Assembly: GCA_018667335.1 (NCBI GenBank) | Contig: JABIVD010000060.1 | Coordinates: 1 to 64,000 of the forward strand | Length of the DNA: 64,000 nt | From: Rhodospirillaceae bacterium | GTDB taxonomy: Bacteria; Pseudomonadota; Alphaproteobacteria; UBA6615 | Reading direction: 5' to 3' | In this document: positions 1-64,000 of the stretch, piece after piece | Numbering within the stretch: position 1 is the stretch's first letter | How the letters are laid out: each line of letters starts with the position of its first letter | Program-made: the position numbers and the translations under genes | Notes under the pieces: model-generated | Database searches by the model: none | What the model was told of the DNA's origin: nothing | What the model saw: only the letters and a program-made list of their open reading frames with translations

Positions 1-267
1 GACGGCCTCGTCCACATCTCCGAGCTCAAGAACGAGCGCGTGGGTCAGGTGACCGACGTGATCAACGAGGGCGACGAGGTGAAGGTCAAGGTCATCGGCA
101 TGGATGACCGCGGCAAGGTCAAGCTGTCGATGCGGGTTGTTGATCAGGAGACCGGCAAGGAACTCGAGGACACGCGCCCGCCGCGTGAGCCCCGCAGTGA
201 CGGTGATGGAGACGGGGACGATCGTCCGCGCCCGCGCCGCCGCCCGCGTCGCGATGCCGCCGAGTAA
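1..267 (+). CDS. pnp: Polyribonucleotide nucleotidyltransferase, C-terminal end (partial)
   Basis: The reading frame is open from the first base and ends at a TAA, so only the last 88 residues are present. They hold the second half of an S1 RNA-binding domain (DGLVHISEL near the start, then [20 protein letters not shown]), followed by an acidic and arginine-rich tail ([22 protein letters not shown]). This arrangement is typical of the C-terminus of alphaproteobacterial PNPase, a 3'-5' exoribonuclease of the RNA degradosome. Other S1 proteins such as RpsA or RNase E are less likely because of the single S1 domain followed directly by this tail. A strong terminator follows 24 nt after the stop. 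Confidence 0.85.
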
Positions 268-290
268 TTCGGCCAAAAGCGAATACAAGA

Positions 291-320
291 ACGGCCCCGG
301 AATTTCCGGGGCCGTTTTTT
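291..320 (+). terminator. Intrinsic terminator after pnp
   Basis: A perfect stem (ACGGCCCCGG pairing with CCGGGGCCGT around a 5-nt AATTT loop) is followed by a run of T. It lies between pnp and the convergent molybdenum hydroxylase operon and may act in both directions. The same stem sequence is reused at 6254-6285. Confidence 0.9.
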
Positions 321-365
321 GTTGGGTATTGCTCGGACGCGGCGCCCGATGAAGTGCGGGTGGCG

Positions 366-2615
366 CTACTCGGCTGCCTCGCGCACATCCAGCGCCGCGA
401 GGATACGCGGCGGCGAGAGCGGCAGGTCGTTGAACCGGATGCCGGTGGCGTTGTGGACCGCATTGCGCACGGCCGCCAGGCCGGGTACCAGCGGCACCTC
501 GCCGACCCCGCGCACACCCTGGGGATGCTTGGGGTTCGGGATCTCGATGATGTGGGTGTCGAGCATCGGCAGGTCCGAGGCGACAGGCATGCGGTAATCC
601 AGGAAGCCCGGATTATCGACCTTGCCGTCCTTGTCGTAGAGATACTCCTCGTTGAGCGCCCAGCCGATGGCCTGGGCCGCGCCGCCCTGCATCTGGCCCT
701 CGACATAGGCCGGATGCACCGCCCGGCCCACGTCCTGGAGCACGGTGTAGCGGATCACCCGGGCGATCCCCAATTCGGGATCGACCTCCACATCACAAAT
801 GTGCGTGCCGAAGCCGCCTTCTGCGCCCGTGGTGTTGACCTGGGCACCGGCACCAATAGGACCGCCGGTCTCGTTGGCGCGTGCTGCCAGTTCGGCGAGG
901 GTCAGCGGATCGAACTTGCCCGCATTGGCACCCGCCGGGCGCGCCGCGCCGTCTTCCCATTCCACCGCGTCCGGGTCGATGTCCCAGATCTTGGCGGCCA
1001 GCTCGCACAGTGTGCGAATGACCTTGCCGGTCGATTCGGTGACCACCATGGACGACGCGAACAACACACGGCTGCCGCCGGTCAGGTTCGAGAAGCCGAT
1101 GGTCGCCGTGTCGCCGATCAGGACCGAGATCCGCTTGTAGTCGATGCCGAGCAGTTCGGCACAGATGTTGGCGATGCCGGCGCGCGAGCCGCCGATATCG
1201 GGATGGCCCGTGGTGACCACCACGTTGCCGTCCTCGGTGATGTTCACCTGGGCGGAGGACTCGCCGCCGGCGTTGAACCAGAATCCGCTGGCCACGCCGC
1301 GTCCCTGATTGGGTCCGAGCGGGGCGTTGTAATGTTCATGCGCCTTCGCCGATTCCAGGGATTCGACATAGCCCATGACCGGATAGACCGGGCCGTGGAC
1401 GGCCTCGGTGCCTTCCTTTGCGGCGTTCTTGAGCCGCAGGTCGAGCGGGTCCATGCCGATCTCCTCGGCCAGCTCGTCGAGCACGCATTCGACGCCGAAG
1501 GCGCCGATCGGCGCGCCCGGTGCGCGGTACGCCGCGACCTTGGAGCGGTTGCAGACCACGTCGTAGCCGAATGTGCGGCCGTTGGGGATGTCGTAGGGCG
1601 CGAGGGCGCAGCCGACAGCGCCACGAACCGGTGCGCCCGGAAGCCCGCCGGCCTGCAGCCAGTAGATGCCCTCCATCGCCGTGATCGTGCCGTCTTTCTT
1701 GACGCCGATCTTGATCGTGCTCTTCGAGCCCGAGGTCGGGCCGCTGGCCCGCATGACTTCCTCGCGGGTCATGGTCATCTTCACGGGCCGGCCGGACTTC
1801 TTCGACAGAATGGTCGCGAGCGGCTCGAGATAGACGATCGTCTTGCCGCCGAAGCCGCCGCCGATCTCGGCGGGGATCGCGCGGATGTTGCTCTGGGACA
1901 GGCCGGTGAGCAGCCCCGTCATGGCGCGGACCATGAACTGGCCCTGGCTCGACGACCAGATGGTTGTCTGGTTGTCGGCCGCGACGCTGACCAGGCAGGC
2001 ATGGGGCTCGATATAGCCCTGATGCACCGGCCGGGTCGTGAAGTCGCGTTCGATGACGACGTCGGCCTCGGCGAAGCCGGCCTCGACGTCGCCCTTGGTG
2101 TGTTCGATGGTCGCCGCGATGTTCGAGGGCTTGCCTTCGAACTCGATGAAGTCATGCAAAATGGGCGCGTCGGGTGCGAGCGCATCGTCGATCTCGATCG
2201 CGTGGGGCAACACCTCGTAATCGACCTCGATCAGCTTGCAGGCCTCGGCCGCGATGGCTTCCGTCATGGCTGCGACGGCGGCCACCGGGTGTCCGTGGAA
2301 CAGGGCCTTCTCGCGGGCCATCACGTTGCGGCACATCCAGCGCATGTCCTGGATGCCGAGTGGCACGGGCGTGTCGAGCGGAAAGTCCACGATGTCGGCG
2401 GCGGTCATCACGGCCTTCACGCCGGGCAGCGCTTCTGCCTTGGAGGTGTCGATACCCTTGATGACGGCATGTGCATGCGGGCTGCGGAGCACCTTGCCCC
2501 AGATCATGCCCGGCATGCTCGAATCGGCCGCGAAGGCCGCGCGCCCGGTCACCTTGTCGGCGCCGTCGGGCCGGACCGTGTTTTTGCCGATCCAGTTATT
2601 GTTGGAACCACTCAT
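366..2615 (-). CDS. Xanthine dehydrogenase family protein, molybdopterin-binding large subunit
   Basis: This 749-residue protein is the catalytic subunit of a three-subunit molybdenum hydroxylase. It has an N-terminal a/b hammerhead domain (about residues 20-130), then the Mo-cofactor domain with GGGFGGK at 252-258, AYRAPG at 362-367, and a C-terminal GVGEVPLVPG that carries the expected catalytic Glu. The AYRAPG loop is not the AYRCSFR loop of true CO dehydrogenase, so a CoxL name is not justified and the substrate (a purine, an aldehyde, or an aromatic or heterocyclic compound) cannot be read from the sequence. The start overlaps the upstream 2Fe-2S subunit stop by 4 nt, which indicates translational coupling. 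It needs the molybdopterin cytosine dinucleotide or molybdopterin cofactor. Confidence 0.88.
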   Translation of the reverse strand: MSGSNNNWIGKNTVRPDGADKVTGRAAFAADSSMPGMIWGKVLRSPHAHAVIKGIDTSKAEALPGVKAVMTAADIVDFPLDTPVPLGIQDMRWMCRNVMAREKALFHGHPVAAVAAMTEAIAAEACKLIEVDYEVLPHAIEIDDALAPDAPILHDFIEFEGKPSNIAATIEHTKGDVEAGFAEADVVIERDFTTRPVHQGYIEPHACLVSVAADNQTTIWSSSQGQFMVRAMTGLLTGLSQSNIRAIPAEIGGGFGGKTIVYLEPLATILSKKSGRPVKMTMTREEVMRASGPTSGSKSTIKIGVKKDGTITAMEGIYWLQAGGLPGAPVRGAVGCALAPYDIPNGRTFGYDVVCNRSKVAAYRAPGAPIGAFGVECVLDELAEEIGMDPLDLRLKNAAKEGTEAVHGPVYPVMGYVESLESAKAHEHYNAPLGPNQGRGVASGFWFNAGGESSAQVNITEDGNVVVTTGHPDIGGSRAGIANICAELLGIDYKRISVLIGDTATIGFSNLTGGSRVLFASSMVVTESTGKVIRTLCELAAKIWDIDPDAVEWEDGAARPAGANAGKFDPLTLAELAARANETGGPIGAGAQVNTTGAEGGFGTHICDVEVDPELGIARVIRYTVLQDVGRAVHPAYVEGQMQGGAAQAIGWALNEEYLYDKDGKVDNPGFLDYRMPVASDLPMLDTHIIEIPNPKHPQGVRGVGEVPLVPGLAAVRNAVHNATGIRFNDLPLSPPRILAALDVREAAE

Positions 2616-3094
2616 TGTGCTGCCTCCCGCATGTCGGCAGCGGTGTCGAGCACCGCGCGGACAATCTTGTCATACCCCGTACACCGGCACAGGTTGCCGG
2701 CGAGCCAGAACCGGACTTCGGTTTCGCTCGGGTTCGGATTCTCATCGAGCAGCGCCTTGGCCGCGACCAGCATGCCCGGGGTGCAGATCCCGCATTGCAG
2801 TGCGGCTTCCTCGAGGAACTTCTGCTGCAGAGGATGCAGGGTCTCGCCCTCGGCCATCCCCTCGATGGTGGTGATCTCCTTACCCTCGGCCTCGGCGGCC
2901 AGCATCAGGCAGGAACAGACGAGCGTGCCGTCGAGCGTGATCGAGCATGCGCCGCAATCACCCGAGCCGCAGCCCTCTTTGGCCCCGGTCAGGCTGAGCC
3001 GGTTGCGCAGCACATCGAGCATCGTCTCGCCGGGCGCGCAGAGGAATTCCTCGGGCTCGCCGTTGATGGTGGTGGAAATGTGAAGTTTAGCCAT
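2612..3094 (-). CDS. (2Fe-2S)-binding small subunit of molybdenum hydroxylase
   Basis: The protein has 160 residues, a normal length for this family. The N-terminal plant-ferredoxin-type cluster ligands are Cys42, Cys47, Cys50 and Cys62 (CGSGDCGAC region). The C-terminal helical domain carries CGICTPG (Cys101, Cys104) and CRCTGY (Cys136, Cys138). It passes electrons from the Mo site of the large subunit to the FAD subunit. It lies 15 nt after the FAD subunit gene and overlaps the large-subunit gene by 4 nt. Confidence 0.93.
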   Translation of the reverse strand: MAKLHISTTINGEPEEFLCAPGETMLDVLRNRLSLTGAKEGCGSGDCGACSITLDGTLVCSCLMLAAEAEGKEITTIEGMAEGETLHPLQQKFLEEAALQCGICTPGMLVAAKALLDENPNPSETEVRFWLAGNLCRCTGYDKIVRAVLDTAADMREAAQ

Positions 3095-3109
3095 GGTTCA
3101 GGCGCTCCC

Positions 3110-3979
3110 TTATGTTCGGAAGGTGCGTTCGGCGGCGATGCCAACCGTGCGCTTCAACAGTACCCCGGCGACCCGGGTGCGATATGCGATCGTGCCGCGT
3201 TTGTCGTCGATCGGATTACAGGCTGCACTGCATGCCGCAGCCGCGGCCTCGAGCGCGTTGTCCTCGAGTTTGGTTCCGATCAGCGCCTTGGCGGCGTCCT
3301 CGACGAGCAACACCGTCGGTGCGACGGCGCCCAGTCCGACCCGTACGGCGGTGCAAACCCCGCCTTCGAGGGTCAGATTGACGCCGACACCGACGACGGC
3401 GATGTCCATCTCCGTGCGAGGGATCATCCGCAGATAGGCATCGCCCTGGCCGACCGCGCGCGGCGGAAAGGCGAAGCTGACTGCGATCTCGCCCGGCGCG
3501 AGGCTGGTCCGGCCCGGGCCTGTGGGCACGTCTTCGACCGCAATCTCGCGGCGACCGTCGGGGCCCTGCACCGTGAGAACGGCGCCGGCGGCCACGAGGG
3601 CCGGCACGCTGTCGGCGGCCGGTGAGCCGTTGCAAAGATTTCCGCCGAGCGATGCGCGGCCCTGAATCTGGGTCGAGCCGATGAGGTTCAGGCCCTCCAG
3701 AACGCCGGGCCAGGCATTGGCGAAGCCCGAATGTTTCTCGAGTGCCGCGCCGGATACGGCGGCGCCCACGACGAAGCCACCATCGGCGGTCTCCTCGATG
3801 CCCGTTACGTCGGCGATGTTCTTGATGTCGACAATCAGCCCGGGCGCGATCATGCCCGCCTGCATCTGGACCAGAAGGTCTGTGCCGCCGGCCAGGATAC
3901 GGCCCGCGCCATCGGCACCGGCGTAGGCGCTGATCGCTTCATCGAGCGAGGTCGGCGCCAGATATTGGATATCTGTCAT
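3110..3979 (-). CDS. FAD-binding medium subunit of molybdenum hydroxylase
   Basis: This 289-residue protein of the FAD_binding_5/CO_deh_flav_C type contains the flavin motifs AGGTDLLVQMQAG (about residues 32-44) and LGGNLCNGSPAADS. It is the first gene of the medium-small-large order seen in many molybdenum hydroxylase operons. The frame stays open upstream to 4255, but the ATG at 3979 (MTDIQYLAPTS) is the family-typical start and gives the usual length. The electron acceptor is unknown. Confidence 0.9.
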   Translation of the reverse strand: MTDIQYLAPTSLDEAISAYAGADGAGRILAGGTDLLVQMQAGMIAPGLIVDIKNIADVTGIEETADGGFVVGAAVSGAALEKHSGFANAWPGVLEGLNLIGSTQIQGRASLGGNLCNGSPAADSVPALVAAGAVLTVQGPDGRREIAVEDVPTGPGRTSLAPGEIAVSFAFPPRAVGQGDAYLRMIPRTEMDIAVVGVGVNLTLEGGVCTAVRVGLGAVAPTVLLVEDAAKALIGTKLEDNALEAAAAACSAACNPIDDKRGTIAYRTRVAGVLLKRTVGIAAERTFRT

Positions 3980-4083
3980 GTGTGAATTCCGAAGTGGTTT
4001 CTCTTTCCCCCCTGCGGCCTTATCCGCTCTGAGAGGCAGAATTCGGGGGACCGCAGTTAGGGCAAGGCTACACGGCTCAGGCG

Positions 4084-4110
4084 TTTTGGAACAGCCCGAG
4101 AATGCCAAAA
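4084..4110. repeat. Inverted repeat TTTTGG-N15-CCAAAA upstream of the molybdenum hydroxylase operon
   Basis: Two 6-nt arms are centred 21 nt apart, two helical turns, about 105 nt upstream of the hydroxylase operon start and also upstream of the divergent Nudix gene. The spacing suits an operator for a dimeric or tetrameric regulator, but no regulator gene lies next to it and the arms are short, so this is weak. Confidence 0.25.
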
Positions 4111-4165
4111 TCTGATACTCAATTCTGTCCACAGCCGGCGATATGGGTGCGCGTCTGAATCGCTG

Positions 4166-4195
4166 TTGCAGTCGCGACGTGCGCATCGTTATAAG
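4166..4195 (+). promoter_or_regulatory. Possible sigma70-type promoter for nudix-pit
   Basis: A -35-like TTGCAG and a -10-like TATAAG are separated by 18 nt. The predicted transcription start lies near 4202, which places upstream in-frame start codons outside the message and favours GTG 4229 as the Nudix start. Confidence 0.45.
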
Positions 4196-4228
4196 GGCGC
4201 AAGAATCAGCCAACACTGCGAAAGCATA

Positions 4229-4726
4229 GTGTTCCGATTTTCGAAAAGCGTCCAACAGGTTGCCGCACTACCCTTCGCCCGACGCGATGCGGGGTTCGAG
4301 GTGATGCTTGTGACTTCGAGCAAGGGGGATCGCTGGGGTCTGCCGAAGGGCTGGCCGAAACGCCACGAACCATTTGCCGCGGCTGCGATGCGTGAAGCCG
4401 TTGAAGAAGCCGGCGTGATTGGGACGGTTTACCCCCCGCCGTTGGGGGAATTCACCTACCGGAAGACGATGCGCAAGGGCTATGTCGTGCGCAGTCACGT
4501 GTTCGTCTTCGCACTGCAGGTGCTCGAAACCCTGGACATGTGGAGAGAAGACAAGAGGCGCTCCCGCAAATGGGTCCCGCTTGGCGATGCCGCCGGCATC
4601 GTCGGGGACCGGGATGTGGCGCGGCTTCTCACCGAAATCGCCGCTGGCGACACACTGCACACTGTACTCGCTGAATTGGATGCCGCGCGCGCAGCTGCGC
4701 CGGATATTCAGCCGAATTCATGCTGA
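4229..4726 (+). CDS. Nudix hydrolase
   Basis: A complete Nudix box is visible: a GWPKRHE segment followed after seven residues by REAVEEAGV, fitting GX5EX7REUXEEXGU. These enzymes hydrolyse a nucleoside diphosphate linked to another group, or diphosphoinositol polyphosphates; the substrate is not shown. From GTG 4229 the protein has 165 residues and begins VFRFSKSVQQVAALPF. The frame continues up to a TTG at 4166, but that codon falls inside the likely promoter. The gene ends 16 nt before the phosphate transporter gene, so the two probably form one transcript and a role in phosphate or polyphosphate metabolism is a reasonable inference. Confidence 0.82.
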   Translation: MFRFSKSVQQVAALPFARRDAGFEVMLVTSSKGDRWGLPKGWPKRHEPFAAAAMREAVEEAGVIGTVYPPPLGEFTYRKTMRKGYVVRSHVFVFALQVLETLDMWREDKRRSRKWVPLGDAAGIVGDRDVARLLTEIAAGDTLHTVLAELDAARAAAPDIQPNSC

Positions 4727-4742
4727 CCCGAAAGGACGGCCG

Positions 4743-6230
4743 ATGAGCCTGACAAAGAAGTCCCTCGACAAGGATCTGGAAAAGATCGTCCACGTCGAGG
4801 CCGCGACACGGACGATGGGCGGCACCTTGGGGGCCCATGGCATCGCCGTCGTGTTCCTCGGCCTGTCCGCGCTGCTGGCCGCGGCGCTGGTGGGGGTGAC
4901 CTCCGACACGGCCATCGTCGTCGTCGCCGCCATCCTCGGCGGTTATATGGCGCTGAATATCGGCGCCAACGACGTGGCCAACAATGTGGGCCCGGCCGTG
5001 GGTTCGCGAGCGCTCACCCTGGTTGGGGCGCTGGTGATCGCCGCCGTCTTCGAGAGTGCGGGCGCGCTGCTCGCCGGCGGTGACGTCGTCAGCACTATCT
5101 CCAAGGGGATCATCGACCCCTCGCTCGTGGATGACGCCAGCGTATTCGTTTTGGCGATGATGGCGGCGCTCATCGCTGCGGCGCTTTGGGTCAACCTTGC
5201 CACCCTCGTCGGGGCGCCCGTGTCCACGACCCATGCGGTCGTCGGCGGGGTCATGGGGGCGGGCATCGCCGCCGTCGGCTTCCAGCTCGTCAACTGGGGC
5301 ACGATGGGCGCGATCGCCGCGAGCTGGGTCATCTCGCCGCTGCTGGGCGGGCTCATCGCCGCGGCGTTTCTCGCCTTCATCAAGGTCAATCTGATCTATC
5401 AGGCAGACAAGATCGCGGCGGCGCGGCGCTGGGTGCCGTTGCTGGTGGCGATCATGGCCGGCGCGTTCGCCTGGTATCTCGCTATCAAGGGGTTCAAACG
5501 GATATGGCGACCCGACACGGAGATGGTCGCGATCATCGCCTTGGGTACCTTCGCCGCCGTATGGGCGATCATGCGTCCGTTGATCCGCCGCCAGTCCGAG
5601 GGCATGGAGAACCGCAACCAGTCGCTCCGGGTGCTGTTCCGGATTCCGCTGATCTGCTCGGCGGCGCTGCTCTCATTCGCGCACGGGGCCAACGACGTGG
5701 CGAACGCGATTGGCCCGCTGGCCGCGATCCTGAGCACGGTCCAGTCGGGCGATATCGCCAGCAAGGTGGAGGTGCCGATCTGGATCATGACCATCGGCGC
5801 GTTTGGCATCAGCCTCGGCCTGTTCCTGTACGGGCCCAAGTTGATCCGCATGGTTGGCGACCAGATCACCAAGATGAACCCGATGCGCGCCTATTGCGTG
5901 GCATTGGCGGCAGCGATCACCGTGATCATCGCGTCCTGGCTCGGCCTGCCGGTCAGCTCGACGCATATCGCCGTCGGCGCCGTCTTCGGGGTCGGGTTCT
6001 TCCGCGAGTACTACACCAAGCGCAGCAAGAAGCGGCGCGAGATGGTGACGCGCGCCGGTAACGCCAACGCAGAAGCAGAGGATGAACCCTTGCCGCCCGA
6101 GGTGGTGCGGCACCGCAAGCTGGTGCGGCGCTCGCACTTCCTGACCATCATCGCCGCATGGGTGATCACCGTGCCGGCTACGGCGATCATGTCGGCACTG
6201 GTCTTCTTCGGGCTGTCGCTGGTGGTGTAG
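4743..6230 (+). CDS. Inorganic phosphate transporter, PiT family
   Basis: The 495-residue membrane protein has the duplicated PHO4/PiT signature: GANDVANNVGPAVGSRAL in the N-terminal half and HGANDVANAIGPLAAI in the C-terminal half, separated by a hydrophilic loop. About ten to twelve hydrophobic segments are visible. The family moves phosphate (often as a metal-phosphate complex) with H+ or Na+. The ATG at 4743 is preceded by an AAGGA ribosome-binding site. PiT genes are often paired with a DUF47/PhoU-like gene; none is seen here, and the partner is a Nudix hydrolase instead. Confidence 0.93.
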   Translation: MSLTKKSLDKDLEKIVHVEAATRTMGGTLGAHGIAVVFLGLSALLAAALVGVTSDTAIVVVAAILGGYMALNIGANDVANNVGPAVGSRALTLVGALVIAAVFESAGALLAGGDVVSTISKGIIDPSLVDDASVFVLAMMAALIAAALWVNLATLVGAPVSTTHAVVGGVMGAGIAAVGFQLVNWGTMGAIAASWVISPLLGGLIAAAFLAFIKVNLIYQADKIAAARRWVPLLVAIMAGAFAWYLAIKGFKRIWRPDTEMVAIIALGTFAAVWAIMRPLIRRQSEGMENRNQSLRVLFRIPLICSAALLSFAHGANDVANAIGPLAAILSTVQSGDIASKVEVPIWIMTIGAFGISLGLFLYGPKLIRMVGDQITKMNPMRAYCVALAAAITVIIASWLGLPVSSTHIAVGAVFGVGFFREYYTKRSKKRREMVTRAGNANAEAEDEPLPPEVVRHRKLVRRSHFLTIIAAWVITVPATAIMSALVFFGLSLVV

Positions 6231-6253
6231 GCGACACAGCTGCGTTGAAACGA

Positions 6254-6285
6254 AAACGGCCCCGGAATCCCGGGGCCGTTTTTCA
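6254..6285. terminator. Bidirectional intrinsic terminator between pit and fabI
   Basis: A stem made of AACGGCCCCGG and CCGGGGCCGTT with a very short loop is flanked by A residues on the left and T residues on the right. It can end both the pit transcript and the convergent fabA-fabB-fabI transcript. Confidence 0.88.
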
Positions 6286-6304
6286 TTGTTCTGTGTGGCG
6301 TGTG

Positions 6305-7183
6305 TTACGCGCCGTCTGGCGCCGCGGGGTCGGGCATGCCGATCGTGTTGAAGCCGCAATCCACATAGTGGATTTCGCCGGTGACCGCCTTCGACAGGTC
6401 CGACAGCAGGTAAAGCCCCGCGCCGCCCACATCGTCGAGCACCACGTTGCGCCGCAGTGGCGCGGTCTCGCGGCTGTAGTTGTAGACTTGTCGGGCCGAG
6501 CCTACTGCGGAGCCCGCGAGCGTGCGCATGGGGCCGGCCGAGATCGCGTTGACCCGCACCCCGTCGGGGCCGAGGTCGGAGGCGAGATAGCGTACTGACG
6601 CCTCGAGCGCCGCCTTGGCGACCCCCATGACATTGTAGTTGGGCATGACGGCCTGGGCACCGTGATAGGTGAGCGTCAGGATCGATCCCTGTTCGTTCAT
6701 CATCGCCGCGGCACGCTGCGCCACCGCCGTGAACGAGTAGCAGGAGATATTCATTGTCTGCAGGAAGTTTTCCTGGCTCGTGTTCACGTAACGCCCCTTG
6801 AGCTCTTCCTTGTCGGAGTAGGCGATGGCGTGGACCACGAAATCGATATTGTCCCAGGTGTCGGAGATCGCGTTGAACGCCTGGTCGAGGCTCGCCGTAT
6901 CCGACGCGTCGCACTGAACCATCGCGGCGGCATCGACCGATTCCGCGAGGGGTCCGACCCGCCGCGCGAAGGCATCCGACTGATAGGTGAAGGCCAGGTC
7001 CGCGCCCTGGGCGGCCAGCGCGCGGGCGATCCCCCAGGCGATCGAGTGATCGTTGGCGACGCCCATGATCAGGCCGCGTTTGCCGGCCATCAGGCTTCCG
7101 GTCGCGGGTTGTCCGTCCATGCTTTCGGCCTGTTTCAGGGTTGCGGGACTGGGTTCGGACGTTGGTGCGTGTGCGTCGGCCAT
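6305..7183 (-). CDS. fabI: Enoyl-[acyl-carrier-protein] reductase (NADH), FabI
   Basis: This short-chain-dehydrogenase-type enzyme performs the last reduction of the fatty acid elongation cycle. FabI features are the cofactor motif KRGLIMGVANDHSIAWGIA, the Tyr-x6-Lys pair in NYNVMGVAKAALE, and SAGPMRTLAGSAV near the substrate loop. From the first ATG the protein is 292 residues, about 30 longer than usual. An internal ATG at 7090 (MAGKRG) has a better ribosome-binding site (GGAAG) and would give the normal length of about 261. The ATG at 7183 lies 4 nt after the fabB stop. It is the third gene of fabA-fabB-fabI and a possible triclosan target. Confidence 0.93.
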   Translation of the reverse strand: MADAHAPTSEPSPATLKQAESMDGQPATGSLMAGKRGLIMGVANDHSIAWGIARALAAQGADLAFTYQSDAFARRVGPLAESVDAAAMVQCDASDTASLDQAFNAISDTWDNIDFVVHAIAYSDKEELKGRYVNTSQENFLQTMNISCYSFTAVAQRAAAMMNEQGSILTLTYHGAQAVMPNYNVMGVAKAALEASVRYLASDLGPDGVRVNAISAGPMRTLAGSAVGSARQVYNYSRETAPLRRNVVLDDVGGAGLYLLSDLSKAVTGEIHYVDCGFNTIGMPDPAAPDGA

Positions 7184-7187
7184 CGGA

Positions 7188-8438
7188 TCACCCGTCGTGG
7201 CGCTGGAAGGCGAGGGTGGCGTTGGTGCCGCCGAAGCCGAAGCTGTTCGACATCACGCAGTTGAGGCCGGCGTTGTCGATCCGCGCGGTGACGATGGCCG
7301 CGTCGCCGGCGTCGGGATCGAGATCCTCGATGTTGGCCGAGGCGGCGATGAAGTCATGTTGCATCATCAGCAGCGAATAGATCGCCTCATGGGCGCCGGT
7401 GGCGCCCTGGGAGTGGCCGGTGAGGGATTTCGTCGAGGCGACATGCGGGCGTTGCGCGCCGAACACCTCGTTGATGGCCCCCAGCTCGATGATGTCGCCG
7501 ACCGGGGTCGAGGTGCCGTGGGCGTTGATATAGTCGACGGTCTGGTTGCCCAGCCCGGCTGTGGCCATACGCATGCAGCGCACGGCACCCTCGCCCGAGG
7601 GTGCGACCATGTCGACGCCGTCCGAGGTGGCGCCGTAGCCGACGAGCTCGCCGTAAATCTTGGCGCCGCGCGCCTTGGCCCGTTCCATTTCCTCGAGCAC
7701 GACCACACCGGCTCCGCCGGCGATCACGAACCCGTCGCGGTTGACGTCATACGGTCGTGAGGCGCGCTCGGGGGTGTCGTTGTACTTGGACGACAGCGCG
7801 CCCATGGCGTCGAACAGCACGGTAAGCGACCAGTGGAGCTCCTCGGCGCCGCCGGCGAACACCACGTCCTGTTTGCCCATCTGAATGAGCTCGCTGCCGT
7901 TGCCGATGCAGTGGGCGCTGGTCGAGCAGGCGGAGCTGATGGAGTAGCTGAGGCCGCGCATCTTGAATGCGGTGGACATGTTGGCCGACAGGGTCGAGCA
8001 CATGGCCTTCGGCACCGCATACGGCCCGACGCGTTTCGGGCTCTTCTCGCGCGCGGTGTCGGCCGCCTCGACCAAGGCCGATGTGGACGGCCCGCCCGAA
8101 CCCATGACCAGGCCGGTGCGCTCGTCATGGATGTCGGCTTCGGTCAGCCCGGAGTCGGCGATCGCCTCGGACATGGCGATGTAGTTGTAGGCCGCGCCGT
8201 CGCCCATGAAGCGGCGCAGCTTGCGGTCGATGTGGTTGTCAAAATCCACGTTCGGCGCGCCATGCACATGGGAGCGGAAGCCCATCTCGGCATAGACGTC
8301 TGAATGGACGATGCCCGAGCGGCCGGCCTTGAGGCTGTCGGTCACTTCGGCCGAATTGGCGCCGATCGGCGAGACGATACCCAGCCCGGTGACGGCGACC
8401 CGCCGCAAACCACTGGGGGGCAATCCGTTGTTGCTCAT
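7188..8438 (-). CDS. fabB: Beta-ketoacyl-ACP synthase I, FabB
   Basis: This 416-residue condensing enzyme elongates acyl-ACP, including unsaturated intermediates made by FabA. The active-site Cys is in [12 protein letters not shown], and the two catalytic His residues are in [11 protein letters not shown] and [13 protein letters not shown]. The gene follows fabA by 4 nt, the usual pairing for FabB rather than FabF. ATG 8438 ([10 protein letters not shown]) is chosen; an open upstream extension to 8471 would run into fabA. Confidence 0.94.
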
Positions 8439-8442
8439 GCGT

Positions 8443-8964
8443 TTAATCCTTGCTCGGCGGGAACAGACCAACCTTCAGCCCGGCCGTGGTGTAGACCGTT
8501 TCGCCGTCGAGTTCCGCCAGGCCGTCGGCGATGGCCAGTGCCACACCGCGCTTGATGACCTTTTTGACGTCGATCTGATAGCGCAGCAGCTTGCTTTCCG
8601 GCTTCACTTCCCCGGCGAATTTGACCTCGCCGACGCCGAGCGCGCGGCCCGGTCCCGGCAGGCCCTGCCAGCCGAGGAAGAAGCCGAGCAACTGCCAGAG
8701 CGCATCGAGGCCCAGGCAGCCGGGCATAATGGGATCGCCCTCGAAATGGCAGCCGTAGAACCAGAGGTCCGGCTTGATATCCAGTTCGGCGACGATCAGC
8801 CCCTTGCCGTGTTCACCGCCATCGATGGAAATCTCGGTGATCCGGTCGAACATCAGCATGGGCGGCAGGGGCAATTGCGCATTGCCCGGCCCGAACAGCT
8901 TGCCGTGTCCGCATTGGATGAGGTCTTCGTAGGAGAAACTGGATTTCTGGGTGAAATCGTTCAT
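8443..8964 (-). CDS. fabA: 3-hydroxydecanoyl-ACP dehydratase/isomerase, FabA
   Basis: This 173-residue enzyme introduces the double bond in anaerobic unsaturated fatty acid synthesis. The catalytic His lies in [14 protein letters not shown] and the catalytic Asp in CLGLDALWQ, both matching E. coli FabA closely, and the length matches (172 in E. coli). ATG 8964 (MNDFTQKSS) is chosen; upstream codons to 9048 are open but lack similarity. It heads the fabA-fabB-fabI operon, divergent from irr. Confidence 0.95.
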
Positions 8965-9136
8965 GCCCGAATCGCTTCTTAAGCTCTGAAAGGGAAATTT
9001 TGCTCGTTCTAACAGGTGTTCCCGGGACTGTCCGCAATTAGGGGACAAAACCGCAGAGATTTTGTAGTGATTTAACAGAGCCTGACACCGTTGGGTGCGC
9101 CGGTAAAGGTCTACGTATCAGTGTGTTCACGGAGTA

Positions 9137-9165
9137 TTCTTGAATAAAGTTCCATCTAATATAAT
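9137..9165 (+). promoter_or_regulatory. sigma70-type promoter for irr
   Basis: A -35-like TTCTTG and a perfect TATAAT -10 are separated by 17 nt. Transcription would begin near 9172, leaving a leader of about 58 nt before ATG 9230 and excluding the in-frame TTG at 9140 as a start. Confidence 0.6.
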
Positions 9166-9229
9166 GGCTTATGAGCTTGTTTCGAGAGATTCCTCTTTAC
9201 ATGCCACGCGAAAGACCCATATTGGAACC

Positions 9230-9679
9230 ATGAGTGACGCAGGTGACAATATCCGCGAACGGCCCTATGCCGATGCGCTGCGCCGGCTGAAGGAAGCGGG
9301 CCTGCGCCCGACCCGGCAGCGGCTCGCGCTGGGCAAGCTGTTGTTCGACGCCGGCGATCGCCATGTGACGGCAGAGCAGGTCCATGGCGAGGTGGGCGCG
9401 CAGGGCATCAAGGTGTCCCTGGCGACGATCTACAACACGCTCAATCAGTTCACCGAGTCCGGTTTGCTGCGCGAGGTTGTGGTGGCGCCGGGGCGTTCAT
9501 ATTTTGATACGAACGTGTCCGATCACCATCATTTCTTCTATGAGGATGACGGGGCGCTGCAGGATATTCCCGGCGACCAGATTGCGCTTGCGACGATGCC
9601 GGAAGCGCCGGCCGACGCCGAGGTGGCACGGGTGGATGTGATCGTCCGATTGCGCCGCGCAAACGATAGTCGTTCTTAA
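9230..9679 (+). CDS. irr: Fur-family iron response regulator, Irr type
   Basis: This 149-residue Fur superfamily protein has a winged helix (GLRPTRQRLALGKLLF, then ATIYNTLNQFTESGLLREV) and the Irr hallmark SDHHHFFYED, whose His cluster binds heme in rhizobial Irr. There is no N-terminal heme regulatory Cys-Pro motif. In Rhizobiales Irr senses iron through heme and binds ICE boxes. The ATG at 9230 is downstream of a good promoter. A candidate ICE-like palindrome lies 29 nt past its stop, in front of the rubrerythrin gene. The fabA-irr adjacency is common in alphaproteobacteria. A peroxide-sensing PerR role is less likely given the HHH motif. Confidence 0.88.
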   Translation: MSDAGDNIRERPYADALRRLKEAGLRPTRQRLALGKLLFDAGDRHVTAEQVHGEVGAQGIKVSLATIYNTLNQFTESGLLREVVVAPGRSYFDTNVSDHHHFFYEDDGALQDIPGDQIALATMPEAPADAEVARVDVIVRLRRANDSRS

Positions 9680-9708
9680 TACATTTCCTGTTCTCAGTAA
9701 GATAAAAA

Positions 9709-9733
9709 ATAGTTTGGAATAGTTCCAAACTAT
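9709..9733. promoter_or_regulatory. Irr-box (ICE)-like perfect palindrome
   Basis: Two 11-nt arms, ATAGTTTGGAA and TTCCAAACTAT, are exact inverted repeats separated by TAG. The core TTTGGAA-N3-TTCCAAA has the same geometry as the ICE element bound by Irr (TTTAGAA-N3-TTCTAAA type), with a symmetric A-to-G/T-to-C change in each arm. It abuts the -35 of the rubrerythrin promoter, a position suited to repression or activation. Confidence 0.7.
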
Positions 9734-9761
9734 TGACACGTGCTGCCATCGTTGCCATATT
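9733..9761 (+). promoter_or_regulatory. sigma70-type promoter for rubrerythrin
   Basis: A perfect TTGACA -35 and a CATATT -10 are separated by 17 nt. The first T of the -35 is the last base of the palindrome at 9709-9733. A leader of about 105 nt would precede ATG 9874. Confidence 0.75.
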
Positions 9762-9873
9762 GGCGGGGTAGGCAATTCCCGGGATGGCGGTTACGCGTTG
9801 AACGGTCGGCCCGCACTGGAAAACCACCCGGATGAACGGGCGGATGGACAAACCAATTTCAAGGAGGCGTGTG

Positions 9874-10290
9874 ATGGCGCTCAAAGGTTCCAAGACCGAA
9901 GACAATCTGAAGGAAGCGTTCGCGGGCGAAAGCCAGGCGAACCGTCGTTATCTCTATTTCGCCCAGAAGGCCGACGTCGAGGGTTACAACGATGTCGCCG
10001 CGGTGTTCCGTTCGACCGCCGAGGGCGAGACCGGCCATGCCCATGGCCATCTCGAATTCCTCGAGGAAACTGGCGATCCGGCCACGGGCCAGCCAATCGG
10101 CCCGACCTCGGACAACCTCAAGGCCGCGGTTGCCGGTGAGACTCACGAGTACACCGACATGTATCCCGGCATGGCGCGCACGGCGCGTGAAGAGGGTCAT
10201 GACGAGATCGCCGACTGGTTCGAGACGCTTGCCAAGGCTGAAAAGAGCCATGCGGGCCGATTCCAGAAGGCGCTCGACGAGCTCGACTGA
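9874..10290 (+). CDS. Rubrerythrin (no rubredoxin domain)
   Basis: This 138-residue four-helix ferritin-like di-iron protein carries the ligand pattern Glu19, Glu52/His55 (EGETGH) in the first half and GETHEY plus EKSH in the second half. The C-terminal rubredoxin domain with its CxxC pairs, present in classical rubrerythrin (about 190 residues), is absent, so an external electron donor is required. Rubrerythrins reduce peroxide. A strong ribosome-binding site (AAGGAGG, 9861-9867) precedes the ATG. It is followed by an Fe-S oxidoreductase and a DUF3501 gene, a recurrent trio. The promoter overlaps an Irr-box-like palindrome. Confidence 0.93.
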   Translation: MALKGSKTEDNLKEAFAGESQANRRYLYFAQKADVEGYNDVAAVFRSTAEGETGHAHGHLEFLEETGDPATGQPIGPTSDNLKAAVAGETHEYTDMYPGMARTAREEGHDEIADWFETLAKAEKSHAGRFQKALDELD

Positions 10291-10439
10291 TTATATCCGG
10301 GGTCGCTTGCGCCCGACCTCTGTCGTCCTGGGCGGCCCCGGCTTTCATGTTTTTTGAGTGGTTTTGATTTCCAGCTGCGCGAATATGGCGCGTGGTTTGC
10401 GGGGAAATTGCGCCCCGGCACAGGCGGAGACACGGAACA

Positions 10440-11837
10440 ATGACCGACGAGAGCGGCAGCATGGATGAAGGTGCGGCCCCGCGCGAGGGCAGCCTCGCCG
10501 CGCCGACCCGCCACCCGTTGGGTTGGGAGGAGATGGACTTCTTCGACGAGGCGAAGCTCGACGAGGAACTGCGTCGGGTTTTCGACATCTGTCATGGCTG
10601 TCGCCGTTGCTTCAATCTCTGCGATTCATTTCCCCGCCTGTTCGACCTGATCGACGAATCCGATTCGGGCGAGCTCGACAGCGTGGACAGCGCCGGTTTT
10701 AAGCCGGTCGTGGATGCCTGCACGCTCTGCGACATGTGTTTCATGACCAAATGTCCCTATGTGCCGCCCCATGAATTCAACCTCGACTTCCCCCATCTGA
10801 TGCTGCGCTACCGTGCGGTCGAGGCGAAGAAGGGCGGTGTCGGCTGGAACGAAAAGCAGCTGATCCAGACCGACAGGAACGGCCGGCTCGCCGGCAAGAT
10901 GGCGGGGATGGCCAACTGGGGCTCGGATCGCGGCAACAAGCTGACGCGGCCGCTGATCGAGAAGATCGCCGGGGTTCACCGCGACGCCGATCTGCCGAAA
11001 TATGTGCCGGCGTCGAAAACATTCGTGCGCCAGGCCGAGAATGCGCCGCCCGAAATCAACATGTCGGCGCCGGCCCACGGGCGCGAGGCGGTGCTCTATG
11101 CCACCTGCTTCGTGAACTACAACAAGCCTGACACGGGCGTGCTGGCCCAGCGGATCCTCGCGCGAAACGGGGTTGCGACCACGGCGTTGCACCCGAGTTG
11201 CTGCGGCATGCCGCAGCTCGAGCAGGGGCAGCTCGACGAGGTGTCGGCCATGGCGAAGACCGTGGCGGCGGCATTCCGGCCGCATGTGGATGCGGGCCGG
11301 GACATCATTGCGCTGACGCCGTCTTGTGCCCTGATGATGAAATTCGAATGGCCGCTGATTCTGCCCGACGACGATGATGTGAAGGCGCTGTCGGCGGCGA
11401 CCCGGGATATCACCGAGTATATCGTCGACATCGCCAAGAATGAGGGGCTGGTCGACGGTCTGTCGGCGCTGCCCGAGCCGGTGGCACTGCATATGGCCTG
11501 TCATGCGCGGGCCCAGAATATGGGCCAGAAAGCCGCTGAAATGCTTCGGTTGATCCCGGAGGCCGATCTCAAGGTGATCGAGCGCTGCTCGGGCCATGGC
11601 GGATCCTGGGGCATCATGAAGGAAAATTTTGATACCGCGATCAAGGTTGGCCGGCCGGTTGTGCGCCAGGCCAAGGAGAGCCGGTATATTGTGTCCGAAT
11701 GTCCGCTGGCAGCCGACCACATCCTGCAGGGCATCGAGAAACAACTCGATGCGGGCGAGACCGCGCCGGCCCGCAGCTATCACCCCGTCGAGCTATTCGC
11801 GCTCGCCTATGGGCTTGCGCCCGAACTCAGTTCCTAG
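10440..11837 (+). CDS. Heterodisulfide reductase-related Fe-S protein (rubrerythrin-associated)
   Basis: The 465-residue protein has two 4Fe-4S motifs, CHGCRRCFNLC at about residues 43-53 and CTLCDMCFMTKCP at about 98-110. Two CCG-type cysteine regions follow (HPSCCGMPQLEQG; HMACHAR with ERCSGHGG), as in GlpC, LutA and HdrB-like proteins. The last CCG is degenerate, reading CSG. It is probably a soluble electron carrier or oxidoreductase that could feed rubrerythrin, which lacks its own rubredoxin domain; this is inferred from context. ATG 10440 is chosen over an open extension to 10392. It ends 15 nt before the DUF3501 gene. Confidence 0.85.
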   Translation: MTDESGSMDEGAAPREGSLAAPTRHPLGWEEMDFFDEAKLDEELRRVFDICHGCRRCFNLCDSFPRLFDLIDESDSGELDSVDSAGFKPVVDACTLCDMCFMTKCPYVPPHEFNLDFPHLMLRYRAVEAKKGGVGWNEKQLIQTDRNGRLAGKMAGMANWGSDRGNKLTRPLIEKIAGVHRDADLPKYVPASKTFVRQAENAPPEINMSAPAHGREAVLYATCFVNYNKPDTGVLAQRILARNGVATTALHPSCCGMPQLEQGQLDEVSAMAKTVAAAFRPHVDAGRDIIALTPSCALMMKFEWPLILPDDDDVKALSAATRDITEYIVDIAKNEGLVDGLSALPEPVALHMACHARAQNMGQKAAEMLRLIPEADLKVIERCSGHGGSWGIMKENFDTAIKVGRPVVRQAKESRYIVSECPLAADHILQGIEKQLDAGETAPARSYHPVELFALAYGLAPELSS

Positions 11838-11852
11838 ACCCGGAGACGAACG

Positions 11853-12452
11853 ATGTCCGCGACCGCACCATATGCGATCACCCGCGACGACCTCATCGAC
11901 ATGGAAGAGTATGGCCGGACCCGAAAAGACCGGCGTGCGACGCTCGTAGCTCGCAAGAAGAACCGGCGCGTCGAACTGGGACCCTACGCCACAGCATATT
12001 TCGAGTGCTACGCGACGATGTGGCATCAGGTTCATGAGATGCTGTTCATCGAGCGCGGTGGCGAGGCGCAGATCGACGATGAGCTGTCTGCCTACAACCC
12101 GCTGATACCGAACGGCCGCGAACTCGTCGCCACGGTGATGTTCGAGATCGACGATGAAGTCCGTCGCAAGATGGTCCTGTCCAAACTCGGCGGAGTCGAG
12201 GAAACGGCCTTCCTGAAATTTGCCGGCGAGACGATCGCGGGGGTGCCCGAAGCCGATGTGGATCGCACCAACGCCGACGGCAAGGCCAGCTCGGTGCAGT
12301 TCATCCACTTCCCGTTCTCCGATGCGCAGGTCGCCGCGTTCCGGACGTCAGGCGGTGATGTCACCCTCGGCTTCACCCATCCCGACTATGCCCATATGAC
12401 CATCCTCACAGAGGATGTGCACGCCGAACTGTCAGGTGACTTCAGGGCCTGA
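11853..12452 (+). CDS. DUF3501 family protein
   Basis: This 199-residue soluble protein has the family look of DUF3501: an N-terminal basic segment (TRKDRRATLVARKKNRRVELGP) followed by a conserved aromatic and acidic region (FECYATMWHQVHEMLFIE). No cysteine cluster is present; it has a single Cys, and His residues are scattered. Its function is not known. It directly follows the Fe-S protein and rubrerythrin, with which the family is repeatedly associated, so a role in peroxide or iron handling is inferred from neighbours only. No obvious terminator separates it from the convergent SH3 gene. Confidence 0.8.
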   Translation: MSATAPYAITRDDLIDMEEYGRTRKDRRATLVARKKNRRVELGPYATAYFECYATMWHQVHEMLFIERGGEAQIDDELSAYNPLIPNGRELVATVMFEIDDEVRRKMVLSKLGGVEETAFLKFAGETIAGVPEADVDRTNADGKASSVQFIHFPFSDAQVAAFRTSGGDVTLGFTHPDYAHMTILTEDVHAELSGDFRA

Positions 12453-12479
12453 GTATCTATTGGGTCGTTGTCCGGTGGC

Positions 12480-13025
12480 TCAGCGTTTGACGGCTTCGCC
12501 ATCGTAAATCCCCCAGAGCGCGGACCGGGCAATCCATCCATCGACGCCGTGGCTATCGATCGCGATGCGGCACCAGGTCGCCTCGCAACCGTTGAGGGCG
12601 ACGATCACCCCGTCCTCCAGGAAGGCTGCCACAGGCGCGTCGGTGTCCGGCGCCTGCAGGACCCGCACACGTGCGGCGGTCACCGTGGCCGTCCGCTTGC
12701 CCGACAGCATTGATTTGTGGACCCAGCCCACGGTGCCGTCCTGGACCTTGATCTGGCGCCAGTTCTCGAACTCGCCGACAATCTCGGCCGGCAGTTTGCG
12801 TCGTTGCAGCACCCAGTCGATCGGATAACGCGCACCTGGACCGGTGCGCAGATTGGCTTCTCTGGCGCGGATGCTCACCCAGCGCGGGATCGGCAGCCCG
12901 GATGGGTTTTCGGCCTTGGCGGGCGGGCTCGTCTCTTGCTGGGCCGCCGCAGGTCCGGACGCGATCGTGACAGACGCCATGATCACGAACATGCCAAGCA
13001 GGGTGCAAAGAGACCGAAACAACAT
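12480..13025 (-). CDS. Periplasmic SH3-domain protein
   Basis: This 181-residue protein has an N-terminal signal peptide (hydrophobic stretch then GPAAAQQ, predicted cleavage near residue 30) and two bacterial SH3 repeats: about residues 50-110 (REANLRTGPGARYPIDWVL, WRQIKVQDGTVGWVHKSML) and about 115-180 (RVRVLQAPDTDAPVAAFL, VDGWIARSALWGIY). Such proteins usually bind cell wall or act as periplasmic adaptors; no enzymatic domain is present. ATG 13025 (MLFRSLCTLLG) is chosen because the signal peptide begins there; an upstream start at 13076 is possible. It is divergent from the 2-hydroxyacid dehydrogenase gene. Confidence 0.75.
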   Translation of the reverse strand: MLFRSLCTLLGMFVIMASVTIASGPAAAQQETSPPAKAENPSGLPIPRWVSIRAREANLRTGPGARYPIDWVLQRRKLPAEIVGEFENWRQIKVQDGTVGWVHKSMLSGKRTATVTAARVRVLQAPDTDAPVAAFLEDGVIVALNGCEATWCRIAIDSHGVDGWIARSALWGIYDGEAVKR

Positions 13026-13073
13026 GCCTAGCCATCTATCCGAGGGGGCCGCGGCGGTCAAGCGCGGGAAAAT

Positions 13074-13099
13074 CAAGGGCGTGCTTGCGCACGCCCTTG
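13074..13099. repeat. Perfect 11-bp inverted repeat in a divergent promoter region
   Basis: Arms CAAGGGCGTGC and GCACGCCCTTG flank a TTGC loop, forming a very stable hairpin. It sits between the SH3 gene and the 2-hydroxyacid dehydrogenase gene, 49 nt and 98 nt from their starts. There is no proper T-tract on either side, so it is not a clear terminator. It could be a regulator site or a leader hairpin. Confidence 0.6.
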
Positions 13100-13196
13100 C
13101 GTACCGGGGGGCTTCCGCGATAATCGGGGCCGGGAGAGATGGTGCCGGAGCATGAACGGGAAACCGGGATCGGCGGGGCGCCTGTTAAGGGGGGAC

Positions 13197-14183
13197 ATGT
13201 CGGACAACAAACCCATTGTCATCGTCACGCGTCGGCTTCCGGAGGTCACGGGAGCGCGGATGAAGGAACTGTTCGACACGCGCCTGAACGATGCCGACAC
13301 GCCGATGAGCGAGGCCGCTCTGGTGGAGGCCATGCAGGAAGCCGACGTTCTCGTGCCGACCGTGACCGACCATATCAGCGCCCGGCTGATCGGCGAGGCC
13401 GGCGCGCAGCTAAAACTGATCGCCAATTATGGCAACGGTGTCGACAATATCGACCTGCCCGCCGCCCGCGAGCGGGGCATCACGGTCACCAACACGCCGG
13501 GTGTCCTGACCGAGGACACGGCCGACATGACCATGGCGCTGATCCTTGCGGTGCCGCGTCGGATGTATGAGGGCGCGCAGCTGATTCACTCGGGTAACTG
13601 GCAGGGCTGGGCCCCGACCCTCCTGCCGGGCAGCCGGATCTGGGGCAAGCGCCTGGGGATCATCGGTATGGGTCGGATCGGGACCGCGCTGGCGCGGCGC
13701 GCCAAGGGCTTCGGCCTCAAGATCCATTACCACAACCGCCGCCCGGCCCATCCCGACATCGTCGATGAACTCGACGCCACCTACTGGGAATCCCTCGACC
13801 AGATGCTGGCGCGGGTCGATATCGTTTCGGTTAACTGCCCGCGTACACCCGCGTCCTACCACCTCTTGTCGCGCCGCCGCCTGGCACTGCTTCAGCCCCA
13901 CGCGTTTATCGTCAACACGTCGCGCGGCGAGGTGATCGACGAGCGCGCGCTGGGCGACATGATCGAAGCGGGCCAGATCGCCGGGGCCGGCCTCGACGTG
14001 TTCGAGCATGAGCCGGCCGTCGACCCGCGGCTGATGGCGGCTGACAATGTGCTGCTGCTGCCCCATCTCGGCTCCGCCACCCTCGAGGGGCGCCAGGAGA
14101 TGGGCGATAAGGTTGTGATCAATATCCGCACGTTCGTGGATGGCCACACGCCGCCCGACCGGGTGCTGGAGACGATGTTCTAG
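13197..14183 (+). CDS. D-isomer-specific 2-hydroxyacid dehydrogenase (glyoxylate/hydroxypyruvate reductase type)
   Basis: The 328-residue protein has a Rossmann NAD(P) motif (GMGRIGTALARRA), the catalytic Arg in NTSRGEVID, and the catalytic His in LLPHLGSAT. The start and NYGNGVDNIDLPAA resemble D-glycerate dehydrogenase/glyoxylate reductase (GyaR-like). It probably reduces glyoxylate or hydroxypyruvate in the cytoplasm. ATG 13197 has a purine-rich ribosome-binding site (AAGGGGG); an in-frame ATG at 13152 would add 15 unconserved residues. Confidence 0.88.
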   Translation: MSDNKPIVIVTRRLPEVTGARMKELFDTRLNDADTPMSEAALVEAMQEADVLVPTVTDHISARLIGEAGAQLKLIANYGNGVDNIDLPAARERGITVTNTPGVLTEDTADMTMALILAVPRRMYEGAQLIHSGNWQGWAPTLLPGSRIWGKRLGIIGMGRIGTALARRAKGFGLKIHYHNRRPAHPDIVDELDATYWESLDQMLARVDIVSVNCPRTPASYHLLSRRRLALLQPHAFIVNTSRGEVIDERALGDMIEAGQIAGAGLDVFEHEPAVDPRLMAADNVLLLPHLGSATLEGRQEMGDKVVINIRTFVDGHTPPDRVLETMF

Positions 14184-14190
14184 CGTCGTC

Positions 14191-14958
14191 TTAGCCCTGC
14201 GGGGTGCCGCACAGTTTGCAGTCCGGGTTGTGGGGCACGTTGATCGTGTGAAACCCGGTGTTCAGAGCGTCATAGATCAGCATACGGCCGGCGAGGCTCT
14301 CGCCGAGCCCGAGCAGCTCCTTGAGCACTTCGGTCGTCTGCAGCGACCCCATCACCCCCGCGAGCGCGCCGAGAATTCCGGCCTCCTCGCAGCGTGGCAC
14401 CAGGTCGGCAGGCGGCGCCTCGGGGAAAATGCAGCGGTAGCAGGCGGTGGGCGCGTCGTCGTTGCGTCGGAAGGTGAAGAGCTGGCCCTCGAAGCGCAGC
14501 ATCGCCGCGGCGACCAACGGGATTCCCGCCTGATAGCAGCGTTCGTTCAGAAGATATCGCGTCTCGAAATTGTCCGACCCGTCGGCGACGAGATCGTAGT
14601 CGGCAAGGATGTCGCCGGCATTCCGGGCGTCGAGGCGAACATCATGGGTGACGACATTGATGCCCGGGTTGAGTGCGGCCAGCGTGTCCTTGGCGGATTC
14701 GGTCTTCTGCCGGCCCACGGACCCGGTCGCGTGGACGATCTGGCGCTGGAGATTGGTGAGATCGACCTCGTCGTCATCGACGATGCCCAGGGTGCCCACG
14801 CCCGCGGCGGCGAGGTACATGAGCAAGGGCGCGCCCAGCCCGCCCGCGCCGACGACCAGCACGCGGGATTCGAGCAGTTTCTCCTGCCCCTCCTCACCGA
14901 CCTCGTCGAGGATCAGGTGGCGGGCGTAGCGATGAAACTGCTCGTCGTTTAATTCCAT
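14191..14958 (-). CDS. moeB: ThiF/MoeB-family adenylyltransferase
   Basis: This 255-residue E1-like enzyme has the ATP motif GAGGLGAPLL, DDDEVDLTNLQRQ, the conserved DGSDNFETRYLLN, and two zinc CxxC pairs (CYRC and CKLC). It adenylates the C-terminal Gly-Gly of a ubiquitin-like sulfur carrier such as MoaD or ThiS. No rhodanese domain is attached. It follows cysK in a minus-strand operon (coaBC-dut-rrf2-cysK-moeB), which suggests sulfur transfer; a MoeB role in molybdopterin synthesis would fit the molybdenum hydroxylase at the left end of the window. ThiF or CysO-type activation are alternatives. Confidence 0.85.
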   Translation of the reverse strand: MELNDEQFHRYARHLILDEVGEEGQEKLLESRVLVVGAGGLGAPLLMYLAAAGVGTLGIVDDDEVDLTNLQRQIVHATGSVGRQKTESAKDTLAALNPGINVVTHDVRLDARNAGDILADYDLVADGSDNFETRYLLNERCYQAGIPLVAAAMLRFEGQLFTFRRNDDAPTACYRCIFPEAPPADLVPRCEEAGILGALAGVMGSLQTTEVLKELLGLGESLAGRMLIYDALNTGFHTINVPHNPDCKLCGTPQG

Positions 14959-14982
14959 GGGGTGAGTTCCATGAACGACCCC

Positions 14983-15960
14983 CTAGAGCCCCTCAAAGAG
15001 CGCCGTGGAAAGATATCGCTCGGCGAAGGACGGCAGGATCACGACCATCAGCTTGCCTGCCATCTCGTCGCGTGAGCCCACCTCAATTGCGGCCGCCAGC
15101 GCAGCACCGGAGGAAATACCCACCGGGATGCCCTCGATCCGGGCCAGCTTGCGCGCGGTGACGAAGGCGGTCTCGTTGGCGATCGGCAGCACCTCGTCGT
15201 AGATCTTCACATTCAGGATGTCCGGCACGAAGCCGGTGCCGATCCCCTGAAGCATATGGGGCCCGGCCGGGCCACCCGACAGGACGGCGCTGTCCTCGGG
15301 CTCTACGGCGACGACGTGCAGGTTTGGATTGCGCTCTTTCAGCACCTCGGCAGTGCCGGTGATCGTGCCGCCGGTGCCCACGCCAGCCACGAACACGTCG
15401 ACCGCGCCCCCGGTGTCCTTCCAGATTTCCTCCGCCGTGGTCTGGCGATGGACCTCGGGGTTCGCCGGGTTCTGGAACTGCTGGAGCATGATCGCGTTGT
15501 CGGTCGTATCGACGATCTCCTGGGCGCGTGCGATCGCGCCGGGCATGCGCTCGGCGGCCGGGGTGAGGACCAGCTCCGCGCCGAGCAAGGCCAGCATCTT
15601 GCGCCGCTCCTGGGACATGGAATCCGGCATCACCAGGATGCAGCGATAGCCGCGCGCGGCGCACACAAAGGCCAGCGCGATGCCTGTGTTTCCCGAGGTC
15701 GGTTCCACAATCACCGAGCCCGGCCCGATCTTGCCCTCGGCCTCGGCGGCGGAGATCATCGCGTTGCCGATCCGGTCCTTGACCGAGGCGAGCGGGTTGA
15801 AGAATTCCAGCTTCGCAACCAGGTCGGCCTTGCAGCCTTCGGCTACGGCGAGGCGCGGGATACGAACCAGCGGCGTGGCCCCGATTGTATCGACGACCGA
15901 GTCATAGATGCGGCCACGAAACTCGGCCTGGGGCGGGTGGTTTTGTTCGGCTGAGGACAT
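14983..15960 (-). CDS. cysK: Cysteine synthase A
   Basis: This 325-residue PLP fold-type II enzyme condenses O-acetylserine and sulfide to cysteine. The PLP lysine is in [11 protein letters not shown], the substrate loop is [12 protein letters not shown], and the phosphate-binding glycines are in [10 protein letters not shown]. The gene lies 39 nt after an Rrf2 regulator gene and 24 nt before moeB on the same strand. Confidence 0.95.
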
Positions 15961-15999
15961 GCGGTGGGATTCCGTAAAATTCTGGGGTTGGGTCCAGGG

Positions 16000-16455
16000 C
16001 TAGATCGTGTAGTCCAGACGCTCCGGCTCTTCACTCTCGACGCCGGCGTCGCGGGCGCGGTTGCAGAGGTCCTGGATCGTAATCTTCTGGAGTTGTTCCA
16101 TGCAATCGTCGGCCATCTCGCGCCACAGGGGCCGCACGACCTCGGTGCCGAGGGGGGAGCCGTCGGCGGCGTCGGTGGGATCGTCGCGCGCTTCCATCTC
16201 GAAGATGACCCGGACGATATCGGCGAGCGTGATGCGACGGCGCTCACGGGCCAGACGGTAGCCGCCGCGCGGACCGCGCACGCCGGTCAGGACACCAGCC
16301 CGTACGAGATTCTGCAGCACCTGCTCCAGATAGCGCCGCGGAATGTCCTGGCGGCGCGTGATCTCACGGCTTTGTACCGGGGCCGGCCCGGCGTGGTACG
16401 CGATGTCGAGTACGGCCTCGATTGCGAACAGGGTTTTTCGCGACAAACGGAACAT
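16000..16455 (-). CDS. Rrf2-family transcriptional regulator
   Basis: The 151-residue protein has the Rrf2 winged helix: LSRKTLFAIEAVLDIAYHAG, a recognition helix in IPRRYLEQVLQNLVRAGVL, and the wing GVRGPRGGYRLAR. Only two cysteines follow (DDCMEQ and DLCNRA), one fewer than the three cluster ligands of IscR, so an Fe-S sensor is possible but not clear. Its position between dut and cysK suggests control of cysteine synthesis, like the CymR subgroup (inference). Confidence 0.88.
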   Translation of the reverse strand: MFRLSRKTLFAIEAVLDIAYHAGPAPVQSREITRRQDIPRRYLEQVLQNLVRAGVLTGVRGPRGGYRLARERRRITLADIVRVIFEMEARDDPTDAADGSPLGTEVVRPLWREMADDCMEQLQKITIQDLCNRARDAGVESEEPERLDYTI

Positions 16456-16458
16456 GAT

Positions 16459-16938
16459 CTAGCTCTTTTGGGTTTTGCTTTTGTCGGCCGTGCCGGTCGA
16501 GCCGAAACCCCCGGCGCCGCGTGCGGTGTCGGACAGATTGTCGGTTTCCAGCCAGGTGGCCTGGGTCACGGGGGCGATCACCATCTGGGCGACCCGCATG
16601 CCCCGGTCCACGGTGAAGGGCTCGGCGCCGTGATTGATCACGATGACCCCGACTTCGCCGCGATAATCCGCATCGATGGTTCCCGGCGTGTTCACGAGCG
16701 AAATGCCGTTGCGCAGCGCCAGGCCAGAACGTGGCCGCACCTGGGCCTCGTAGCCGGACGGGAGCGCGATCGCCAGGCCGGTCGGGATCAGCGCGCGTTC
16801 ACCGGGTGCCAGCACCACATCGTCCGTGACCGCCGCGCGCAAATCCATGCCGGCGGCATCGGCCGTTTCATAGGAGGGCAGCTCCAGGTCCGCCCCATGG
16901 GGCAAACGGGTGACCGCAACTTCAACCGGTCGGTTCAT
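16459..16938 (-). CDS. dut: dUTP diphosphatase
   Basis: This 159-residue trimeric dUTPase removes dUTP and supplies dUMP. All five family motifs are visible: [41 protein letters not shown], and the flexible C-terminal GAGGFGSTG. It overlaps the coaBC stop by 4 nt, a pairing conserved in many proteobacteria. Confidence 0.96.
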
Positions 16939-18140
16939 TCACTTGCCTCCAAATTCGCTGCAATGCGGTCGGCCAGGCGGTTGGCGACGTCCGCCTTGGA
17001 CATGCGCGGCCAGTCTTCATCCCCGTCTGCGCTGACCAGATGGATCGTGTTGTCTTCGCCACCAAAGGTGCCGGTCTCGGGCGACACGTCATTGGCGAGA
17101 ATCCAGTCGCAGCCCTTGCGATCGCGCTTGGTGCGGGCATGTTCGACCACCTGTTCGGTCTCCGCGGCAAAGCCGATGACCAGACGTGGCCGGGTATTTG
17201 TCGCTGCGGCGAGGGTCGCGAGGATGTCGGGGTTCTCTGCCATCTCCAGGCTCGGCGGCCCGGCGCCGTTCTTCTTGAGCTTTTCGTTCGCTTCCCGGGC
17301 GACCCGCCAGTCGGCGACGGCGGCGGCGCACACGGCCACGTCGGCGGGCAGGGCGGCCTCACAGGCGGCGAGCATGTCGCGTGCGCTCTCGACCCGGACA
17401 ACGGTCACACCGGGCGGGTCGGGCAGATTTGTCGGCCCGGAGACCAGTGTTGTGGTGGCGCCCCTGCTTGCCAGCGCCGCGGCGATCGCGTGGCCCTGGC
17501 GGCCGGAGGAGCGATTTGCGATGTAGCGGACGGGGTCGATCGGTTCATGGGTGGGGCCGCTGGTGACGAGCGCTCGCCGGCCCGAAAGCGGAGCGCTAGA
17601 CTGAAAAAAATCCGATACCGCGGCGGCGATGTCATCCGGTTCAGACAGGCGCCCGAGGCCATACTCACCACAAGCCATATCGCCTTCTTCGGGGCCGACC
17701 ACATGGACGCCGCGCTGCCGCAGGGTCTCGAGATTGGCCTGGGTGGCGGCATGTTCCCACATCCGGACATTCATCGCCGGCGCGACCATGACGTCCTTGT
17801 CGGTCGCAAGCAGCACGGTGGAGGCCAGATCGTCGGCCTGTCCGTGGGTCATCTTGGCGAGGATGTCGGCGGTCGCAGGGGCCACGACCAGCAGGTCCGC
17901 ATCTCGGGAGAGCTGGATATGCCCCATCTCCGCTTCGTCGGTCAGGGAGAAGAGCTCGGTATAGACCTTGTCCTCGCTCAGCGCCGCCAGAGACAGCGGT
18001 GTGACGAACTGTGACCCGCCGCGGGTCAGGACGCAGCGCACAGCGGCGCCGCGTTCGCGCAGGCGTCGGACGAGTTCGAGACTCTTATAGGCGGCAATGC
18101 CACCGCTGACGATCAGCAGGATCCGTTTGCCATGCAACAT
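16935..18140 (-). CDS. coaBC: Bifunctional phosphopantothenoylcysteine decarboxylase/phosphopantothenate-cysteine ligase
   Basis: This 401-residue two-domain coenzyme A enzyme has a flavodoxin-like CoaC domain (about residues 1-180; [38 protein letters not shown]) and a CoaB ligase domain (about 185-400; [22 protein letters not shown]). ATG 18140 has a GGAG ribosome-binding site 9 nt upstream, whereas the in-frame GTG at 18155 would overlap that site. A 6-bp inverted repeat (CCCTTG / CAAGGG, 18162-18182) lies just upstream. Confidence 0.95.
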
Positions 18141-18256
18141 CGGGATAATCTCCACATACAGCCCTTGCTAAGGGGACAAGGGCACAAACTACGAGAAACA
18201 TATGTAGATAGATAGGGTTTTCCCCGTTCGCGGCAATGGCGGCGTTGGGGCGCTGG

Positions 18257-19849
18257 TCAGCCCAGGATTTCTGCGAGAATCAAGCCCGTGAGCACCGCCA
18301 GCGCCACCCAGACAGGCCATTGGGGCGCCCCGGTGCGTCCGAGGTCGAGCCGGACTTCGCCGTCGGCGATGCGTGTGGCCGCCTGCTCGATCGCCTCGAC
18401 GGCCTTGGGCAGCCGCGTGGCGGCATGGATAACGTCGGCGGTTATCTCGGCGAGCCGCGCCTCGGGGCCGCGATGCTCGCGCATCCATTCCTCGACCAGC
18501 GGCAGCGCCAGGTGCCACATATTCAGCTCCGGCGCGAGACGGCGGCCGACCCCTTCGGCGAGCAGCATGGTCTTCTGCAGCAGCAGGAGTTCCGGCTGGG
18601 CCTCCATGTCGAAACGCTCGGAGACCTGAAACAGCTGCGCCAGCAACCGGGCGATGGAGATCTCACTGGGGGGGCGATCGAAAATCGGCTCGCCGATCGC
18701 CCGGAGCGCCTGGTGAAACACCATGCGGTCTGTACCGGCAGGGACGTAATTCGCCTGGAAATGCACATCCGCGACGCGCTCGTAGTCGCCGGTGACAAAG
18801 CCGAGCAGCATGTCCGCCAGGAAATAACGCGTGCGCCGGTCGATCCGTCCCATGATCCCGAAATCGACGACGCACAAGGCTCCGTCGGCGCGCACAAATG
18901 CGTTTCCGGGGTGCATGTCGGCGTGGAAGAACCCATCTCGAAAGACCTGCAGGAAAAAGGATTCCGATGCCTTGCGCACGATTGCCTCAAGATCATGGCC
19001 CGCCGCGACAAGTTCATCGAGATCATGCACCGGGATTCCGGAAATCCACTCGGTGGTCAGGACGCGGCGCCCGGTCCGCTCCCAATCGATTGTCGGGACG
19101 ACATACATCGGGTCGTCTTCGAAGTTGCCATGCAGTTCCGATGCGGCCGCGCCTTCCATGCGCAGATCCATCTCCCAGCGCAGGCTTTCGGCGAAGGTCT
19201 CGACCGCAACCACCGGCCGCAGGCGCCGCAACCTCGGCTGGGTGGTCTCGGCGACGTCGGCGATCCAGCGGAACAGGTCCAGGTCGCGCTCCACAGCGCG
19301 TTCGATGCCCGGCCGCAGGACCTTGACCGCGACATCACGCGTTTCCGGCTCGGTGGGCGCATCGTTCGTCTCGTGCGCCCCGTTGGCCTCGTCCGGCGTC
19401 TTGGTCACTCGAATCCGGGCGAAATGAACCTGGGCGATTGACGCCGCCGCCACGGGCGTGTCGTCGAAATGCACGAACATATCCTCGATCGGGCGTTCGA
19501 GTTCGGCCTCGATGGCGGCGCGCGCCTCGGCGCTCGAGAATGGCGGGAGCCGGTCCTGCAGGCTCGACAGGTCGTTCGCGATGCTTTCGCCCACCAGGTC
19601 GGGGCGGGTGCTCAGCATCTGGCCGAACTTGATGAAACTGGGCCCGAGATCCTGGAGCGCGCGGGCGAGGCGCTCACCGGGGCGCAGATCGCGGGTCCCG
19701 GGGGCGGTGCGGAACCCGGACAGGACGCGTGCGGCGAAGACCAGGCCGCCGGTGGCCGGTAGCCAGTCAGCGGGGAACAGCGCGTCATGGCGCGCCAGCG
19801 TGCGCGCGATCCCGATCAGCCGGAAGATGTTTCGCAGGGCCCTCAGCAT
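18257..19849 (-). CDS. ubiB: Ubiquinone biosynthesis regulatory kinase-like protein UbiB
   Basis: This 530-residue ABC1/ADCK atypical kinase-like protein is required for ubiquinone synthesis. The family KxGQ motif is in SFIKFGQMLSTRPDL, the nucleotide site has AAASIAQVHFA, and the catalytic loop is FFHADMHPGN followed by VVDFGIMG. A C-terminal hydrophobic segment (WPVWVALAVLTGLILAEI) would anchor it in the inner membrane. It lies 17 nt after ubiE, the usual pairing. Confidence 0.94.
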   Translation of the reverse strand: MLRALRNIFRLIGIARTLARHDALFPADWLPATGGLVFAARVLSGFRTAPGTRDLRPGERLARALQDLGPSFIKFGQMLSTRPDLVGESIANDLSSLQDRLPPFSSAEARAAIEAELERPIEDMFVHFDDTPVAAASIAQVHFARIRVTKTPDEANGAHETNDAPTEPETRDVAVKVLRPGIERAVERDLDLFRWIADVAETTQPRLRRLRPVVAVETFAESLRWEMDLRMEGAAASELHGNFEDDPMYVVPTIDWERTGRRVLTTEWISGIPVHDLDELVAAGHDLEAIVRKASESFFLQVFRDGFFHADMHPGNAFVRADGALCVVDFGIMGRIDRRTRYFLADMLLGFVTGDYERVADVHFQANYVPAGTDRMVFHQALRAIGEPIFDRPPSEISIARLLAQLFQVSERFDMEAQPELLLLQKTMLLAEGVGRRLAPELNMWHLALPLVEEWMREHRGPEARLAEITADVIHAATRLPKAVEAIEQAATRIADGEVRLDLGRTGAPQWPVWVALAVLTGLILAEILG

Positions 19850-19866
19850 GGCGGTATCATCGCGGC

Positions 19867-20643
19867 TCAGATCCGGCGCGCGGTGTGGATGGCGGCAATG
19901 CCGCCCGACAGGTTGCGGACCCGCACGGATTCAAGCCCTGCCGCGCCGATCATGTCGCGATAGGTGTTCTGGTCCGGGAACTGCCGGATGCTTTCGGCCA
20001 GATATCGGTATGCGGCTTCGTCGCGGGCGACCCGCTTTCCGAGCCACGGCAAGACAGAAAACGAGTAGCGATCGTAGATCTCGTCGAGCACGGGCAGCAC
20101 GACCTGGCTGAATTCGAGGCAGAGGAATTGGCCGCCGGGGCGCAGGACGCGGCGCGCCTCGGCCAGGGCGGCGGGGATGTCTGTCACGTTGCGCATGCCG
20201 AAGGCGATCGTATAGGCGTCGTAGCTCGAATCCGGCGCCGGAAGCGCCTCGGCATCCCCACAGACCCAGCGAACACCGTCATCGCGCTCGAGAATCCCGC
20301 GGTCGATCGCACGGTCCCGGCCGACCGTGAGCATGTCGGCATTGATGTCGCAGATCGTGATCCGCGTGCCGGGTCGCGCCTTCTCGCGGATGCGAAACGC
20401 GATATCGCCGGTGCCGCCCGCCACATCAAGGACCTGTAAATTCGGACGCTGGGCGACCATGCCGACGAAAACCGACTTCCAGAATCGGTGAACCCCCAGG
20501 CTCATCAGGTCGTTCATCAGGTCGTAGCTGCCGGCGACGGAAGAGAAGACATCGCGCACACGCGCGGTCTTCTCCGAGACGGGGACGTCCTCGAAGCCAA
20601 AGTGCGTGGTGTCGTGCGACGATTTCTGGCCAGGTTCGCGCAT
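19867..20643 (-). CDS. ubiE: Demethylmenaquinone/2-methoxy-benzoquinol C-methyltransferase UbiE
   Basis: This 258-residue class I SAM methyltransferase has the SAM motif VLDVAGGTGDIAFRI and the UbiE signatures YDLMNDLMSLGVHRFWK and FGMRNVTDIPAALAEARRVLRPGG. It methylates the quinone ring in ubiquinone (and menaquinone) synthesis. ATG 20643 (MREPGQKSS) is the family-like start; the frame stays open upstream into mutM on the opposite strand, which is not coding for this protein. Confidence 0.95.
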   Translation of the reverse strand: MREPGQKSSHDTTHFGFEDVPVSEKTARVRDVFSSVAGSYDLMNDLMSLGVHRFWKSVFVGMVAQRPNLQVLDVAGGTGDIAFRIREKARPGTRITICDINADMLTVGRDRAIDRGILERDDGVRWVCGDAEALPAPDSSYDAYTIAFGMRNVTDIPAALAEARRVLRPGGQFLCLEFSQVVLPVLDEIYDRYSFSVLPWLGKRVARDEAAYRYLAESIRQFPDQNTYRDMIGAAGLESVRVRNLSGGIAAIHTARRI

Positions 20644-20752
20644 AGCCGGGGGAACATATAGGTCGAGGGCGTCGGGCGGCAAAAGAAAAGCCGCCCACTC
20701 ACTTTGTGCATGATAAGACAGGCGCGTCTGAGATCCGCCGCCGGATGCCGAT

Positions 20753-21643
20753 ATGCCCGAATTGCCCGAAGTCGAGACCGTCGTTCGTGGCCTGCGCCCC
20801 GCGCTGGAAGGCAAGCGCCTCACCCGGGTTGAACTGCGCCGCCCCGACCTGCGATTTCCGTTTCCAGAAGGATTTGCCGAGCGCCTGCGTGGGCGCACCG
20901 TGACCGAGGTCGTGCGGCGCGCGAAATATATACTCATCCGCCTCGACAGCGGCGAGACATGGCTTGCCCATCTGGGCATGTCGGGGCGCTTTACGGTGAC
21001 ACCCGGCCGGTCGGAGGGCGCCACGGCAAGCGCCGGTCAGGCCGGGCACAATTCCGGCTGGGCGCTGGCGGAGAAGCACGATCATGTCCTCGTCGAAGCC
21101 GAGGATGGCGGGCGGATCATCTACAACGATACGCGCCGGTTCGGGTTCATGGACCTGATCGCGCCGGGTGGTGAGGCGGACAGCCCGCATCTGCGAGCGC
21201 TCGGTCCGGAGCCCCTGTCGGCGGATTTCACGCCCGAATATCTGGCGGGCGCGCTGCGCGGCAAGCGCACACCGATCAAGGCGGCGCTGCTCGATCAGCG
21301 GGTCGTCGCCGGAATCGGCAATATCTATGCCTGCGAGGCCCTGTGGCGGGCCGGTATCAGTCCCCGACGCAGCGCCCATACAATTGCGGGCGGCCGCGCG
21401 GAACGGCTCGTTGGTGCGGTTTGCGACGTTCTGACAGAGGCGATCGAAGCCGGCGGATCTTCGCTGCGGGACTATGTCCAGACAGACGGAGAACTCGGCT
21501 ATTTCCAGCATCGCTGGGCCGTCTATGACCAGGCGGGCGAGACCTGTGCCAAATGCGTCGAGGCCGGCATCGAGGATTGCCGGATCAGCCGGATTGTCCA
21601 GTCCGGCCGGTCCACTTTCTATTGCTCTCGGCAGCAACGGTGA
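20753..21643 (+). CDS. mutM: Formamidopyrimidine-DNA glycosylase (atypical zinc finger)
   Basis: This 296-residue Fpg/MutM excises 8-oxoguanine. The catalytic N-terminal Pro2-Glu3 (MPELPEVETV) and the central Lys and Arg residues of the family are present, together with the helix-two-turn-helix DQRVVAGIGNIYACEALW. The C-terminal zinc finger is unusual: Cys265 and Cys268 form a normal CxxC, but the usual YCPxCQR end is YCSRQQR, so the fourth ligand is Gln294, while an extra Cys276 lies in the loop. Zinc could be held by 265/268/276/291. The gene is divergent from ubiE. Confidence 0.93.
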   Translation: MPELPEVETVVRGLRPALEGKRLTRVELRRPDLRFPFPEGFAERLRGRTVTEVVRRAKYILIRLDSGETWLAHLGMSGRFTVTPGRSEGATASAGQAGHNSGWALAEKHDHVLVEAEDGGRIIYNDTRRFGFMDLIAPGGEADSPHLRALGPEPLSADFTPEYLAGALRGKRTPIKAALLDQRVVAGIGNIYACEALWRAGISPRRSAHTIAGGRAERLVGAVCDVLTEAIEAGGSSLRDYVQTDGELGYFQHRWAVYDQAGETCAKCVEAGIEDCRISRIVQSGRSTFYCSRQQR

Positions 21644-21658
21644 GCTAAGAGCGGCGTT

Positions 21659-22054
21659 ATGTTGCTTTGCACAAAAATGCTCCCGCGGGTTGCGGTGATG
21701 CTGTTGGCGCTGTTGTTGGCCGCGCCTGCGGTCCCGGCGGCCCCGGCGGCGGCGCAGGGGCCGGCCTATCTCGCGGATGTCGATGATCTGCCGCTGGCGC
21801 CGGGCCTGGTCGAGGATACGGATGCACGGGTTGCGTTTGACAAACCTGAGGGCCGGATCGTCCAGGCCATGGCGAGCGGGCGTGCAGACCCGGCCGGCGT
21901 GCGTGTCTTCTATGCCGAGACCCTGCCGGGTCTGGGTTGGCGGCGTGCCGCCGAAGGCACCTGGACGCGCGGCACCGAGACACTACGCATGATTGTGGAC
22001 ACCAGGGACGGCAGGGTTGTCGTCCGTTTCGCCATCGCACCCAGCGCGCCATAA
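21659..22054 (+). CDS. Small predicted periplasmic protein of unknown function
   Basis: This 131-residue protein begins with a long hydrophobic signal peptide (VAVMLLALLLAAPAVPA) ending in AAAQG, cleavage predicted near residue 34. The mature part of about 98 residues has no cysteine and no motif I recognise; it includes a GLGWRRAAEGTWTRGTETL segment. It sits 15 nt after mutM and 78 nt before echA on the same strand, so it may be cotranscribed. Function unknown. Confidence 0.6.
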   Translation: MLLCTKMLPRVAVMLLALLLAAPAVPAAPAAAQGPAYLADVDDLPLAPGLVEDTDARVAFDKPEGRIVQAMASGRADPAGVRVFYAETLPGLGWRRAAEGTWTRGTETLRMIVDTRDGRVVVRFAIAPSAP

Positions 22055-22132
22055 GCGCGCATCATAAGAGTGCGCCGGGCGGAAAACGCCGAATTCGAAC
22101 TCAAATCAAACGTCAGATCGAGGAGGCCCATC

Positions 22133-22909
22133 ATGGCCTATGAAAATATTGAAGTAGAAACCCAAGGCCATGTCGGCGTCGTCCGGCTGAACCGGCCCAA
22201 GGCTCTGAATGCCCTGTGCGATGCGCTGGTCGCGGAACTGGGGCAGGCGCTCGATGCGTTCGAGGCGGACGAGAACATCGGCAGCATCGTGCTCACGGGG
22301 TCTGAGAAGGCCTTTGCCGCAGGCGCCGACATCAAGGAGATGGCGGAAAAATCCTATATGGATGCCTATCTCGCAGACTTCATCACGGTTGGCTGGGAGC
22401 GGGTGACCACCTGCCGCAAGCCGGTCGTTGCGGCGGTAGCCGGTTATGCTCTGGGCGGCGGCTGCGAACTGGCGATGATGTGTGATTTCATCATCGCGGC
22501 GGACAACGCGAAATTCGGTCAGCCCGAGATCACCATTGGCACCATACCCGGCGCCGGCGGTACCCAGCGCCTGACGCGCTTTGTGGGTAAATCAAAGGCG
22601 ATGGAAATGGTTCTGACCGGCCGCATGATGGATGCCGAGGAGGCCGAGCGTGCGGGGCTTGTCAGCCGGGTGGTGCCGCTGGAATCGCTGATGGATGAGG
22701 CGATGCAGGCCGCGAACACGATCAGTGGCCTGTCGCGGCCGGTCGTGATGATGGCCAAAGAGGCGGTCAACCGGGCCTATGAGAGCACTTTGTCCGAAGG
22801 TGTGCGTTTCGAGCGGCGCCTGTTCCACTCGACCTTTGCGACCGAGGATCAGAAGGAAGGCATGGCGGCGTTTGCCGAAAAGCGCCAACCCAACTTCAAA
22901 AATAAGTAG
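22133..22909 (+). CDS. Enoyl-CoA hydratase
   Basis: This 258-residue crotonase-fold enzyme has the oxyanion-hole motifs [11 protein letters not shown] and [14 protein letters not shown], and both catalytic glutamates are placed as in mitochondrial enoyl-CoA hydratase (GGGCELA and [13 protein letters not shown]). It hydrates trans-2-enoyl-CoA in beta-oxidation. An AGGAGG ribosome-binding site precedes ATG 22133; an in-frame extension to 22070 has none. The mutM-ech-rpsT-dnaA order is conserved in alphaproteobacteria. Confidence 0.92.
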
Positions 22910-22922
22910 GAGCCGGGGAGTG

Positions 22923-22941
22923 GGCCGCGTCTGGCGCGGCC
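22923..22941 (+). terminator. Possible weak terminator after enoyl-CoA hydratase
   Basis: A 7-bp GC stem (GGCCGCG / CGCGGCC) with a 5-nt loop lies 14 nt after the stop. The following bases are AAATTCCTT rather than a T-tract, so termination would be inefficient. Confidence 0.35.
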
Positions 22942-22972
22942 AAATTCCTTCATATTTCAGTCCGTTGCGACC

Positions 22973-23001
22973 TTGACGGGCCCCCGGGCCGGGTCTATAC
23001 A
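22973..23001 (+). promoter_or_regulatory. sigma70-type promoter for rpsT
   Basis: A TTGACG -35 and a TATACA -10 are separated by exactly 17 nt, with a very GC-rich spacer. A leader of about 30 nt precedes the rpsT start. Confidence 0.75.
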
Positions 23002-23037
23002 CCGCGCCCGAACACTCAATCGATTTCGAGAAGCAAT

Positions 23038-23301
23038 ATGGCCAATCATCATTCGGCAAAAGTGCGCATTCGGCGCAACGACCGTCGCACCCTGATCAAC
23101 GGAAACCGGATCGGGCGCATCCGTACCCATGTGAAGCAGGTCGAGGCGGCGATCGCCGCAGGCGACAAGCCGGGGGCCGTGGCCGCGTTGCGCGCTGCGC
23201 AGCCGGAAATGCAACGCGGGGCGCAAAAAGGTGTGATGCACGCCAACACGGTATCGCGAAAGCTGTCGCGCTTGTCGGCACGCATAAAGGCCTTGGCGTA
23301 A
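23038..23301 (+). CDS. rpsT: 30S ribosomal protein S20
   Basis: This 87-residue, lysine/arginine-rich ribosomal protein binds 16S rRNA in the small subunit. It starts [17 protein letters not shown] and contains the typical [19 protein letters not shown] near the end. It has its own promoter and a strong terminator. Confidence 0.97.
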
Positions 23302-23328
23302 CCAACCAGCCTGTCAGCATTTTTACCG

Positions 23329-23355
23329 ACCGCGCCCTTGTGGCGCGGTTTTTAT
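23329..23355 (+). terminator. Intrinsic terminator after rpsT
   Basis: An 8-bp stem (ACCGCGCC / GGCGCGGT) with a CTTGT loop is followed by TTTTTATTT. Confidence 0.9.
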
Positions 23356-23489
23356 TTGCGCGTATGGTGACTGTCCGATGCGCGAAATTTTCGTGTTTTT
23401 TTATCGATTCGACCTTTTGACCAGTTGCTAGTCCTGACCTCTCACGCTATGTTCTGCCTTGCCTTGCGGGACCGAGGATGCAGTAAAAA

Positions 23490-23560
23490 TAAATACTCGG
23501 TCAGTGGATTATCGGATAAATACAGAAGAGGATTTCGAGAGACTAGGTTGGAGTAAATAC
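23490..23560 (+). repeat. Three TAAATAC direct repeats
   Basis: Identical heptamers occur at 23490, 23517 and 23554 (spacing 27 and 37 nt) within the AT-rich stretch. The copies share little flanking sequence. Chance is possible in AT-rich DNA, but this stretch is only about 250 nt long. Confidence 0.4.
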
Positions 23561-23572
23561 AACTAAGTCTCT
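23538..23572. repeat. Imperfect inverted repeat upstream of dnaA
   Basis: Thirteen-base arms, AGAGACTAGGTTG and CAACTAAGTCTCT, pair with two mismatches around a 9-nt loop. A second imperfect hairpin, AAAGCCGGTT with AACTGGTCTTT around an AT-rich loop, follows at about 23602-23645 and ends in TTTT. Confidence 0.45.
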
Positions 23573-23815
23573 GGAGGGGAAGCTGCGTCTGGGAGCAGTA
23601 AAAAGCCGGTTCTAATAAATAAATATAAGTAAAACTGGTCTTTTGTGTGCGGGTGGACGCATTTGTCTTCACCGCGAATTCTTTCTCGATCCTACTCGTC
23701 ATTCTGGCGCTTCTATCCGGTTCGTTCGCTGTTCTCGTGTGGCGCGGGGGTGGACGGGTGCGTGTTCTTGGGGTGTTTCGCCCATGACAATGACTGGTCC
23801 GTCACGTTGCTGCGG

Positions 23816-23835
23816 ACGGTGTGTGTCGACACCGT
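23816..23835. repeat. Inverted repeat about 90 nt upstream of dnaA
   Basis: Arms ACGGTGT and ACACCGT surround GTGTCG; the centre also contains the perfect palindrome GTGTCGACAC. It is a possible operator or leader hairpin of dnaA. Confidence 0.4.
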
Positions 23836-23927
23836 CGCGGGGCAATGATTTGAGTGCCGAGTGACCTGTCCTGGCGGAGGGTGCGCGGCGATTTTTGGGT
23901 GGTCGAGTTCACGGAGATTATCGCCAG

Positions 23928-25364
23928 ATGAGTGAGCAGTGGGGGCAGAACGACGGAACTCTGACTGAGCAGTGGACCCGGGTGCGCGCAAAGCTTCGCA
24001 CCGATGTCGGGGAGGCTGCGTTCAACAGCTGGCTGAAGCCGTTGATACTCGGAGATTTCAATGCCGGTCGCCTGCGGGTGGCGGTGCCGACGCGCTTTAT
24101 GCGGGATTGGATTGATCAGAATTACGGCACGCGCCTGACCGAGTTGTGGGCGGCCGAAAACGATACAGTCCAGTCGGTCGAGATCATCGTCGAGCCGTCT
24201 CAGACCATCATTCAGGCAGGTGCCCCGCCGCGCCAGCCGCTGGCGCAACGCATCGAATCCGAGGCGGCGCCGCGGGATTCCGAAGTTGCAGCCGGTGCCG
24301 GGGTGACCGCAGGAAGTCCTCCCGAGAACGGGTTTGGCGACATTCGCGCGGCTCTGGACGAGCGCTTCAAGTTTGGGAACTTCGTGGTCGGACGCTCCAA
24401 CGAGCTGGCCCATGCCGCCGCGCGTCGGGTCGGTGAGGCCAAGTCGGTCCCGTTCAACCCGCTCTTCCTGTATGGCGGCGTCGGCCTCGGCAAGACCCAT
24501 TTGATGCATGCGATCGCCTGGCACCTCACGGAGCGCGAACCGCAGCGGCGTGTGCTCTACATGTCCGCCGAAAAATTCATGTATCAGTTCATCCGGGCGC
24601 TGCGTTACCGCACGATCATGGACTTCAAGGAACAGTTTCGCTCCGTCGACGTGCTGATGATCGATGATATCCAGTTCATCGCGGGCAAGGATTCGACCCA
24701 GGAAGAATTCTTCCACACTTTCAATGCATTGGTGGACCAGAACCGCCAGATCATCGTGTCGGCCGACAAGTCGCCTTCCGATCTCGATGGCATGGAAGAG
24801 CGGCTCAAGTCCCGCCTTGGTTGCGGGCTTGTTGCCGACATCCATCCGACGGATTATGAGCTCCGCCTCGGCATTCTGCAGGCCAAGGCCGAGCATATCG
24901 GGGCCGAGATTCCCGACAAGGTGCTTGAGTTCCTCGCCCACAAAATCACGTCGAACGTGCGGGAGCTTGAGGGCGCCCTGAATCGCATCGTTGCGCACAC
25001 CACGCTCGTTGGCCGGCCTGTGACGCTCGAGACGACCCAGGATGTCCTGCATGACCTGCTGCGTGCCAATGACCGGCGCGTGACGATCGAGGAAATCCAG
25101 AAGCGCGTGGCCGAGCATTTCAACATCCGCCTGGCGGACATGCACTCGGCACGTCGCGCGCGCGCAGTTGCGCGGCCACGACAGGTTGCGATGTATCTGG
25201 CCAAGCAGCTGACGTCGCGTTCGCTGCCGGAGATTGGTCGCAAGTTCGGTGGGCGTGATCACACCACGGTCATGCACGCGGTTCGCAAGGTCGAGGAGTT
25301 GCGCGCAGGCGACGCCGGATTCAACGAAGACGTTGAGTTGCTGCGCCGGATGCTCGAAATCTGA
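23928..25364 (+). CDS. dnaA: Chromosomal replication initiator protein DnaA
   Basis: This 478-residue protein has all four DnaA domains: domain I (residues 1-90), a variable linker (90-135), the AAA+ domain with Walker A GGVGLGKT (183-190) and Walker B LMIDDIQF (243-250), and the DNA-binding domain with the signature GRDHTTVMHAVRKVEEL near the C-terminus. ATG 23928 (MSEQWGQ) is chosen with ACGGAG upstream; an in-frame GTG at 23895 would add an unconserved 11 residues. It heads dnaA-dnaN-recF-gyrB. Confidence 0.97.
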   Translation: MSEQWGQNDGTLTEQWTRVRAKLRTDVGEAAFNSWLKPLILGDFNAGRLRVAVPTRFMRDWIDQNYGTRLTELWAAENDTVQSVEIIVEPSQTIIQAGAPPRQPLAQRIESEAAPRDSEVAAGAGVTAGSPPENGFGDIRAALDERFKFGNFVVGRSNELAHAAARRVGEAKSVPFNPLFLYGGVGLGKTHLMHAIAWHLTEREPQRRVLYMSAEKFMYQFIRALRYRTIMDFKEQFRSVDVLMIDDIQFIAGKDSTQEEFFHTFNALVDQNRQIIVSADKSPSDLDGMEERLKSRLGCGLVADIHPTDYELRLGILQAKAEHIGAEIPDKVLEFLAHKITSNVRELEGALNRIVAHTTLVGRPVTLETTQDVLHDLLRANDRRVTIEEIQKRVAEHFNIRLADMHSARRARAVARPRQVAMYLAKQLTSRSLPEIGRKFGGRDHTTVMHAVRKVEELRAGDAGFNEDVELLRRMLEI

Positions 25365-25449
25365 GCGCCGCATTCCCGGAAGTTCTGCAAGCTACTGAAA
25401 TAGAAGTAAATTTTCGCCTGTACGCGTAAGCGTTTTGGGGGCGATTTGG

Positions 25450-25478
25450 CTGTCGAATCAGGCCGTATTTGCTATACT
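25450..25478 (+). promoter_or_regulatory. Possible promoter for dnaN
   Basis: A good TATACT -10 is preceded at 17 nt by a weak CTGTCG -35. The dnaA-dnaN gap is 247 nt, enough for a separate promoter; it also holds a CCCGGA/TCCGGG hairpin at 25507-25520 and no reading frame of note. Confidence 0.4.
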
Positions 25479-25611
25479 CCCTACACTTCAGAATTTGCCC
25501 AGATATCCCGGATTTCCGGGCGCTCGCGACAAGTGAGTCAAACCGCGTCGCATCCTGCGTTACACCCCATTCCGGGGAGCCGCATCCGGGGCCAAAAAGG
25601 ACCGACAAAGA

Positions 25612-26730
25612 ATGAAACTGACCATCGAGCGTGCGACGTTCCTCAAGGCATTGGCGCATGTCCAAAGCGTTGTTGAGCGACGCAACACGATCCCGATTCT
25701 CGCCAATGTTCTTCTGGACGGGAAAAATGGCAGTTTGACGCTCAGCGCGACCGATATGGATCTCGCGATCAACGAGACTGTCCCGGCCGAGACCGATCAG
25801 GAGGGCTCGACCACCGCGCCCGCGCACACGCTCTACGATATCGTGCGCAAACTTCCGGACGGCGCACAGGTCGAAATCGAGACCGATGCCGCAGCCGGCC
25901 AGTTGCTGATCAGGGCCGGGCGGTCGAAGTTCAATCTGGCGACACTCCCGGTCGAGGATTTTCCGACCATGAGTGGCGGTGACATGCCGCACACCTTCAC
26001 CCTTGAGGCAGAGGAGTTGCGCACGTTGGTCGATCGCACGCGTTTCGCGGTCTCGACCGAAGAAACCCGCTACTACCTCAACGGCATCTTCCTGCATGCA
26101 GCAGATCAGGACGGGACGAATGTCCTGCGGGCCGTGGCGACCGATGGACATCGGCTGGCGCGGGTGCAGTTGCCGATGCCCGATGGTGGCGACGGCATTC
26201 CCGGCGTCATCGTGCCGCGCAAGGCAATCGGCGAGCTGCGCAAGCTGATCGAGGAAACCACGGACCCGATCGAGATCGCGCTTTCGGACACACGTATTCG
26301 CATGACTTTCGATGATGCGGTGCTGACGTCGAAGTTGATCGACGGGACGTTCCCCGACTACGAGCGCGTGATCCCGAAGGACAATGACAAGATTCTCTCC
26401 GTCGACCGTGGCGCGTTTGCTCAGGCGGTGGACCGGGTCTCGACCATCTCGTCGGAAAAAAGCCGGGCCATCAAGCTGGCGGTCGGGCCGGGGCAGCTGA
26501 CTCTGTCGGCCACGAGCGCGGAGAACGGCAGCGCGTCGGAAGAGCTCGAGGTGTCTTACGACGAGACAGAAATCGAAATCGGATTCAACTCGCGCTACCT
26601 GCTCGACATCACCGCCCAGATCGAAAATGACAATGCGGAATTCGTTCTGGCGGACGCATCGTCGCCGACGATCGTGCGCGACAGCGGAGACGAGAGCGCG
26701 CTTTATGTCCTCATGCCGATGCGCGTCTAG
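25612..26730 (+). CDS. dnaN: DNA polymerase III beta subunit (sliding clamp)
   Basis: This 372-residue three-domain clamp shows MKLTIERATFLKALAHVQSV at the start, the family segment VVERRNTIPILANVLL, and the C-terminal YVLMPMRV. It encircles DNA and tethers polymerase III. An AAGGACC-type ribosome-binding site lies upstream. It is followed after 15 nt by recF. Confidence 0.97.
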   Translation: MKLTIERATFLKALAHVQSVVERRNTIPILANVLLDGKNGSLTLSATDMDLAINETVPAETDQEGSTTAPAHTLYDIVRKLPDGAQVEIETDAAAGQLLIRAGRSKFNLATLPVEDFPTMSGGDMPHTFTLEAEELRTLVDRTRFAVSTEETRYYLNGIFLHAADQDGTNVLRAVATDGHRLARVQLPMPDGGDGIPGVIVPRKAIGELRKLIEETTDPIEIALSDTRIRMTFDDAVLTSKLIDGTFPDYERVIPKDNDKILSVDRGAFAQAVDRVSTISSEKSRAIKLAVGPGQLTLSATSAENGSASEELEVSYDETEIEIGFNSRYLLDITAQIENDNAEFVLADASSPTIVRDSGDESALYVLMPMRV

Positions 26731-26745
26731 ACGCGCGTGGTATTG

Positions 26746-30458
<3,713 letters not shown>

Positions 30459-30515
30459 CGCACCACGCGTGTTTCGCCACAATTCGGCCAAGCCCGTGCG
30501 TCAGTCTCCGCGCCC

Positions 30516-32483
30516 ATGAGCAAGTCGCCCAAAAAGAAAGCCGGGAAGTCCGGACGATCGGAAAAAGCGGCACCGAGAAAGCGGGCGGCCAAGGCGGCGT
30601 CGCGTCCGGCGACGCCCGAGACAAGCTCCAGCCTTCTGTGGCGCGTGACCAAATGGTCGCTGGTGCTGGGCATCTGGGGCGGCATCGCGCTGGCGGGCGT
30701 CCTCGCCTGGTTCGCCTGGAACCTGCCCGCCGTTGATGCCCTCGGCCCGACGGTCGATAAGGCGCGTCGCCCCGGGGTGACAATTGTCGCTGCGGACGGT
30801 TCGCTGGTCGGTGGTTACGGAGACCTTTACGGCGCGCGTCTGACGGTCAACGAGTTGCCGCCCCAGCTCGTGCAAGCGGTTGTGGCGATCGAGGATCGCC
30901 GTTTCTTTGAGCATCCCGGAGTTGATGTGCGTGGCGTGTTGCGCGCGGCCGTGGCGAATGTGCGCGCCGGCGGTGTGGTTCAGGGTGGATCAACGCTGAC
31001 CCAGCAGCTGGCGAAGAATCTGTTTCTGACCCCGGAGCGTTCATTCGACCGTAAGATCCGGGAACTCATCCTGGCCTTCAAACTGGAGCGCCGTTTCGAG
31101 AAGGATGAGCTGCTTACGATCTATCTCAACCGGGTCTATCTGGGCGCCGGCACCTATGGGGTCGAGGCCGCTGCCCAACGCTATTTCGGTACTTCTGCAC
31201 GGAACGTCGACACGTACCAGGCGGCCGTCCTGGCCGGACTGCTGCGCGCGCCGTCGCGTCTGAATCCCGACAACAGCGAGGCGGCAGCACATGATCGCGC
31301 GCAGACGGTGTTGCAGGCCATGGCGGCGGCGGGATTTCTTAGACCCGGCGAGGCCGCACGGATCGCCGGGACAAAACGCCCGGGCCGTGGAGATGCGGCA
31401 CGGCCGATACCGCGGGTGAGCGGCGAGGCGCGGCGCTATTTCGCCGATTGGGTGCTCGAACGCGCCGCGGGATATGCCGGCACGACCAGTGCCGATCTTG
31501 CGGTCGAGACGACTCTCGATCCCGAGCTTCAGGCGCGTGCGGAGGCTGCGATCGCGCGCGCCGATACCAAAGGCTCCCAGGTGGCCCTGGTTGCCATGCG
31601 CACAGACGGGGCCGTACTCGCGATGATAGGTGGGCGACGCTATAGCGAAAGCCAGTTCAATCGGGTGACACGGGCGTTACGCCAGCCAGGATCGGCGTTC
31701 AAGCCGATCGTCTATCTGCCGGCGCTTGAATCCGGCATGACGCCGGACAGCCTGGTGCTCGATGCCCCGATCACCGTGGATGGTTGGACGCCGAAGAATT
31801 TCTCCGGCGGGTTTCGTGGCGAGGTGACCCTGCGTGAGGCGGTGGCGCGGTCCCTGAATACGGTCGCGGTGCGCGTGGCCGAGGATATCGGCCGGGCCCG
31901 GGTCATCCAGTCGGCCCGTCGGCTGGGAATCACGGCACCGCTGACACCCCATCCATCGATTGCACTGGGGGCCGGCGAAGTGACGCCGCTCGAGCTCACC
32001 GCTGCCTATGCCGTGTTCGCCAACGGCGGTTTTGCAGTGGAGCCCTATGGCATATCCGAAGTGCGCCAGGGCGGCGAGGTGGTGTTTCGCCGCTCAACCC
32101 GCGCGCCGCGCCGGGTGATCGAGGCGGACGCTGCAGCACAAACAACCGAAATGCTCCGCGCCGTCGTCGCGTGGGGTACCGGCAGGAAAGCAAAGATCGA
32201 CCGGCCGGCGGCCGGGAAATCCGGCACCAGTCAGGATTTCCGCGATGCCTGGTTCGTCGGTTATGCGGGCGATCTGGTCGTGACGGTATGGGTCGGCAAT
32301 GACAACAATACGCCGACACAACGCATCACGGGCTCGAGTGTTCCGGCGACGATCTGGAAGGACTTCATGTCGACGCCGCTTGCCGCATCTGTCGCGAGCC
32401 CGGCGCGTGTGAGCCCGCCCGCGCCCGCGCGGCCGGTCCGCGAACGGATAGATCCGACGTTTATCGAGCGGCCGACCGACTAG
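30516..32483 (+). CDS. Class A penicillin-binding protein, PBP1A family
   Basis: This 655-residue bifunctional peptidoglycan synthase has a basic cytoplasmic tail (KKKAGKSGRSEKAAPRKRAA), one membrane anchor (about residues 48-70), a GT51 glycosyltransferase domain (EDRRFFEHPGVD, GGSTLTQQLAKN) and a transpeptidase domain with SAFK (QPGSAFKPIVY), SLN (RSLNTVAVR) and KSGT (GKSGTSQDFRDAWFVGY). It has a proline-rich C-terminus and lacks the OB-fold insert of large PBP1A. It lies 57 nt after gyrB. Confidence 0.92.
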   Translation: MSKSPKKKAGKSGRSEKAAPRKRAAKAASRPATPETSSSLLWRVTKWSLVLGIWGGIALAGVLAWFAWNLPAVDALGPTVDKARRPGVTIVAADGSLVGGYGDLYGARLTVNELPPQLVQAVVAIEDRRFFEHPGVDVRGVLRAAVANVRAGGVVQGGSTLTQQLAKNLFLTPERSFDRKIRELILAFKLERRFEKDELLTIYLNRVYLGAGTYGVEAAAQRYFGTSARNVDTYQAAVLAGLLRAPSRLNPDNSEAAAHDRAQTVLQAMAAAGFLRPGEAARIAGTKRPGRGDAARPIPRVSGEARRYFADWVLERAAGYAGTTSADLAVETTLDPELQARAEAAIARADTKGSQVALVAMRTDGAVLAMIGGRRYSESQFNRVTRALRQPGSAFKPIVYLPALESGMTPDSLVLDAPITVDGWTPKNFSGGFRGEVTLREAVARSLNTVAVRVAEDIGRARVIQSARRLGITAPLTPHPSIALGAGEVTPLELTAAYAVFANGGFAVEPYGISEVRQGGEVVFRRSTRAPRRVIEADAAAQTTEMLRAVVAWGTGRKAKIDRPAAGKSGTSQDFRDAWFVGYAGDLVVTVWVGNDNNTPTQRITGSSVPATIWKDFMSTPLAASVASPARVSPPAPARPVRERIDPTFIERPTD

Positions 32484-32499
32484 CGCGCGTTTGGAGCGG

Positions 32500-33726
32500 C
32501 TATTGGAATTCTGCGCGTTTCATTGGCACCCAGATCATCAGCAGGAAGGCGACAAACGCGAAGACGCCTGACACCCCCATGATGGTCGCGAGCAGGAACG
32601 TCTGATCGAAGGCGAAGACCGCCAGCACCATCGAGAGCAATCCGGCAGACACGTATTGTGCCAACCCCAGCAGCGATGCTGCGGCACCGGCCATGTGGGG
32701 GTAGGGAGATATCGCTCCCGCCTGGATGTTGGGCTGGGACATGCCCATGCCGAAGAAATAGACAACTGTCGGCAGGATGATCGACCAGATCGTTATCACG
32801 TCGGACCAGATCAGGACGAAGACCAGCGCGCCGCCGGCGGCGGAACAGAAGGTGCCCATCAGGCACATCCTCTCTATTCCCACGAGGCGCACGATCCGGC
32901 TGCCCAGGAACGCGCCGGACATGAACCCGACCGAGGCAAAGCCAAATGAAAGCCCGAAGGCGGTGGGCGACATGCCGAGTTGACCGACCAGTACGAAGGA
33001 TGCGCCCAGTAGATAAGCGAACAACCCGCTGAAATTGCCGATGATTGTCAGCACATATCCCGCATAGGTCCGGCTGGAGAGCATGGACGCGAAATTGGAC
33101 AGCATCTGGGTGATACGGGTGGCGGACGGGTCAGGGGTCTTGTTGGTCTCCGGCAACATCACGATGACCAGCAGCATCGCTGTCGCGCCGAACCCGGTGA
33201 GAATCCAGAAATTGGCCCGCCAGCCGAGCCAGACGACGATGATTCCGCCCAGCACCGGCGCGATGATCGGCGCGATTGCGACCACCGTTGTCACCACCGA
33301 ATACATCCGCGCGGCTTCTTCGCGGGTGAACATGTCGCGTACGACCGCGCGCGCGACGACCGGGCCGACGGCCGCGCCGAAGGACTGGATCAGGCGGAAG
33401 ACGATGAGTTGCTCGACGCTCGTCGCCAGGGCGCAGGCGACACTGGCGACGAGATAAATGCATGTCCCGACGATGATCGTCGGCTTCCGGCCGAACCGAT
33501 CCGAGACGGGGCCGAAGAAAGTTTGCGCGAGCGCAAAGCCCACCATGTAGACGCTCAGGGTGAGCTGTATCGATTCCGCGTCGGTCATCAGGTCGCGCGC
33601 CATGATCGGAAAGGCCGGCAGGTAAAGGTCGATCGTCATCGGCGCGAATGAGACGAGCAGGCCCAGTAGCAGGGTCATGGCGAGCCGCCCCGGCATGGGG
33701 GTATCGCTTCTGATCGAAAAGCTCAT
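32500..33726 (-). CDS. MFS transporter, Bcr/CflA drug-resistance family
   Basis: This 408-residue protein has about twelve hydrophobic helices. The first matches the DHA1/Bcr signature (FAPMTIDLYLPAFPIMARDL), and the helix 2-3 loop is FGPVSDRFGRKPTIIVGT. It is probably an H+-driven exporter of small molecules; the substrate is unknown. It overlaps the upstream ABC ATPase gene by 4 nt, so both are translated from one message. Confidence 0.85.
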   Translation of the reverse strand: MSFSIRSDTPMPGRLAMTLLLGLLVSFAPMTIDLYLPAFPIMARDLMTDAESIQLTLSVYMVGFALAQTFFGPVSDRFGRKPTIIVGTCIYLVASVACALATSVEQLIVFRLIQSFGAAVGPVVARAVVRDMFTREEAARMYSVVTTVVAIAPIIAPVLGGIIVVWLGWRANFWILTGFGATAMLLVIVMLPETNKTPDPSATRITQMLSNFASMLSSRTYAGYVLTIIGNFSGLFAYLLGASFVLVGQLGMSPTAFGLSFGFASVGFMSGAFLGSRIVRLVGIERMCLMGTFCSAAGGALVFVLIWSDVITIWSIILPTVVYFFGMGMSQPNIQAGAISPYPHMAGAAASLLGLAQYVSAGLLSMVLAVFAFDQTFLLATIMGVSGVFAFVAFLLMIWVPMKRAEFQ

Positions 33727-34373
33727 TGAAGTTCGATTGTCCTGCCGCTGGCCGCTTCGGCGTCTGCTGGATCATGGGTGACCAGCAATGTCGGAATGCC
33801 ATTGGCGCGGGCATGATCGAAGACGAAACCGCGAATACGGTCACGTAGCAAGACATCAAGTTTCGAGAATGGCTCATCCAGCAAGAGCGCGCGGGGGCGC
33901 GACAGCAGGGTCCGCATCAGGGCCACACGTGTGCGCTGGCCGCCGGACAGGGTTGCCGGGTCCCGGTCGGCCATGCCGGCGAGCCCGGCTTCGGTCAGGG
34001 CAGTTTCGATCTGTGCGTGGCGGGTTTCGCGGCCGCGAACTTCCGGCGGCAGTCCGAAGGCCAGATTGTCGCCGACCGAGAGATGCGGAAACAGCAGGTC
34101 GTCCTGGAACAGGATACCGACATGGCGCTGCTCGGGCGGCAGCCCGTCGAGCGTGCTCCCGGCGAGTGTAACCGCACCCTGTGACGCGAAGGCCGGTGCC
34201 AGCGTGCCGCAGATATGGGCGAGCAGGGAGGATTTACCGCAGCCGCTCGGGCCCATCACCGTGGCGGCTTCGCCCGGCGGGACCACCAGTTCGATCGGTG
34301 CGAACAGCCGCTCGCCTTTCAGCGTCAGCGACACGTCGTGCAGTTCAAGGGAACCGTCTGCGTTGAGCGTCAT
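33723..34373 (-). CDS. ABC transporter ATP-binding protein, YnjD-like
   Basis: This 216-residue nucleotide-binding subunit has Walker A GPSGCGKSSLL, the Q-loop in ILFQDDLLFPHLSVGDNLAFGL, signature LSGGQRTRVALMRTLL, Walker B ALLLDEPFSKLD and the H-loop THDPADAEA. The region from ILFQD to LDEPFSKLDV resembles E. coli YnjD closely. The YnjC-type permease and YnjB-type binding protein expected with it are absent from the window. Instead it is coupled to an MFS pump gene. ATG 34373 is chosen; upstream frame lacks similarity. Confidence 0.85.
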   Translation of the reverse strand: MTLNADGSLELHDVSLTLKGERLFAPIELVVPPGEAATVMGPSGCGKSSLLAHICGTLAPAFASQGAVTLAGSTLDGLPPEQRHVGILFQDDLLFPHLSVGDNLAFGLPPEVRGRETRHAQIETALTEAGLAGMADRDPATLSGGQRTRVALMRTLLSRPRALLLDEPFSKLDVLLRDRIRGFVFDHARANGIPTLLVTHDPADAEAASGRTIELQ

Positions 34374-34381
34374 CTGGAAAT

Positions 34382-34484
34382 GGTCCGGTCGGGGTGCGGT
34401 ACGTGCTGTCCGGCAGAATACCGGTGAAACCGGACCGTGACAGCCCCGCTGCATGCTTTGTGAGAATGCCAGCTCCGTGCCCCA
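34382..34484 (+). ncRNA. Cobalamin-riboswitch-like leader
   Basis: The segment follows the cobalamin aptamer layout: AGAATACCGGTGAAACCGG (compare GGGAATCCGGTGAAAATCCGG of the family), then after 7 nt CAGCCCCGCTGC (compare the CCCCGC core), then TGTGAGAATGCCAG and CCGTGCC (compare GAGCCAGGAGACCTGCC). A distal 8-bp pairing, GGTCCGGT (34382-34389) with ACCGGACC (34429-34436), is also possible. It resembles shorter variant AdoCbl aptamers more than the full-length class seen at 59558-59728. It lies 87 nt upstream of the first DMT transporter gene. Confidence 0.72.
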
Positions 34485-34493
34485 TGGCTTTAC

Positions 34494-34552
34494 GGCCCCG
34501 GGCGCAACCGATAAGACGGTTGGGCACCCGGGCATTGAACGCTTCCGGGGCC
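34494..34552 (+). promoter_or_regulatory. Structured expression-platform candidate between aptamer and DMT gene
   Basis: GGCCCCGG (34494-34501) can pair with CCGGGGCC (34545-34552) around an inner hairpin, CAACCG / CGGTTG (34505-34522). It ends just before the GAGGGGG ribosome-binding site (34556-34562). There is no T-tract, so control of translation initiation is more likely than termination (inference). Confidence 0.5.
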
Positions 34553-34571
34553 AATCGAGGGGGACGCATCA

Positions 34572-35486
34572 ATGAACAATTCGGGCCCGGTCGGCGGCGC
34601 GATCAAGTGGCTGCCCCTGATCCTCCTGCTGGTGCTCGGTGCCATCTGGGGTGGCAACCCGTCCTTCTCGAAAGCCCTTGTGATCAGCGGCATATCACCC
34701 GGGTCCGTCGTGTTCTGGCAGACCCTCGGTGCCGGTGTCCTGTTGTCGATCATTTGCATCGCGCGGCGCACGCCGATCAGGATCGGCCGCCGCGCCATCA
34801 TCTACTATCTGGTGATCGGGGTGATCGGCATCGATCTCGCCTACATCATGGTCGTCTTCTCGGTGCAGCACCTGACGGTCGGCTATGTGTCGGTGCTGGT
34901 GCTGTTCTCGCCGCTCCTGACCTATGTGTTTGCCATCCTGTTGCGCATTGAGCGGATCAACCTGTTGCGCGGGCTGGGTATCCTGGTCGGATTCGCGGGC
35001 GCAGGGGTCCTCGTGATCCCCGAAGGCAGCCTGCCGTCGCCGGACCTGCTGGGGATTGCGCTGCTCGCCTTTATCGTGCCCGCAGGATATGCGACGGCGA
35101 ACATCTTTGCCGAATGGGGTCGGCCCGCGAACGCGGACAATGTGTCGCTGGCCGCCGGGACGATGTTTGCAGCCGCGGGCGGTGCGCTGATCGTGACGTT
35201 GATCGATGGGAGCTTTCACCCGGTCTGGGTGGATTTCGCCCAGCGTGAGGTGATTCTGTTCGCATTCTCGCTGGCAACGGCCGTTGCGTTTCTCATTTTC
35301 TATCTGATCGTCGCGCTCGCCGGCGCCGTTTACCTGGGGCAAGTCGGCTATATCGTCACCCTCGCAGGGGTCGGCTGGGGTGTGTTGTTCTTTGGCGAGA
35401 GCGTGCCCGTCTGGCTCTGGGTCGCCATCGCGATCGTCGCGGTCGGCGTCGGGATGGTCAATCTCGGCAAGAAGAAGCCGGCGTGA
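34572..35486 (+). CDS. EamA/DMT-family transporter (first of tandem pair)
   Basis: This 304-residue membrane protein has about ten hydrophobic helices in two EamA repeats (first begins IWGGNPSFSKALVISG; last helix near GMVNLGKKKPA). The drug/metabolite transporter superfamily exports or imports small metabolites; the substrate is not predictable from family. It is preceded by the cobalamin-riboswitch-like leader at 34382-34484 and is clearly related to the next gene (shared GSLPSP, IALLAF, FHP.W.DF, LAGAVYL.QVGY). Context points to cobalamin precursors, cobalt or a linked metabolite. Confidence 0.85.
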   Translation: MNNSGPVGGAIKWLPLILLLVLGAIWGGNPSFSKALVISGISPGSVVFWQTLGAGVLLSIICIARRTPIRIGRRAIIYYLVIGVIGIDLAYIMVVFSVQHLTVGYVSVLVLFSPLLTYVFAILLRIERINLLRGLGILVGFAGAGVLVIPEGSLPSPDLLGIALLAFIVPAGYATANIFAEWGRPANADNVSLAAGTMFAAAGGALIVTLIDGSFHPVWVDFAQREVILFAFSLATAVAFLIFYLIVALAGAVYLGQVGYIVTLAGVGWGVLFFGESVPVWLWVAIAIVAVGVGMVNLGKKKPA

Positions 35487-35511
35487 GTGGGTTGATGAGG
35501 AAGGCCACACC

Positions 35512-36453
35512 ATGAGTGCACCAGACACGCGCGCTGTGAATGTACGGATGCTGCCACTCATCCTGTTGGTGGCGCTGAGCGTGTTCTGGGGGCTGGGCCC
35601 GTCGATCGTCAAGTTCGTCGCGCTCGATGGCGTGCCGCCGTTGGGCATGGTGGTCTGGCAGACCGGCCTGGCGGGGTTCGTCTTTCTGGCGATCTGCCTC
35701 ATCCGTCGGGTGCCGTTGATCTTCGACGCGCGCCATATGCGCTACTACCTGGCCATGGGCTGGATCGGGCTGGCGCTGCCGAACACCAACATGGTGTTCG
35801 TCATGCGCGAGCTGCCGGTCGCGTTGATGGGGGTCATCATCATTACCGCGCCCGTCATCACATATGTCGTGGCACTGATCATCCGTCTGGAGACCTTCAC
35901 GCCAATGCGTGCGGCAGGCGTGGTGTTGGGCTTCGCCGGGGCCGCGGTTCTGGTCCTGCCCCGCGGCAGCCTGCCTTCGCCTGAACTGTTGCCGATCGCG
36001 TTGCTGGCTTTTGTGACGCCGGCGCTATGGGCGACGAGCAATGTCATCGCCGAGGTCTGGCGCCCGAAGGACGGGGATACGTTTGCCTTGGCGATGGGAA
36101 CGATGTTCACCGCAGCATTCGGCGCACTAGTCGTCGCGTTGGTCACCGGGACATTCCACCCGATCTGGATCGATTTCGGCCCGAGCGACTGGGTGATCCT
36201 TGCCTATGCCGGGACCACGGTCTGCGCCTTCGCCCTGTTCTATACGATCGTCAAGCTCGCCGGCGCAGTCTACCTCGCGCAGGTTGGATATCTGGTGCCG
36301 CTCATGGGTGTCGGCTGGGGTGCCTGGTTCTACGGCGAGGAGCCCACAGTTTGGCTGTGGCTTGCCATGGCGCTCGTGTTCGCCGGCGTCGCACTGGTCA
36401 ATTTTGGCAAGAAGCCGGCGCCCCGAAAACCCGCCGCCGAAACGTCAGACTAG
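35512..36453 (+). CDS. EamA/DMT-family transporter (second of tandem pair)
   Basis: This 313-residue protein has about ten hydrophobic helices and is a tandem paralogue of the preceding gene, 25 nt downstream and probably cotranscribed. It begins MSAPDTRAVNVRMLPLILL, with FWGLGPSIVKFVAL as the first EamA motif. ATG 35512 has a GAGGAAGG ribosome-binding site. The pair may act together as a heterodimer, as some small DMT proteins do. It ends with a 4-nt convergent overlap with the DapA-family gene. Confidence 0.85.
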   Translation: MSAPDTRAVNVRMLPLILLVALSVFWGLGPSIVKFVALDGVPPLGMVVWQTGLAGFVFLAICLIRRVPLIFDARHMRYYLAMGWIGLALPNTNMVFVMRELPVALMGVIIITAPVITYVVALIIRLETFTPMRAAGVVLGFAGAAVLVLPRGSLPSPELLPIALLAFVTPALWATSNVIAEVWRPKDGDTFALAMGTMFTAAFGALVVALVTGTFHPIWIDFGPSDWVILAYAGTTVCAFALFYTIVKLAGAVYLAQVGYLVPLMGVGWGAWFYGEEPTVWLWLAMALVFAGVALVNFGKKPAPRKPAAETSD

Positions 36454-37358
36454 GCGGCCAGTTCGAAGGCCGCCGCAGCGAGACGCTCGCGAACCGTAGC
36501 CAGGTCGGCGTCGCTTGCCGGGGTGAACGGCGGGCGCAGATTGGCGAAGCCGGGCTCGTTCCGTTCATGGGCGTGATAGGCCTTCATCACCGGAATGGCC
36601 GGCAGACCCTTGAAGGCCATACGCAGCTCGGTCAGATAGGTTTGGAGCTCGTCGGCATTCTCGCCACGCCAGTTGGCATAGACGTCTTGCGACTGGGGTG
36701 CTGTGACATTGACGGTTGCCGATATGCAGCCGACGGCGCCCTGACGCAGGCCGGCCAGCAGGAATTCCTCCGAGCCCGGAAACAACCGAAATCCCGGCAG
36801 TTCCGCCATGGTCCGTTCCATGCGCGGCCAGTCGCCGGATGAATCCTTCGACCCCACGACGGTGTCGGGGTAGGCCTCGACCAGCCGGGCGATCAGGCTC
36901 AGGGGCAGTTCGAAACCGACCTGCTGGGGAAAATTGTAGAGATAGATTTCCAGCGCCGTATCGCCGACGCGTTCGATCACTTCGGCATAGGCCGCGAACA
37001 GGCCGTCCTCACTGGGTGCCTTGTAATAAAACGGCGGCAGCATCAACACACCTCCCGCGCCGTTCGCCAATGCCTTGCGGGTCAGGGTGACCGTGTCGGG
37101 GATCGCGGTGCAGCCAACCCCCGCGATCAATTGCGGCCCGGTGATCCCGGCATCGGCCAGCGCGTCGAGCAGCGCGAGGCGTTCATCGAGAGACAGCGAG
37201 TTTGCTTCGCCCGTGGTCCCCAGCGGGGCCACCCCGTTGCAGCCATTCGCGAGCAGCCACTGATTGTGCGCGACGGCGCGCGGAACGTCGATCTCAAGAT
37301 CGGCAGTCATCGGCGTCAGCGAGGCGGCGAATACACCGGCGGGTTGGGTTGCCATCAT
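36450..37358 (-). CDS. Dihydrodipicolinate synthase (DapA/NAL) family aldolase
   Basis: This 302-residue TIM-barrel aldolase has the Schiff-base Lys in VVGSKDSSGDW, the Tyr of the catalytic triad in YLYNFPQQ, and the carboxylate-binding GTTGEANSLSLDER. The family includes dihydrodipicolinate synthase, N-acetylneuraminate lyase and 2-keto-3-deoxy-gluconate aldolases; GTTGE with no lysine-pathway neighbours makes the true substrate uncertain. No dap or sialic acid genes lie near it. Confidence 0.8.
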   Translation of the reverse strand: MMATQPAGVFAASLTPMTADLEIDVPRAVAHNQWLLANGCNGVAPLGTTGEANSLSLDERLALLDALADAGITGPQLIAGVGCTAIPDTVTLTRKALANGAGGVLMLPPFYYKAPSEDGLFAAYAEVIERVGDTALEIYLYNFPQQVGFELPLSLIARLVEAYPDTVVGSKDSSGDWPRMERTMAELPGFRLFPGSEEFLLAGLRQGAVGCISATVNVTAPQSQDVYANWRGENADELQTYLTELRMAFKGLPAIPVMKAYHAHERNEPGFANLRPPFTPASDADLATVRERLAAAAFELAA

Positions 37359-37431
37359 CTGTCTCCTGTATCTCTGCCGATTGTTTTACACCGGCGAACA
37401 CGCCAATACATCAGCATCACAACTGTTCGCG

Positions 37432-37956
37432 TCACTCTGATTGGGGGTCTTCCTGTGGGTCTTCCGGGGCATTCTCCGGGGGCGCGCCGAGGGGCGGCAT
37501 ACCGCCTTGCAGGTCTCGGTTGAGCTGCTGGACCACATGGTCCTCCAGATCATCCACCATGTCTTCGTTGATCGCCTTGCCGCGGATCGAGGCCCCGGAC
37601 TCATGCACGCTGTTCGGGTCGCCCGAGACCAGCGGGTGCCACCAGAACAAATCCTTCCCCTCGGCCAGGAGGCGGTAGGCGCAGGTTGCGGGCATCCAGC
37701 GCAGGTCGGCGATGTTGTCGGGTTTCACCTTCACGCAGTCGGGCACGTTGCGATTGCGGTTCTTGTAGTCGGTGCAGCGGCAGGTGTCGTGATCGAGAAA
37801 GCGGCACGCCACGTCGGTCAGCGCATACTCGCCGGTGTCGGCGTCCTCGAGCTTATACAGGCAGCACTGCCCGCAGCTGTCACACAGGGATTCCCATTCC
37901 GCCTCGTCCATCTCGGCGAGGGCCTTGGTTTTCCAGAATGGTTCGGTCTCGGTCAT
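37432..37956 (-). CDS. YcgN/UPF0260 family cysteine-cluster protein
   Basis: This 174-residue protein has the family's cysteine pattern: [36 protein letters not shown] and [10 protein letters not shown], which suggests a metal or Fe-S site. The biochemical role is unknown. Its start overlaps the cobB stop by 4 nt. The C-terminal tail is acidic and proline-rich. Confidence 0.88.
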
Positions 37957-39293
37957 GCAGCCGTCCGGTCAATCAGATGAATAAAGGAGCCACACACGGA
38001 CCCGGATGTCGCCCCGGCGGGGCCCAAATGCTCACCCCGTGCGTTTTCTGCTGTAAACAATGGTGATTCCGTTGCTTCGTTCGAGATGGACGCATAGTGG
38101 AACTCGTGCCCGCGAAAACAGCTGCCCGCCGGTCCGAGCGGTCCATCACGATGGAGGTGCGCGACGCGATACCCCAGATGGAGACGCCGCGCGGCGAAAC
38201 TCGTCTCGACCGGCAGCAGGTCCGCCATCTTATGAAGTGTGCTGTCCGCGTCGACAAGACCGCGCCCGAGTACCATGTAGCCGCCGCATTCACCGAAAAT
38301 TTTCACCCCCCGGTTCGCAGCGTCGCGAAGACCGTTGAGGAAACGATCGGCTGCCGCGAGCGTGCCGGCGTGGAGTTCCGGATAGCCGCCGGGCAGGTAG
38401 ATGGCGTCGGCGGTCGGATCCGGGGGGTCATCTGCAAGCGGCGAGAAAGGCCGAATTTCGGCGCCGGCCGCCCGCCACCCGTCGAGGGTCGCGGGATAGC
38501 AGAAGGCAAAGGCCTGGTCGCGCGCCACGGCGATCCGCTGACCGAGGGGCGGCAACAAGTCGGGCGGCATGGTGTCGGGTCGGGAAATTTCACACGGTCC
38601 GGCAAGGCCAACCAGCGCGTCGACATCCACTGTGTCCGATATCGTCAGGGCTGCGGCCGCGATGAAGCGCTCCAGGTCTGCATGCTCGCCGGCCTGAATC
38701 AGCCCGAGATGTCGCTCGGGCATGGCCAGGGCCGGGTTGCGGCCAACGCTGCCGAGCAAACGAACGGCGGGTGCGGCCGCATGGCTTGCGTCGCGGAGCA
38801 CGGCCTCGTGGGTGGGGCTGGCCACCCGGTTGAAAATCACGCCGGCGATCCGGACGTCGGCCCGGTGTTCGGCGAACCCGCGCACCAGTGCACCGACGCT
38901 CGCGGCCTGCTTCGATGCGTCGACAACGAGCACCACCGGCCAGCCGGTCATGGCGGCGAGATCGGCGGTGGATCCCGCATCGGGCCGGTCGGGCAAATGG
39001 ATTCCGTCGAACAAACCCATGACCCCCTCGACGATGATGGTATCCGTTGTCTGGGCAGCTCCCGATAAGAGTCCGGCCAGTGTCTCCGGCCGCATCGCCC
39101 AAGGGTCCAGATTGAACGCGGGCCGGCCGCTGGCGGCGGTGTGGAATGCCGGGTCGATATAGTCCGGTCCGGCCTTTGCGCCCGCGACAGCGTGTCCGGC
39201 ATCCCGGAGTGCGCGCAGCAAACCCAGGGTGAGTAAAGTTTTGCCGCTGCCCGATGCGGGCGCGGCGATGATCAGGCCGCGCGGACTACTCAT
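37953..39293 (-). CDS. cobB: Cobyrinate/hydrogenobyrinate a,c-diamide synthase
   Basis: This 446-residue two-domain amidotransferase has an N-terminal ATP-binding domain ([32 protein letters not shown]) and a C-terminal triad glutaminase domain with the Cys in [11 protein letters not shown] and the His in SFIHLI. It amidates the a and c side chains of the corrin ring with glutamine. It is cotranscribed with cobA and the YbgE-like gene (minus strand). Confidence 0.94.
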
Positions 39294-39303
39294 GGCGAAA
39301 AAT

Positions 39304-39603
39304 TCATGAGGTGATCAGCGACACGATGCCCGCAGCCATGACCGGCCAGGCGACGGCGGGGCCGACAAATGCCCGCAGGTGACGTTGCTGTGGGACGATC
39401 CCGAGCATATGGATGATTCCGGCCAGTGCGCCCAACCCGATAATGATGACGTTGATCTGTTCGGGCAGTCCGAGCGGTCGATCCGCGATCTCGGGAAACG
39501 CGAATATGGAAATGGCCGAGGCGACCACAAGGATCGCGGACACAAATCTCGGCACCATCGAAGGCGTCTCGGGTTCGGCCTTGTGGAGACGGTCAGACCG
39601 CAT
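39304..39603 (-). CDS. YbgE-like small membrane protein in the cob operon
   Basis: This 99-residue protein has three hydrophobic helices. Its second half (AGIIHMLGIVPQQRHLRAF, then GPAVAWPVMAAGIVS) resembles E. coli YbgE, encoded with cytochrome bd oxidase, in the IH..G..PQ pattern. ATG 39603 overlaps the cobA stop by 11 nt, and cobB begins 10 nt after its stop, so it is embedded in cobA-ybgE-cobB. An alternative start is ATG 39558. Its role in cobalamin synthesis is unknown; no cytochrome bd genes are in the window. Confidence 0.7.
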   Translation of the reverse strand: MRSDRLHKAEPETPSMVPRFVSAILVVASAISIFAFPEIADRPLGLPEQINVIIIGLGALAGIIHMLGIVPQQRHLRAFVGPAVAWPVMAAGIVSLITS

Positions 39604-40426
39604 CGCGAATGTCCGAATGACCCAGCGGGTCGGGGTCCAGTGCTCGGCCCGAAAGCGCGCCGAGCCAGTCGAGCCCGTCCCGCAGGCGGACGACTTCGCC
39701 AACAACGAAAAGCGCCGGCGGAGACACGTCGGCCGCGGCCTGTTTGGCCTCCAGGAGTGTGGTCACGACAACCTGCTGCGCATCCGTCGTTGCGTGGGCC
39801 ACAAGCGCGGCGGGCGTGTCGGGCGAACGGCCGGCGGCAATCAGCCGGTCGATAATCTCATCGATATGCTTCAGCGCCATATAAAACACGAGAACCTGGG
39901 CGCCGTTGGCGAGCGACGACCAATCCAGATCATCGGGGACTTTGCCGGACAGATTGTGCCCCGTCACGAAGGTCACGGCCGTCGCAGTCGCGCGGTGGGT
40001 CATGGGTATGCCGGCATATGCGAGGCCGCCGATTGCCGCGGTGACGCCGGGCACGATACGGAATGGCACGTCGGCCGCGACGAGCGCGAGCGCCTCTTCG
40101 CCGCCACGCCCGAACAGGAACGGGTCGCCACCTTTCAGTCGGAGCACGCGTTTTCCCTGGCGCGCGAGGCTGATCAGGCGTGCGGATATATCGGGCTGCT
40201 TCGGCGAAGGTTTGCCGCCGCGTTTTCCGGCATAGATCAACTCGGCGTCCGCCGCCGCGAGTGACAGAATATGGTCACCGACCAGCGCGTCATGGACCAC
40301 GACATCCGCTGATTTCAGGGCATGCAACGCGCCCACGGTCAGCAAGGCGGGATCACCCGGTCCGGCCCCCACCAGCCAGACCCAGCCGGGCTGAAACGCC
40401 GGGAGGTTGAGTTCGTCGATATTCAT
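39593..40426 (-). CDS. cobA: Uroporphyrinogen-III C-methyltransferase
   Basis: This 277-residue SAM-dependent tetrapyrrole methyltransferase converts uroporphyrinogen III to precorrin-2 by methylating C2 and C7. Visible motifs are LVGAGPGDPALLTVGA near the start, LKGGDPFLFGRGGEE, VPGVTAAIGGLAYAGIPMTHR, and GKRGGKPSPKQPDI. No CysG-type dehydrogenase/ferrochelatase domain is fused. It is divergent from cbiD with a 60-nt gap. Confidence 0.95.
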   Translation of the reverse strand: MNIDELNLPAFQPGWVWLVGAGPGDPALLTVGALHALKSADVVVHDALVGDHILSLAAADAELIYAGKRGGKPSPKQPDISARLISLARQGKRVLRLKGGDPFLFGRGGEEALALVAADVPFRIVPGVTAAIGGLAYAGIPMTHRATATAVTFVTGHNLSGKVPDDLDWSSLANGAQVLVFYMALKHIDEIIDRLIAAGRSPDTPAALVAHATTDAQQVVVTTLLEAKQAAADVSPPALFVVGEVVRLRDGLDWLGALSGRALDPDPLGHSDIRDAV

Positions 40427-40486
40427 AATAGGAAGCTAGCGCCGGACCGCTGGCCCGGCAACCTTGCGGAGCGCTACGATAGGCTT

Positions 40487-41608
40487 ATGACCGATACGGC
40501 CGACACTCCCGAAGACCCAGCCCGTCCACCGTCGGGGGCGTTGCGTCGTGGCTGGACCACCGGCGCATGCGCTACGGCGGCGGCGAAGGCCGCCTACGAG
40601 GCCTTGCTGACGGAGCGATTCCCCAATCCGGTTGCCGTACGGCTGCCGCGTGGATTGCGTGCGACCTTTGATCTTGCCGAGACCCGTTTGTCGGATGGCA
40701 GCGCCTACGCGGCCGTGATCAAGGATGCGGGCGACGATCCTGATGTCACCCATGGCGCACGAATATGCTGCGAGGTAACACCCCAGCAGCCCGGGACGGG
40801 TGTTCGCTTCGCGGCCGGCGAGGGCGTGGGGACAGTGACCCTGCCGGGGTTGCCGGTGCCGCCGGGCGAACCCGCGATCAACCCCAAACCCCGCGAGATG
40901 ATCACCGGCGCGCTGGAAGAGGTTGCTGCGGATTTCGGTGTCGCGCCGGACGTGTTGGTCACGGTGTCAATTCCCGGCGGTGTGGTTCTGGCCGAGAAGA
41001 CGGCGAATTCTCGCCTTGGAATCGTCGGGGGACTCAGCGTGCTGGGGACGACCGGCGTGGTGATTCCGTATTCCTGCGCGTCATGGATCCACTCGATCCA
41101 CCGTGCCGTCGATGTCGCGCGCGCCACCGGGATGGACCATCTTGCCGCCGCGACCGGTCGCACATCGGAGGCGGCGATACGGGCACATCACGAATTGCCG
41201 GAGCGCGCGCTGATCGATATGGGGGATTTTGCCGGCGGCCTGTTGAAATACGTCCGGGCCCATCCGATTCCGCGTCTGTCGGTCGCCGGCGGATTCGGGA
41301 AGCTTTCCAAACTTGCAGACGGGCATATGGACCTGCATTCGAGCCGCTCAGCGGTCGATGTCACGCAGCTCGCCACGCGTTTGGCTGACCTGGGGGCGTC
41401 GCCTGAATTGGTCATGCAGGCAGGTTCGGCGGTGTCCGCCGGCGCCGTCCTGGCGATGGCAGCCGACGCGGGTCTCGACATGAAATTGGCCGAGAGCGTG
41501 GCGCGCGGTGCGCGCGAAGTATGCCGCGCGTCGGTCGCCGGTGCGGCAGATATTGATGTCCTCATCGTCGCGCGCGACGGGCGTGTGTTGGCGCATGTCG
41601 GCCCCTGA
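40487..41608 (+). CDS. cbiD: Cobalt-precorrin-5B C1-methyltransferase, CbiD
   Basis: This 373-residue protein has the CbiD hallmark WTTGACATAAAKAAYEALL near residue 20, plus NPKPREMITGALE and SIPGGVVLAEKTANSRLGI. It performs C1 methylation in the anaerobic route, the step done by CobF in the aerobic route; no cobF is in the window. ATG 40487 is chosen over an open frame back to 40322, which lies inside cobA on the other strand. The stop overlaps cobK by 14 nt. Confidence 0.94.
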   Translation: MTDTADTPEDPARPPSGALRRGWTTGACATAAAKAAYEALLTERFPNPVAVRLPRGLRATFDLAETRLSDGSAYAAVIKDAGDDPDVTHGARICCEVTPQQPGTGVRFAAGEGVGTVTLPGLPVPPGEPAINPKPREMITGALEEVAADFGVAPDVLVTVSIPGGVVLAEKTANSRLGIVGGLSVLGTTGVVIPYSCASWIHSIHRAVDVARATGMDHLAAATGRTSEAAIRAHHELPERALIDMGDFAGGLLKYVRAHPIPRLSVAGGFGKLSKLADGHMDLHSSRSAVDVTQLATRLADLGASPELVMQAGSAVSAGAVLAMAADAGLDMKLAESVARGAREVCRASVAGAADIDVLIVARDGRVLAHVGP

Positions 41609-42359
41609 ACGACGCGCCATTCTGGTGCTGGGTGGTACCACGGAGGCGGTCATGCTGGCCGACCGTCTGGTGGCTGAATGGGGAGACCGGTTCGACATCG
41701 TGACCTCTCTGGCCGGGCGGACACAGGCCCCGGGCGCCACGCCGGGTGAGGTTCGGGTCGGCGGGTTCGGTGGTGTGGCGCCGATGGCGCGATACCTGGA
41801 AGACCGCCGGGTGTGTGCGCTCGTGGATGCGACCCATCCGTTTGCAGCGCAAATATCCGAGAATGCCCGGATCGCCAGCGCGACGGCGCGCGTGCCGCGG
41901 CTCGCACTCGTGCGCCCGCCCTGGGAACGCATGCCCGACGACAATTGGCTCATGCAGCCTGATCTGGCCTCGGCGGCAGCGGTGTTGCCGGGTATCGGGC
42001 GCCGCGTCTTCCTGACGGTTGGACGGACCGATCTGTCGGTGTTCGCCGCATGTCCTGGGCTCTGGTTTCTCGTCCGGCTGATCGATATGCCCGACGCGGC
42101 ACTGCCGCTATCTGCGTATGAAGTGATCTCGGGTCGCGGGCCGTTTGCTGTGGCGGCCGAGCAGCGACTGATGGAAGAACACAAAATTGACGCACTCGTG
42201 TGTAAAGCATCAGGTGGAGAGGCGACCCGGGCGAAACTTGAGGCGGCCCGTTTGCTTGGAATTCCGGTGCTTATGGTGGAACGCCCGCCGGTGCCGGATG
42301 GGCCGGTCGTCGACAATGTTGATGCGGTCATCGACTGGTTTGATGAACAGGTGACTTGA
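41595..42359 (+). CDS. cobK: Precorrin-6A reductase
   Basis: This 254-residue enzyme of the CobK/CbiJ family reduces the C18-C19 bond of precorrin-6A using NADPH. Motifs include ILVLGGTTEAVMLADRL, VDATHPFAAQISENA and EVISGRGPFA. ATG 41595 (MSAPERRAIL) is inside the cbiD end, indicating coupled translation. Confidence 0.92.
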   Translation: MSAPERRAILVLGGTTEAVMLADRLVAEWGDRFDIVTSLAGRTQAPGATPGEVRVGGFGGVAPMARYLEDRRVCALVDATHPFAAQISENARIASATARVPRLALVRPPWERMPDDNWLMQPDLASAAAVLPGIGRRVFLTVGRTDLSVFAACPGLWFLVRLIDMPDAALPLSAYEVISGRGPFAVAAEQRLMEEHKIDALVCKASGGEATRAKLEAARLLGIPVLMVERPPVPDGPVVDNVDAVIDWFDEQVT

Positions 42360-42390
42360 CGCACACGGGTTGGAACGCGACATAGGTGAC

Positions 42391-43011
42391 ATGCTGATGC
42401 TCAGAACAATGGCGCCGACACTCAGGCGCGCCGCGATCTTCGGTTTCGTTGCTACCGTGACGCTTGGCGTGATGTTTGGCGTGATGCTTGGCATGATGCC
42501 GGTGGGGCCGGCGGCGGCGCAGACCAATATTCTGGCCGATGATGCGCTGATCGTCGCGGTGTATGAAAACCGGGTGGAAAAGGTGCGTGAGCTGCTCGTC
42601 CGCCAGCATCCAAAATCGCGCGCCGATACCGATGGACGGACCGCGCTGATCTGGGGTTCGATCCAGGGCAGCTATGATTCAATCGAGCTGCTGCTCAAGG
42701 ACAAGGTGTTGATCAATCAGGTCGACGATGTGGGCAACGGTGCGCTGTATCACGCGGCGGAGAACGGGCATGCCGATGTGGTGGACCTTCTGTTGATCTA
42801 CAGGGCGCTGATCAACCAGGAAAACCGCGACGGCCGGACGCCGATCATGGCAGCAGTGCGCGCGGGTCATGCGCGGATCGTGCAGGCGCTCCTAGATGCG
42901 GGTGCCGACGTAACGATTTCGGATTTTACCGGCCGCACCGTGCTCGACCTCGCCCGAGAGGGCCGCTCGAGGCAGGTCGTCCAGATTCTTGAAAAGGCAG
43001 GCGCGCGCTAG
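42391..43011 (+). CDS. Predicted exported ankyrin-repeat protein
   Basis: This protein of about 206 residues has a long hydrophobic N-terminal signal ([20 protein letters not shown]) ending in GPAAAQ, then about four ankyrin repeats ([79 protein letters not shown]). Ankyrin repeats bind proteins. Several in-frame starts exist (TTG 42370, ATG 42391, ATG 42397, ATG 42409); 42391 is a compromise. It follows cobK by 31 nt but has no known role in cobalamin synthesis. Confidence 0.82.
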
Positions 43012-43802
43012 TCGTCCCCGCCCGATCGCTTCCGTGCCGGCCGCAACACGTGATGATGGCTGGCCGCATACAGGCGGCTGTCATCGAATCCGAACTCTTC
43101 GGCAAGTTCCTCGGCAAGTACAGGTCCAACCAGGATCAACGCCGTTCGCGTGATCCCCGACCCTTTGACGAGATCTCGGATGGTATCGAGCGTGCCACGG
43201 ATGAATCGTTCGTCGGGCCAGCTCACGCGATAGCCAACGACGACGGGGCAATCGCCACCATAGTGCGGTGTCAGGTCGCGGACCACGTTGGCCAGATTGT
43301 TGATTGAGAGATGTACGGCGAGGGTCGCACCGGATTGCGCCAGGGTGGACAGCTCCTCGCCCGCTGGCATGTCGCTGGCGCGAACAGATGTACGGGTCAG
43401 GATTACGGTCTGGCTGACACCTGGAAGCGTAAGTTCGCGGCCGAGCGCTGCGGACGCCGCGGCAAATGCCGGCACGCCGGGGACAATCTCATAAGGAATG
43501 GCGAGGCCGTCGAGGCGTCTCATCTGTTCACCGATCGCGCCATAGAGGGACGGATCGCCGGAATGTACGCGGGCGATATCGTGTCCGGAGGTGTGCGCCA
43601 CGACGATCCGATCGATGATCTCGTCCAGATGCAACGGCGCCGTATCGACAATCTCGGCGGTCTCGGTGGCATGCGCCAGAACTTCCTGTGGAACCAGCGA
43701 GCCCGCATACAGGCAAACCGGGCAGCGTGCGATCAGATCGCGGCCACGAATGGTAATCAGGTCAGGTGCGCCGGGGCCGGCACCGATGAAGTAGACGGTC
43801 AT
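43008..43802 (-). CDS. cobM: Precorrin-4 C11-methyltransferase
   Basis: This 264-residue SAM methyltransferase has [17 protein letters not shown] at the start, the family motif [14 protein letters not shown] and [18 protein letters not shown]. It adds the C11 methyl group. ATG 43802 (MTVYFIG) is chosen; the open upstream extension is unconserved. It overlaps the convergent ankyrin gene by 4 nt. Confidence 0.95.
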
Positions 43803-43924
43803 GGGTGTGTCATACCCCTGCGCATGGCGGAAGGGTATCGCGAATTCCCCGCCCGCACCTTTCGGATGGTCCACTTACAGTGCTGGCCGGATCGACCTAT
43901 GATCAATTTTGAACGAGGTGGAGC

Positions 43925-44530
43925 ATGTGGTTTCTGAAACACCGGATAGCCGCGGCGGCGTTGGCGCTGTTTCTGGCAGCGTGCACATCCGGCAGCGAGG
44001 GTGTGACCGTCAGTGGCAGCCGCACGGTGTTTTCTGACCCGGTCGTGATCGACATCGTGAATGCCAGATTCAACATCCCGTCACTGTTGCCCGAGGTCGA
44101 TAGCGTGCGACGCACGCTGCGCGACAATGGGTCCGTGGTGGTCGAGACCTATTACATTGGCGACGCGCCGATCGTGGTGGTGGAGCATGCCAGTGAGGCC
44201 TGGTTCAGCGATTTGACCCTCTCGAATGCCATTGACGAGGATGACTTTCGCACCTTTCTGGGGCGCACGATCATGGGTGCGGGAAAGCCGGTCATATCGA
44301 AGGTTCCGGGTGAGCAGGGCCGTGGCTTTGTTGCCGTGGATGGCGACTGCATCGCGTTTCATTTTTTCAAACGCATCAAGGGCGCCACCGGATTCGAGAA
44401 TGATTTGCAGAACCCCGACACGTTCATTGTCGGGTTTACGTGTGGTGAGAACGTCGCGAGCTTTATCGATCGGTTCGGCTACATGACCCCCGCCGAGGCA
44501 GCCCTCATCGGTCGGCGACACAGTATCTAG
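43925..44530 (+). CDS. Predicted lipoprotein of unknown function
   Basis: This 201-residue protein begins with a lipoprotein signal: basic residues, a hydrophobic core and the lipobox LFLAAC, with the lipidated Cys at about residue 20. The mature part has no motif I recognise; it contains two further Cys (DGDC and FTCGEN) that could form a disulfide. GAGGTGGAG precedes the ATG. It sits alone on the plus strand between cobM and the cbiG-cobJ fusion gene. Confidence 0.7.
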   Translation: MWFLKHRIAAAALALFLAACTSGSEGVTVSGSRTVFSDPVVIDIVNARFNIPSLLPEVDSVRRTLRDNGSVVVETYYIGDAPIVVVEHASEAWFSDLTLSNAIDEDDFRTFLGRTIMGAGKPVISKVPGEQGRGFVAVDGDCIAFHFFKRIKGATGFENDLQNPDTFIVGFTCGENVASFIDRFGYMTPAEAALIGRRHSI

Positions 44531-44536
44531 GCGCGT

Positions 44537-46363
44537 CTAGCCGCCGGTCTTGGTTTGGGTTTTGCCTTGCGTCTTTGCCGCGTAACCGCGCGGCGTATAG
44601 GCCCAGCGTGACGCGGCGCCGGCGATGGTTCGTGACTGGCTGTTGCCGACAATCACGATGGTCAGCATATCGATGGCGTCGATGGAGAGCTCCGCGAGCG
44701 GAATGATGGTGACCTGCTCGCCGGGCCGCGCCAGGTTCCGGGCGACGACCACGGGCGTGTCGTCCGGCCGGTGCGCCAGCAGAATGTCACGGGCCGTCTC
44801 GAACTGCTGGCGTCGACGTCGGCTGGCCGGATTGTAGAGCGCGACCACAAAATCGGCCTCGGCCGCCGCCCGCAGTCGGGTCTCGATCGCGGGCCAGGGT
44901 GTCAGAAGATCGGACAATGAGATTGCGCAAAAATCATGGCCCAGCGGGGCGCCCGCCCGCGCCGCGGCCAGCTGCATCGCGGACACGCCCGGATGGACCG
45001 TGATTGCGACGCGCTGCCATGCCGGGTCGGAGGTCCGATCGAGCAGCTCGAACACCAGGCTCGCCATGGCAAAGATGCCAGGATCTCCGCTGGAAACCAG
45101 GGCCACGTTTCGCCCGGCTGCGGCCAGCTCAAGCGCGTGCCGGCAACGGTCCTCCTCGGCGCCGAGATCGAAATCATGGCGTTGTTTTCCCTGCGCCGCC
45201 GCCCCCAACAGGTCGAGATAGGGCCCATAGCCCACGAGGTCCGTCGCGGCGCCGACGGCACTGTCCGTGATGGGGATGCGATGGGCCGCGTCGCCGGGCC
45301 CGGTGCCGATGATCGATAGCGTCCCCCGGGCCACGCCGATACTCGTAGGCTCGATGTTGGTTCCGCGTGCCACGGCGCATGTCGCCCTGGCCGATTTGTG
45401 CTTGGCGACCGCCAGCTCTCCGCCTTGGCCGGCAGCTGCGAGCGCGGCGGCCTCGGCCACACCATGCGTGCCGACTTCGCGAAAGACGATATCCGAGGGA
45501 TTTTCCAGGCGCGGTGTTTCGGCGTCGAGACGCGGCGCATCGAAATAGCGCACCGCAACTCCGAGATGCGCGGCAACCGCATGCACCGCGGCCTCGTCCA
45601 TCTTCAGGTCGATGCTGGTGACCACAGCCACCGAAGCGGGAGAAAGTCCTGCCGCGGCCAGTGTTTCGTCGACCAGTGCGATGAGTTCATCGGGATCGCA
45701 GTCCCGCTCGCAACCCACCCCCACCGCGAGGGTCGGGGGGTGGAACAATAGTTCGTCGGCCGCCGGTGTGATGGCCCGATCGGTGATCCGGATCATCCAT
45801 TCACCGTCGCGCCCGACCGGTAGCTCCGAGAGCCAGGCAGGATTGCCCGCTTCGATCACCAAGGCCGGGTGATCGCCGGCCAGCAGGGCCGCCAAAACCG
45901 GCTTGGCGGATTGGGGATTGGAGAGGGCCCAGCCGGGTGGTGGATCGTCGAGCGCGACGCCGTGGAACGTCTCTCCGGCGGTGGTGATCGCGGCCGCCCC
46001 GCCCGTGATGTCGGCGATCTGCGCTGCCAGCGTGTTGGCGCCATGATGGCCGCCGAGCAGTGGCACCACATGGGCGCCATCGGGCGATATGGCAATGACC
46101 GGCGGTTCGCCATGCTTGTCGTTGACCCGGGACGCAAGGGTGCGGATCAGAATGCCTGCCGCACAGACGCCGACAATCGCGTGCCCGGAATCGAACAGGC
46201 GGGCCAGATGTGCCGTCGTGTCGGTGAAGGTGACGTCGCAATCCTCGACCCGGGGTGCAAATCCATGAACACGCACCCGCGGCAGCGTATCCTGAATCTG
46301 CCGCGCAAGCCGCGCGCCGTCGGCGGTGAGTGCGACGAGCGCGATGTCCCGAGCCGCACTCAT
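44537..46363 (-). CDS. cobJ: CbiG-CobJ fusion: cobalamin biosynthesis protein/precorrin-3B C17-methyltransferase
   Basis: This 608-residue fusion has a CbiG region in its first 345 residues (ALTADGARLARQI; GHAIVGVCAAGILIRTLA; C-terminal CbiG domain with VGVGCERDCDPDELIALVDE and SIDLKMDEAAVHAVA). A CobJ methyltransferase region follows from about 350 to 595 (LSIIGTGPGDAAHRIP; VSSGDPGIFAMASLVFEL; HPGVSAMQLAAARAGAPLGHDF; ALYNPASRRRRQQ). CobJ contracts the ring and methylates C17; CbiG opens the lactone and releases acetaldehyde in the anaerobic route. ATG 46363 forms a 4-nt ATGA overlap with the cobI stop. The C-terminal tail is Lys/Thr/Gln-rich. Confidence 0.93.
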   Translation of the reverse strand: MSAARDIALVALTADGARLARQIQDTLPRVRVHGFAPRVEDCDVTFTDTTAHLARLFDSGHAIVGVCAAGILIRTLASRVNDKHGEPPVIAISPDGAHVVPLLGGHHGANTLAAQIADITGGAAAITTAGETFHGVALDDPPPGWALSNPQSAKPVLAALLAGDHPALVIEAGNPAWLSELPVGRDGEWMIRITDRAITPAADELLFHPPTLAVGVGCERDCDPDELIALVDETLAAAGLSPASVAVVTSIDLKMDEAAVHAVAAHLGVAVRYFDAPRLDAETPRLENPSDIVFREVGTHGVAEAAALAAAGQGGELAVAKHKSARATCAVARGTNIEPTSIGVARGTLSIIGTGPGDAAHRIPITDSAVGAATDLVGYGPYLDLLGAAAQGKQRHDFDLGAEEDRCRHALELAAAGRNVALVSSGDPGIFAMASLVFELLDRTSDPAWQRVAITVHPGVSAMQLAAARAGAPLGHDFCAISLSDLLTPWPAIETRLRAAAEADFVVALYNPASRRRRQQFETARDILLAHRPDDTPVVVARNLARPGEQVTIIPLAELSIDAIDMLTIVIVGNSQSRTIAGAASRWAYTPRGYAAKTQGKTQTKTGG

Positions 46364-47082
46364 GACCATGCCGCGCCACGCTTGTGGATCAGGATCATCG
46401 AGAAATAGGGTGCCGCCGCATCTGATATCTCATTGATCCGACCGACGACCTGGCGGTCCATGGTGGCGTGCTCGACATACTGCGCCCGGTCGGAGAGGCC
46501 CATGTCGTCGAGCAGGGCACGAATTCGTGGCAGGTGCCGGCCGACCTTGATGATCGCCGCCGAATCCGTTTCGGCCAGGCGTGCGCGCAGCACATCGTCC
46601 GGCAGCGGCGCGGGGAGGACGGTGAGCACGTCGTTCAGGGCCGCCAACGCTGTGCCGGTCACCGCGGCGCATGCCGTCAGGGAGGACACGCCGGGAACCA
46701 CCTCGACCGTCCAGTCCTCGGCCAGCCGCGCGAAGACATACATGAACGAGCCATAGAAGAAGGGATCGCCTTCGCACAGGACGGCGACATTCTGGCCGCG
46801 CGCCAAATATGTGCCGATTTCTACCGCCGCGCGGTCGTAGACGGCCTCCACCGGGAAGCGGTTGCTGGACAAGGGCATGCGGATGGCGATTTCGGTCGCG
46901 TCCGCGCGCAGATGCGGTGCCGCGATCGCGCGGGCCAGGCTGTCGCCCGTTTCGGGGGCGGGATAGGCAACGACCGTCGCTTCGGAAAGCAGGCGCGCGC
47001 CCTTGACGGTCATCAGTTCCGGATCGCCCGGCCCGACGCCGATGCCGAAGACAGTGCCGGTTTCTGTCGACGTGCCGCTCAT
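46360..47082 (-). CDS. cobI: Precorrin-2 C20-methyltransferase
   Basis: This 240-residue SAM methyltransferase has GIGVGPGDPELMTVKGARLL, CEGDPFFYGSFMYVF and VEVVPGVSSLTACAAVTG. It makes precorrin-3A (or the cobalt form) by methylating C20. ATG 47082 overlaps the cobL stop as ATGA; an in-frame ATG at 47100 is possible. Confidence 0.94.
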   Translation of the reverse strand: MSGTSTETGTVFGIGVGPGDPELMTVKGARLLSEATVVAYPAPETGDSLARAIAAPHLRADATEIAIRMPLSSNRFPVEAVYDRAAVEIGTYLARGQNVAVLCEGDPFFYGSFMYVFARLAEDWTVEVVPGVSSLTACAAVTGTALAALNDVLTVLPAPLPDDVLRARLAETDSAAIIKVGRHLPRIRALLDDMGLSDRAQYVEHATMDRQVVGRINEISDAAAPYFSMILIHKRGAAWS

Positions 47083-48302
47083 GTTCTTGTGACGCTCCAT
47101 TGGGTGACCGGCATCGCCGGTCGCCAGCCCGTCAGGCCGCCGACCGGGTCAGCATGACTGACGGCAATCCGTGCCAGATCGCCCCCGTACAGGGCATGTG
47201 CGTCGAGCAGTGCGCGCTCGCCTTCGAGTGTGACCACGTTGGCAACCAGACGTCCGCCCGGCCGCAGGTGGTCCCAAACGGTGCCGACAAGTTCGTCGCC
47301 ACCCGACAGGCCACCACCTATGAAGACCGCGTCGGGGTCCGCCATCCCGGGTATCGCCTGGGCCGTATTGGCGTGGACGATGTCGAGGAACGGCGTGCCG
47401 AGGCGGGCGGCGTTCTGTGCTGCCATGGTGCAGCGTTCCGCGTCGCGTTCCACGGCGATGGCGGTGGCGCCCTGTCCCTGGATGTCCTGCGCCGCACGCA
47501 GCCACTCGATCGCGACCGAGGCACATCCGGCGCCCAGGTCCCAGAGGGTCTGGCCTGGCAGCGGCGCAAGGGCTGCGATGGTTGCGGCGCGGACGATCCG
47601 CTTGGTGAGCTGGCCGTCATGCACAAAGGCATCGTCGGGCAGGCCCGGAACCGGCGCGAGGATGCGTGCGTCCGGCCCGGCGATGCATTCGACGGCCACC
47701 GTGTTGAGGTCCTGCACACTTGGTGTGGCCCAGTCATCAGCGGTCGACACATGTTTGCTTTCGTCGTCTCCGCCCATGCTCTCCAACACGGTCATGCGGC
47801 TCGGTCCGAACCCGGCATCGCGCAGCAGGCCTGCGATGCTTTCGGGGGTCGTGCCGTCATGACTGAGGATCAGGAGACGACGTCCCGGCTGCAGGTGATG
47901 GTTGAGGAGCTCCAGGGGCCGGCCATGCAGGGTCAGGCAGGTGCAGCCGTGCAGCGGCCAGGCCAGGCGTGCCGCGGCGAGGCTGAAGGCGCCGGGCGCG
48001 GGCAGGATCGTCATGTCGTCGGGCTCGAAATGACGCGCCAGTGTGGACCCGATGCCGAATGCCATGGGGTCGCCGGTGGCGAGCACCACGACACGGCTCG
48101 CGCGGGCTGCGGTGATCTCCTGAACCAGGCTGTCGAGCGGGAATTCCCAAGCGAGTTTTCGCGCCGACCCGTTCGTCACCATGGCGAGATGGCGGTCGCC
48201 GCCGACGATCAGCTCGGCGGTCTCGACCAGTGTGCGTGACGCGGCAGGCAGGCCCGCTAGCCCGTCCGCGCCAACCCCCACGATATTGAGCCAGGCGCTC
48301 AT
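47079..48302 (-). CDS. cobL: Precorrin-6Y C5,15-methyltransferase (decarboxylating)
   Basis: This 407-residue fusion of CbiE-like (residues 1-205; NIVGVGADGLAGLP, LATGDPMAFGIGSTLARH) and CbiT-like (about 215-407; QLTKRIVRAATIAAL, LWDLGAGCASVAIEWLRA) domains methylates C5 and C15 and decarboxylates the acetate side chain on ring C. ATG 48302 gives a 4-nt overlap with the cobH stop. Confidence 0.94.
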   Translation of the reverse strand: MSAWLNIVGVGADGLAGLPAASRTLVETAELIVGGDRHLAMVTNGSARKLAWEFPLDSLVQEITAARASRVVVLATGDPMAFGIGSTLARHFEPDDMTILPAPGAFSLAAARLAWPLHGCTCLTLHGRPLELLNHHLQPGRRLLILSHDGTTPESIAGLLRDAGFGPSRMTVLESMGGDDESKHVSTADDWATPSVQDLNTVAVECIAGPDARILAPVPGLPDDAFVHDGQLTKRIVRAATIAALAPLPGQTLWDLGAGCASVAIEWLRAAQDIQGQGATAIAVERDAERCTMAAQNAARLGTPFLDIVHANTAQAIPGMADPDAVFIGGGLSGGDELVGTVWDHLRPGGRLVANVVTLEGERALLDAHALYGGDLARIAVSHADPVGGLTGWRPAMPVTQWSVTRT

Positions 48303-48949
48303 GCGGTCGTGTTTCCTGGCGCGCTTCGCGCGAGTGCGTTGACCGCGGCCGCTGCCAGGGGGCTGCCGCCGCGTTGACCGCGCAGGGTGATGAAGGGTGT
48401 GGGTGCCGCGGCGATGAGGGCATCCTTGGATTCCGCGGCGCCGATATACCCCACCGGCAAGCCGATGATCAGCGCGGGCCGCGGCCACCCGGCCGCGAGC
48501 CCTTCCAGCAGTCGGAACAGCGCGGTGGGCGCGTTGCCGATGGCGACAACGGCACCCTCGAGGAACGGCGCCCAGAGCTCAACCGCCGCGGCGGACCGGG
48601 TCGTGCCGGCGCGTTTCGCGTTGCCGGCGACGCTGCCCAGACCCAGGGTGCAGATGACCCGGTTTTGTGCGGGCAGGGCCGACCGGATAACGCCATCAGC
48701 CAGCATGCGTGAATCCGTCAACACCGGTGCGCCTGCTCTCAGCGCCGCGCGGCCGGCCTCACCGGCCATATCGGTGGCGATGAATTCGTCGATCACGCCC
48801 GGGTCGCCGACGGCATGAACCAGCCGCAACGCCACGTCGTGCAAATCCGCCGCGACAGCGGACAGATCGGCGGCGCCCTCAATGGCCGCGAAAGATGCCG
48901 CGTAGATCGCGTCGGGATCCCGCAGATAGTCGAAGTCAGAGTTGTTCAT
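48299..48949 (-). CDS. cobH: Precorrin-8X methylmutase
   Basis: This 216-residue CobH/CbiC moves the methyl group from C11 to C12, giving hydrogenobyrinic acid. The catalytic His is in LRLVHAVGDPGV, and the family segments VLTDSRMLADGV and NAPTALFRLLEG are present. ATG 48949 is chosen over GTG 48955. It is 21 nt downstream of cbiX and translationally coupled to cobL. Confidence 0.95.
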   Translation of the reverse strand: MNNSDFDYLRDPDAIYAASFAAIEGAADLSAVAADLHDVALRLVHAVGDPGVIDEFIATDMAGEAGRAALRAGAPVLTDSRMLADGVIRSALPAQNRVICTLGLGSVAGNAKRAGTTRSAAAVELWAPFLEGAVVAIGNAPTALFRLLEGLAAGWPRPALIIGLPVGYIGAAESKDALIAAAPTPFITLRGQRGGSPLAAAAVNALARSAPGNTTA

Positions 48950-48970
48950 CGGCACATGACACGGCTGGTG

Positions 48971-50032
48971 TCAGTCGCCTTCCGCCGGCAACGTGCGGGG
49001 GCCGTGCGGATGGTCGGCATGGGGGTAGGGGTGATGGCCATGATCGTGTGCGTGCCCATGATCATGCGCGTCCCCTTGGTCTTTCCCGTGGTCATGCCCG
49101 TGGTCATGCCCGTGGTCATGATCGTGCGTGTGGGCGGAGTCTGAGCCCGTGCCGATGCCCTCGACATGATGGTGATGGCTTTCCTGGGGCAGGCCGACTT
49201 CCGCCTCGAAGCCCAGCACCTGCTCGCGGTACTTGCACATCTGGCAGTTCATCAGGTTCGCGCCGTTGAGAATCTCGTCGACCCGGTCGGCGAAGGTCTC
49301 GAGGACCTTGGGGTGGTCATTCAGGTAGGGCGCCTTGACGAACTGTATATCGGGGTGGTTGGCCGCGACCATGTCCGTATGGTCATAGATCCGGTTGACC
49401 AGTATCCCGGTGAACAGGAAGTAGGGGAAGATCACGATTCGCCGGTATCCGAGCTTCACCGCGTGTTCCAGCCCCGGCTGCACGAGTGGGAAGGTGACGC
49501 CGGAATAGGCGGTCTCGCCCCAGCCGAAGCCCATGCCCTCCCACAGCATGCGCGCAACCTTGGCTACGTTCGAGTTCGCATCCGGGTCCGACGCGCCGCG
49601 CCCGACCGTCAGGAGCATGGTCTCATGCATGGGCACTTTGCCGAATTCGGCATCCGCGCGCGCGATCGCCTCCTGCACCCGGTCGCCGGCCGCGCGGATC
49701 ATCTTCAAATCGATGCCCAGCTCACGGCCGTAGATGATCTCGACATTCGGATTCTGCGCCGCATAGGTGTTCAGCACCGACGGGATGTCGTTCTTGGCGT
49801 GCCCGGCGGCAAACAGCATGCCCGGCAACGCGAAAATGCGCGTGACCCCGCGGGCGACCAGCTTGTCGAGGCCCTCGCGGATGATAGGCGTCGCGAATTC
49901 GAGGAACCCATGCTCCACCTCGCGGTCGGCAAAGCGTTCGCGCAGGGCCTCGGCCACAACGGCGAATTCCCGCACGGCTCCCTCGTCGCGGCTGCCATGG
50001 CCGCACACCATGATCCCAAAATCTTCAGACAT
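48971..50032 (-). CDS. cbiX: Sirohydrochlorin cobaltochelatase CbiX, long form with Fe-S motif and His-rich tail
   Basis: This 353-residue protein has two class II chelatase halves: the first with VCGHGSRDEGAVREF and PGMLFAAGHAKND, the second with LLTVGRGASDPDANSN and FPYFLFTGILVNRIYD. A motif MNCQMCKYREQ at about residue 280 matches the MxCxxC cluster motif of long CbiX proteins. The last ~65 residues are extremely His/Asp-rich, likely a cobalt store. In the anaerobic route CbiX inserts cobalt early, into sirohydrochlorin. ATG 50032 (MSEDFGIM) is chosen. Confidence 0.93.
   Translation of the reverse strand: MSEDFGIMVCGHGSRDEGAVREFAVVAEALRERFADREVEHGFLEFATPIIREGLDKLVARGVTRIFALPGMLFAAGHAKNDIPSVLNTYAAQNPNVEIIYGRELGIDLKMIRAAGDRVQEAIARADAEFGKVPMHETMLLTVGRGASDPDANSNVAKVARMLWEGMGFGWGETAYSGVTFPLVQPGLEHAVKLGYRRIVIFPYFLFTGILVNRIYDHTDMVAANHPDIQFVKAPYLNDHPKVLETFADRVDEILNGANLMNCQMCKYREQVLGFEAEVGLPQESHHHHVEGIGTGSDSAHTHDHDHGHDHGHDHGKDQGDAHDHGHAHDHGHHPYPHADHPHGPRTLPAEGD
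49085..49120 (+). repeat. Three perfect 12-bp tandem repeats in the cbiX His-rich tail
   Basis: CCCGTGGTCATG occurs three times in a row. Read on the minus strand each unit encodes His-Asp-His-Gly. Related degenerate copies flank it (49035-49070). Slippage at this site would change the number of metal-binding repeats without a frameshift. Confidence 0.9.
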
Positions 50033-50161
50033 ACATCGCTCCCGAACGCGCAATAGACCATGCCGGCCGCGCCCGGCCAAGGGGACATGTCCGAATGTTG
50101 CCGCGGCGGCGTGGGTGGCCCGAGATTGACCCGGCGCGGGGGGCGCTCGCAGGATGCCGTG

Positions 50162-51157
50162 ATGTTCCTGAACCCCGAAATTGTAGGCCTTTCACCGGCT
50201 GCGATCTTGTTCGCGGCGCTGATTGTTGATGCGGTTTTCGGTGAGTTTGGGCCTCTGTTTCGCGTGATACCTCACCCCGTTGCCGTCATAGGCGGTCTGG
50301 TCGGCTGGCTTGACAGGCGGCTCAACCGTGAACGGCGCAGCCCTGCCGCACGGCGTGCGCGCGGCGCGGTGGTCGTGGTGCTGATGGTCGGGCTCGCGGC
50401 TGTGATCGGCTGGTACCTGACTGTTGTCGCACAGATGTTTCCCTATGGCTGGGCGCTCGAGTTGGCGGTGGTCACCCTGCTGATCGCCCAGCGCAGTCTG
50501 TTCGATCATGTGCGCAGCGTTGCCCGCGCGCTTGATCGTGGCGGTCTGGCGGCGGCGCGTGCCGCCGTGGCGCGGATCGTCGGACGTGATCCCGAAACGC
50601 TCGATGCGCATGGCGTGGCCCGGGCGTCGATCGAAAGCCTGGCCGAAAACTTTGCCGACGGCGTGGTGGCGCCCGTGTTCTGGTACCTGTTGCTCGGTCT
50701 ACCGGGGTTGCTTGTCTACAAGACCGTCAACACGATGGATTCGATGATCGGGTACCGCACGCCCCGGCATGCTGCGTTCGGCATGGTTGCGGCGCGACTC
50801 GACGACGTCCTGAACTACGTGCCGGCCCGGATCGCGGCGGTGATGATCGTGATCGCCAGCGCGTTCGTGCCGCGCGGCCGCCCGGTGTCCGCGTTGCGGG
50901 TGATGGCGCGCGACCGCGGCAAGCACCGGTCACCCAATGCGGGCTGGCCCGAGGCGGCGATGGCGGGCGGTATCGGGGCCGCGCTGGCGGGGCCGCGCAG
51001 TTATGACGGCGCGGTCGAGGATGAGCCCTGGATCGGTGGCGAGTTCAGCGCGCAGATCGGCAGCGGCGACATCCGCCGGGCACTGTATCTGTTTGTCGTG
51101 GCGTGCCTCTTCGAAGCGGCGGTCGTCGCGGTGCTCGCCACAATCTTGCTACGCTGA
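50162..51157 (+). CDS. cbiB: Adenosylcobinamide-phosphate synthase
   Basis: This 331-residue membrane enzyme (CbiB/CobD) attaches aminopropanol or its phosphate to adenosylcobyric acid. Family features are PHPVAVIGGLVGWLDRRLN, ASIESLAENFADGVVAPVFWY, KTVNTMDSMIGYRTPRH, and HRSPNAGWPEAAMAGG, with about five hydrophobic helices. ATG 50162 is chosen (GTG 50159 is adjacent). It is divergent from cbiX. Confidence 0.95.
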   Translation: MFLNPEIVGLSPAAILFAALIVDAVFGEFGPLFRVIPHPVAVIGGLVGWLDRRLNRERRSPAARRARGAVVVVLMVGLAAVIGWYLTVVAQMFPYGWALELAVVTLLIAQRSLFDHVRSVARALDRGGLAAARAAVARIVGRDPETLDAHGVARASIESLAENFADGVVAPVFWYLLLGLPGLLVYKTVNTMDSMIGYRTPRHAAFGMVAARLDDVLNYVPARIAAVMIVIASAFVPRGRPVSALRVMARDRGKHRSPNAGWPEAAMAGGIGAALAGPRSYDGAVEDEPWIGGEFSAQIGSGDIRRALYLFVVACLFEAAVVAVLATILLR

Positions 51158-51170
51158 AGGCGGCTGTCGG

Positions 51171-51890
51171 CTATTTCGTCTTTGGTGTGCTGGCCGCTTT
51201 TACCCAGGCCGCGATCCGGTCCAGCCATTCCGGGCGGGCGGTGTAGAAGGTTCCATGGCCGGCGCCGACAGTGAGAACTTCCTCGGTCATCTCTAGTCGC
51301 GTGCCCAGCTTTGCCGCTTCGTCGCAGGTGCCCGCGATGGTGTCCGCCTCTTCATACAGTGACAGCATGCGCCCCTGCATCTTGGTTGCGTCGTTGGCCA
51401 GGATGCTGTCGTAGGCCTTGCGGAACTGTCCGGCACCACACCCGGCCATGTTCACGAAGTTCAGCTCGGGATTTTTCGCCAACGCCGACAGTACGAGCAC
51501 CATGTTCCCGCCCTTGGAGAACCCCGCGACCGTGATCTGGTTCGCCGGGACACCCTGTTCGATCAACGCGGTGATCTGTGGGATGACCCTGGTGCGGGCG
51601 TATCGGCGCGGGTTGGTCTTCTCGCGTCGCAATTCGGAGATCACTTCGAAATCACGCGCCGCCAGCCCCGCCAGAACGCCTTCATAGTCGAACAGGCCGT
51701 GTTTTGGATGGGGGTCGGCTATCGGGCGAACTTCCGGCCAGCCGCCATGGAGATAGATCAGGTAGTGTTTGCCCGGGTCGGCCTTCTCGGGCACGTCGCT
51801 ATGGACGGAACCTGCGAAGGCCGGCGCAGACAGGGCCGAAACCATGAGTGCCGTCGCTGCAATCGACAATGTTGATTTCATTCGAGGCAT
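51171..51890 (-). CDS. Predicted exported alpha/beta hydrolase
   Basis: This 239-residue protein has a signal peptide (LSIAATALMVSALSAPAFAG, cleavage near residue 26). The alpha/beta hydrolase fold is indicated by YLIYLHGGWPE, the nucleophile elbow GFSKGGNM and a late His in GAGHGTFY. The substrate is unknown (ester or peptide). Two Cys pairs (GCGAG, GTCDE) may form disulfides. It lies between cbiB (convergent) and cobQ, without a known role in B12 metabolism. ATG 51881 is an alternative start. Confidence 0.78.
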   Translation of the reverse strand: MPRMKSTLSIAATALMVSALSAPAFAGSVHSDVPEKADPGKHYLIYLHGGWPEVRPIADPHPKHGLFDYEGVLAGLAARDFEVISELRREKTNPRRYARTRVIPQITALIEQGVPANQITVAGFSKGGNMVLVLSALAKNPELNFVNMAGCGAGQFRKAYDSILANDATKMQGRMLSLYEEADTIAGTCDEAAKLGTRLEMTEEVLTVGAGHGTFYTARPEWLDRIAAWVKAASTPKTK

Positions 51891-51917
51891 ATTCCGCTCT
51901 GCTCCGCTTTCGTGACG

Positions 51918-53429
51918 TTAAGTGCGGCGCGCGATCTCCAGTATCTGCGCGGTGTCGATATGAGCTTCTAAATGGTCGGCCAGGCGGTCGAGCGCAACGT
52001 CTATATGTTGGTTCCAGTCGAAACCCTTGCTGCGTGCGGGATACAGGCTCTTGAGAAAACTGTGGCGAAAGTCGTCCGACGCGAACAGACCATGCACATA
52101 CGTCCCGCTGACACGACCATCGGCGCTCCGGGCGCCGTCGGGTCGGTTGGTATCCTGATCTTCGATCAACAGCATGGGCCGTGTCGTGTCGGGCCCGATG
52201 GTATCACCCATATGCATTTCAAAGCCGGCGACAGGATCACTGGTCACAGGTGATACGCCGGTCACCGATGCCAGCGTCTTGTCGCCCGACATGACTGTTT
52301 CGACATCCAACAGGCCGAGGCCGGGTGTCTCGCCGGGCGCACCTTCGATGCCGGTTGGGTCTGCGATGTTTTGGCCGAGCATCTGGTAGCCGCCGCAGAT
52401 ACCCACAATATGTGCAGCACGCTGTGCGGCGGCGGTAATTTGTTCTGCCCAACCATTCTCACGCAGCGCCGCCAGGTCGCCGCGTGTGGATTTCGAACCG
52501 CAGAGCAGGATCAGATTCGCATCCGTCGGCAGATCATCGCCGGGCTCCACCAGCCGCAAGGCCACGTCGGGTTCGGCCACCAACGGGTCCAGATCATCGA
52601 AATTGGCAATCCGCGGCAGCCGGGGAACCGCGATGCGGATATCGGCGGCCGACCAGCCGGCTCCGGTGTAGCGGTCCGCCAGGGAGGACGTGTCCTCGGC
52701 CGGGAGGTCCCGCGCGGAATCGAGCCAGGGCAGCACACCGAGCGAGGTCATGCCGGTGCGGTCGCGAATGACCGGGAGTGCATCGTCAAACAGGCGGGGA
52801 TCTCCGCGAAACCGATTGACGATGAAGCCCGCGAGGCGGGTCTGCTCTTCGGGTGGCAGCAGGGTCCAGGTGCCGACGAGTGCGGCGATGACACCACCAC
52901 GTTCGATATCGCCGACCAGGACGACCGGCACGTCGGCCGCCTCGGCGAAACCCATATTGGCGATGTCGCCGGCACGCAGGTTTACCTCGGCCGGGCTGCC
53001 CGCACCTTCGATCAGCACAAGATCCGCGCCGTCGGAAAGCCGGCCATAGGCGTCGAGTACACCGGGCAGCAGCGATGGCTTGAGCGCGTGATAGGCCCGC
53101 GCATCAGGGTTGCCTTTGACCCGGCCGTTCACGACCAGCTGCGCGCCGGTGTCCGATTGCGGCTTGAGCAGGACCGGGTTCATGTCGGTGTGGGGCGTCA
53201 GCCCGGCGGCGCGCGCCTGCAACGCCTGCGCCCGGCCGATCTCTCCCCAACCTGTCTCATGCGAGATTGCGGGCGCGGCATTGTTGGACATGTTCTGCGG
53301 CTTGAAGGGGCGGACGGCGAGGCCCTGCCGGGCGAACAGCCGCGACAGCCCGGCGACGATCAGCGATTTCCCGACATCCGAACCGGTGCCCTGAAACATC
53401 ACGGCGGGAGTTTTTGAGGGGGGCGTCAT
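51918..53429 (-). CDS. cobQ: Cobyric acid synthase
   Basis: This 503-residue amidotransferase adds four amide groups to adenosylcobyrinic acid a,c-diamide. The N-terminal synthetase domain has the P-loop GTGSDVGKSLI (residues 14-24) and FKPQNMSNN; the C-terminal glutaminase domain has the Cys in GICGGYQMLGQ and the His in TYVHGLFA. It is the last gene of the riboswitch-headed minus-strand operon, 13 nt after cobO. Confidence 0.96.
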   Translation of the reverse strand: MTPPSKTPAVMFQGTGSDVGKSLIVAGLSRLFARQGLAVRPFKPQNMSNNAAPAISHETGWGEIGRAQALQARAAGLTPHTDMNPVLLKPQSDTGAQLVVNGRVKGNPDARAYHALKPSLLPGVLDAYGRLSDGADLVLIEGAGSPAEVNLRAGDIANMGFAEAADVPVVLVGDIERGGVIAALVGTWTLLPPEEQTRLAGFIVNRFRGDPRLFDDALPVIRDRTGMTSLGVLPWLDSARDLPAEDTSSLADRYTGAGWSAADIRIAVPRLPRIANFDDLDPLVAEPDVALRLVEPGDDLPTDANLILLCGSKSTRGDLAALRENGWAEQITAAAQRAAHIVGICGGYQMLGQNIADPTGIEGAPGETPGLGLLDVETVMSGDKTLASVTGVSPVTSDPVAGFEMHMGDTIGPDTTRPMLLIEDQDTNRPDGARSADGRVSGTYVHGLFASDDFRHSFLKSLYPARSKGFDWNQHIDVALDRLADHLEAHIDTAQILEIARRT

Positions 53430-53442
53430 GAACCCATGCTCC

Positions 53443-54090
53443 TCAGAACTCGATGCCCTTTTGCGCCTTCACGTCGTCGCGGAAATGGTGCTTCACCATG
53501 GTCATGTCGGTGACCATGTCGGCGGCCTCGATCAGCTCGGCCTTCGCATTGCGCCCGGTGACCACGACATGCATGTCCGGCTGTTTGGCCTGCAGACCGG
53601 CGACAACATCGTTGATGTCCAGATGGTCGTAACGCAGCGGGATGTTGAGTTCATCCAGCACCACCAGCCCGTAGTCCGGGTCGGCGATCATTTCCTTCGC
53701 CATCTCCCAGGCGGCTTCGGCCGCGGCGATGTCGCGCTGCCGGTCCTGGGAATCCCAGGAGAATCCCTCGCCCATGACCTTGATCGTCACCCGGTCGGGG
53801 AAGTGCTCGAATATCTCCCGCTCGCCGGTCTCCCACTTGCCCTTCACGAACTGAATGATGCCGACCTTCATGCCGTTGCCGAGCGCGCGCATCGCGAGCC
53901 CCATGGCGGCCGTGGTCTTGCCCTTGCCCTTGCCGGTGTGGACCATCAGCAGGCCTTTTTCGCGGGTCTTGGTCGCGAGCATGCGGTCGCGTGCAGCCTT
54001 CTGTTTGCGTTTCTTCTCCGCCCAGCGGGCGTCGTCGTTTTCGGCGGCGCCGGCGTCATTCCCGGATTCACTCTTTTTTGTATCGCTCAT
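53443..54090 (-). CDS. cobO: Cob(I)yrinic acid a,c-diamide adenosyltransferase
   Basis: This 215-residue CobO/BtuR/CobA-type corrinoid adenosyltransferase has the P-loop HTGKGKGKTTAAMGLAMRA and the family segments FVKGKWETGERE and VLDELNIPLRY. The lysine-rich N-terminus (AEKKRKQKAARDRML) is typical. The start overlaps the cobN stop by 4 nt. Confidence 0.95.
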   Translation of the reverse strand: MSDTKKSESGNDAGAAENDDARWAEKKRKQKAARDRMLATKTREKGLLMVHTGKGKGKTTAAMGLAMRALGNGMKVGIIQFVKGKWETGEREIFEHFPDRVTIKVMGEGFSWDSQDRQRDIAAAEAAWEMAKEMIADPDYGLVVLDELNIPLRYDHLDINDVVAGLQAKQPDMHVVVTGRNAKAELIEAADMVTDMTMVKHHFRDDVKAQKGIEF

Positions 54091-57000
54091 GCGCTGTCCT
54101 TCAATTGCCGGCCGGCGAGTTCGTGCAGGCGAGCATAGGCCGAGTTGGACCGCGCTTGCCACAGCCCGCGTTCGGTGGCCTCGAGGAAACGCTCCGCCAT
54201 CTCGTTGAGCGCCGCTGGGTTGTGTTCGGCGATGAACGCGCGCACCCGTTCATCGTCGAGGAATGCCTTGTAGACCGCGTCGAACTGGTCATCGCGAACG
54301 GCGTTGGTGGTCGCGGCGAAGGCGAACAGATAGTCGACCGTCGCCGCCATTTCGAACGCCCCCTTGTAGCCGTGGCGCATGACGCCTTCGATCCATTTGG
54401 GGTTGGTCATGCGGCCGCGCACGACCCGTGAAATTTCCGCTTCCAGTGTCCGGATTGCCGGGGCGAAGGGTCGGGAATGATCATTGTGATAGACGGTCGG
54501 TGCCGCGCCCGACTCCGCCGTGACCGCCGCTGCCAGCCCGCCTTCGAACTGGTAGTAGTCATCGCTGTCGAGCAGATCATGCTCGCGATTGTCCTGATTG
54601 TGGATGACGGCCTCGACCCGGCCGAGACGTTCGGCAAAGACGTCATGCGCCGCGATCCCGTAGGCCTCACCGCGGCCCGACCCTGTTCCCGCACCATAGG
54701 CCCAGCCGCCCCAGGCGATGTAGGCGGCGGCGAGATCGTCGGCCGTGTCCCAACCGCGTTCGTCGATCAGGGCCTGCAACCCCGCACCATAGGCACCGGG
54801 CTTGGAGCCGAAAATTCGATATCCGGCGCGCCGGGTGGCTTCTTCTGCGGGCATGCCCGCCGCAGTCAGTCGCGCGATCTCTTCGGCGGTCCGCGCGGCC
54901 AGCGGGTTGTCGCGGGGGCTCTCGTCGGTGATCGCGGCGATCGCCGTCACGGCGCTGTCGAACAGGTCGATCAGGCCTGGGAACGCGTCACGGAAAAATC
55001 CCGACACCCGCAGGGTCACGTCCACGCGCGGGCGGTCGAGTACGGACACCGGCATGATCTCGAAACCGGTGACGCGACGCGACGCACTATCCCATGTGGG
55101 CTGCGCGCCGATCATCGCCATCGCCTGGGCGATGTCGTCGCCGCCGGTGCGCATGTTGCTGGTGCCCCATGCGGAGAGCGCGACCGTTCGGGGCCAGTCC
55201 CCGTGGGTCTGCGCGTGGGTCTCGACCAGCAGCTGGGCCGATTTCCAACCCAGCTCCCAGGCGGCGGGCGTGGGCACGGTGCGGGTGTCGACCGAATAGA
55301 AGTTGCGGCCCGTCGGCAGGACGTCGGGCCGGCCGCGCGTGGGGGCGCCGGAGGGTCCGGGGGCGACGAAGCGCCCGTCGAGACCGGTGAGCAGGCCCGC
55401 CAGTTCGGCATCGCCCGAGATGTCGATCGCCGGGGCAATCGTCTCGGCAAGTCGTTCCAGGACCGCCGCCGTTGCAGTCCAGGCCGCTTCCGGCCGGGTT
55501 GTCCCGTCGATCAGCGCTGTCGCGAGCAGTTCCAGCCGCTCGACCGTGTCTCCGACCGTGCGCCAGGGTTGGTCGCTATTCAGGACGGACGGCTGCGGTC
55601 CGTCCCAGGGGGCGGCGAAATCACACTCCAGCGGGTCGAACCCGAGCCCGAGATCCTCCACCAGTGCGCGTGACAGCGACGCATCGCCGGGCGTGTCGGT
55701 GCCGCGCGGCAGACGGACGAGAGCGGATAAAAGTCCCGCGCGAAGCGGGCCTGTCGGCGCCTGTCCGAACACGTGCAGCCCGTCGCGGATCTGCAATTCC
55801 TTGAGTTCACACAGATAGCCGTCGAGCCGGTTGAGTGCGTCGGTGTCGGTCAGGTCCGCGTCGGCGGCGAAGCCGAGATCACGGTCGAGTCCGGTCTCGC
55901 GGACCAGCTCGACGATCTGGCGGCCGAGCACGGCCAGGCGGCGCGGGTCGATATTGGCCGCTTCGTAATACTCGTCGACCAGCGCCTCGAGGTCCTTCAG
56001 TGGCCCGTAGGTCTCGGCCCGGGCCAGCGGCGGTGTGAGATGGTCGATGATCACGGCCGCGGCCCGGCGTTTCGCCTGGGTGCCCTCACCGGGGTCGTTG
56101 ACGATGAACGGATAGATGTGGGGCAGCGGCCCGAGTGCGGCCTCTGGGAAGCAATTCTGCGACAGGGCGACGGCCTTGCCGGGGAGCCATTCGAGGTTGC
56201 CGTGCTTGCCGAAGTGAATGATGGCGTCCGCTGCGAAATTCGCGCGCGCCCAGGCATAGAACGCGAAGTAACCATGGGGCGGTACGAGGGCGGGGTCGTG
56301 GTAACTCGCGGCCGGGTCGATGTTGTAGCCGCGCGCCGGCTGCAACCCGATGGCGATCTCGCCGCAGCGAAACGCGGGCACGGCGAACGCGCCGCAATCC
56401 GTGTGGCCGGGGAGGAACATCGGGTCGGCCTCGGGCGGCCCCCATCGTTCGATCACCGCGTCGCGGACCGCGGCCGGCATCGCCGCGAAGAACAACTCAT
56501 ACTCGGACAGGGGCAATGTCTCCTCGATCACGCGCCCCGTGGTCCCGGCGTTGGTCGGGCCGGCCTGCAGGCGGGTGACAAGCGCGTCGCCATCCGCCGG
56601 CGCGTCGTGAACGCCGTATCCTTCGGCGGCCATCGCCTCGAGGGCGCACACCACAGCGGCGGGCGTGTCGAGGCCCACGCCGTTGCCGATCCGGCCGTCG
56701 CGGTTGGGGTAGTTGGCGAGCACGATGGCGACCCGGCGCCGGCCGATCGACGTCTTGCGCAGCCGGGCCCAGTTGGCCGCCAGATCTGCCGTGAAGTTGA
56801 TCCGGTCGGGGACGGGCACGTGGGTGACGATATCGGTTTCGCTAAAATCATCCCGGACCTGGGCGCCCTTGAAGGACACCGCGCGTGCCAGCACGCGTCC
56901 GTCGACCTCGGGCAGAGCCACGTTCATCGCAATGTCGCGCGCCGACAGCCCGTTGGCGGTGTCGCGCCAGCTATCCTCGTCGCTGCCGGCGAGGACCACC

Positions 57001-57884
57001 TGCAGCACCGGCGCGTCGGTGTGCGTGAACGGGCCACGATCGAGCGGCGCACCCGGCGCGGACAGGGCGAAACCGGTGGCGTTGAGGATCACGTCGGGCG
57101 GGGCGGCGGCGAACGTCTCGGCGATCATCGCGGCGGCGAGCGGGTCCTTCAGGCTCGCGGCGTGGATCGGCAGGGGGTTGACGCCCTTGGTCTGCAACGC
57201 GGCGATCAGCGAATCGATGGGTGCAAGGTTCGCGGCCTGCATCAGCGCCCGGTAGAACAGGACGCCGGCGACGGGGGCGTCATCGGCCCAATGGGCACGC
57301 AGGCCCTCCAATGCGATGTTACCCGCTCCGGGCCAGTACAGTCCGGCGCGGGTCAGGGGTGCGGGTTCGTGCCAGTCGCGGTCGCGGCCAATCAGGGTTT
57401 CGGCGAAGGCGAGGAAGTTTCCGGCGTTGTCGATGCCGCCATGCACCAGATACTGCCACAGGCGATGGGTGTCGCCGCCGTCGAGAGACGTCAGGTTCGT
57501 TAGTTCGGCGTCAGGCTGATCGTCACCCGGCAGGAAGGCGACAGGAATGTCGGCTGCCCGACAGGCCGCAACTATTTCATCGACACCGTAGGGCCAGTAG
57601 CCGCGCCCACCCAGGAGACGGCAGACCACGAGTTTCGTGTGACGCACGACGTCGTCCACATAAAGGTCGACCGACATGTTGTGGGCGAGGCGCAGATAGT
57701 TGGCCAGACGCAGGCTTGGCGCGTTCGGGTCGTTCGCCATCCGCGACCTGTTCGCCATGGCGAGCGCGGTGATTTCTGTGTCGGCGGCGCTCAGCACCAG
57801 GATGTCACCTTGGGTCTGGCCGAGATCGACGGCTTCGGACCCGTCGTCGACGGTTCCCGGGACGGCGGCGAGGAGATGCATCAA
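54087..57884 (-). CDS. cobN: Cobaltochelatase subunit CobN
   Basis: This 1265-residue protein is the large subunit of the ATP-dependent, aerobic-type cobaltochelatase, related to the magnesium chelatase H subunit. Recognisable parts are GGRGYWPYGVDEI and PGAGNIALEGLRAHW near the N-terminus, IHFGKHGNLEWLPGKAVALS in the middle, and WGTSNMRTGGDDIAQAMAMIG and GRMTNPKWIEGVMRHGYKGA towards the end. It normally acts on hydrogenobyrinic acid a,c-diamide with the CobS and CobT chelatase subunits; neither of those is in the window (the cobS and cobT genes here are different proteins). Confidence 0.96.
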   Translation of the reverse strand: MMHLLAAVPGTVDDGSEAVDLGQTQGDILVLSAADTEITALAMANRSRMANDPNAPSLRLANYLRLAHNMSVDLYVDDVVRHTKLVVCRLLGGRGYWPYGVDEIVAACRAADIPVAFLPGDDQPDAELTNLTSLDGGDTHRLWQYLVHGGIDNAGNFLAFAETLIGRDRDWHEPAPLTRAGLYWPGAGNIALEGLRAHWADDAPVAGVLFYRALMQAANLAPIDSLIAALQTKGVNPLPIHAASLKDPLAAAMIAETFAAAPPDVILNATGFALSAPGAPLDRGPFTHTDAPVLQVVLAGSDEDSWRDTANGLSARDIAMNVALPEVDGRVLARAVSFKGAQVRDDFSETDIVTHVPVPDRINFTADLAANWARLRKTSIGRRRVAIVLANYPNRDGRIGNGVGLDTPAAVVCALEAMAAEGYGVHDAPADGDALVTRLQAGPTNAGTTGRVIEETLPLSEYELFFAAMPAAVRDAVIERWGPPEADPMFLPGHTDCGAFAVPAFRCGEIAIGLQPARGYNIDPAASYHDPALVPPHGYFAFYAWARANFAADAIIHFGKHGNLEWLPGKAVALSQNCFPEAALGPLPHIYPFIVNDPGEGTQAKRRAAAVIIDHLTPPLARAETYGPLKDLEALVDEYYEAANIDPRRLAVLGRQIVELVRETGLDRDLGFAADADLTDTDALNRLDGYLCELKELQIRDGLHVFGQAPTGPLRAGLLSALVRLPRGTDTPGDASLSRALVEDLGLGFDPLECDFAAPWDGPQPSVLNSDQPWRTVGDTVERLELLATALIDGTTRPEAAWTATAAVLERLAETIAPAIDISGDAELAGLLTGLDGRFVAPGPSGAPTRGRPDVLPTGRNFYSVDTRTVPTPAAWELGWKSAQLLVETHAQTHGDWPRTVALSAWGTSNMRTGGDDIAQAMAMIGAQPTWDSASRRVTGFEIMPVSVLDRPRVDVTLRVSGFFRDAFPGLIDLFDSAVTAIAAITDESPRDNPLAARTAEEIARLTAAGMPAEEATRRAGYRIFGSKPGAYGAGLQALIDERGWDTADDLAAAYIAWGGWAYGAGTGSGRGEAYGIAAHDVFAERLGRVEAVIHNQDNREHDLLDSDDYYQFEGGLAAAVTAESGAAPTVYHNDHSRPFAPAIRTLEAEISRVVRGRMTNPKWIEGVMRHGYKGAFEMAATVDYLFAFAATTNAVRDDQFDAVYKAFLDDERVRAFIAEHNPAALNEMAERFLEATERGLWQARSNSAYARLHELAGRQLKDSA

Positions 57885-58906
57885 CTGCCCTGAATCACCG
57901 CTTCTATTCCGGCCCGGTCCATTCCGCTCCGCCCGATCACGACGAACTCGGTGCGTGGACGCTCGTCCGCCGCCCAGTCGCGATCGAAGTAGCGCTGGAA
58001 GCGGGCGCCCACACCCTGCACCACGAGACGCCGGGGTTTGCCGGGCACATGGGCGAACCCCTTGATCCGGAAGATGTCATGGGTACTCACGGCCTCGATC
58101 AGGCGTCGCTCGAGGGCGTCGGGGTCATCCACCGGGCCGAGCGCGACGATGAAGCTGTCGAAGTCATCATGGTCATGCTCCTCCTCGCCGTCATGCACGC
58201 TGGGCCGTGTGTCGAGATCATCTGCGGCCTCGGCGCCGAGCCCGAGCAGCACCGCCGGGTCCAGGCGGCCATGGGATGCCGACACGGCGCGGACGCCGGG
58301 ACGTCGATGCGGTGCCAGGGCGGCCTCGACCGATGCGTCGCCCTCGGCCACGAGGTCTGCCTTGTTGATGACGATCAGATCGGCGCAGCTCACCTGGTCG
58401 ACGAAGAGTTCTTCGAGCGGATTGTCATGGTCGAGCGACGGGTCTTCGGCCTGTGCCGCGGCGATCGCGTCGGGATCGTCGGCGAACCGGCCGGCCGCGA
58501 CGGCGGCGGCATCGATCACGGTGACAACCCCGTCGACGGTCGTGCGGGCGCGGACCTCGGGCCAGGCAAACGCCTTGAGCAGAGGTTTGGGCAGCGCCAG
58601 GCCGGATGTCTCGATGACGATGTGATCGGGCGGGTCGGCACGATCGAGGAGCGCGGTGATGGTCGGCAGAAAATCGTCGGCGACCGTGCAGCAGATGCAG
58701 CCGTTGGCCAGTTCGACGATGTCGTCTTCCTCGCAACCCGGGATGGCGCAACCCTCGACGATGCCCCGGTCGATGCCGAGGTCGCCGAACTCATTGATAA
58801 TCAGGGCGATGCGGCGGCCGTCGGCATTCTCCAGCAGGTGCCGGATCAGGCTTGTCTTGCCGGCGCCGAGAAAGCCGGTGACGACGGTGGCGGGGATGCG
58901 TTTCAT
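57881..58906 (-). CDS. cobW: CobW-family GTPase/metal chaperone
   Basis: This 341-residue G3E GTPase has Walker A GFLGAGKT (11-18), the metal-binding CxCC motif CICC at 70-73, ETSGLALPKPL, the guanine motif NKAD, an acidic/His patch EEEHDHDDFD, and a C-terminal CobW domain. It probably delivers Co(II) to CobN. The start is ATG 58906 (MKRIPATVV); its stop overlaps the cobN start by 4 nt. Confidence 0.95.
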   Translation of the reverse strand: MKRIPATVVTGFLGAGKTSLIRHLLENADGRRIALIINEFGDLGIDRGIVEGCAIPGCEEDDIVELANGCICCTVADDFLPTITALLDRADPPDHIVIETSGLALPKPLLKAFAWPEVRARTTVDGVVTVIDAAAVAAGRFADDPDAIAAAQAEDPSLDHDNPLEELFVDQVSCADLIVINKADLVAEGDASVEAALAPHRRPGVRAVSASHGRLDPAVLLGLGAEAADDLDTRPSVHDGEEEHDHDDFDSFIVALGPVDDPDALERRLIEAVSTHDIFRIKGFAHVPGKPRRLVVQGVGARFQRYFDRDWAADERPRTEFVVIGRSGMDRAGIEAVIQGS

Positions 58907-58925
58907 GATGTCTCGTTTTCCGGGG

Positions 58926-59516
58926 TTATGACTTGAGCGTGATGGGAAGGCCGGCGGCGATGAAGTCGACCCGGTCGGCCTGTGCTGCGACCTGTTGATT
59001 GAGGCGCCCGGCCGCGTCGCGAAAGGCGCGTGCCAACGCGTTGTCCGGGACGATCCCGAGACCGACCTCGTTGGACACGCAGACCACCGGGCCCTTCGCG
59101 TGGGTGAACGCGTCGAGGAGGGTCGCCGTCTCGGCGTTGAGATCGAGCTCGGCATGCATCGCGTTCGACAACCACAAGGTCAGGCAGTCGACCAGCGCGG
59201 GCTGTCCGTCCGACGTCGCCGCGACAATCGTGTCGGCGAGCGCGAGCAGGGTTTCTTCCGTGTGCCAGTGATCGCCGCGCCGTGCGCGATGCTGGGCGAT
59301 CCGGGTCACCATCTCGCCGTCGCCGGCCTCGGCGGTTGCGATGTATGTCGGCCGCATGATGCTGGCGCTCGCATCGATGTGCCCGGCGATCAGGGTCTCG
59401 GCATGATGGCTCTTGCCCGATCGCGCGCCGCCGAGGACGAGCGTCAGGCCCGGCAGCAGGTTGCTGTCGGTGGGGTGCGGATTGTCATCGTTCACGGCGG
59501 TCGTGTCTTCGGTCAC
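58926..59516 (-). CDS. cobU: Adenosylcobinamide kinase/adenosylcobinamide-phosphate guanylyltransferase
   Basis: This 196-residue CobU/CobP has the P-loop GGARSGKS (29-36), the guanylylated His region QHRARRGDHW, and the family signature VSNEVGLGIVPDNALAR. It activates adenosylcobinamide for nucleotide loop assembly. It starts at GTG 59516 after a strong GGAGGAGG ribosome-binding site and is the first gene after the cobalamin riboswitch. Confidence 0.94.
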   Translation of the reverse strand: MTEDTTAVNDDNPHPTDSNLLPGLTLVLGGARSGKSHHAETLIAGHIDASASIMRPTYIATAEAGDGEMVTRIAQHRARRGDHWHTEETLLALADTIVAATSDGQPALVDCLTLWLSNAMHAELDLNAETATLLDAFTHAKGPVVCVSNEVGLGIVPDNALARAFRDAAGRLNQQVAAQADRVDFIAAGLPITLKS

Positions 59517-59557
59517 GGCGCGGTTCCTCCTCCCGAGGGTTGCGCGGATGTTGCGCG

Positions 59558-59728
59558 CCGAAGAGGTCTCCTGGCTCCGGATCGACGGCCCTGTCGCATC
59601 CTTCCCGGCGAGACTGTTCGCCAGTGGGTGTCGCGCGGGGCCTGACCGTTACAGTTGCGGGGGCAGCGTCGGCGTTGGAACCGCTTGGTTCCGCACCGGA
59701 CTTCCCTGTTTCAGCGCTGCACCAAGGC
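59558..59728 (-). ncRNA. Cobalamin riboswitch
   Basis: All core elements are present on the minus strand: AACAGGGAAGTCCGGTG (ending near 59695), GCCCCCGCAACTGTAAC (59648-59664), GGGAAGGATGCGACAGGG (59589-59606) and GAGCCAGGAGACC (59565-59577). The 5' end runs into the last codons of cobC. A GCGCG/CGCGC hairpin and the cobU ribosome-binding site follow within 40 nt; no T-tract is present, so translational control is more likely. It should reduce cobU-cobW-cobN-cobO-cobQ expression when adenosylcobalamin is abundant. Confidence 0.96.
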
Positions 59729-60388
59729 TAGCATGGCGGTGTGATCGGGAACCAGCGTCGAGTCCTGGGTCGGGATCTGATTGATGTGGAAAATTGCCCA
59801 TGCGCCGTCCGGGTGGCTCTCGCTCGGCCCGAAATGGTCGATCCGCGTGAGCGAGCAATTGTCCACCTGGCAGGTCAGGGCCGCCTCGGGGTCGAGCTTG
59901 AGTGCATGCCCGATCGCGGCCCGGATGGTGCCGCCATGGGTCACGGCCACGATATCGCGGCCTGAATGTTCGGCGTTCAGGCGCTCGATCACGCCGGCGA
60001 CGCGCGCCATCAGGTCGGCGAAGCTCTCGCCGCCGGGCGCCTTCGTGTTGGCCGGTGCCAGCCAGAACAAGTGCTTGGGGTCCAGTTCGGCATACACGTC
60101 CTCGCGCTTGCGCCCCTGCCAGTCGCCGAAATCCTGTTCCGCCAGGTTTTCTTCGATATGGGGGTCGGGCAGGTGCAGCCCGGCCGCCTTGATGGCGTCG
60201 GCGGTCTGATGGGTGCGCTGCAGGTGGGATGTGACGAGAAGCGCATCTTCGGGCAGAAGGCGTGCCAGCCCGGCATAGGTCGGCGGGTCATTTGTGTCGG
60301 CGAGGGGATCGGTGTTGCCGTAAATTCGGCCTCCGGTCGAGCGGACCGGGGCGTGGCGCACCCACCACCAGCGTGTGCGTGTGGTCAT
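59711..60388 (-). CDS. cobC: Histidine phosphatase family protein, probable alpha-ribazole phosphatase
   Basis: This 225-residue phosphoglycerate-mutase-like phosphatase has the phospho-His in WVRHAPVR (RHA instead of the usual RHG), EQDFGDWQGRKRED, and the second His in AVTHGGTIRAAI. Its place directly after cobS argues for the CobC role, removing phosphate from alpha-ribazole phosphate or adenosylcobalamin phosphate. ATG 60388 shares one base with the cobS stop (TGATG). The last codons overlap the riboswitch. Confidence 0.87.
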   Translation of the reverse strand: MTTRTRWWWVRHAPVRSTGGRIYGNTDPLADTNDPPTYAGLARLLPEDALLVTSHLQRTHQTADAIKAAGLHLPDPHIEENLAEQDFGDWQGRKREDVYAELDPKHLFWLAPANTKAPGGESFADLMARVAGVIERLNAEHSGRDIVAVTHGGTIRAAIGHALKLDPEAALTCQVDNCSLTRIDHFGPSESHPDGAWAIFHINQIPTQDSTLVPDHTAMLALVQR

Positions 60389-61218
60389 CAAATACTCCCT
60401 GAAACAATGGCGCTTGCGGCCACGAGGGCCGCGGTTTCGGCGATCATCACGACGGCGCCCAGCACATCGCCGGTGTAACCGCCGATCTGACGCAATGCGA
60501 TCATGCCGACCGCGAAGGCGGCGAGCCCGCCCGCGAGAAGAACCGTCACCACACCGAAGCCCGCCGGGGTCACGAGAACCAGAAGCACGAGCAGGACCGC
60601 GAGGCCGAGCCCCTTCCAGCTGTCGCCTTCCGTGGGTTCGCCGGCATTCGCGCCGAGCCCGTCGTCGCGAGCGGGTGTGAGCCAGCGCATGGTCGGCGCG
60701 ATAAGCGCCCGGCTCCAAACGGTCGCAGCGATCAGCGCGCCCGCGGCGGCGCCCACATCATGGGCCGCGATGGTCGCGAGTGCGGCGATCTTGGTGACAA
60801 CGACAATGGCGAGGGTCACCGTGCCGTAGGCGCCCAGCCGGCTGTCGCGCATGATTTCGAGTTTGTGATCCCGGTCGCTGCCGCCGCCGAAGCCGTCGGC
60901 GATGTCGGACAGGCCGTCTTCGTGCAGGGCTCCCGTGAGCCAGATCATGACGCCAATGGCCAGTGTGGCGGCCACGGGCGCGGGGACGCCGCCCCAGACC
61001 AACGCCCCCAGCGCGAGCGCGCCGGCCCCGCCGATGGCGAAGCCGACGAGGGGGAACAGCCACATGGCGGACGCCAGGTCCGGCGGCGTTTCGTCGAGCA
61101 CTGCAAGTGGGTCATCGTCGTCCGCTGCGTGTGCGACAGGCAGCCGTGTCAGGAACGCAACCGCGAGGCGGAGCTGGGCGGAGAACTCCGCGCGACCATT
61201 CTCGTCATTTGCATCCAT
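60388..61218 (-). CDS. cobS: Adenosylcobinamide-GDP ribazoletransferase (cobalamin synthase)
   Basis: This 276-residue membrane enzyme (CobS/CobV) has the acidic motif TGALHEDGLSDIADGFGGG, then RLGAYGTVTLAIV, and about six hydrophobic helices. It joins adenosylcobinamide-GDP with alpha-ribazole. ATG 61218 is preferred over TTG 61236. It is divergent from cobT with only 57 nt between. Confidence 0.94.
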   Translation of the reverse strand: MDANDENGRAEFSAQLRLAVAFLTRLPVAHAADDDDPLAVLDETPPDLASAMWLFPLVGFAIGGAGALALGALVWGGVPAPVAATLAIGVMIWLTGALHEDGLSDIADGFGGGSDRDHKLEIMRDSRLGAYGTVTLAIVVVTKIAALATIAAHDVGAAAGALIAATVWSRALIAPTMRWLTPARDDGLGANAGEPTEGDSWKGLGLAVLLVLLVLVTPAGFGVVTVLLAGGLAAFAVGMIALRQIGGYTGDVLGAVVMIAETAALVAASAIVSGSI

Positions 61219-61275
61219 GCCCGACTTATAGGACAACCGCTTTCCTTTTCGAAACGGAACTTGCGGTCACACGAG

Positions 61276-62343
61276 ATGAGCGAAACAGGCAACGGTGCGA
61301 ATGGCGCCGGCAATGGAGCCGGCGCGGCCGGTGGTCCGGATTTCAATGAAATCCGCAAACTGATTGGCGAAATGCCCGCGCCGGATGTGGCGGCCGTGGA
61401 GGCGACGCGCGCGCGCGAGGCCGAATTGACCAAGCCGCCCGGGGCGCTCGGACGTCTCGAGGAGATCACCGAGTGGGTGGCCGCCTGGCAGGGACGGCAC
61501 CCGCCGAACGTGACCCATGCCCGGGTTGCGGTGTTCGCCGGCAACCACGGCGTGGCCGCACGGGGTGTGTCGGCCTTTCCGGCCGAGGTCACCGCCCAGA
61601 TGGTGCAGAACTTCGTCGCCGGCGGGGCGGCGGTCAATCAACTCACCGAGATCGCGGATGCGGATCTGCGGGTCTATGAGATGGCGCTCGAAACCCCGAC
61701 GGCAGACTTCACCCGGGGCCCGGCCCTCTCAGAGGAAGACTGCGCCAAGGCGGTCGCCTACGGCATGATGTCGGTGGAGGCCGGGGTCGAGCTGATCGCG
61801 CTCGGCGAGATGGGGATCGCCAACACCACATCCGCCGCTGCGATCTGCCATGCGCTGTATGGCGGCGCGGCGCAGGACTGGGTCGGCCCGGGCACGGGTG
61901 TTGCGGGGGATGCGCTCGCGGCCAAGGTCGCGGCGGTGGAGGCCGCCGTAGCGGTCAACCGGAGCTTGCTCGACGATCCGCTGCAGCTGCTGCGTGCACT
62001 TGGCGGCCATGAGGTCGCAGCCATCGTCGGCGCCATCATCGCGGCGCGCCTCGCCGGGGTCCCGGTGCTGCTCGACGGCTACACCTGCACGGCGGCGGCA
62101 GCGGTGCTGCATGCCATCGACCCGCACGCGCTGGACCACTGCATGATCGGGCATCTGTCGGCCGAACCGGCCCACCGCGCGCTCTGTGAAAAACTCGACA
62201 AGGTGCCCCTGCTGGCACTGGCGATGCGCCTGGGCGAGGGGTCAGGCGCTGCGCTGGCGATCCAGATCGTGCGCGCGGCGCTCGCCTGTCACACCGGCAT
62301 GGCGACGTTCGCGGATGCCGAAGTCAGCGGGAAAGCGAACTAG
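61276..62343 (+). CDS. cobT: Nicotinate-nucleotide-dimethylbenzimidazole phosphoribosyltransferase
   Basis: This 355-residue enzyme (CobT/CobU) makes alpha-ribazole phosphate. Motifs are KPPGALGRLEEI, FAGNHGVAARGVSAFP, GEMGIANTTSAAAI, GPGTGV and the catalytic-base region MRLGEGSGAALAI. The N-terminus has a Gly/Asn-rich stretch (GNGANGAGNGAGAAGG). ATG 61276 (MSETGNG) is chosen; the open frame upstream is antisense to cobS. Confidence 0.95.
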   Translation: MSETGNGANGAGNGAGAAGGPDFNEIRKLIGEMPAPDVAAVEATRAREAELTKPPGALGRLEEITEWVAAWQGRHPPNVTHARVAVFAGNHGVAARGVSAFPAEVTAQMVQNFVAGGAAVNQLTEIADADLRVYEMALETPTADFTRGPALSEEDCAKAVAYGMMSVEAGVELIALGEMGIANTTSAAAICHALYGGAAQDWVGPGTGVAGDALAAKVAAVEAAVAVNRSLLDDPLQLLRALGGHEVAAIVGAIIAARLAGVPVLLDGYTCTAAAAVLHAIDPHALDHCMIGHLSAEPAHRALCEKLDKVPLLALAMRLGEGSGAALAIQIVRAALACHTGMATFADAEVSGKAN

Positions 62344-62352
62344 CGGCTTTCG

Positions 62353-62883
62353 CTAGTCACCCTCACAGCTGTGGGTCGGCAGGCCCGGCCCACCTGTGAC
62401 GGCGCTGCGTCGCTCGTACAGGATCACGTCGTGCCAGGCACCGTTGACATGGCCGAGCCGTTCACGTCGCCCGATCGCGCGGAACCCGCTGTCCGATAAC
62501 AAGCGCTGCGAGGCCTCGTTCGCGTCCAGCACCTGGGCCTGCAGCGTCCAGTAGCCTTCGGCCTCGGATACCGCGATCAGTTGCGCGACAAGCGAGGTGG
62601 CGATGCCGCCGCGACGGGCGCTCTCCGTAACATAGACGCTGACCTCAGCGACCCCGGCCGCGCCTCAGGTGTCGGGGACATGCGACAGGGCGGCCCAGCC
62701 ACACACATCGCCCGCGGCGTCGCGCGTGACGAGCCGGCCGAAGGCCAGATGATCGCGGTTCCATTCGGGCCATTTCGGCGGCGTCAGCGTGAATGCTGCG
62801 AGGCCGCCGGCCAGCCCCTCGCCATAGATGGCGCGGACCATGGGCCAGTCGTCGCGCTGCATGGTTTCGATCATGGCTTTCAT
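62353..62883 (-). pseudogene. GNAT N-acetyltransferase gene interrupted by one in-frame TGA
   Basis: Read through, this is a full-length 176-residue GNAT protein of the phosphinothricin-acetyltransferase-like group (COG1247 type): W..HLAFGRLVTRD, GWAALSHVPDT, [TGA], AAGVAEVSVYV, the acetyl-CoA motif ESARRGGIATSLV, and GFRAIGRRERLGHVNGAWHDV. The TGA (62665-62667, codon 73) is in the same frame as both halves, so there is no frameshift. In relatives, as I recall the family (SDRCVY.GVAEVSVY), the TGA position is Cys. It may be a nonsense mutation, a sequencing error, or a recoded selenocysteine codon. ATG 62874 is an alternative start. Confidence 0.8.
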
Positions 62884-62997
62884 CTTCGCAGGCTCATCTT
62901 GGAAGTGCTCATCTTGGCAATGGGCAGAGATCACATCTGCTCGTAAGGTGGTTGCCGAAAACCAACACTCGGAATCTAACACAGGGGAGGATCGAAC

Positions 62998-63579
62998 ATG
63001 GCAACACCCATCCGGCGCGTGGTGATGGGCCACGACGATAACGGCAGGGCGGTCGTCATCGAGGATGGCCCGGCGCCGTTCGTACACATCAATCCGAAGA
63101 ACGATGACGATTGGTCGACCGATCTGTGGCGCACCAGCGAGACACCGGCGAAGATCGTCCAGGTGCACGAGGAATCGACGCTGGGCCCGCGGCGGCAGAT
63201 GCCGCGCCCCAACGGATCGGTGTTCCGCATCAACCATTTCGCACCGGAGACCGAGGACGTACGCAATCGCACCGTCGAGGAGGCCCGGGCGGCCTTCGCG
63301 GCGCTGGGCAACGAGCGGGCCTCGACCTATGGCCGCGGCGGCAGCCATCCGGCGAGCCACCGCACCGAGACCATCGACTACGCGCTGATCCTGTCGGGCG
63401 AGATCACCATGATCATCGACGATGGTGAGGTGGAGTTGAAGGCGGGGGACGTGGTCATCCAGTGCGGCACCAATCATGCCTGGGTCAACCGCAGCGACGC
63501 GGCCTGCGACGTGATGTTCGTGCTGATCGACGGGGCGTTCGACCCGGACCTGGTCGCGAAGTTCCCGCAGGGCGACTAG
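62998..63579 (+). CDS. Cupin-domain protein
   Basis: This 193-residue protein has one cupin barrel in its C-terminal half: motif 1 around SHRTETIDYALILSGE and motif 2 around GDVVIQCGTNHAWVN, with His and Glu positioned to bind a metal. The N-terminal part (about 90 residues) is polar and shows no second clear cupin. A GGGGAGG ribosome-binding site precedes the ATG. The function could be an oxygenase, isomerase or sensor; nothing in the context narrows this. Confidence 0.8.
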   Translation: MATPIRRVVMGHDDNGRAVVIEDGPAPFVHINPKNDDDWSTDLWRTSETPAKIVQVHEESTLGPRRQMPRPNGSVFRINHFAPETEDVRNRTVEEARAAFAALGNERASTYGRGGSHPASHRTETIDYALILSGEITMIIDDGEVELKAGDVVIQCGTNHAWVNRSDAACDVMFVLIDGAFDPDLVAKFPQGD

Positions 63580-63597
63580 GCGAGCCACACAATTCCG

Positions 63598-64000
63598 ATG
63601 GTTCATACGGACAATCACCCACGCGGTCAGTTGCCTGACGACGAACGACTGGCTGATGTGCGCCCCAACCGGTCGGCGGCGCAGGTTCGCCTGCGCACGC
63701 TGGTGCTGATTCGCTGGATCGCCATCGCCGGCCAGCTCAGTGCCTTGCTGATCGTGCAGTTCGGCCTGAACTGGCCGTTGCCCATCGACGCGGCACTGGC
63801 GGCGATCGCGGCGTCGGTGTTTCTGAACCTGGCGATGACATTCCGCCGGCCGGTGCGCGGCCGCTTGAGCGAATGGGAGGCGGCGGCGTATCTGGCCTTC
63901 GATATCCTGCAGTTGGCCGTGCTTCTGTACCTCACCGGCGGGATCGGCAATCCGTTCTCATTGCTGTTCCTCGGCCCCGTGACGGTGTCGGCGACGGTTC
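63598..64000 (+). CDS. regB: RegB/PrrB-type redox sensor histidine kinase, N-terminal part (partial)
   Basis: The frame is open from ATG 63598 to the window end (134 codons). It shows a polar N-terminus, RLRTLVLIRWIAIAGQLSAL as the first membrane helix, three more hydrophobic helices, and LTGGIGNPFSLLFLGPVTVS, which contains the GGxxNPF quinone-binding motif of RegB. RegB/RegA (PrrBA, ActSR) controls respiration, photosynthesis and fixation genes in response to quinone redox state. The kinase domain lies beyond the window. It is 18 nt after the cupin gene. Confidence 0.88.
   Translation, partial: MVHTDNHPRGQLPDDERLADVRPNRSAAQVRLRTLVLIRWIAIAGQLSALLIVQFGLNWPLPIDAALAAIAASVFLNLAMTFRRPVRGRLSEWEAAAYLAFDILQLAVLLYLTGGIGNPFSLLFLGPVTVSATV

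Follow-up and report, generated by a model that had tools for sequence, protein, structure and literature searches.

A GNAT gene with an in-frame UGA

The window analyzed here is a 64,000 nt stretch of DNA from a Rhodospirillaceae bacterium (assembly GCA_018667335.1, contig JABIVD010000060.1), and it contains a GNAT N-acetyltransferase gene with a TGA at codon 73 (Table 1). The original prediction, made from sequence alone, held that one frame runs through this TGA with its GNAT motifs intact. This was borne out: the read-through product is 176 residues long and matches the Pfam GNAT models PF00583 (1.6e-10) and PF13420 (7.7e-9), both above their cut-offs. No strand had been given for the gene, which lies on the minus strand. 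Glu80 is invariant across the alignment and aligns with the conserved glutamate of PAT structures.

Its neighbors are genes of a cobalamin region together with a cupin-like ORF. We found no conserved operon partner, and local synteny (the cobT-side gene and the cupin-side gene) was limited to the window's own family. Since there is no conserved operon partner, the neighborhood offers no pointer to a substrate. The cobalamin-biosynthesis region adjoining the gene also contains a cobalamin riboswitch (RF00174, 70.8 bits) at positions 59547-59746 of the window, on the minus strand.

Table 1. Features of the GNAT gene (coordinates in the window) and of the selenocysteine gene cluster of the same genome (other coordinates as prefixed).
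Feature	Location	Strand	Details
Sec-containing GNAT N-acetyltransferase CDS (Sec inferred)	62353..62883	minus	176 aa with Sec73; TAG stop included
Start codon ATG	62883	minus	
In-frame TGA, inferred selenocysteine codon (Sec73)	62667-62665	minus	codon 73 of 176
SECIS core hairpin (inferred)	62637..62650	minus	5-bp stem CGCTG/CAGCG, AGGT loop, 19 nt from UGA
Hairpin stem	62650-62646 paired with 62641-62637	minus	
Hairpin loop	62645-62642	minus	AGGT
Glu80 codon (GAG)	62644..62646	minus	strand beta4 motif VAEVSVYV; near acetyl-transfer site by homology
Tail Cys173 codon	62365..62367	minus	exactly 100 residues past Sec73; possible redox partner
Terminal stop TAG	62355-62353	minus	
selA	C5:153553-154899		sel cluster
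selB	C5:154932-156803		sel cluster
tRNA-Sec	C5:163995-164086		71 bits; sel cluster
selD	C5:165381-166292		sel cluster
UGA-containing AhpC/TSA redoxin, UPYC motif	L088:13923-14393 (G000 contig C5)	plus	within sel cluster

The UGA is conserved across an alphaproteobacterial clade

Searching the read-through protein against 60 related genomes recovered nine further genes (58-79% identity), every one of which contains a TGA at the same codon, within the motif PDTUGAAGVAEVSVYV. Further members, from MAGs labelled Rhodospirillaceae, Rhodospirillales or Alphaproteobacteria, were gathered from a named-genome collection, and a class-wide search brought in clade members from four additional families. 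UGA occupies codon 73 in all 23 clade genes, which come from marine alphaproteobacteria spanning at least five families, and neither cysteine nor any other codon was found at this position in any of the 23; a comparison suggested in the original prediction, of UGA against cysteine in close relatives, was thus settled in favor of UGA. In two members (G397 and G320) the residues next to the UGA are now Ser-Thr, with the UGA and the downstream hairpin unchanged. The UGA clade was monophyletic in two trees (support 100/99 and 100/100).

For close pairs, where dN/dS could be estimated, it ranged from 0.04 to 0.21 upstream of the UGA and from 0.09 to 0.24 downstream, so purifying selection acts on the protein to either side of the UGA. 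The downstream values argue that the part past the UGA is made and used.

Three members look damaged or unusual. Similarity is lost after the hairpin in G020 (L011), and G320 (L096) is out of frame or broken before it; the UGA and the SECIS element are intact in both. In G021 (L010/L080) a second in-frame UGA falls where relatives have tryptophan (ASUNAGH), and sequencing error, decay and a second selenocysteine cannot be told apart there.

Two other explanations for the distribution of the UGA were considered and rejected. Sequencing error is ruled out, as 23 independent assemblies all show this codon. Viral spread was rejected given that no relatives were found in viral contigs and that the phage-record hits examined were only 30-41% identical.

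An invariant hairpin follows the UGA

The original prediction also described a hairpin 19 nt after the TGA, with an AGGU loop closed by a 5-bp CGCTG/CAGCG stem, which held as described. The 16-nt core TCGCTGAGGTCAGCGT begins exactly 13 nt past the UGA in all 23 clade genes. Published limits for bacterial SECIS elements are a loop of 3-9 nt, a stem of 4-16 bp, a spacing of 16-37 nt, a G at loop position 1 or 2 and an MFE of <= -7.5 kcal/mol (PMC13188914); the hairpin meets these limits in its AGGU loop, its 5 bp and its UGA-to-loop distance. With the hairpin enforced, folding energies ranged from -10.0 to -20.3 kcal/mol over the 23 sequences, and the minimal consensus hairpin by itself came to -6.9 kcal/mol. 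The window's own 45-nt segment, folded whole, favored an alternative fold (-15.2 vs -11.9 kcal/mol). With the UGA and the 9 nt that follow it (12 nt in all) trimmed from the start, on the assumption that they are covered by the ribosome, the hairpin was part of the MFE fold in 20 of the 23 sequences. The consensus fold provided no covariation support, as the stem pairs are invariant across the clade, and no exact copy of the element was found elsewhere in the genome.

Because the stem also encodes the conserved AEVSV, it had been feared that the stem might have arisen by chance. Mean pS over the 21 usable genes was 0.64 before the UGA and 0.64 after it, compared to 0.02 over the six hairpin codons; no other six-codon window of the gene is as low, the minimum away from the hairpin being 0.375. 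The frozen synonymous sites, together with conservation in 23 of 23 genes, answer this concern. Stop-free relatives encoding the same AEVSV mostly use different codons, with one exception. The VAEVSV stretch of this stop-free gene (L012, genome G052) also carries the string GTCGCTGAGGTCAGCGT, and neither SelA nor a SelB-specific domain was found in its genome. The string may be there by chance, or the hairpin may possibly have existed as coding sequence before its use as a SECIS element.

These data bear on the possibility that the UGA is a fresh nonsense mutation, or that the gene is a decaying pseudogene in this strain. In favor of this are the single in-frame stop and the damaged look of G020, G320 and G021. 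Against it, all 23 genes have the UGA, dN/dS is well below 1 on both sides of it, and the synonymous freeze is found at the hairpin only. We consider this explanation all but excluded, and we reject the fresh nonsense mutation that the original prediction had listed as one of two options.

The genome encodes selenocysteine machinery

The original prediction had proposed looking for selA, selB, selC and selD, and selA, selB, tRNA-Sec and selD are all present in a single cluster. More broadly, SelB was found in 17 of the 17 UGA-gene genomes handled, versus 6 of the 22 with stop-free relatives. The SelD protein (L088:17185-19416, plus strand) has a fused N-terminal pyridine-nucleotide-disulfide oxidoreductase domain (TIGR03169 + TIGR00476).

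The most widespread bacterial selenoprotein is formate dehydrogenase alpha. The copy in this genome (G000:C50:44342-46396) has no in-frame stop despite the genome's ability to decode selenocysteine, and in its place we used the UPYC redoxin of the sel cluster as a positive control. This gene gives the genome a second selenoprotein, one of a known kind, and encodes a Prx-like thiol:disulfide oxidoreductase with a UxxC motif. It resembles the GNAT gene in having an in-frame UGA in the same genome, and differs from it in fold, in the sequence of its SECIS element and in being a known kind of redox selenoprotein.

The UGA could instead be decoded in some other way, either by near-cognate read-through (e.g. 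as tryptophan) or through a reassigned genetic code. The second in-frame UGA of G021, where relatives have tryptophan, is the point in favor. However, the association with SelB, the full set of sel genes and a SECIS element at a fixed distance specifically suit selenocysteine. UGA also still serves as a stop codon, since the genes of G011, G022, L076 and L082 terminate in TGA, and a reassigned UGA code was rejected for the reason that several members have TGA as their own stop. We consider decoding other than as selenocysteine very unlikely.

The gene is thus very likely to encode a selenoprotein of the GNAT superfamily, and the other option of the original prediction, a new selenoprotein candidate, is strongly supported. 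The machinery and the conserved RNA element are shown; insertion itself is inferred, with no protein, mass-spectrometry or 75Se evidence. In the proposed mechanism, when a ribosome reaches UGA 73 the downstream hairpin would recruit SelB with Sec-tRNA(Sec), and selenocysteine would be inserted in place of termination.

An ArsN1/PAT-like fold with an altered substrate loop

The best NCBIfam match was ArsN1 family A (NF040503) at 102.3 bits, under the curated cut-off of 170. An AlphaFold model of the protein had a pLDDT of 81, falling under 50 in the tail that contains Cys173. Compared with the PDB, the model matched PAT best (Z 22.6), and matches to PAT/ArsN1 covered most of its length (Foldseek, VIA); the product is therefore predicted to adopt a PAT/ArsN1-type N-acetyltransferase fold. 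The common GNAT fold extends over nearly the whole length of ArsN1 family A/PAT structures (5jtf, 5wph, 9igl; Z 20-22.6), with the same order of motifs and the conserved glutamate in strand beta4, and ars-operon copies of this type are 40-50% identical to the UGA protein. The UGA protein differs from ArsN1 family A in having selenocysteine in the substrate loop, in the loss of the loop arginine and tyrosine, and in the addition of a tail cysteine.

The closest plasmid relatives are Hymenobacter genes (48-50% identical), and each of the three Hymenobacter copies examined adjoins an Acr3 arsenite pump. Relatives in Klebsiella and Rhodococcus either have ArsH/ArsR genes nearby or form a fusion with an ArsR-type regulator. 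All three Hymenobacter ars-operon copies have cysteine aligned with the selenocysteine (SSRCVYGG). Cysteine occurs at this column in 7 of the 29 stop-free relatives sampled, including the Hymenobacter three, and the column is otherwise variable, so that the claim that the UGA falls at a family cysteine position held only in part. One genome (G386) carries both forms: a UGA gene and, alongside it, an ordinary ArsN1-like paralogue that has neither an internal stop nor a tail cysteine (L094, L111).

In PpArsN1, Arg75, Ala76 and Arg77 of one chain enter the substrate site of the other chain, and Tyr80 likewise touches the ligand (PMC6465285). The segment P70-D71-T72-U73-G74-A75 aligns with R-P-R-A-A-Y of a PAT structure, corresponding to the ArsN1 gate loop (PMC6465285), and by homology Sec73 would lie in a loop that extends to the substrate site in the other subunit. 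At the positions of PpArsN1 Arg75, Arg77 and Tyr80 the UGA protein has Pro70, Thr72 and Ala75. Nearly all stop-free relatives have arginine one residue before the selenocysteine column and tyrosine two after it; in the UGA clade the loop arginine is replaced by threonine or asparagine and the loop tyrosine by alanine.

The protein might be an arsinothricin/phosphinothricin N-acetyltransferase (ArsN1/PAT) that just happens to carry selenocysteine. This is supported by ArsN1 family A being the top NCBIfam model and by the ars linkage or ArsR fusion seen in a number of the nearest annotated relatives (Hymenobacter, Klebsiella, Rhodococcus plasmids). Against it, the match falls short of the cut-off, the substrate-loop arginine and tyrosine are replaced in the UGA clade, and none of the neighbors of the window gene was recognised as an ars gene. 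We find this explanation unlikely. Because the arginine and tyrosine that bind arsinothricin and phosphinothricin are missing, these compounds are improbable substrates, and the substrate is likely to be something else.

A tail cysteine accompanies the inferred selenocysteine

A cysteine lies exactly 100 residues past the selenocysteine in all 22 complete members, typically in the motif G-L-P-T-x-x-C. It is the only cysteine conserved in all of them, and it is absent from all stop-free relatives examined. Sec73 and Cys173 may form a redox couple, an inference that we would neither favor nor dismiss: contact between the two is not shown, since the tail cysteine lies in the part of the model with pLDDT under 50.

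Alternatively, inserted selenocysteine might serve chiefly as a nucleophile in the active site or as a metal ligand, with no Sec-Cys couple and with another use for the tail cysteine (in folding or as a dimer contact). This reading is favored by the homology-based placement of the loop, toward the partner's substrate site, and by the low confidence of the model in the tail. What speaks against it is that all 22 complete UGA genes have the tail cysteine, always at +100, and that every stop-free relative examined lacks it; we disfavor this alternative slightly.

Under the redox-couple reading, the selenocysteine loop of a PAT/ArsN1-type fold would by homology reach the partner's active site, where the selenol at position 73 and the tail cysteine may form a reversible couple, a step that could as easily prove wrong as right. 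The couple might be a redox switch of the enzyme, or might let the enzyme act on, or shield it from, a soft electrophile or metalloid; here too the inference is evenly balanced.

Discussion

A 2022 list comprises 87 selenoprotein families and a 2026 prokaryotic inventory 119 (PMC13188914), and there is no acetyltransferase in either. We found no selenocysteine-containing acetyltransferase in the open-access literature searched, and no selenoprotein model in NCBIfam release 20.0 matched the product of the UGA gene; a report or GenBank annotation that we have not seen remains possible. The UGA genes likely represent a new selenoprotein family within the GNAT superfamily, for which we found no earlier case.

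Redox enzymes, many of them thioredoxin-like in fold, account for most bacterial selenoproteins, and selenocysteine is only rarely met outside such enzymes. The GNAT gene has in common with the 119 known families (PMC13188914) an in-frame UGA, a SECIS element with a G in the apical loop, and SelA/SelB/SelC/SelD. Unlike known bacterial selenoproteins, it has no UxxC, CxxU or thioredoxin fold, and its candidate partner cysteine is a C-terminal one, 100 residues distant.

A bolder reading is that this is the first GNAT to use selenocysteine, with the residue placed in a dimer-crossing loop and a C-terminal cysteine gained along with it for selenium redox or metalloid chemistry; the evidence leaves this reading in the balance. 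If it is true, the enzyme would be an acetyltransferase switched by, or acting through, such chemistry. The clade indicates that a SECIS element can sit within a conserved active-site strand motif (AEVSV). A standard gene call that ends the frame at the UGA would fragment such genes or overlook them. Selenocysteine in GNAT, a large acyltransferase superfamily, would broaden the known uses of selenium, and it raises the testable question of why an acetyltransferase would require both a selenol and a tail thiol.
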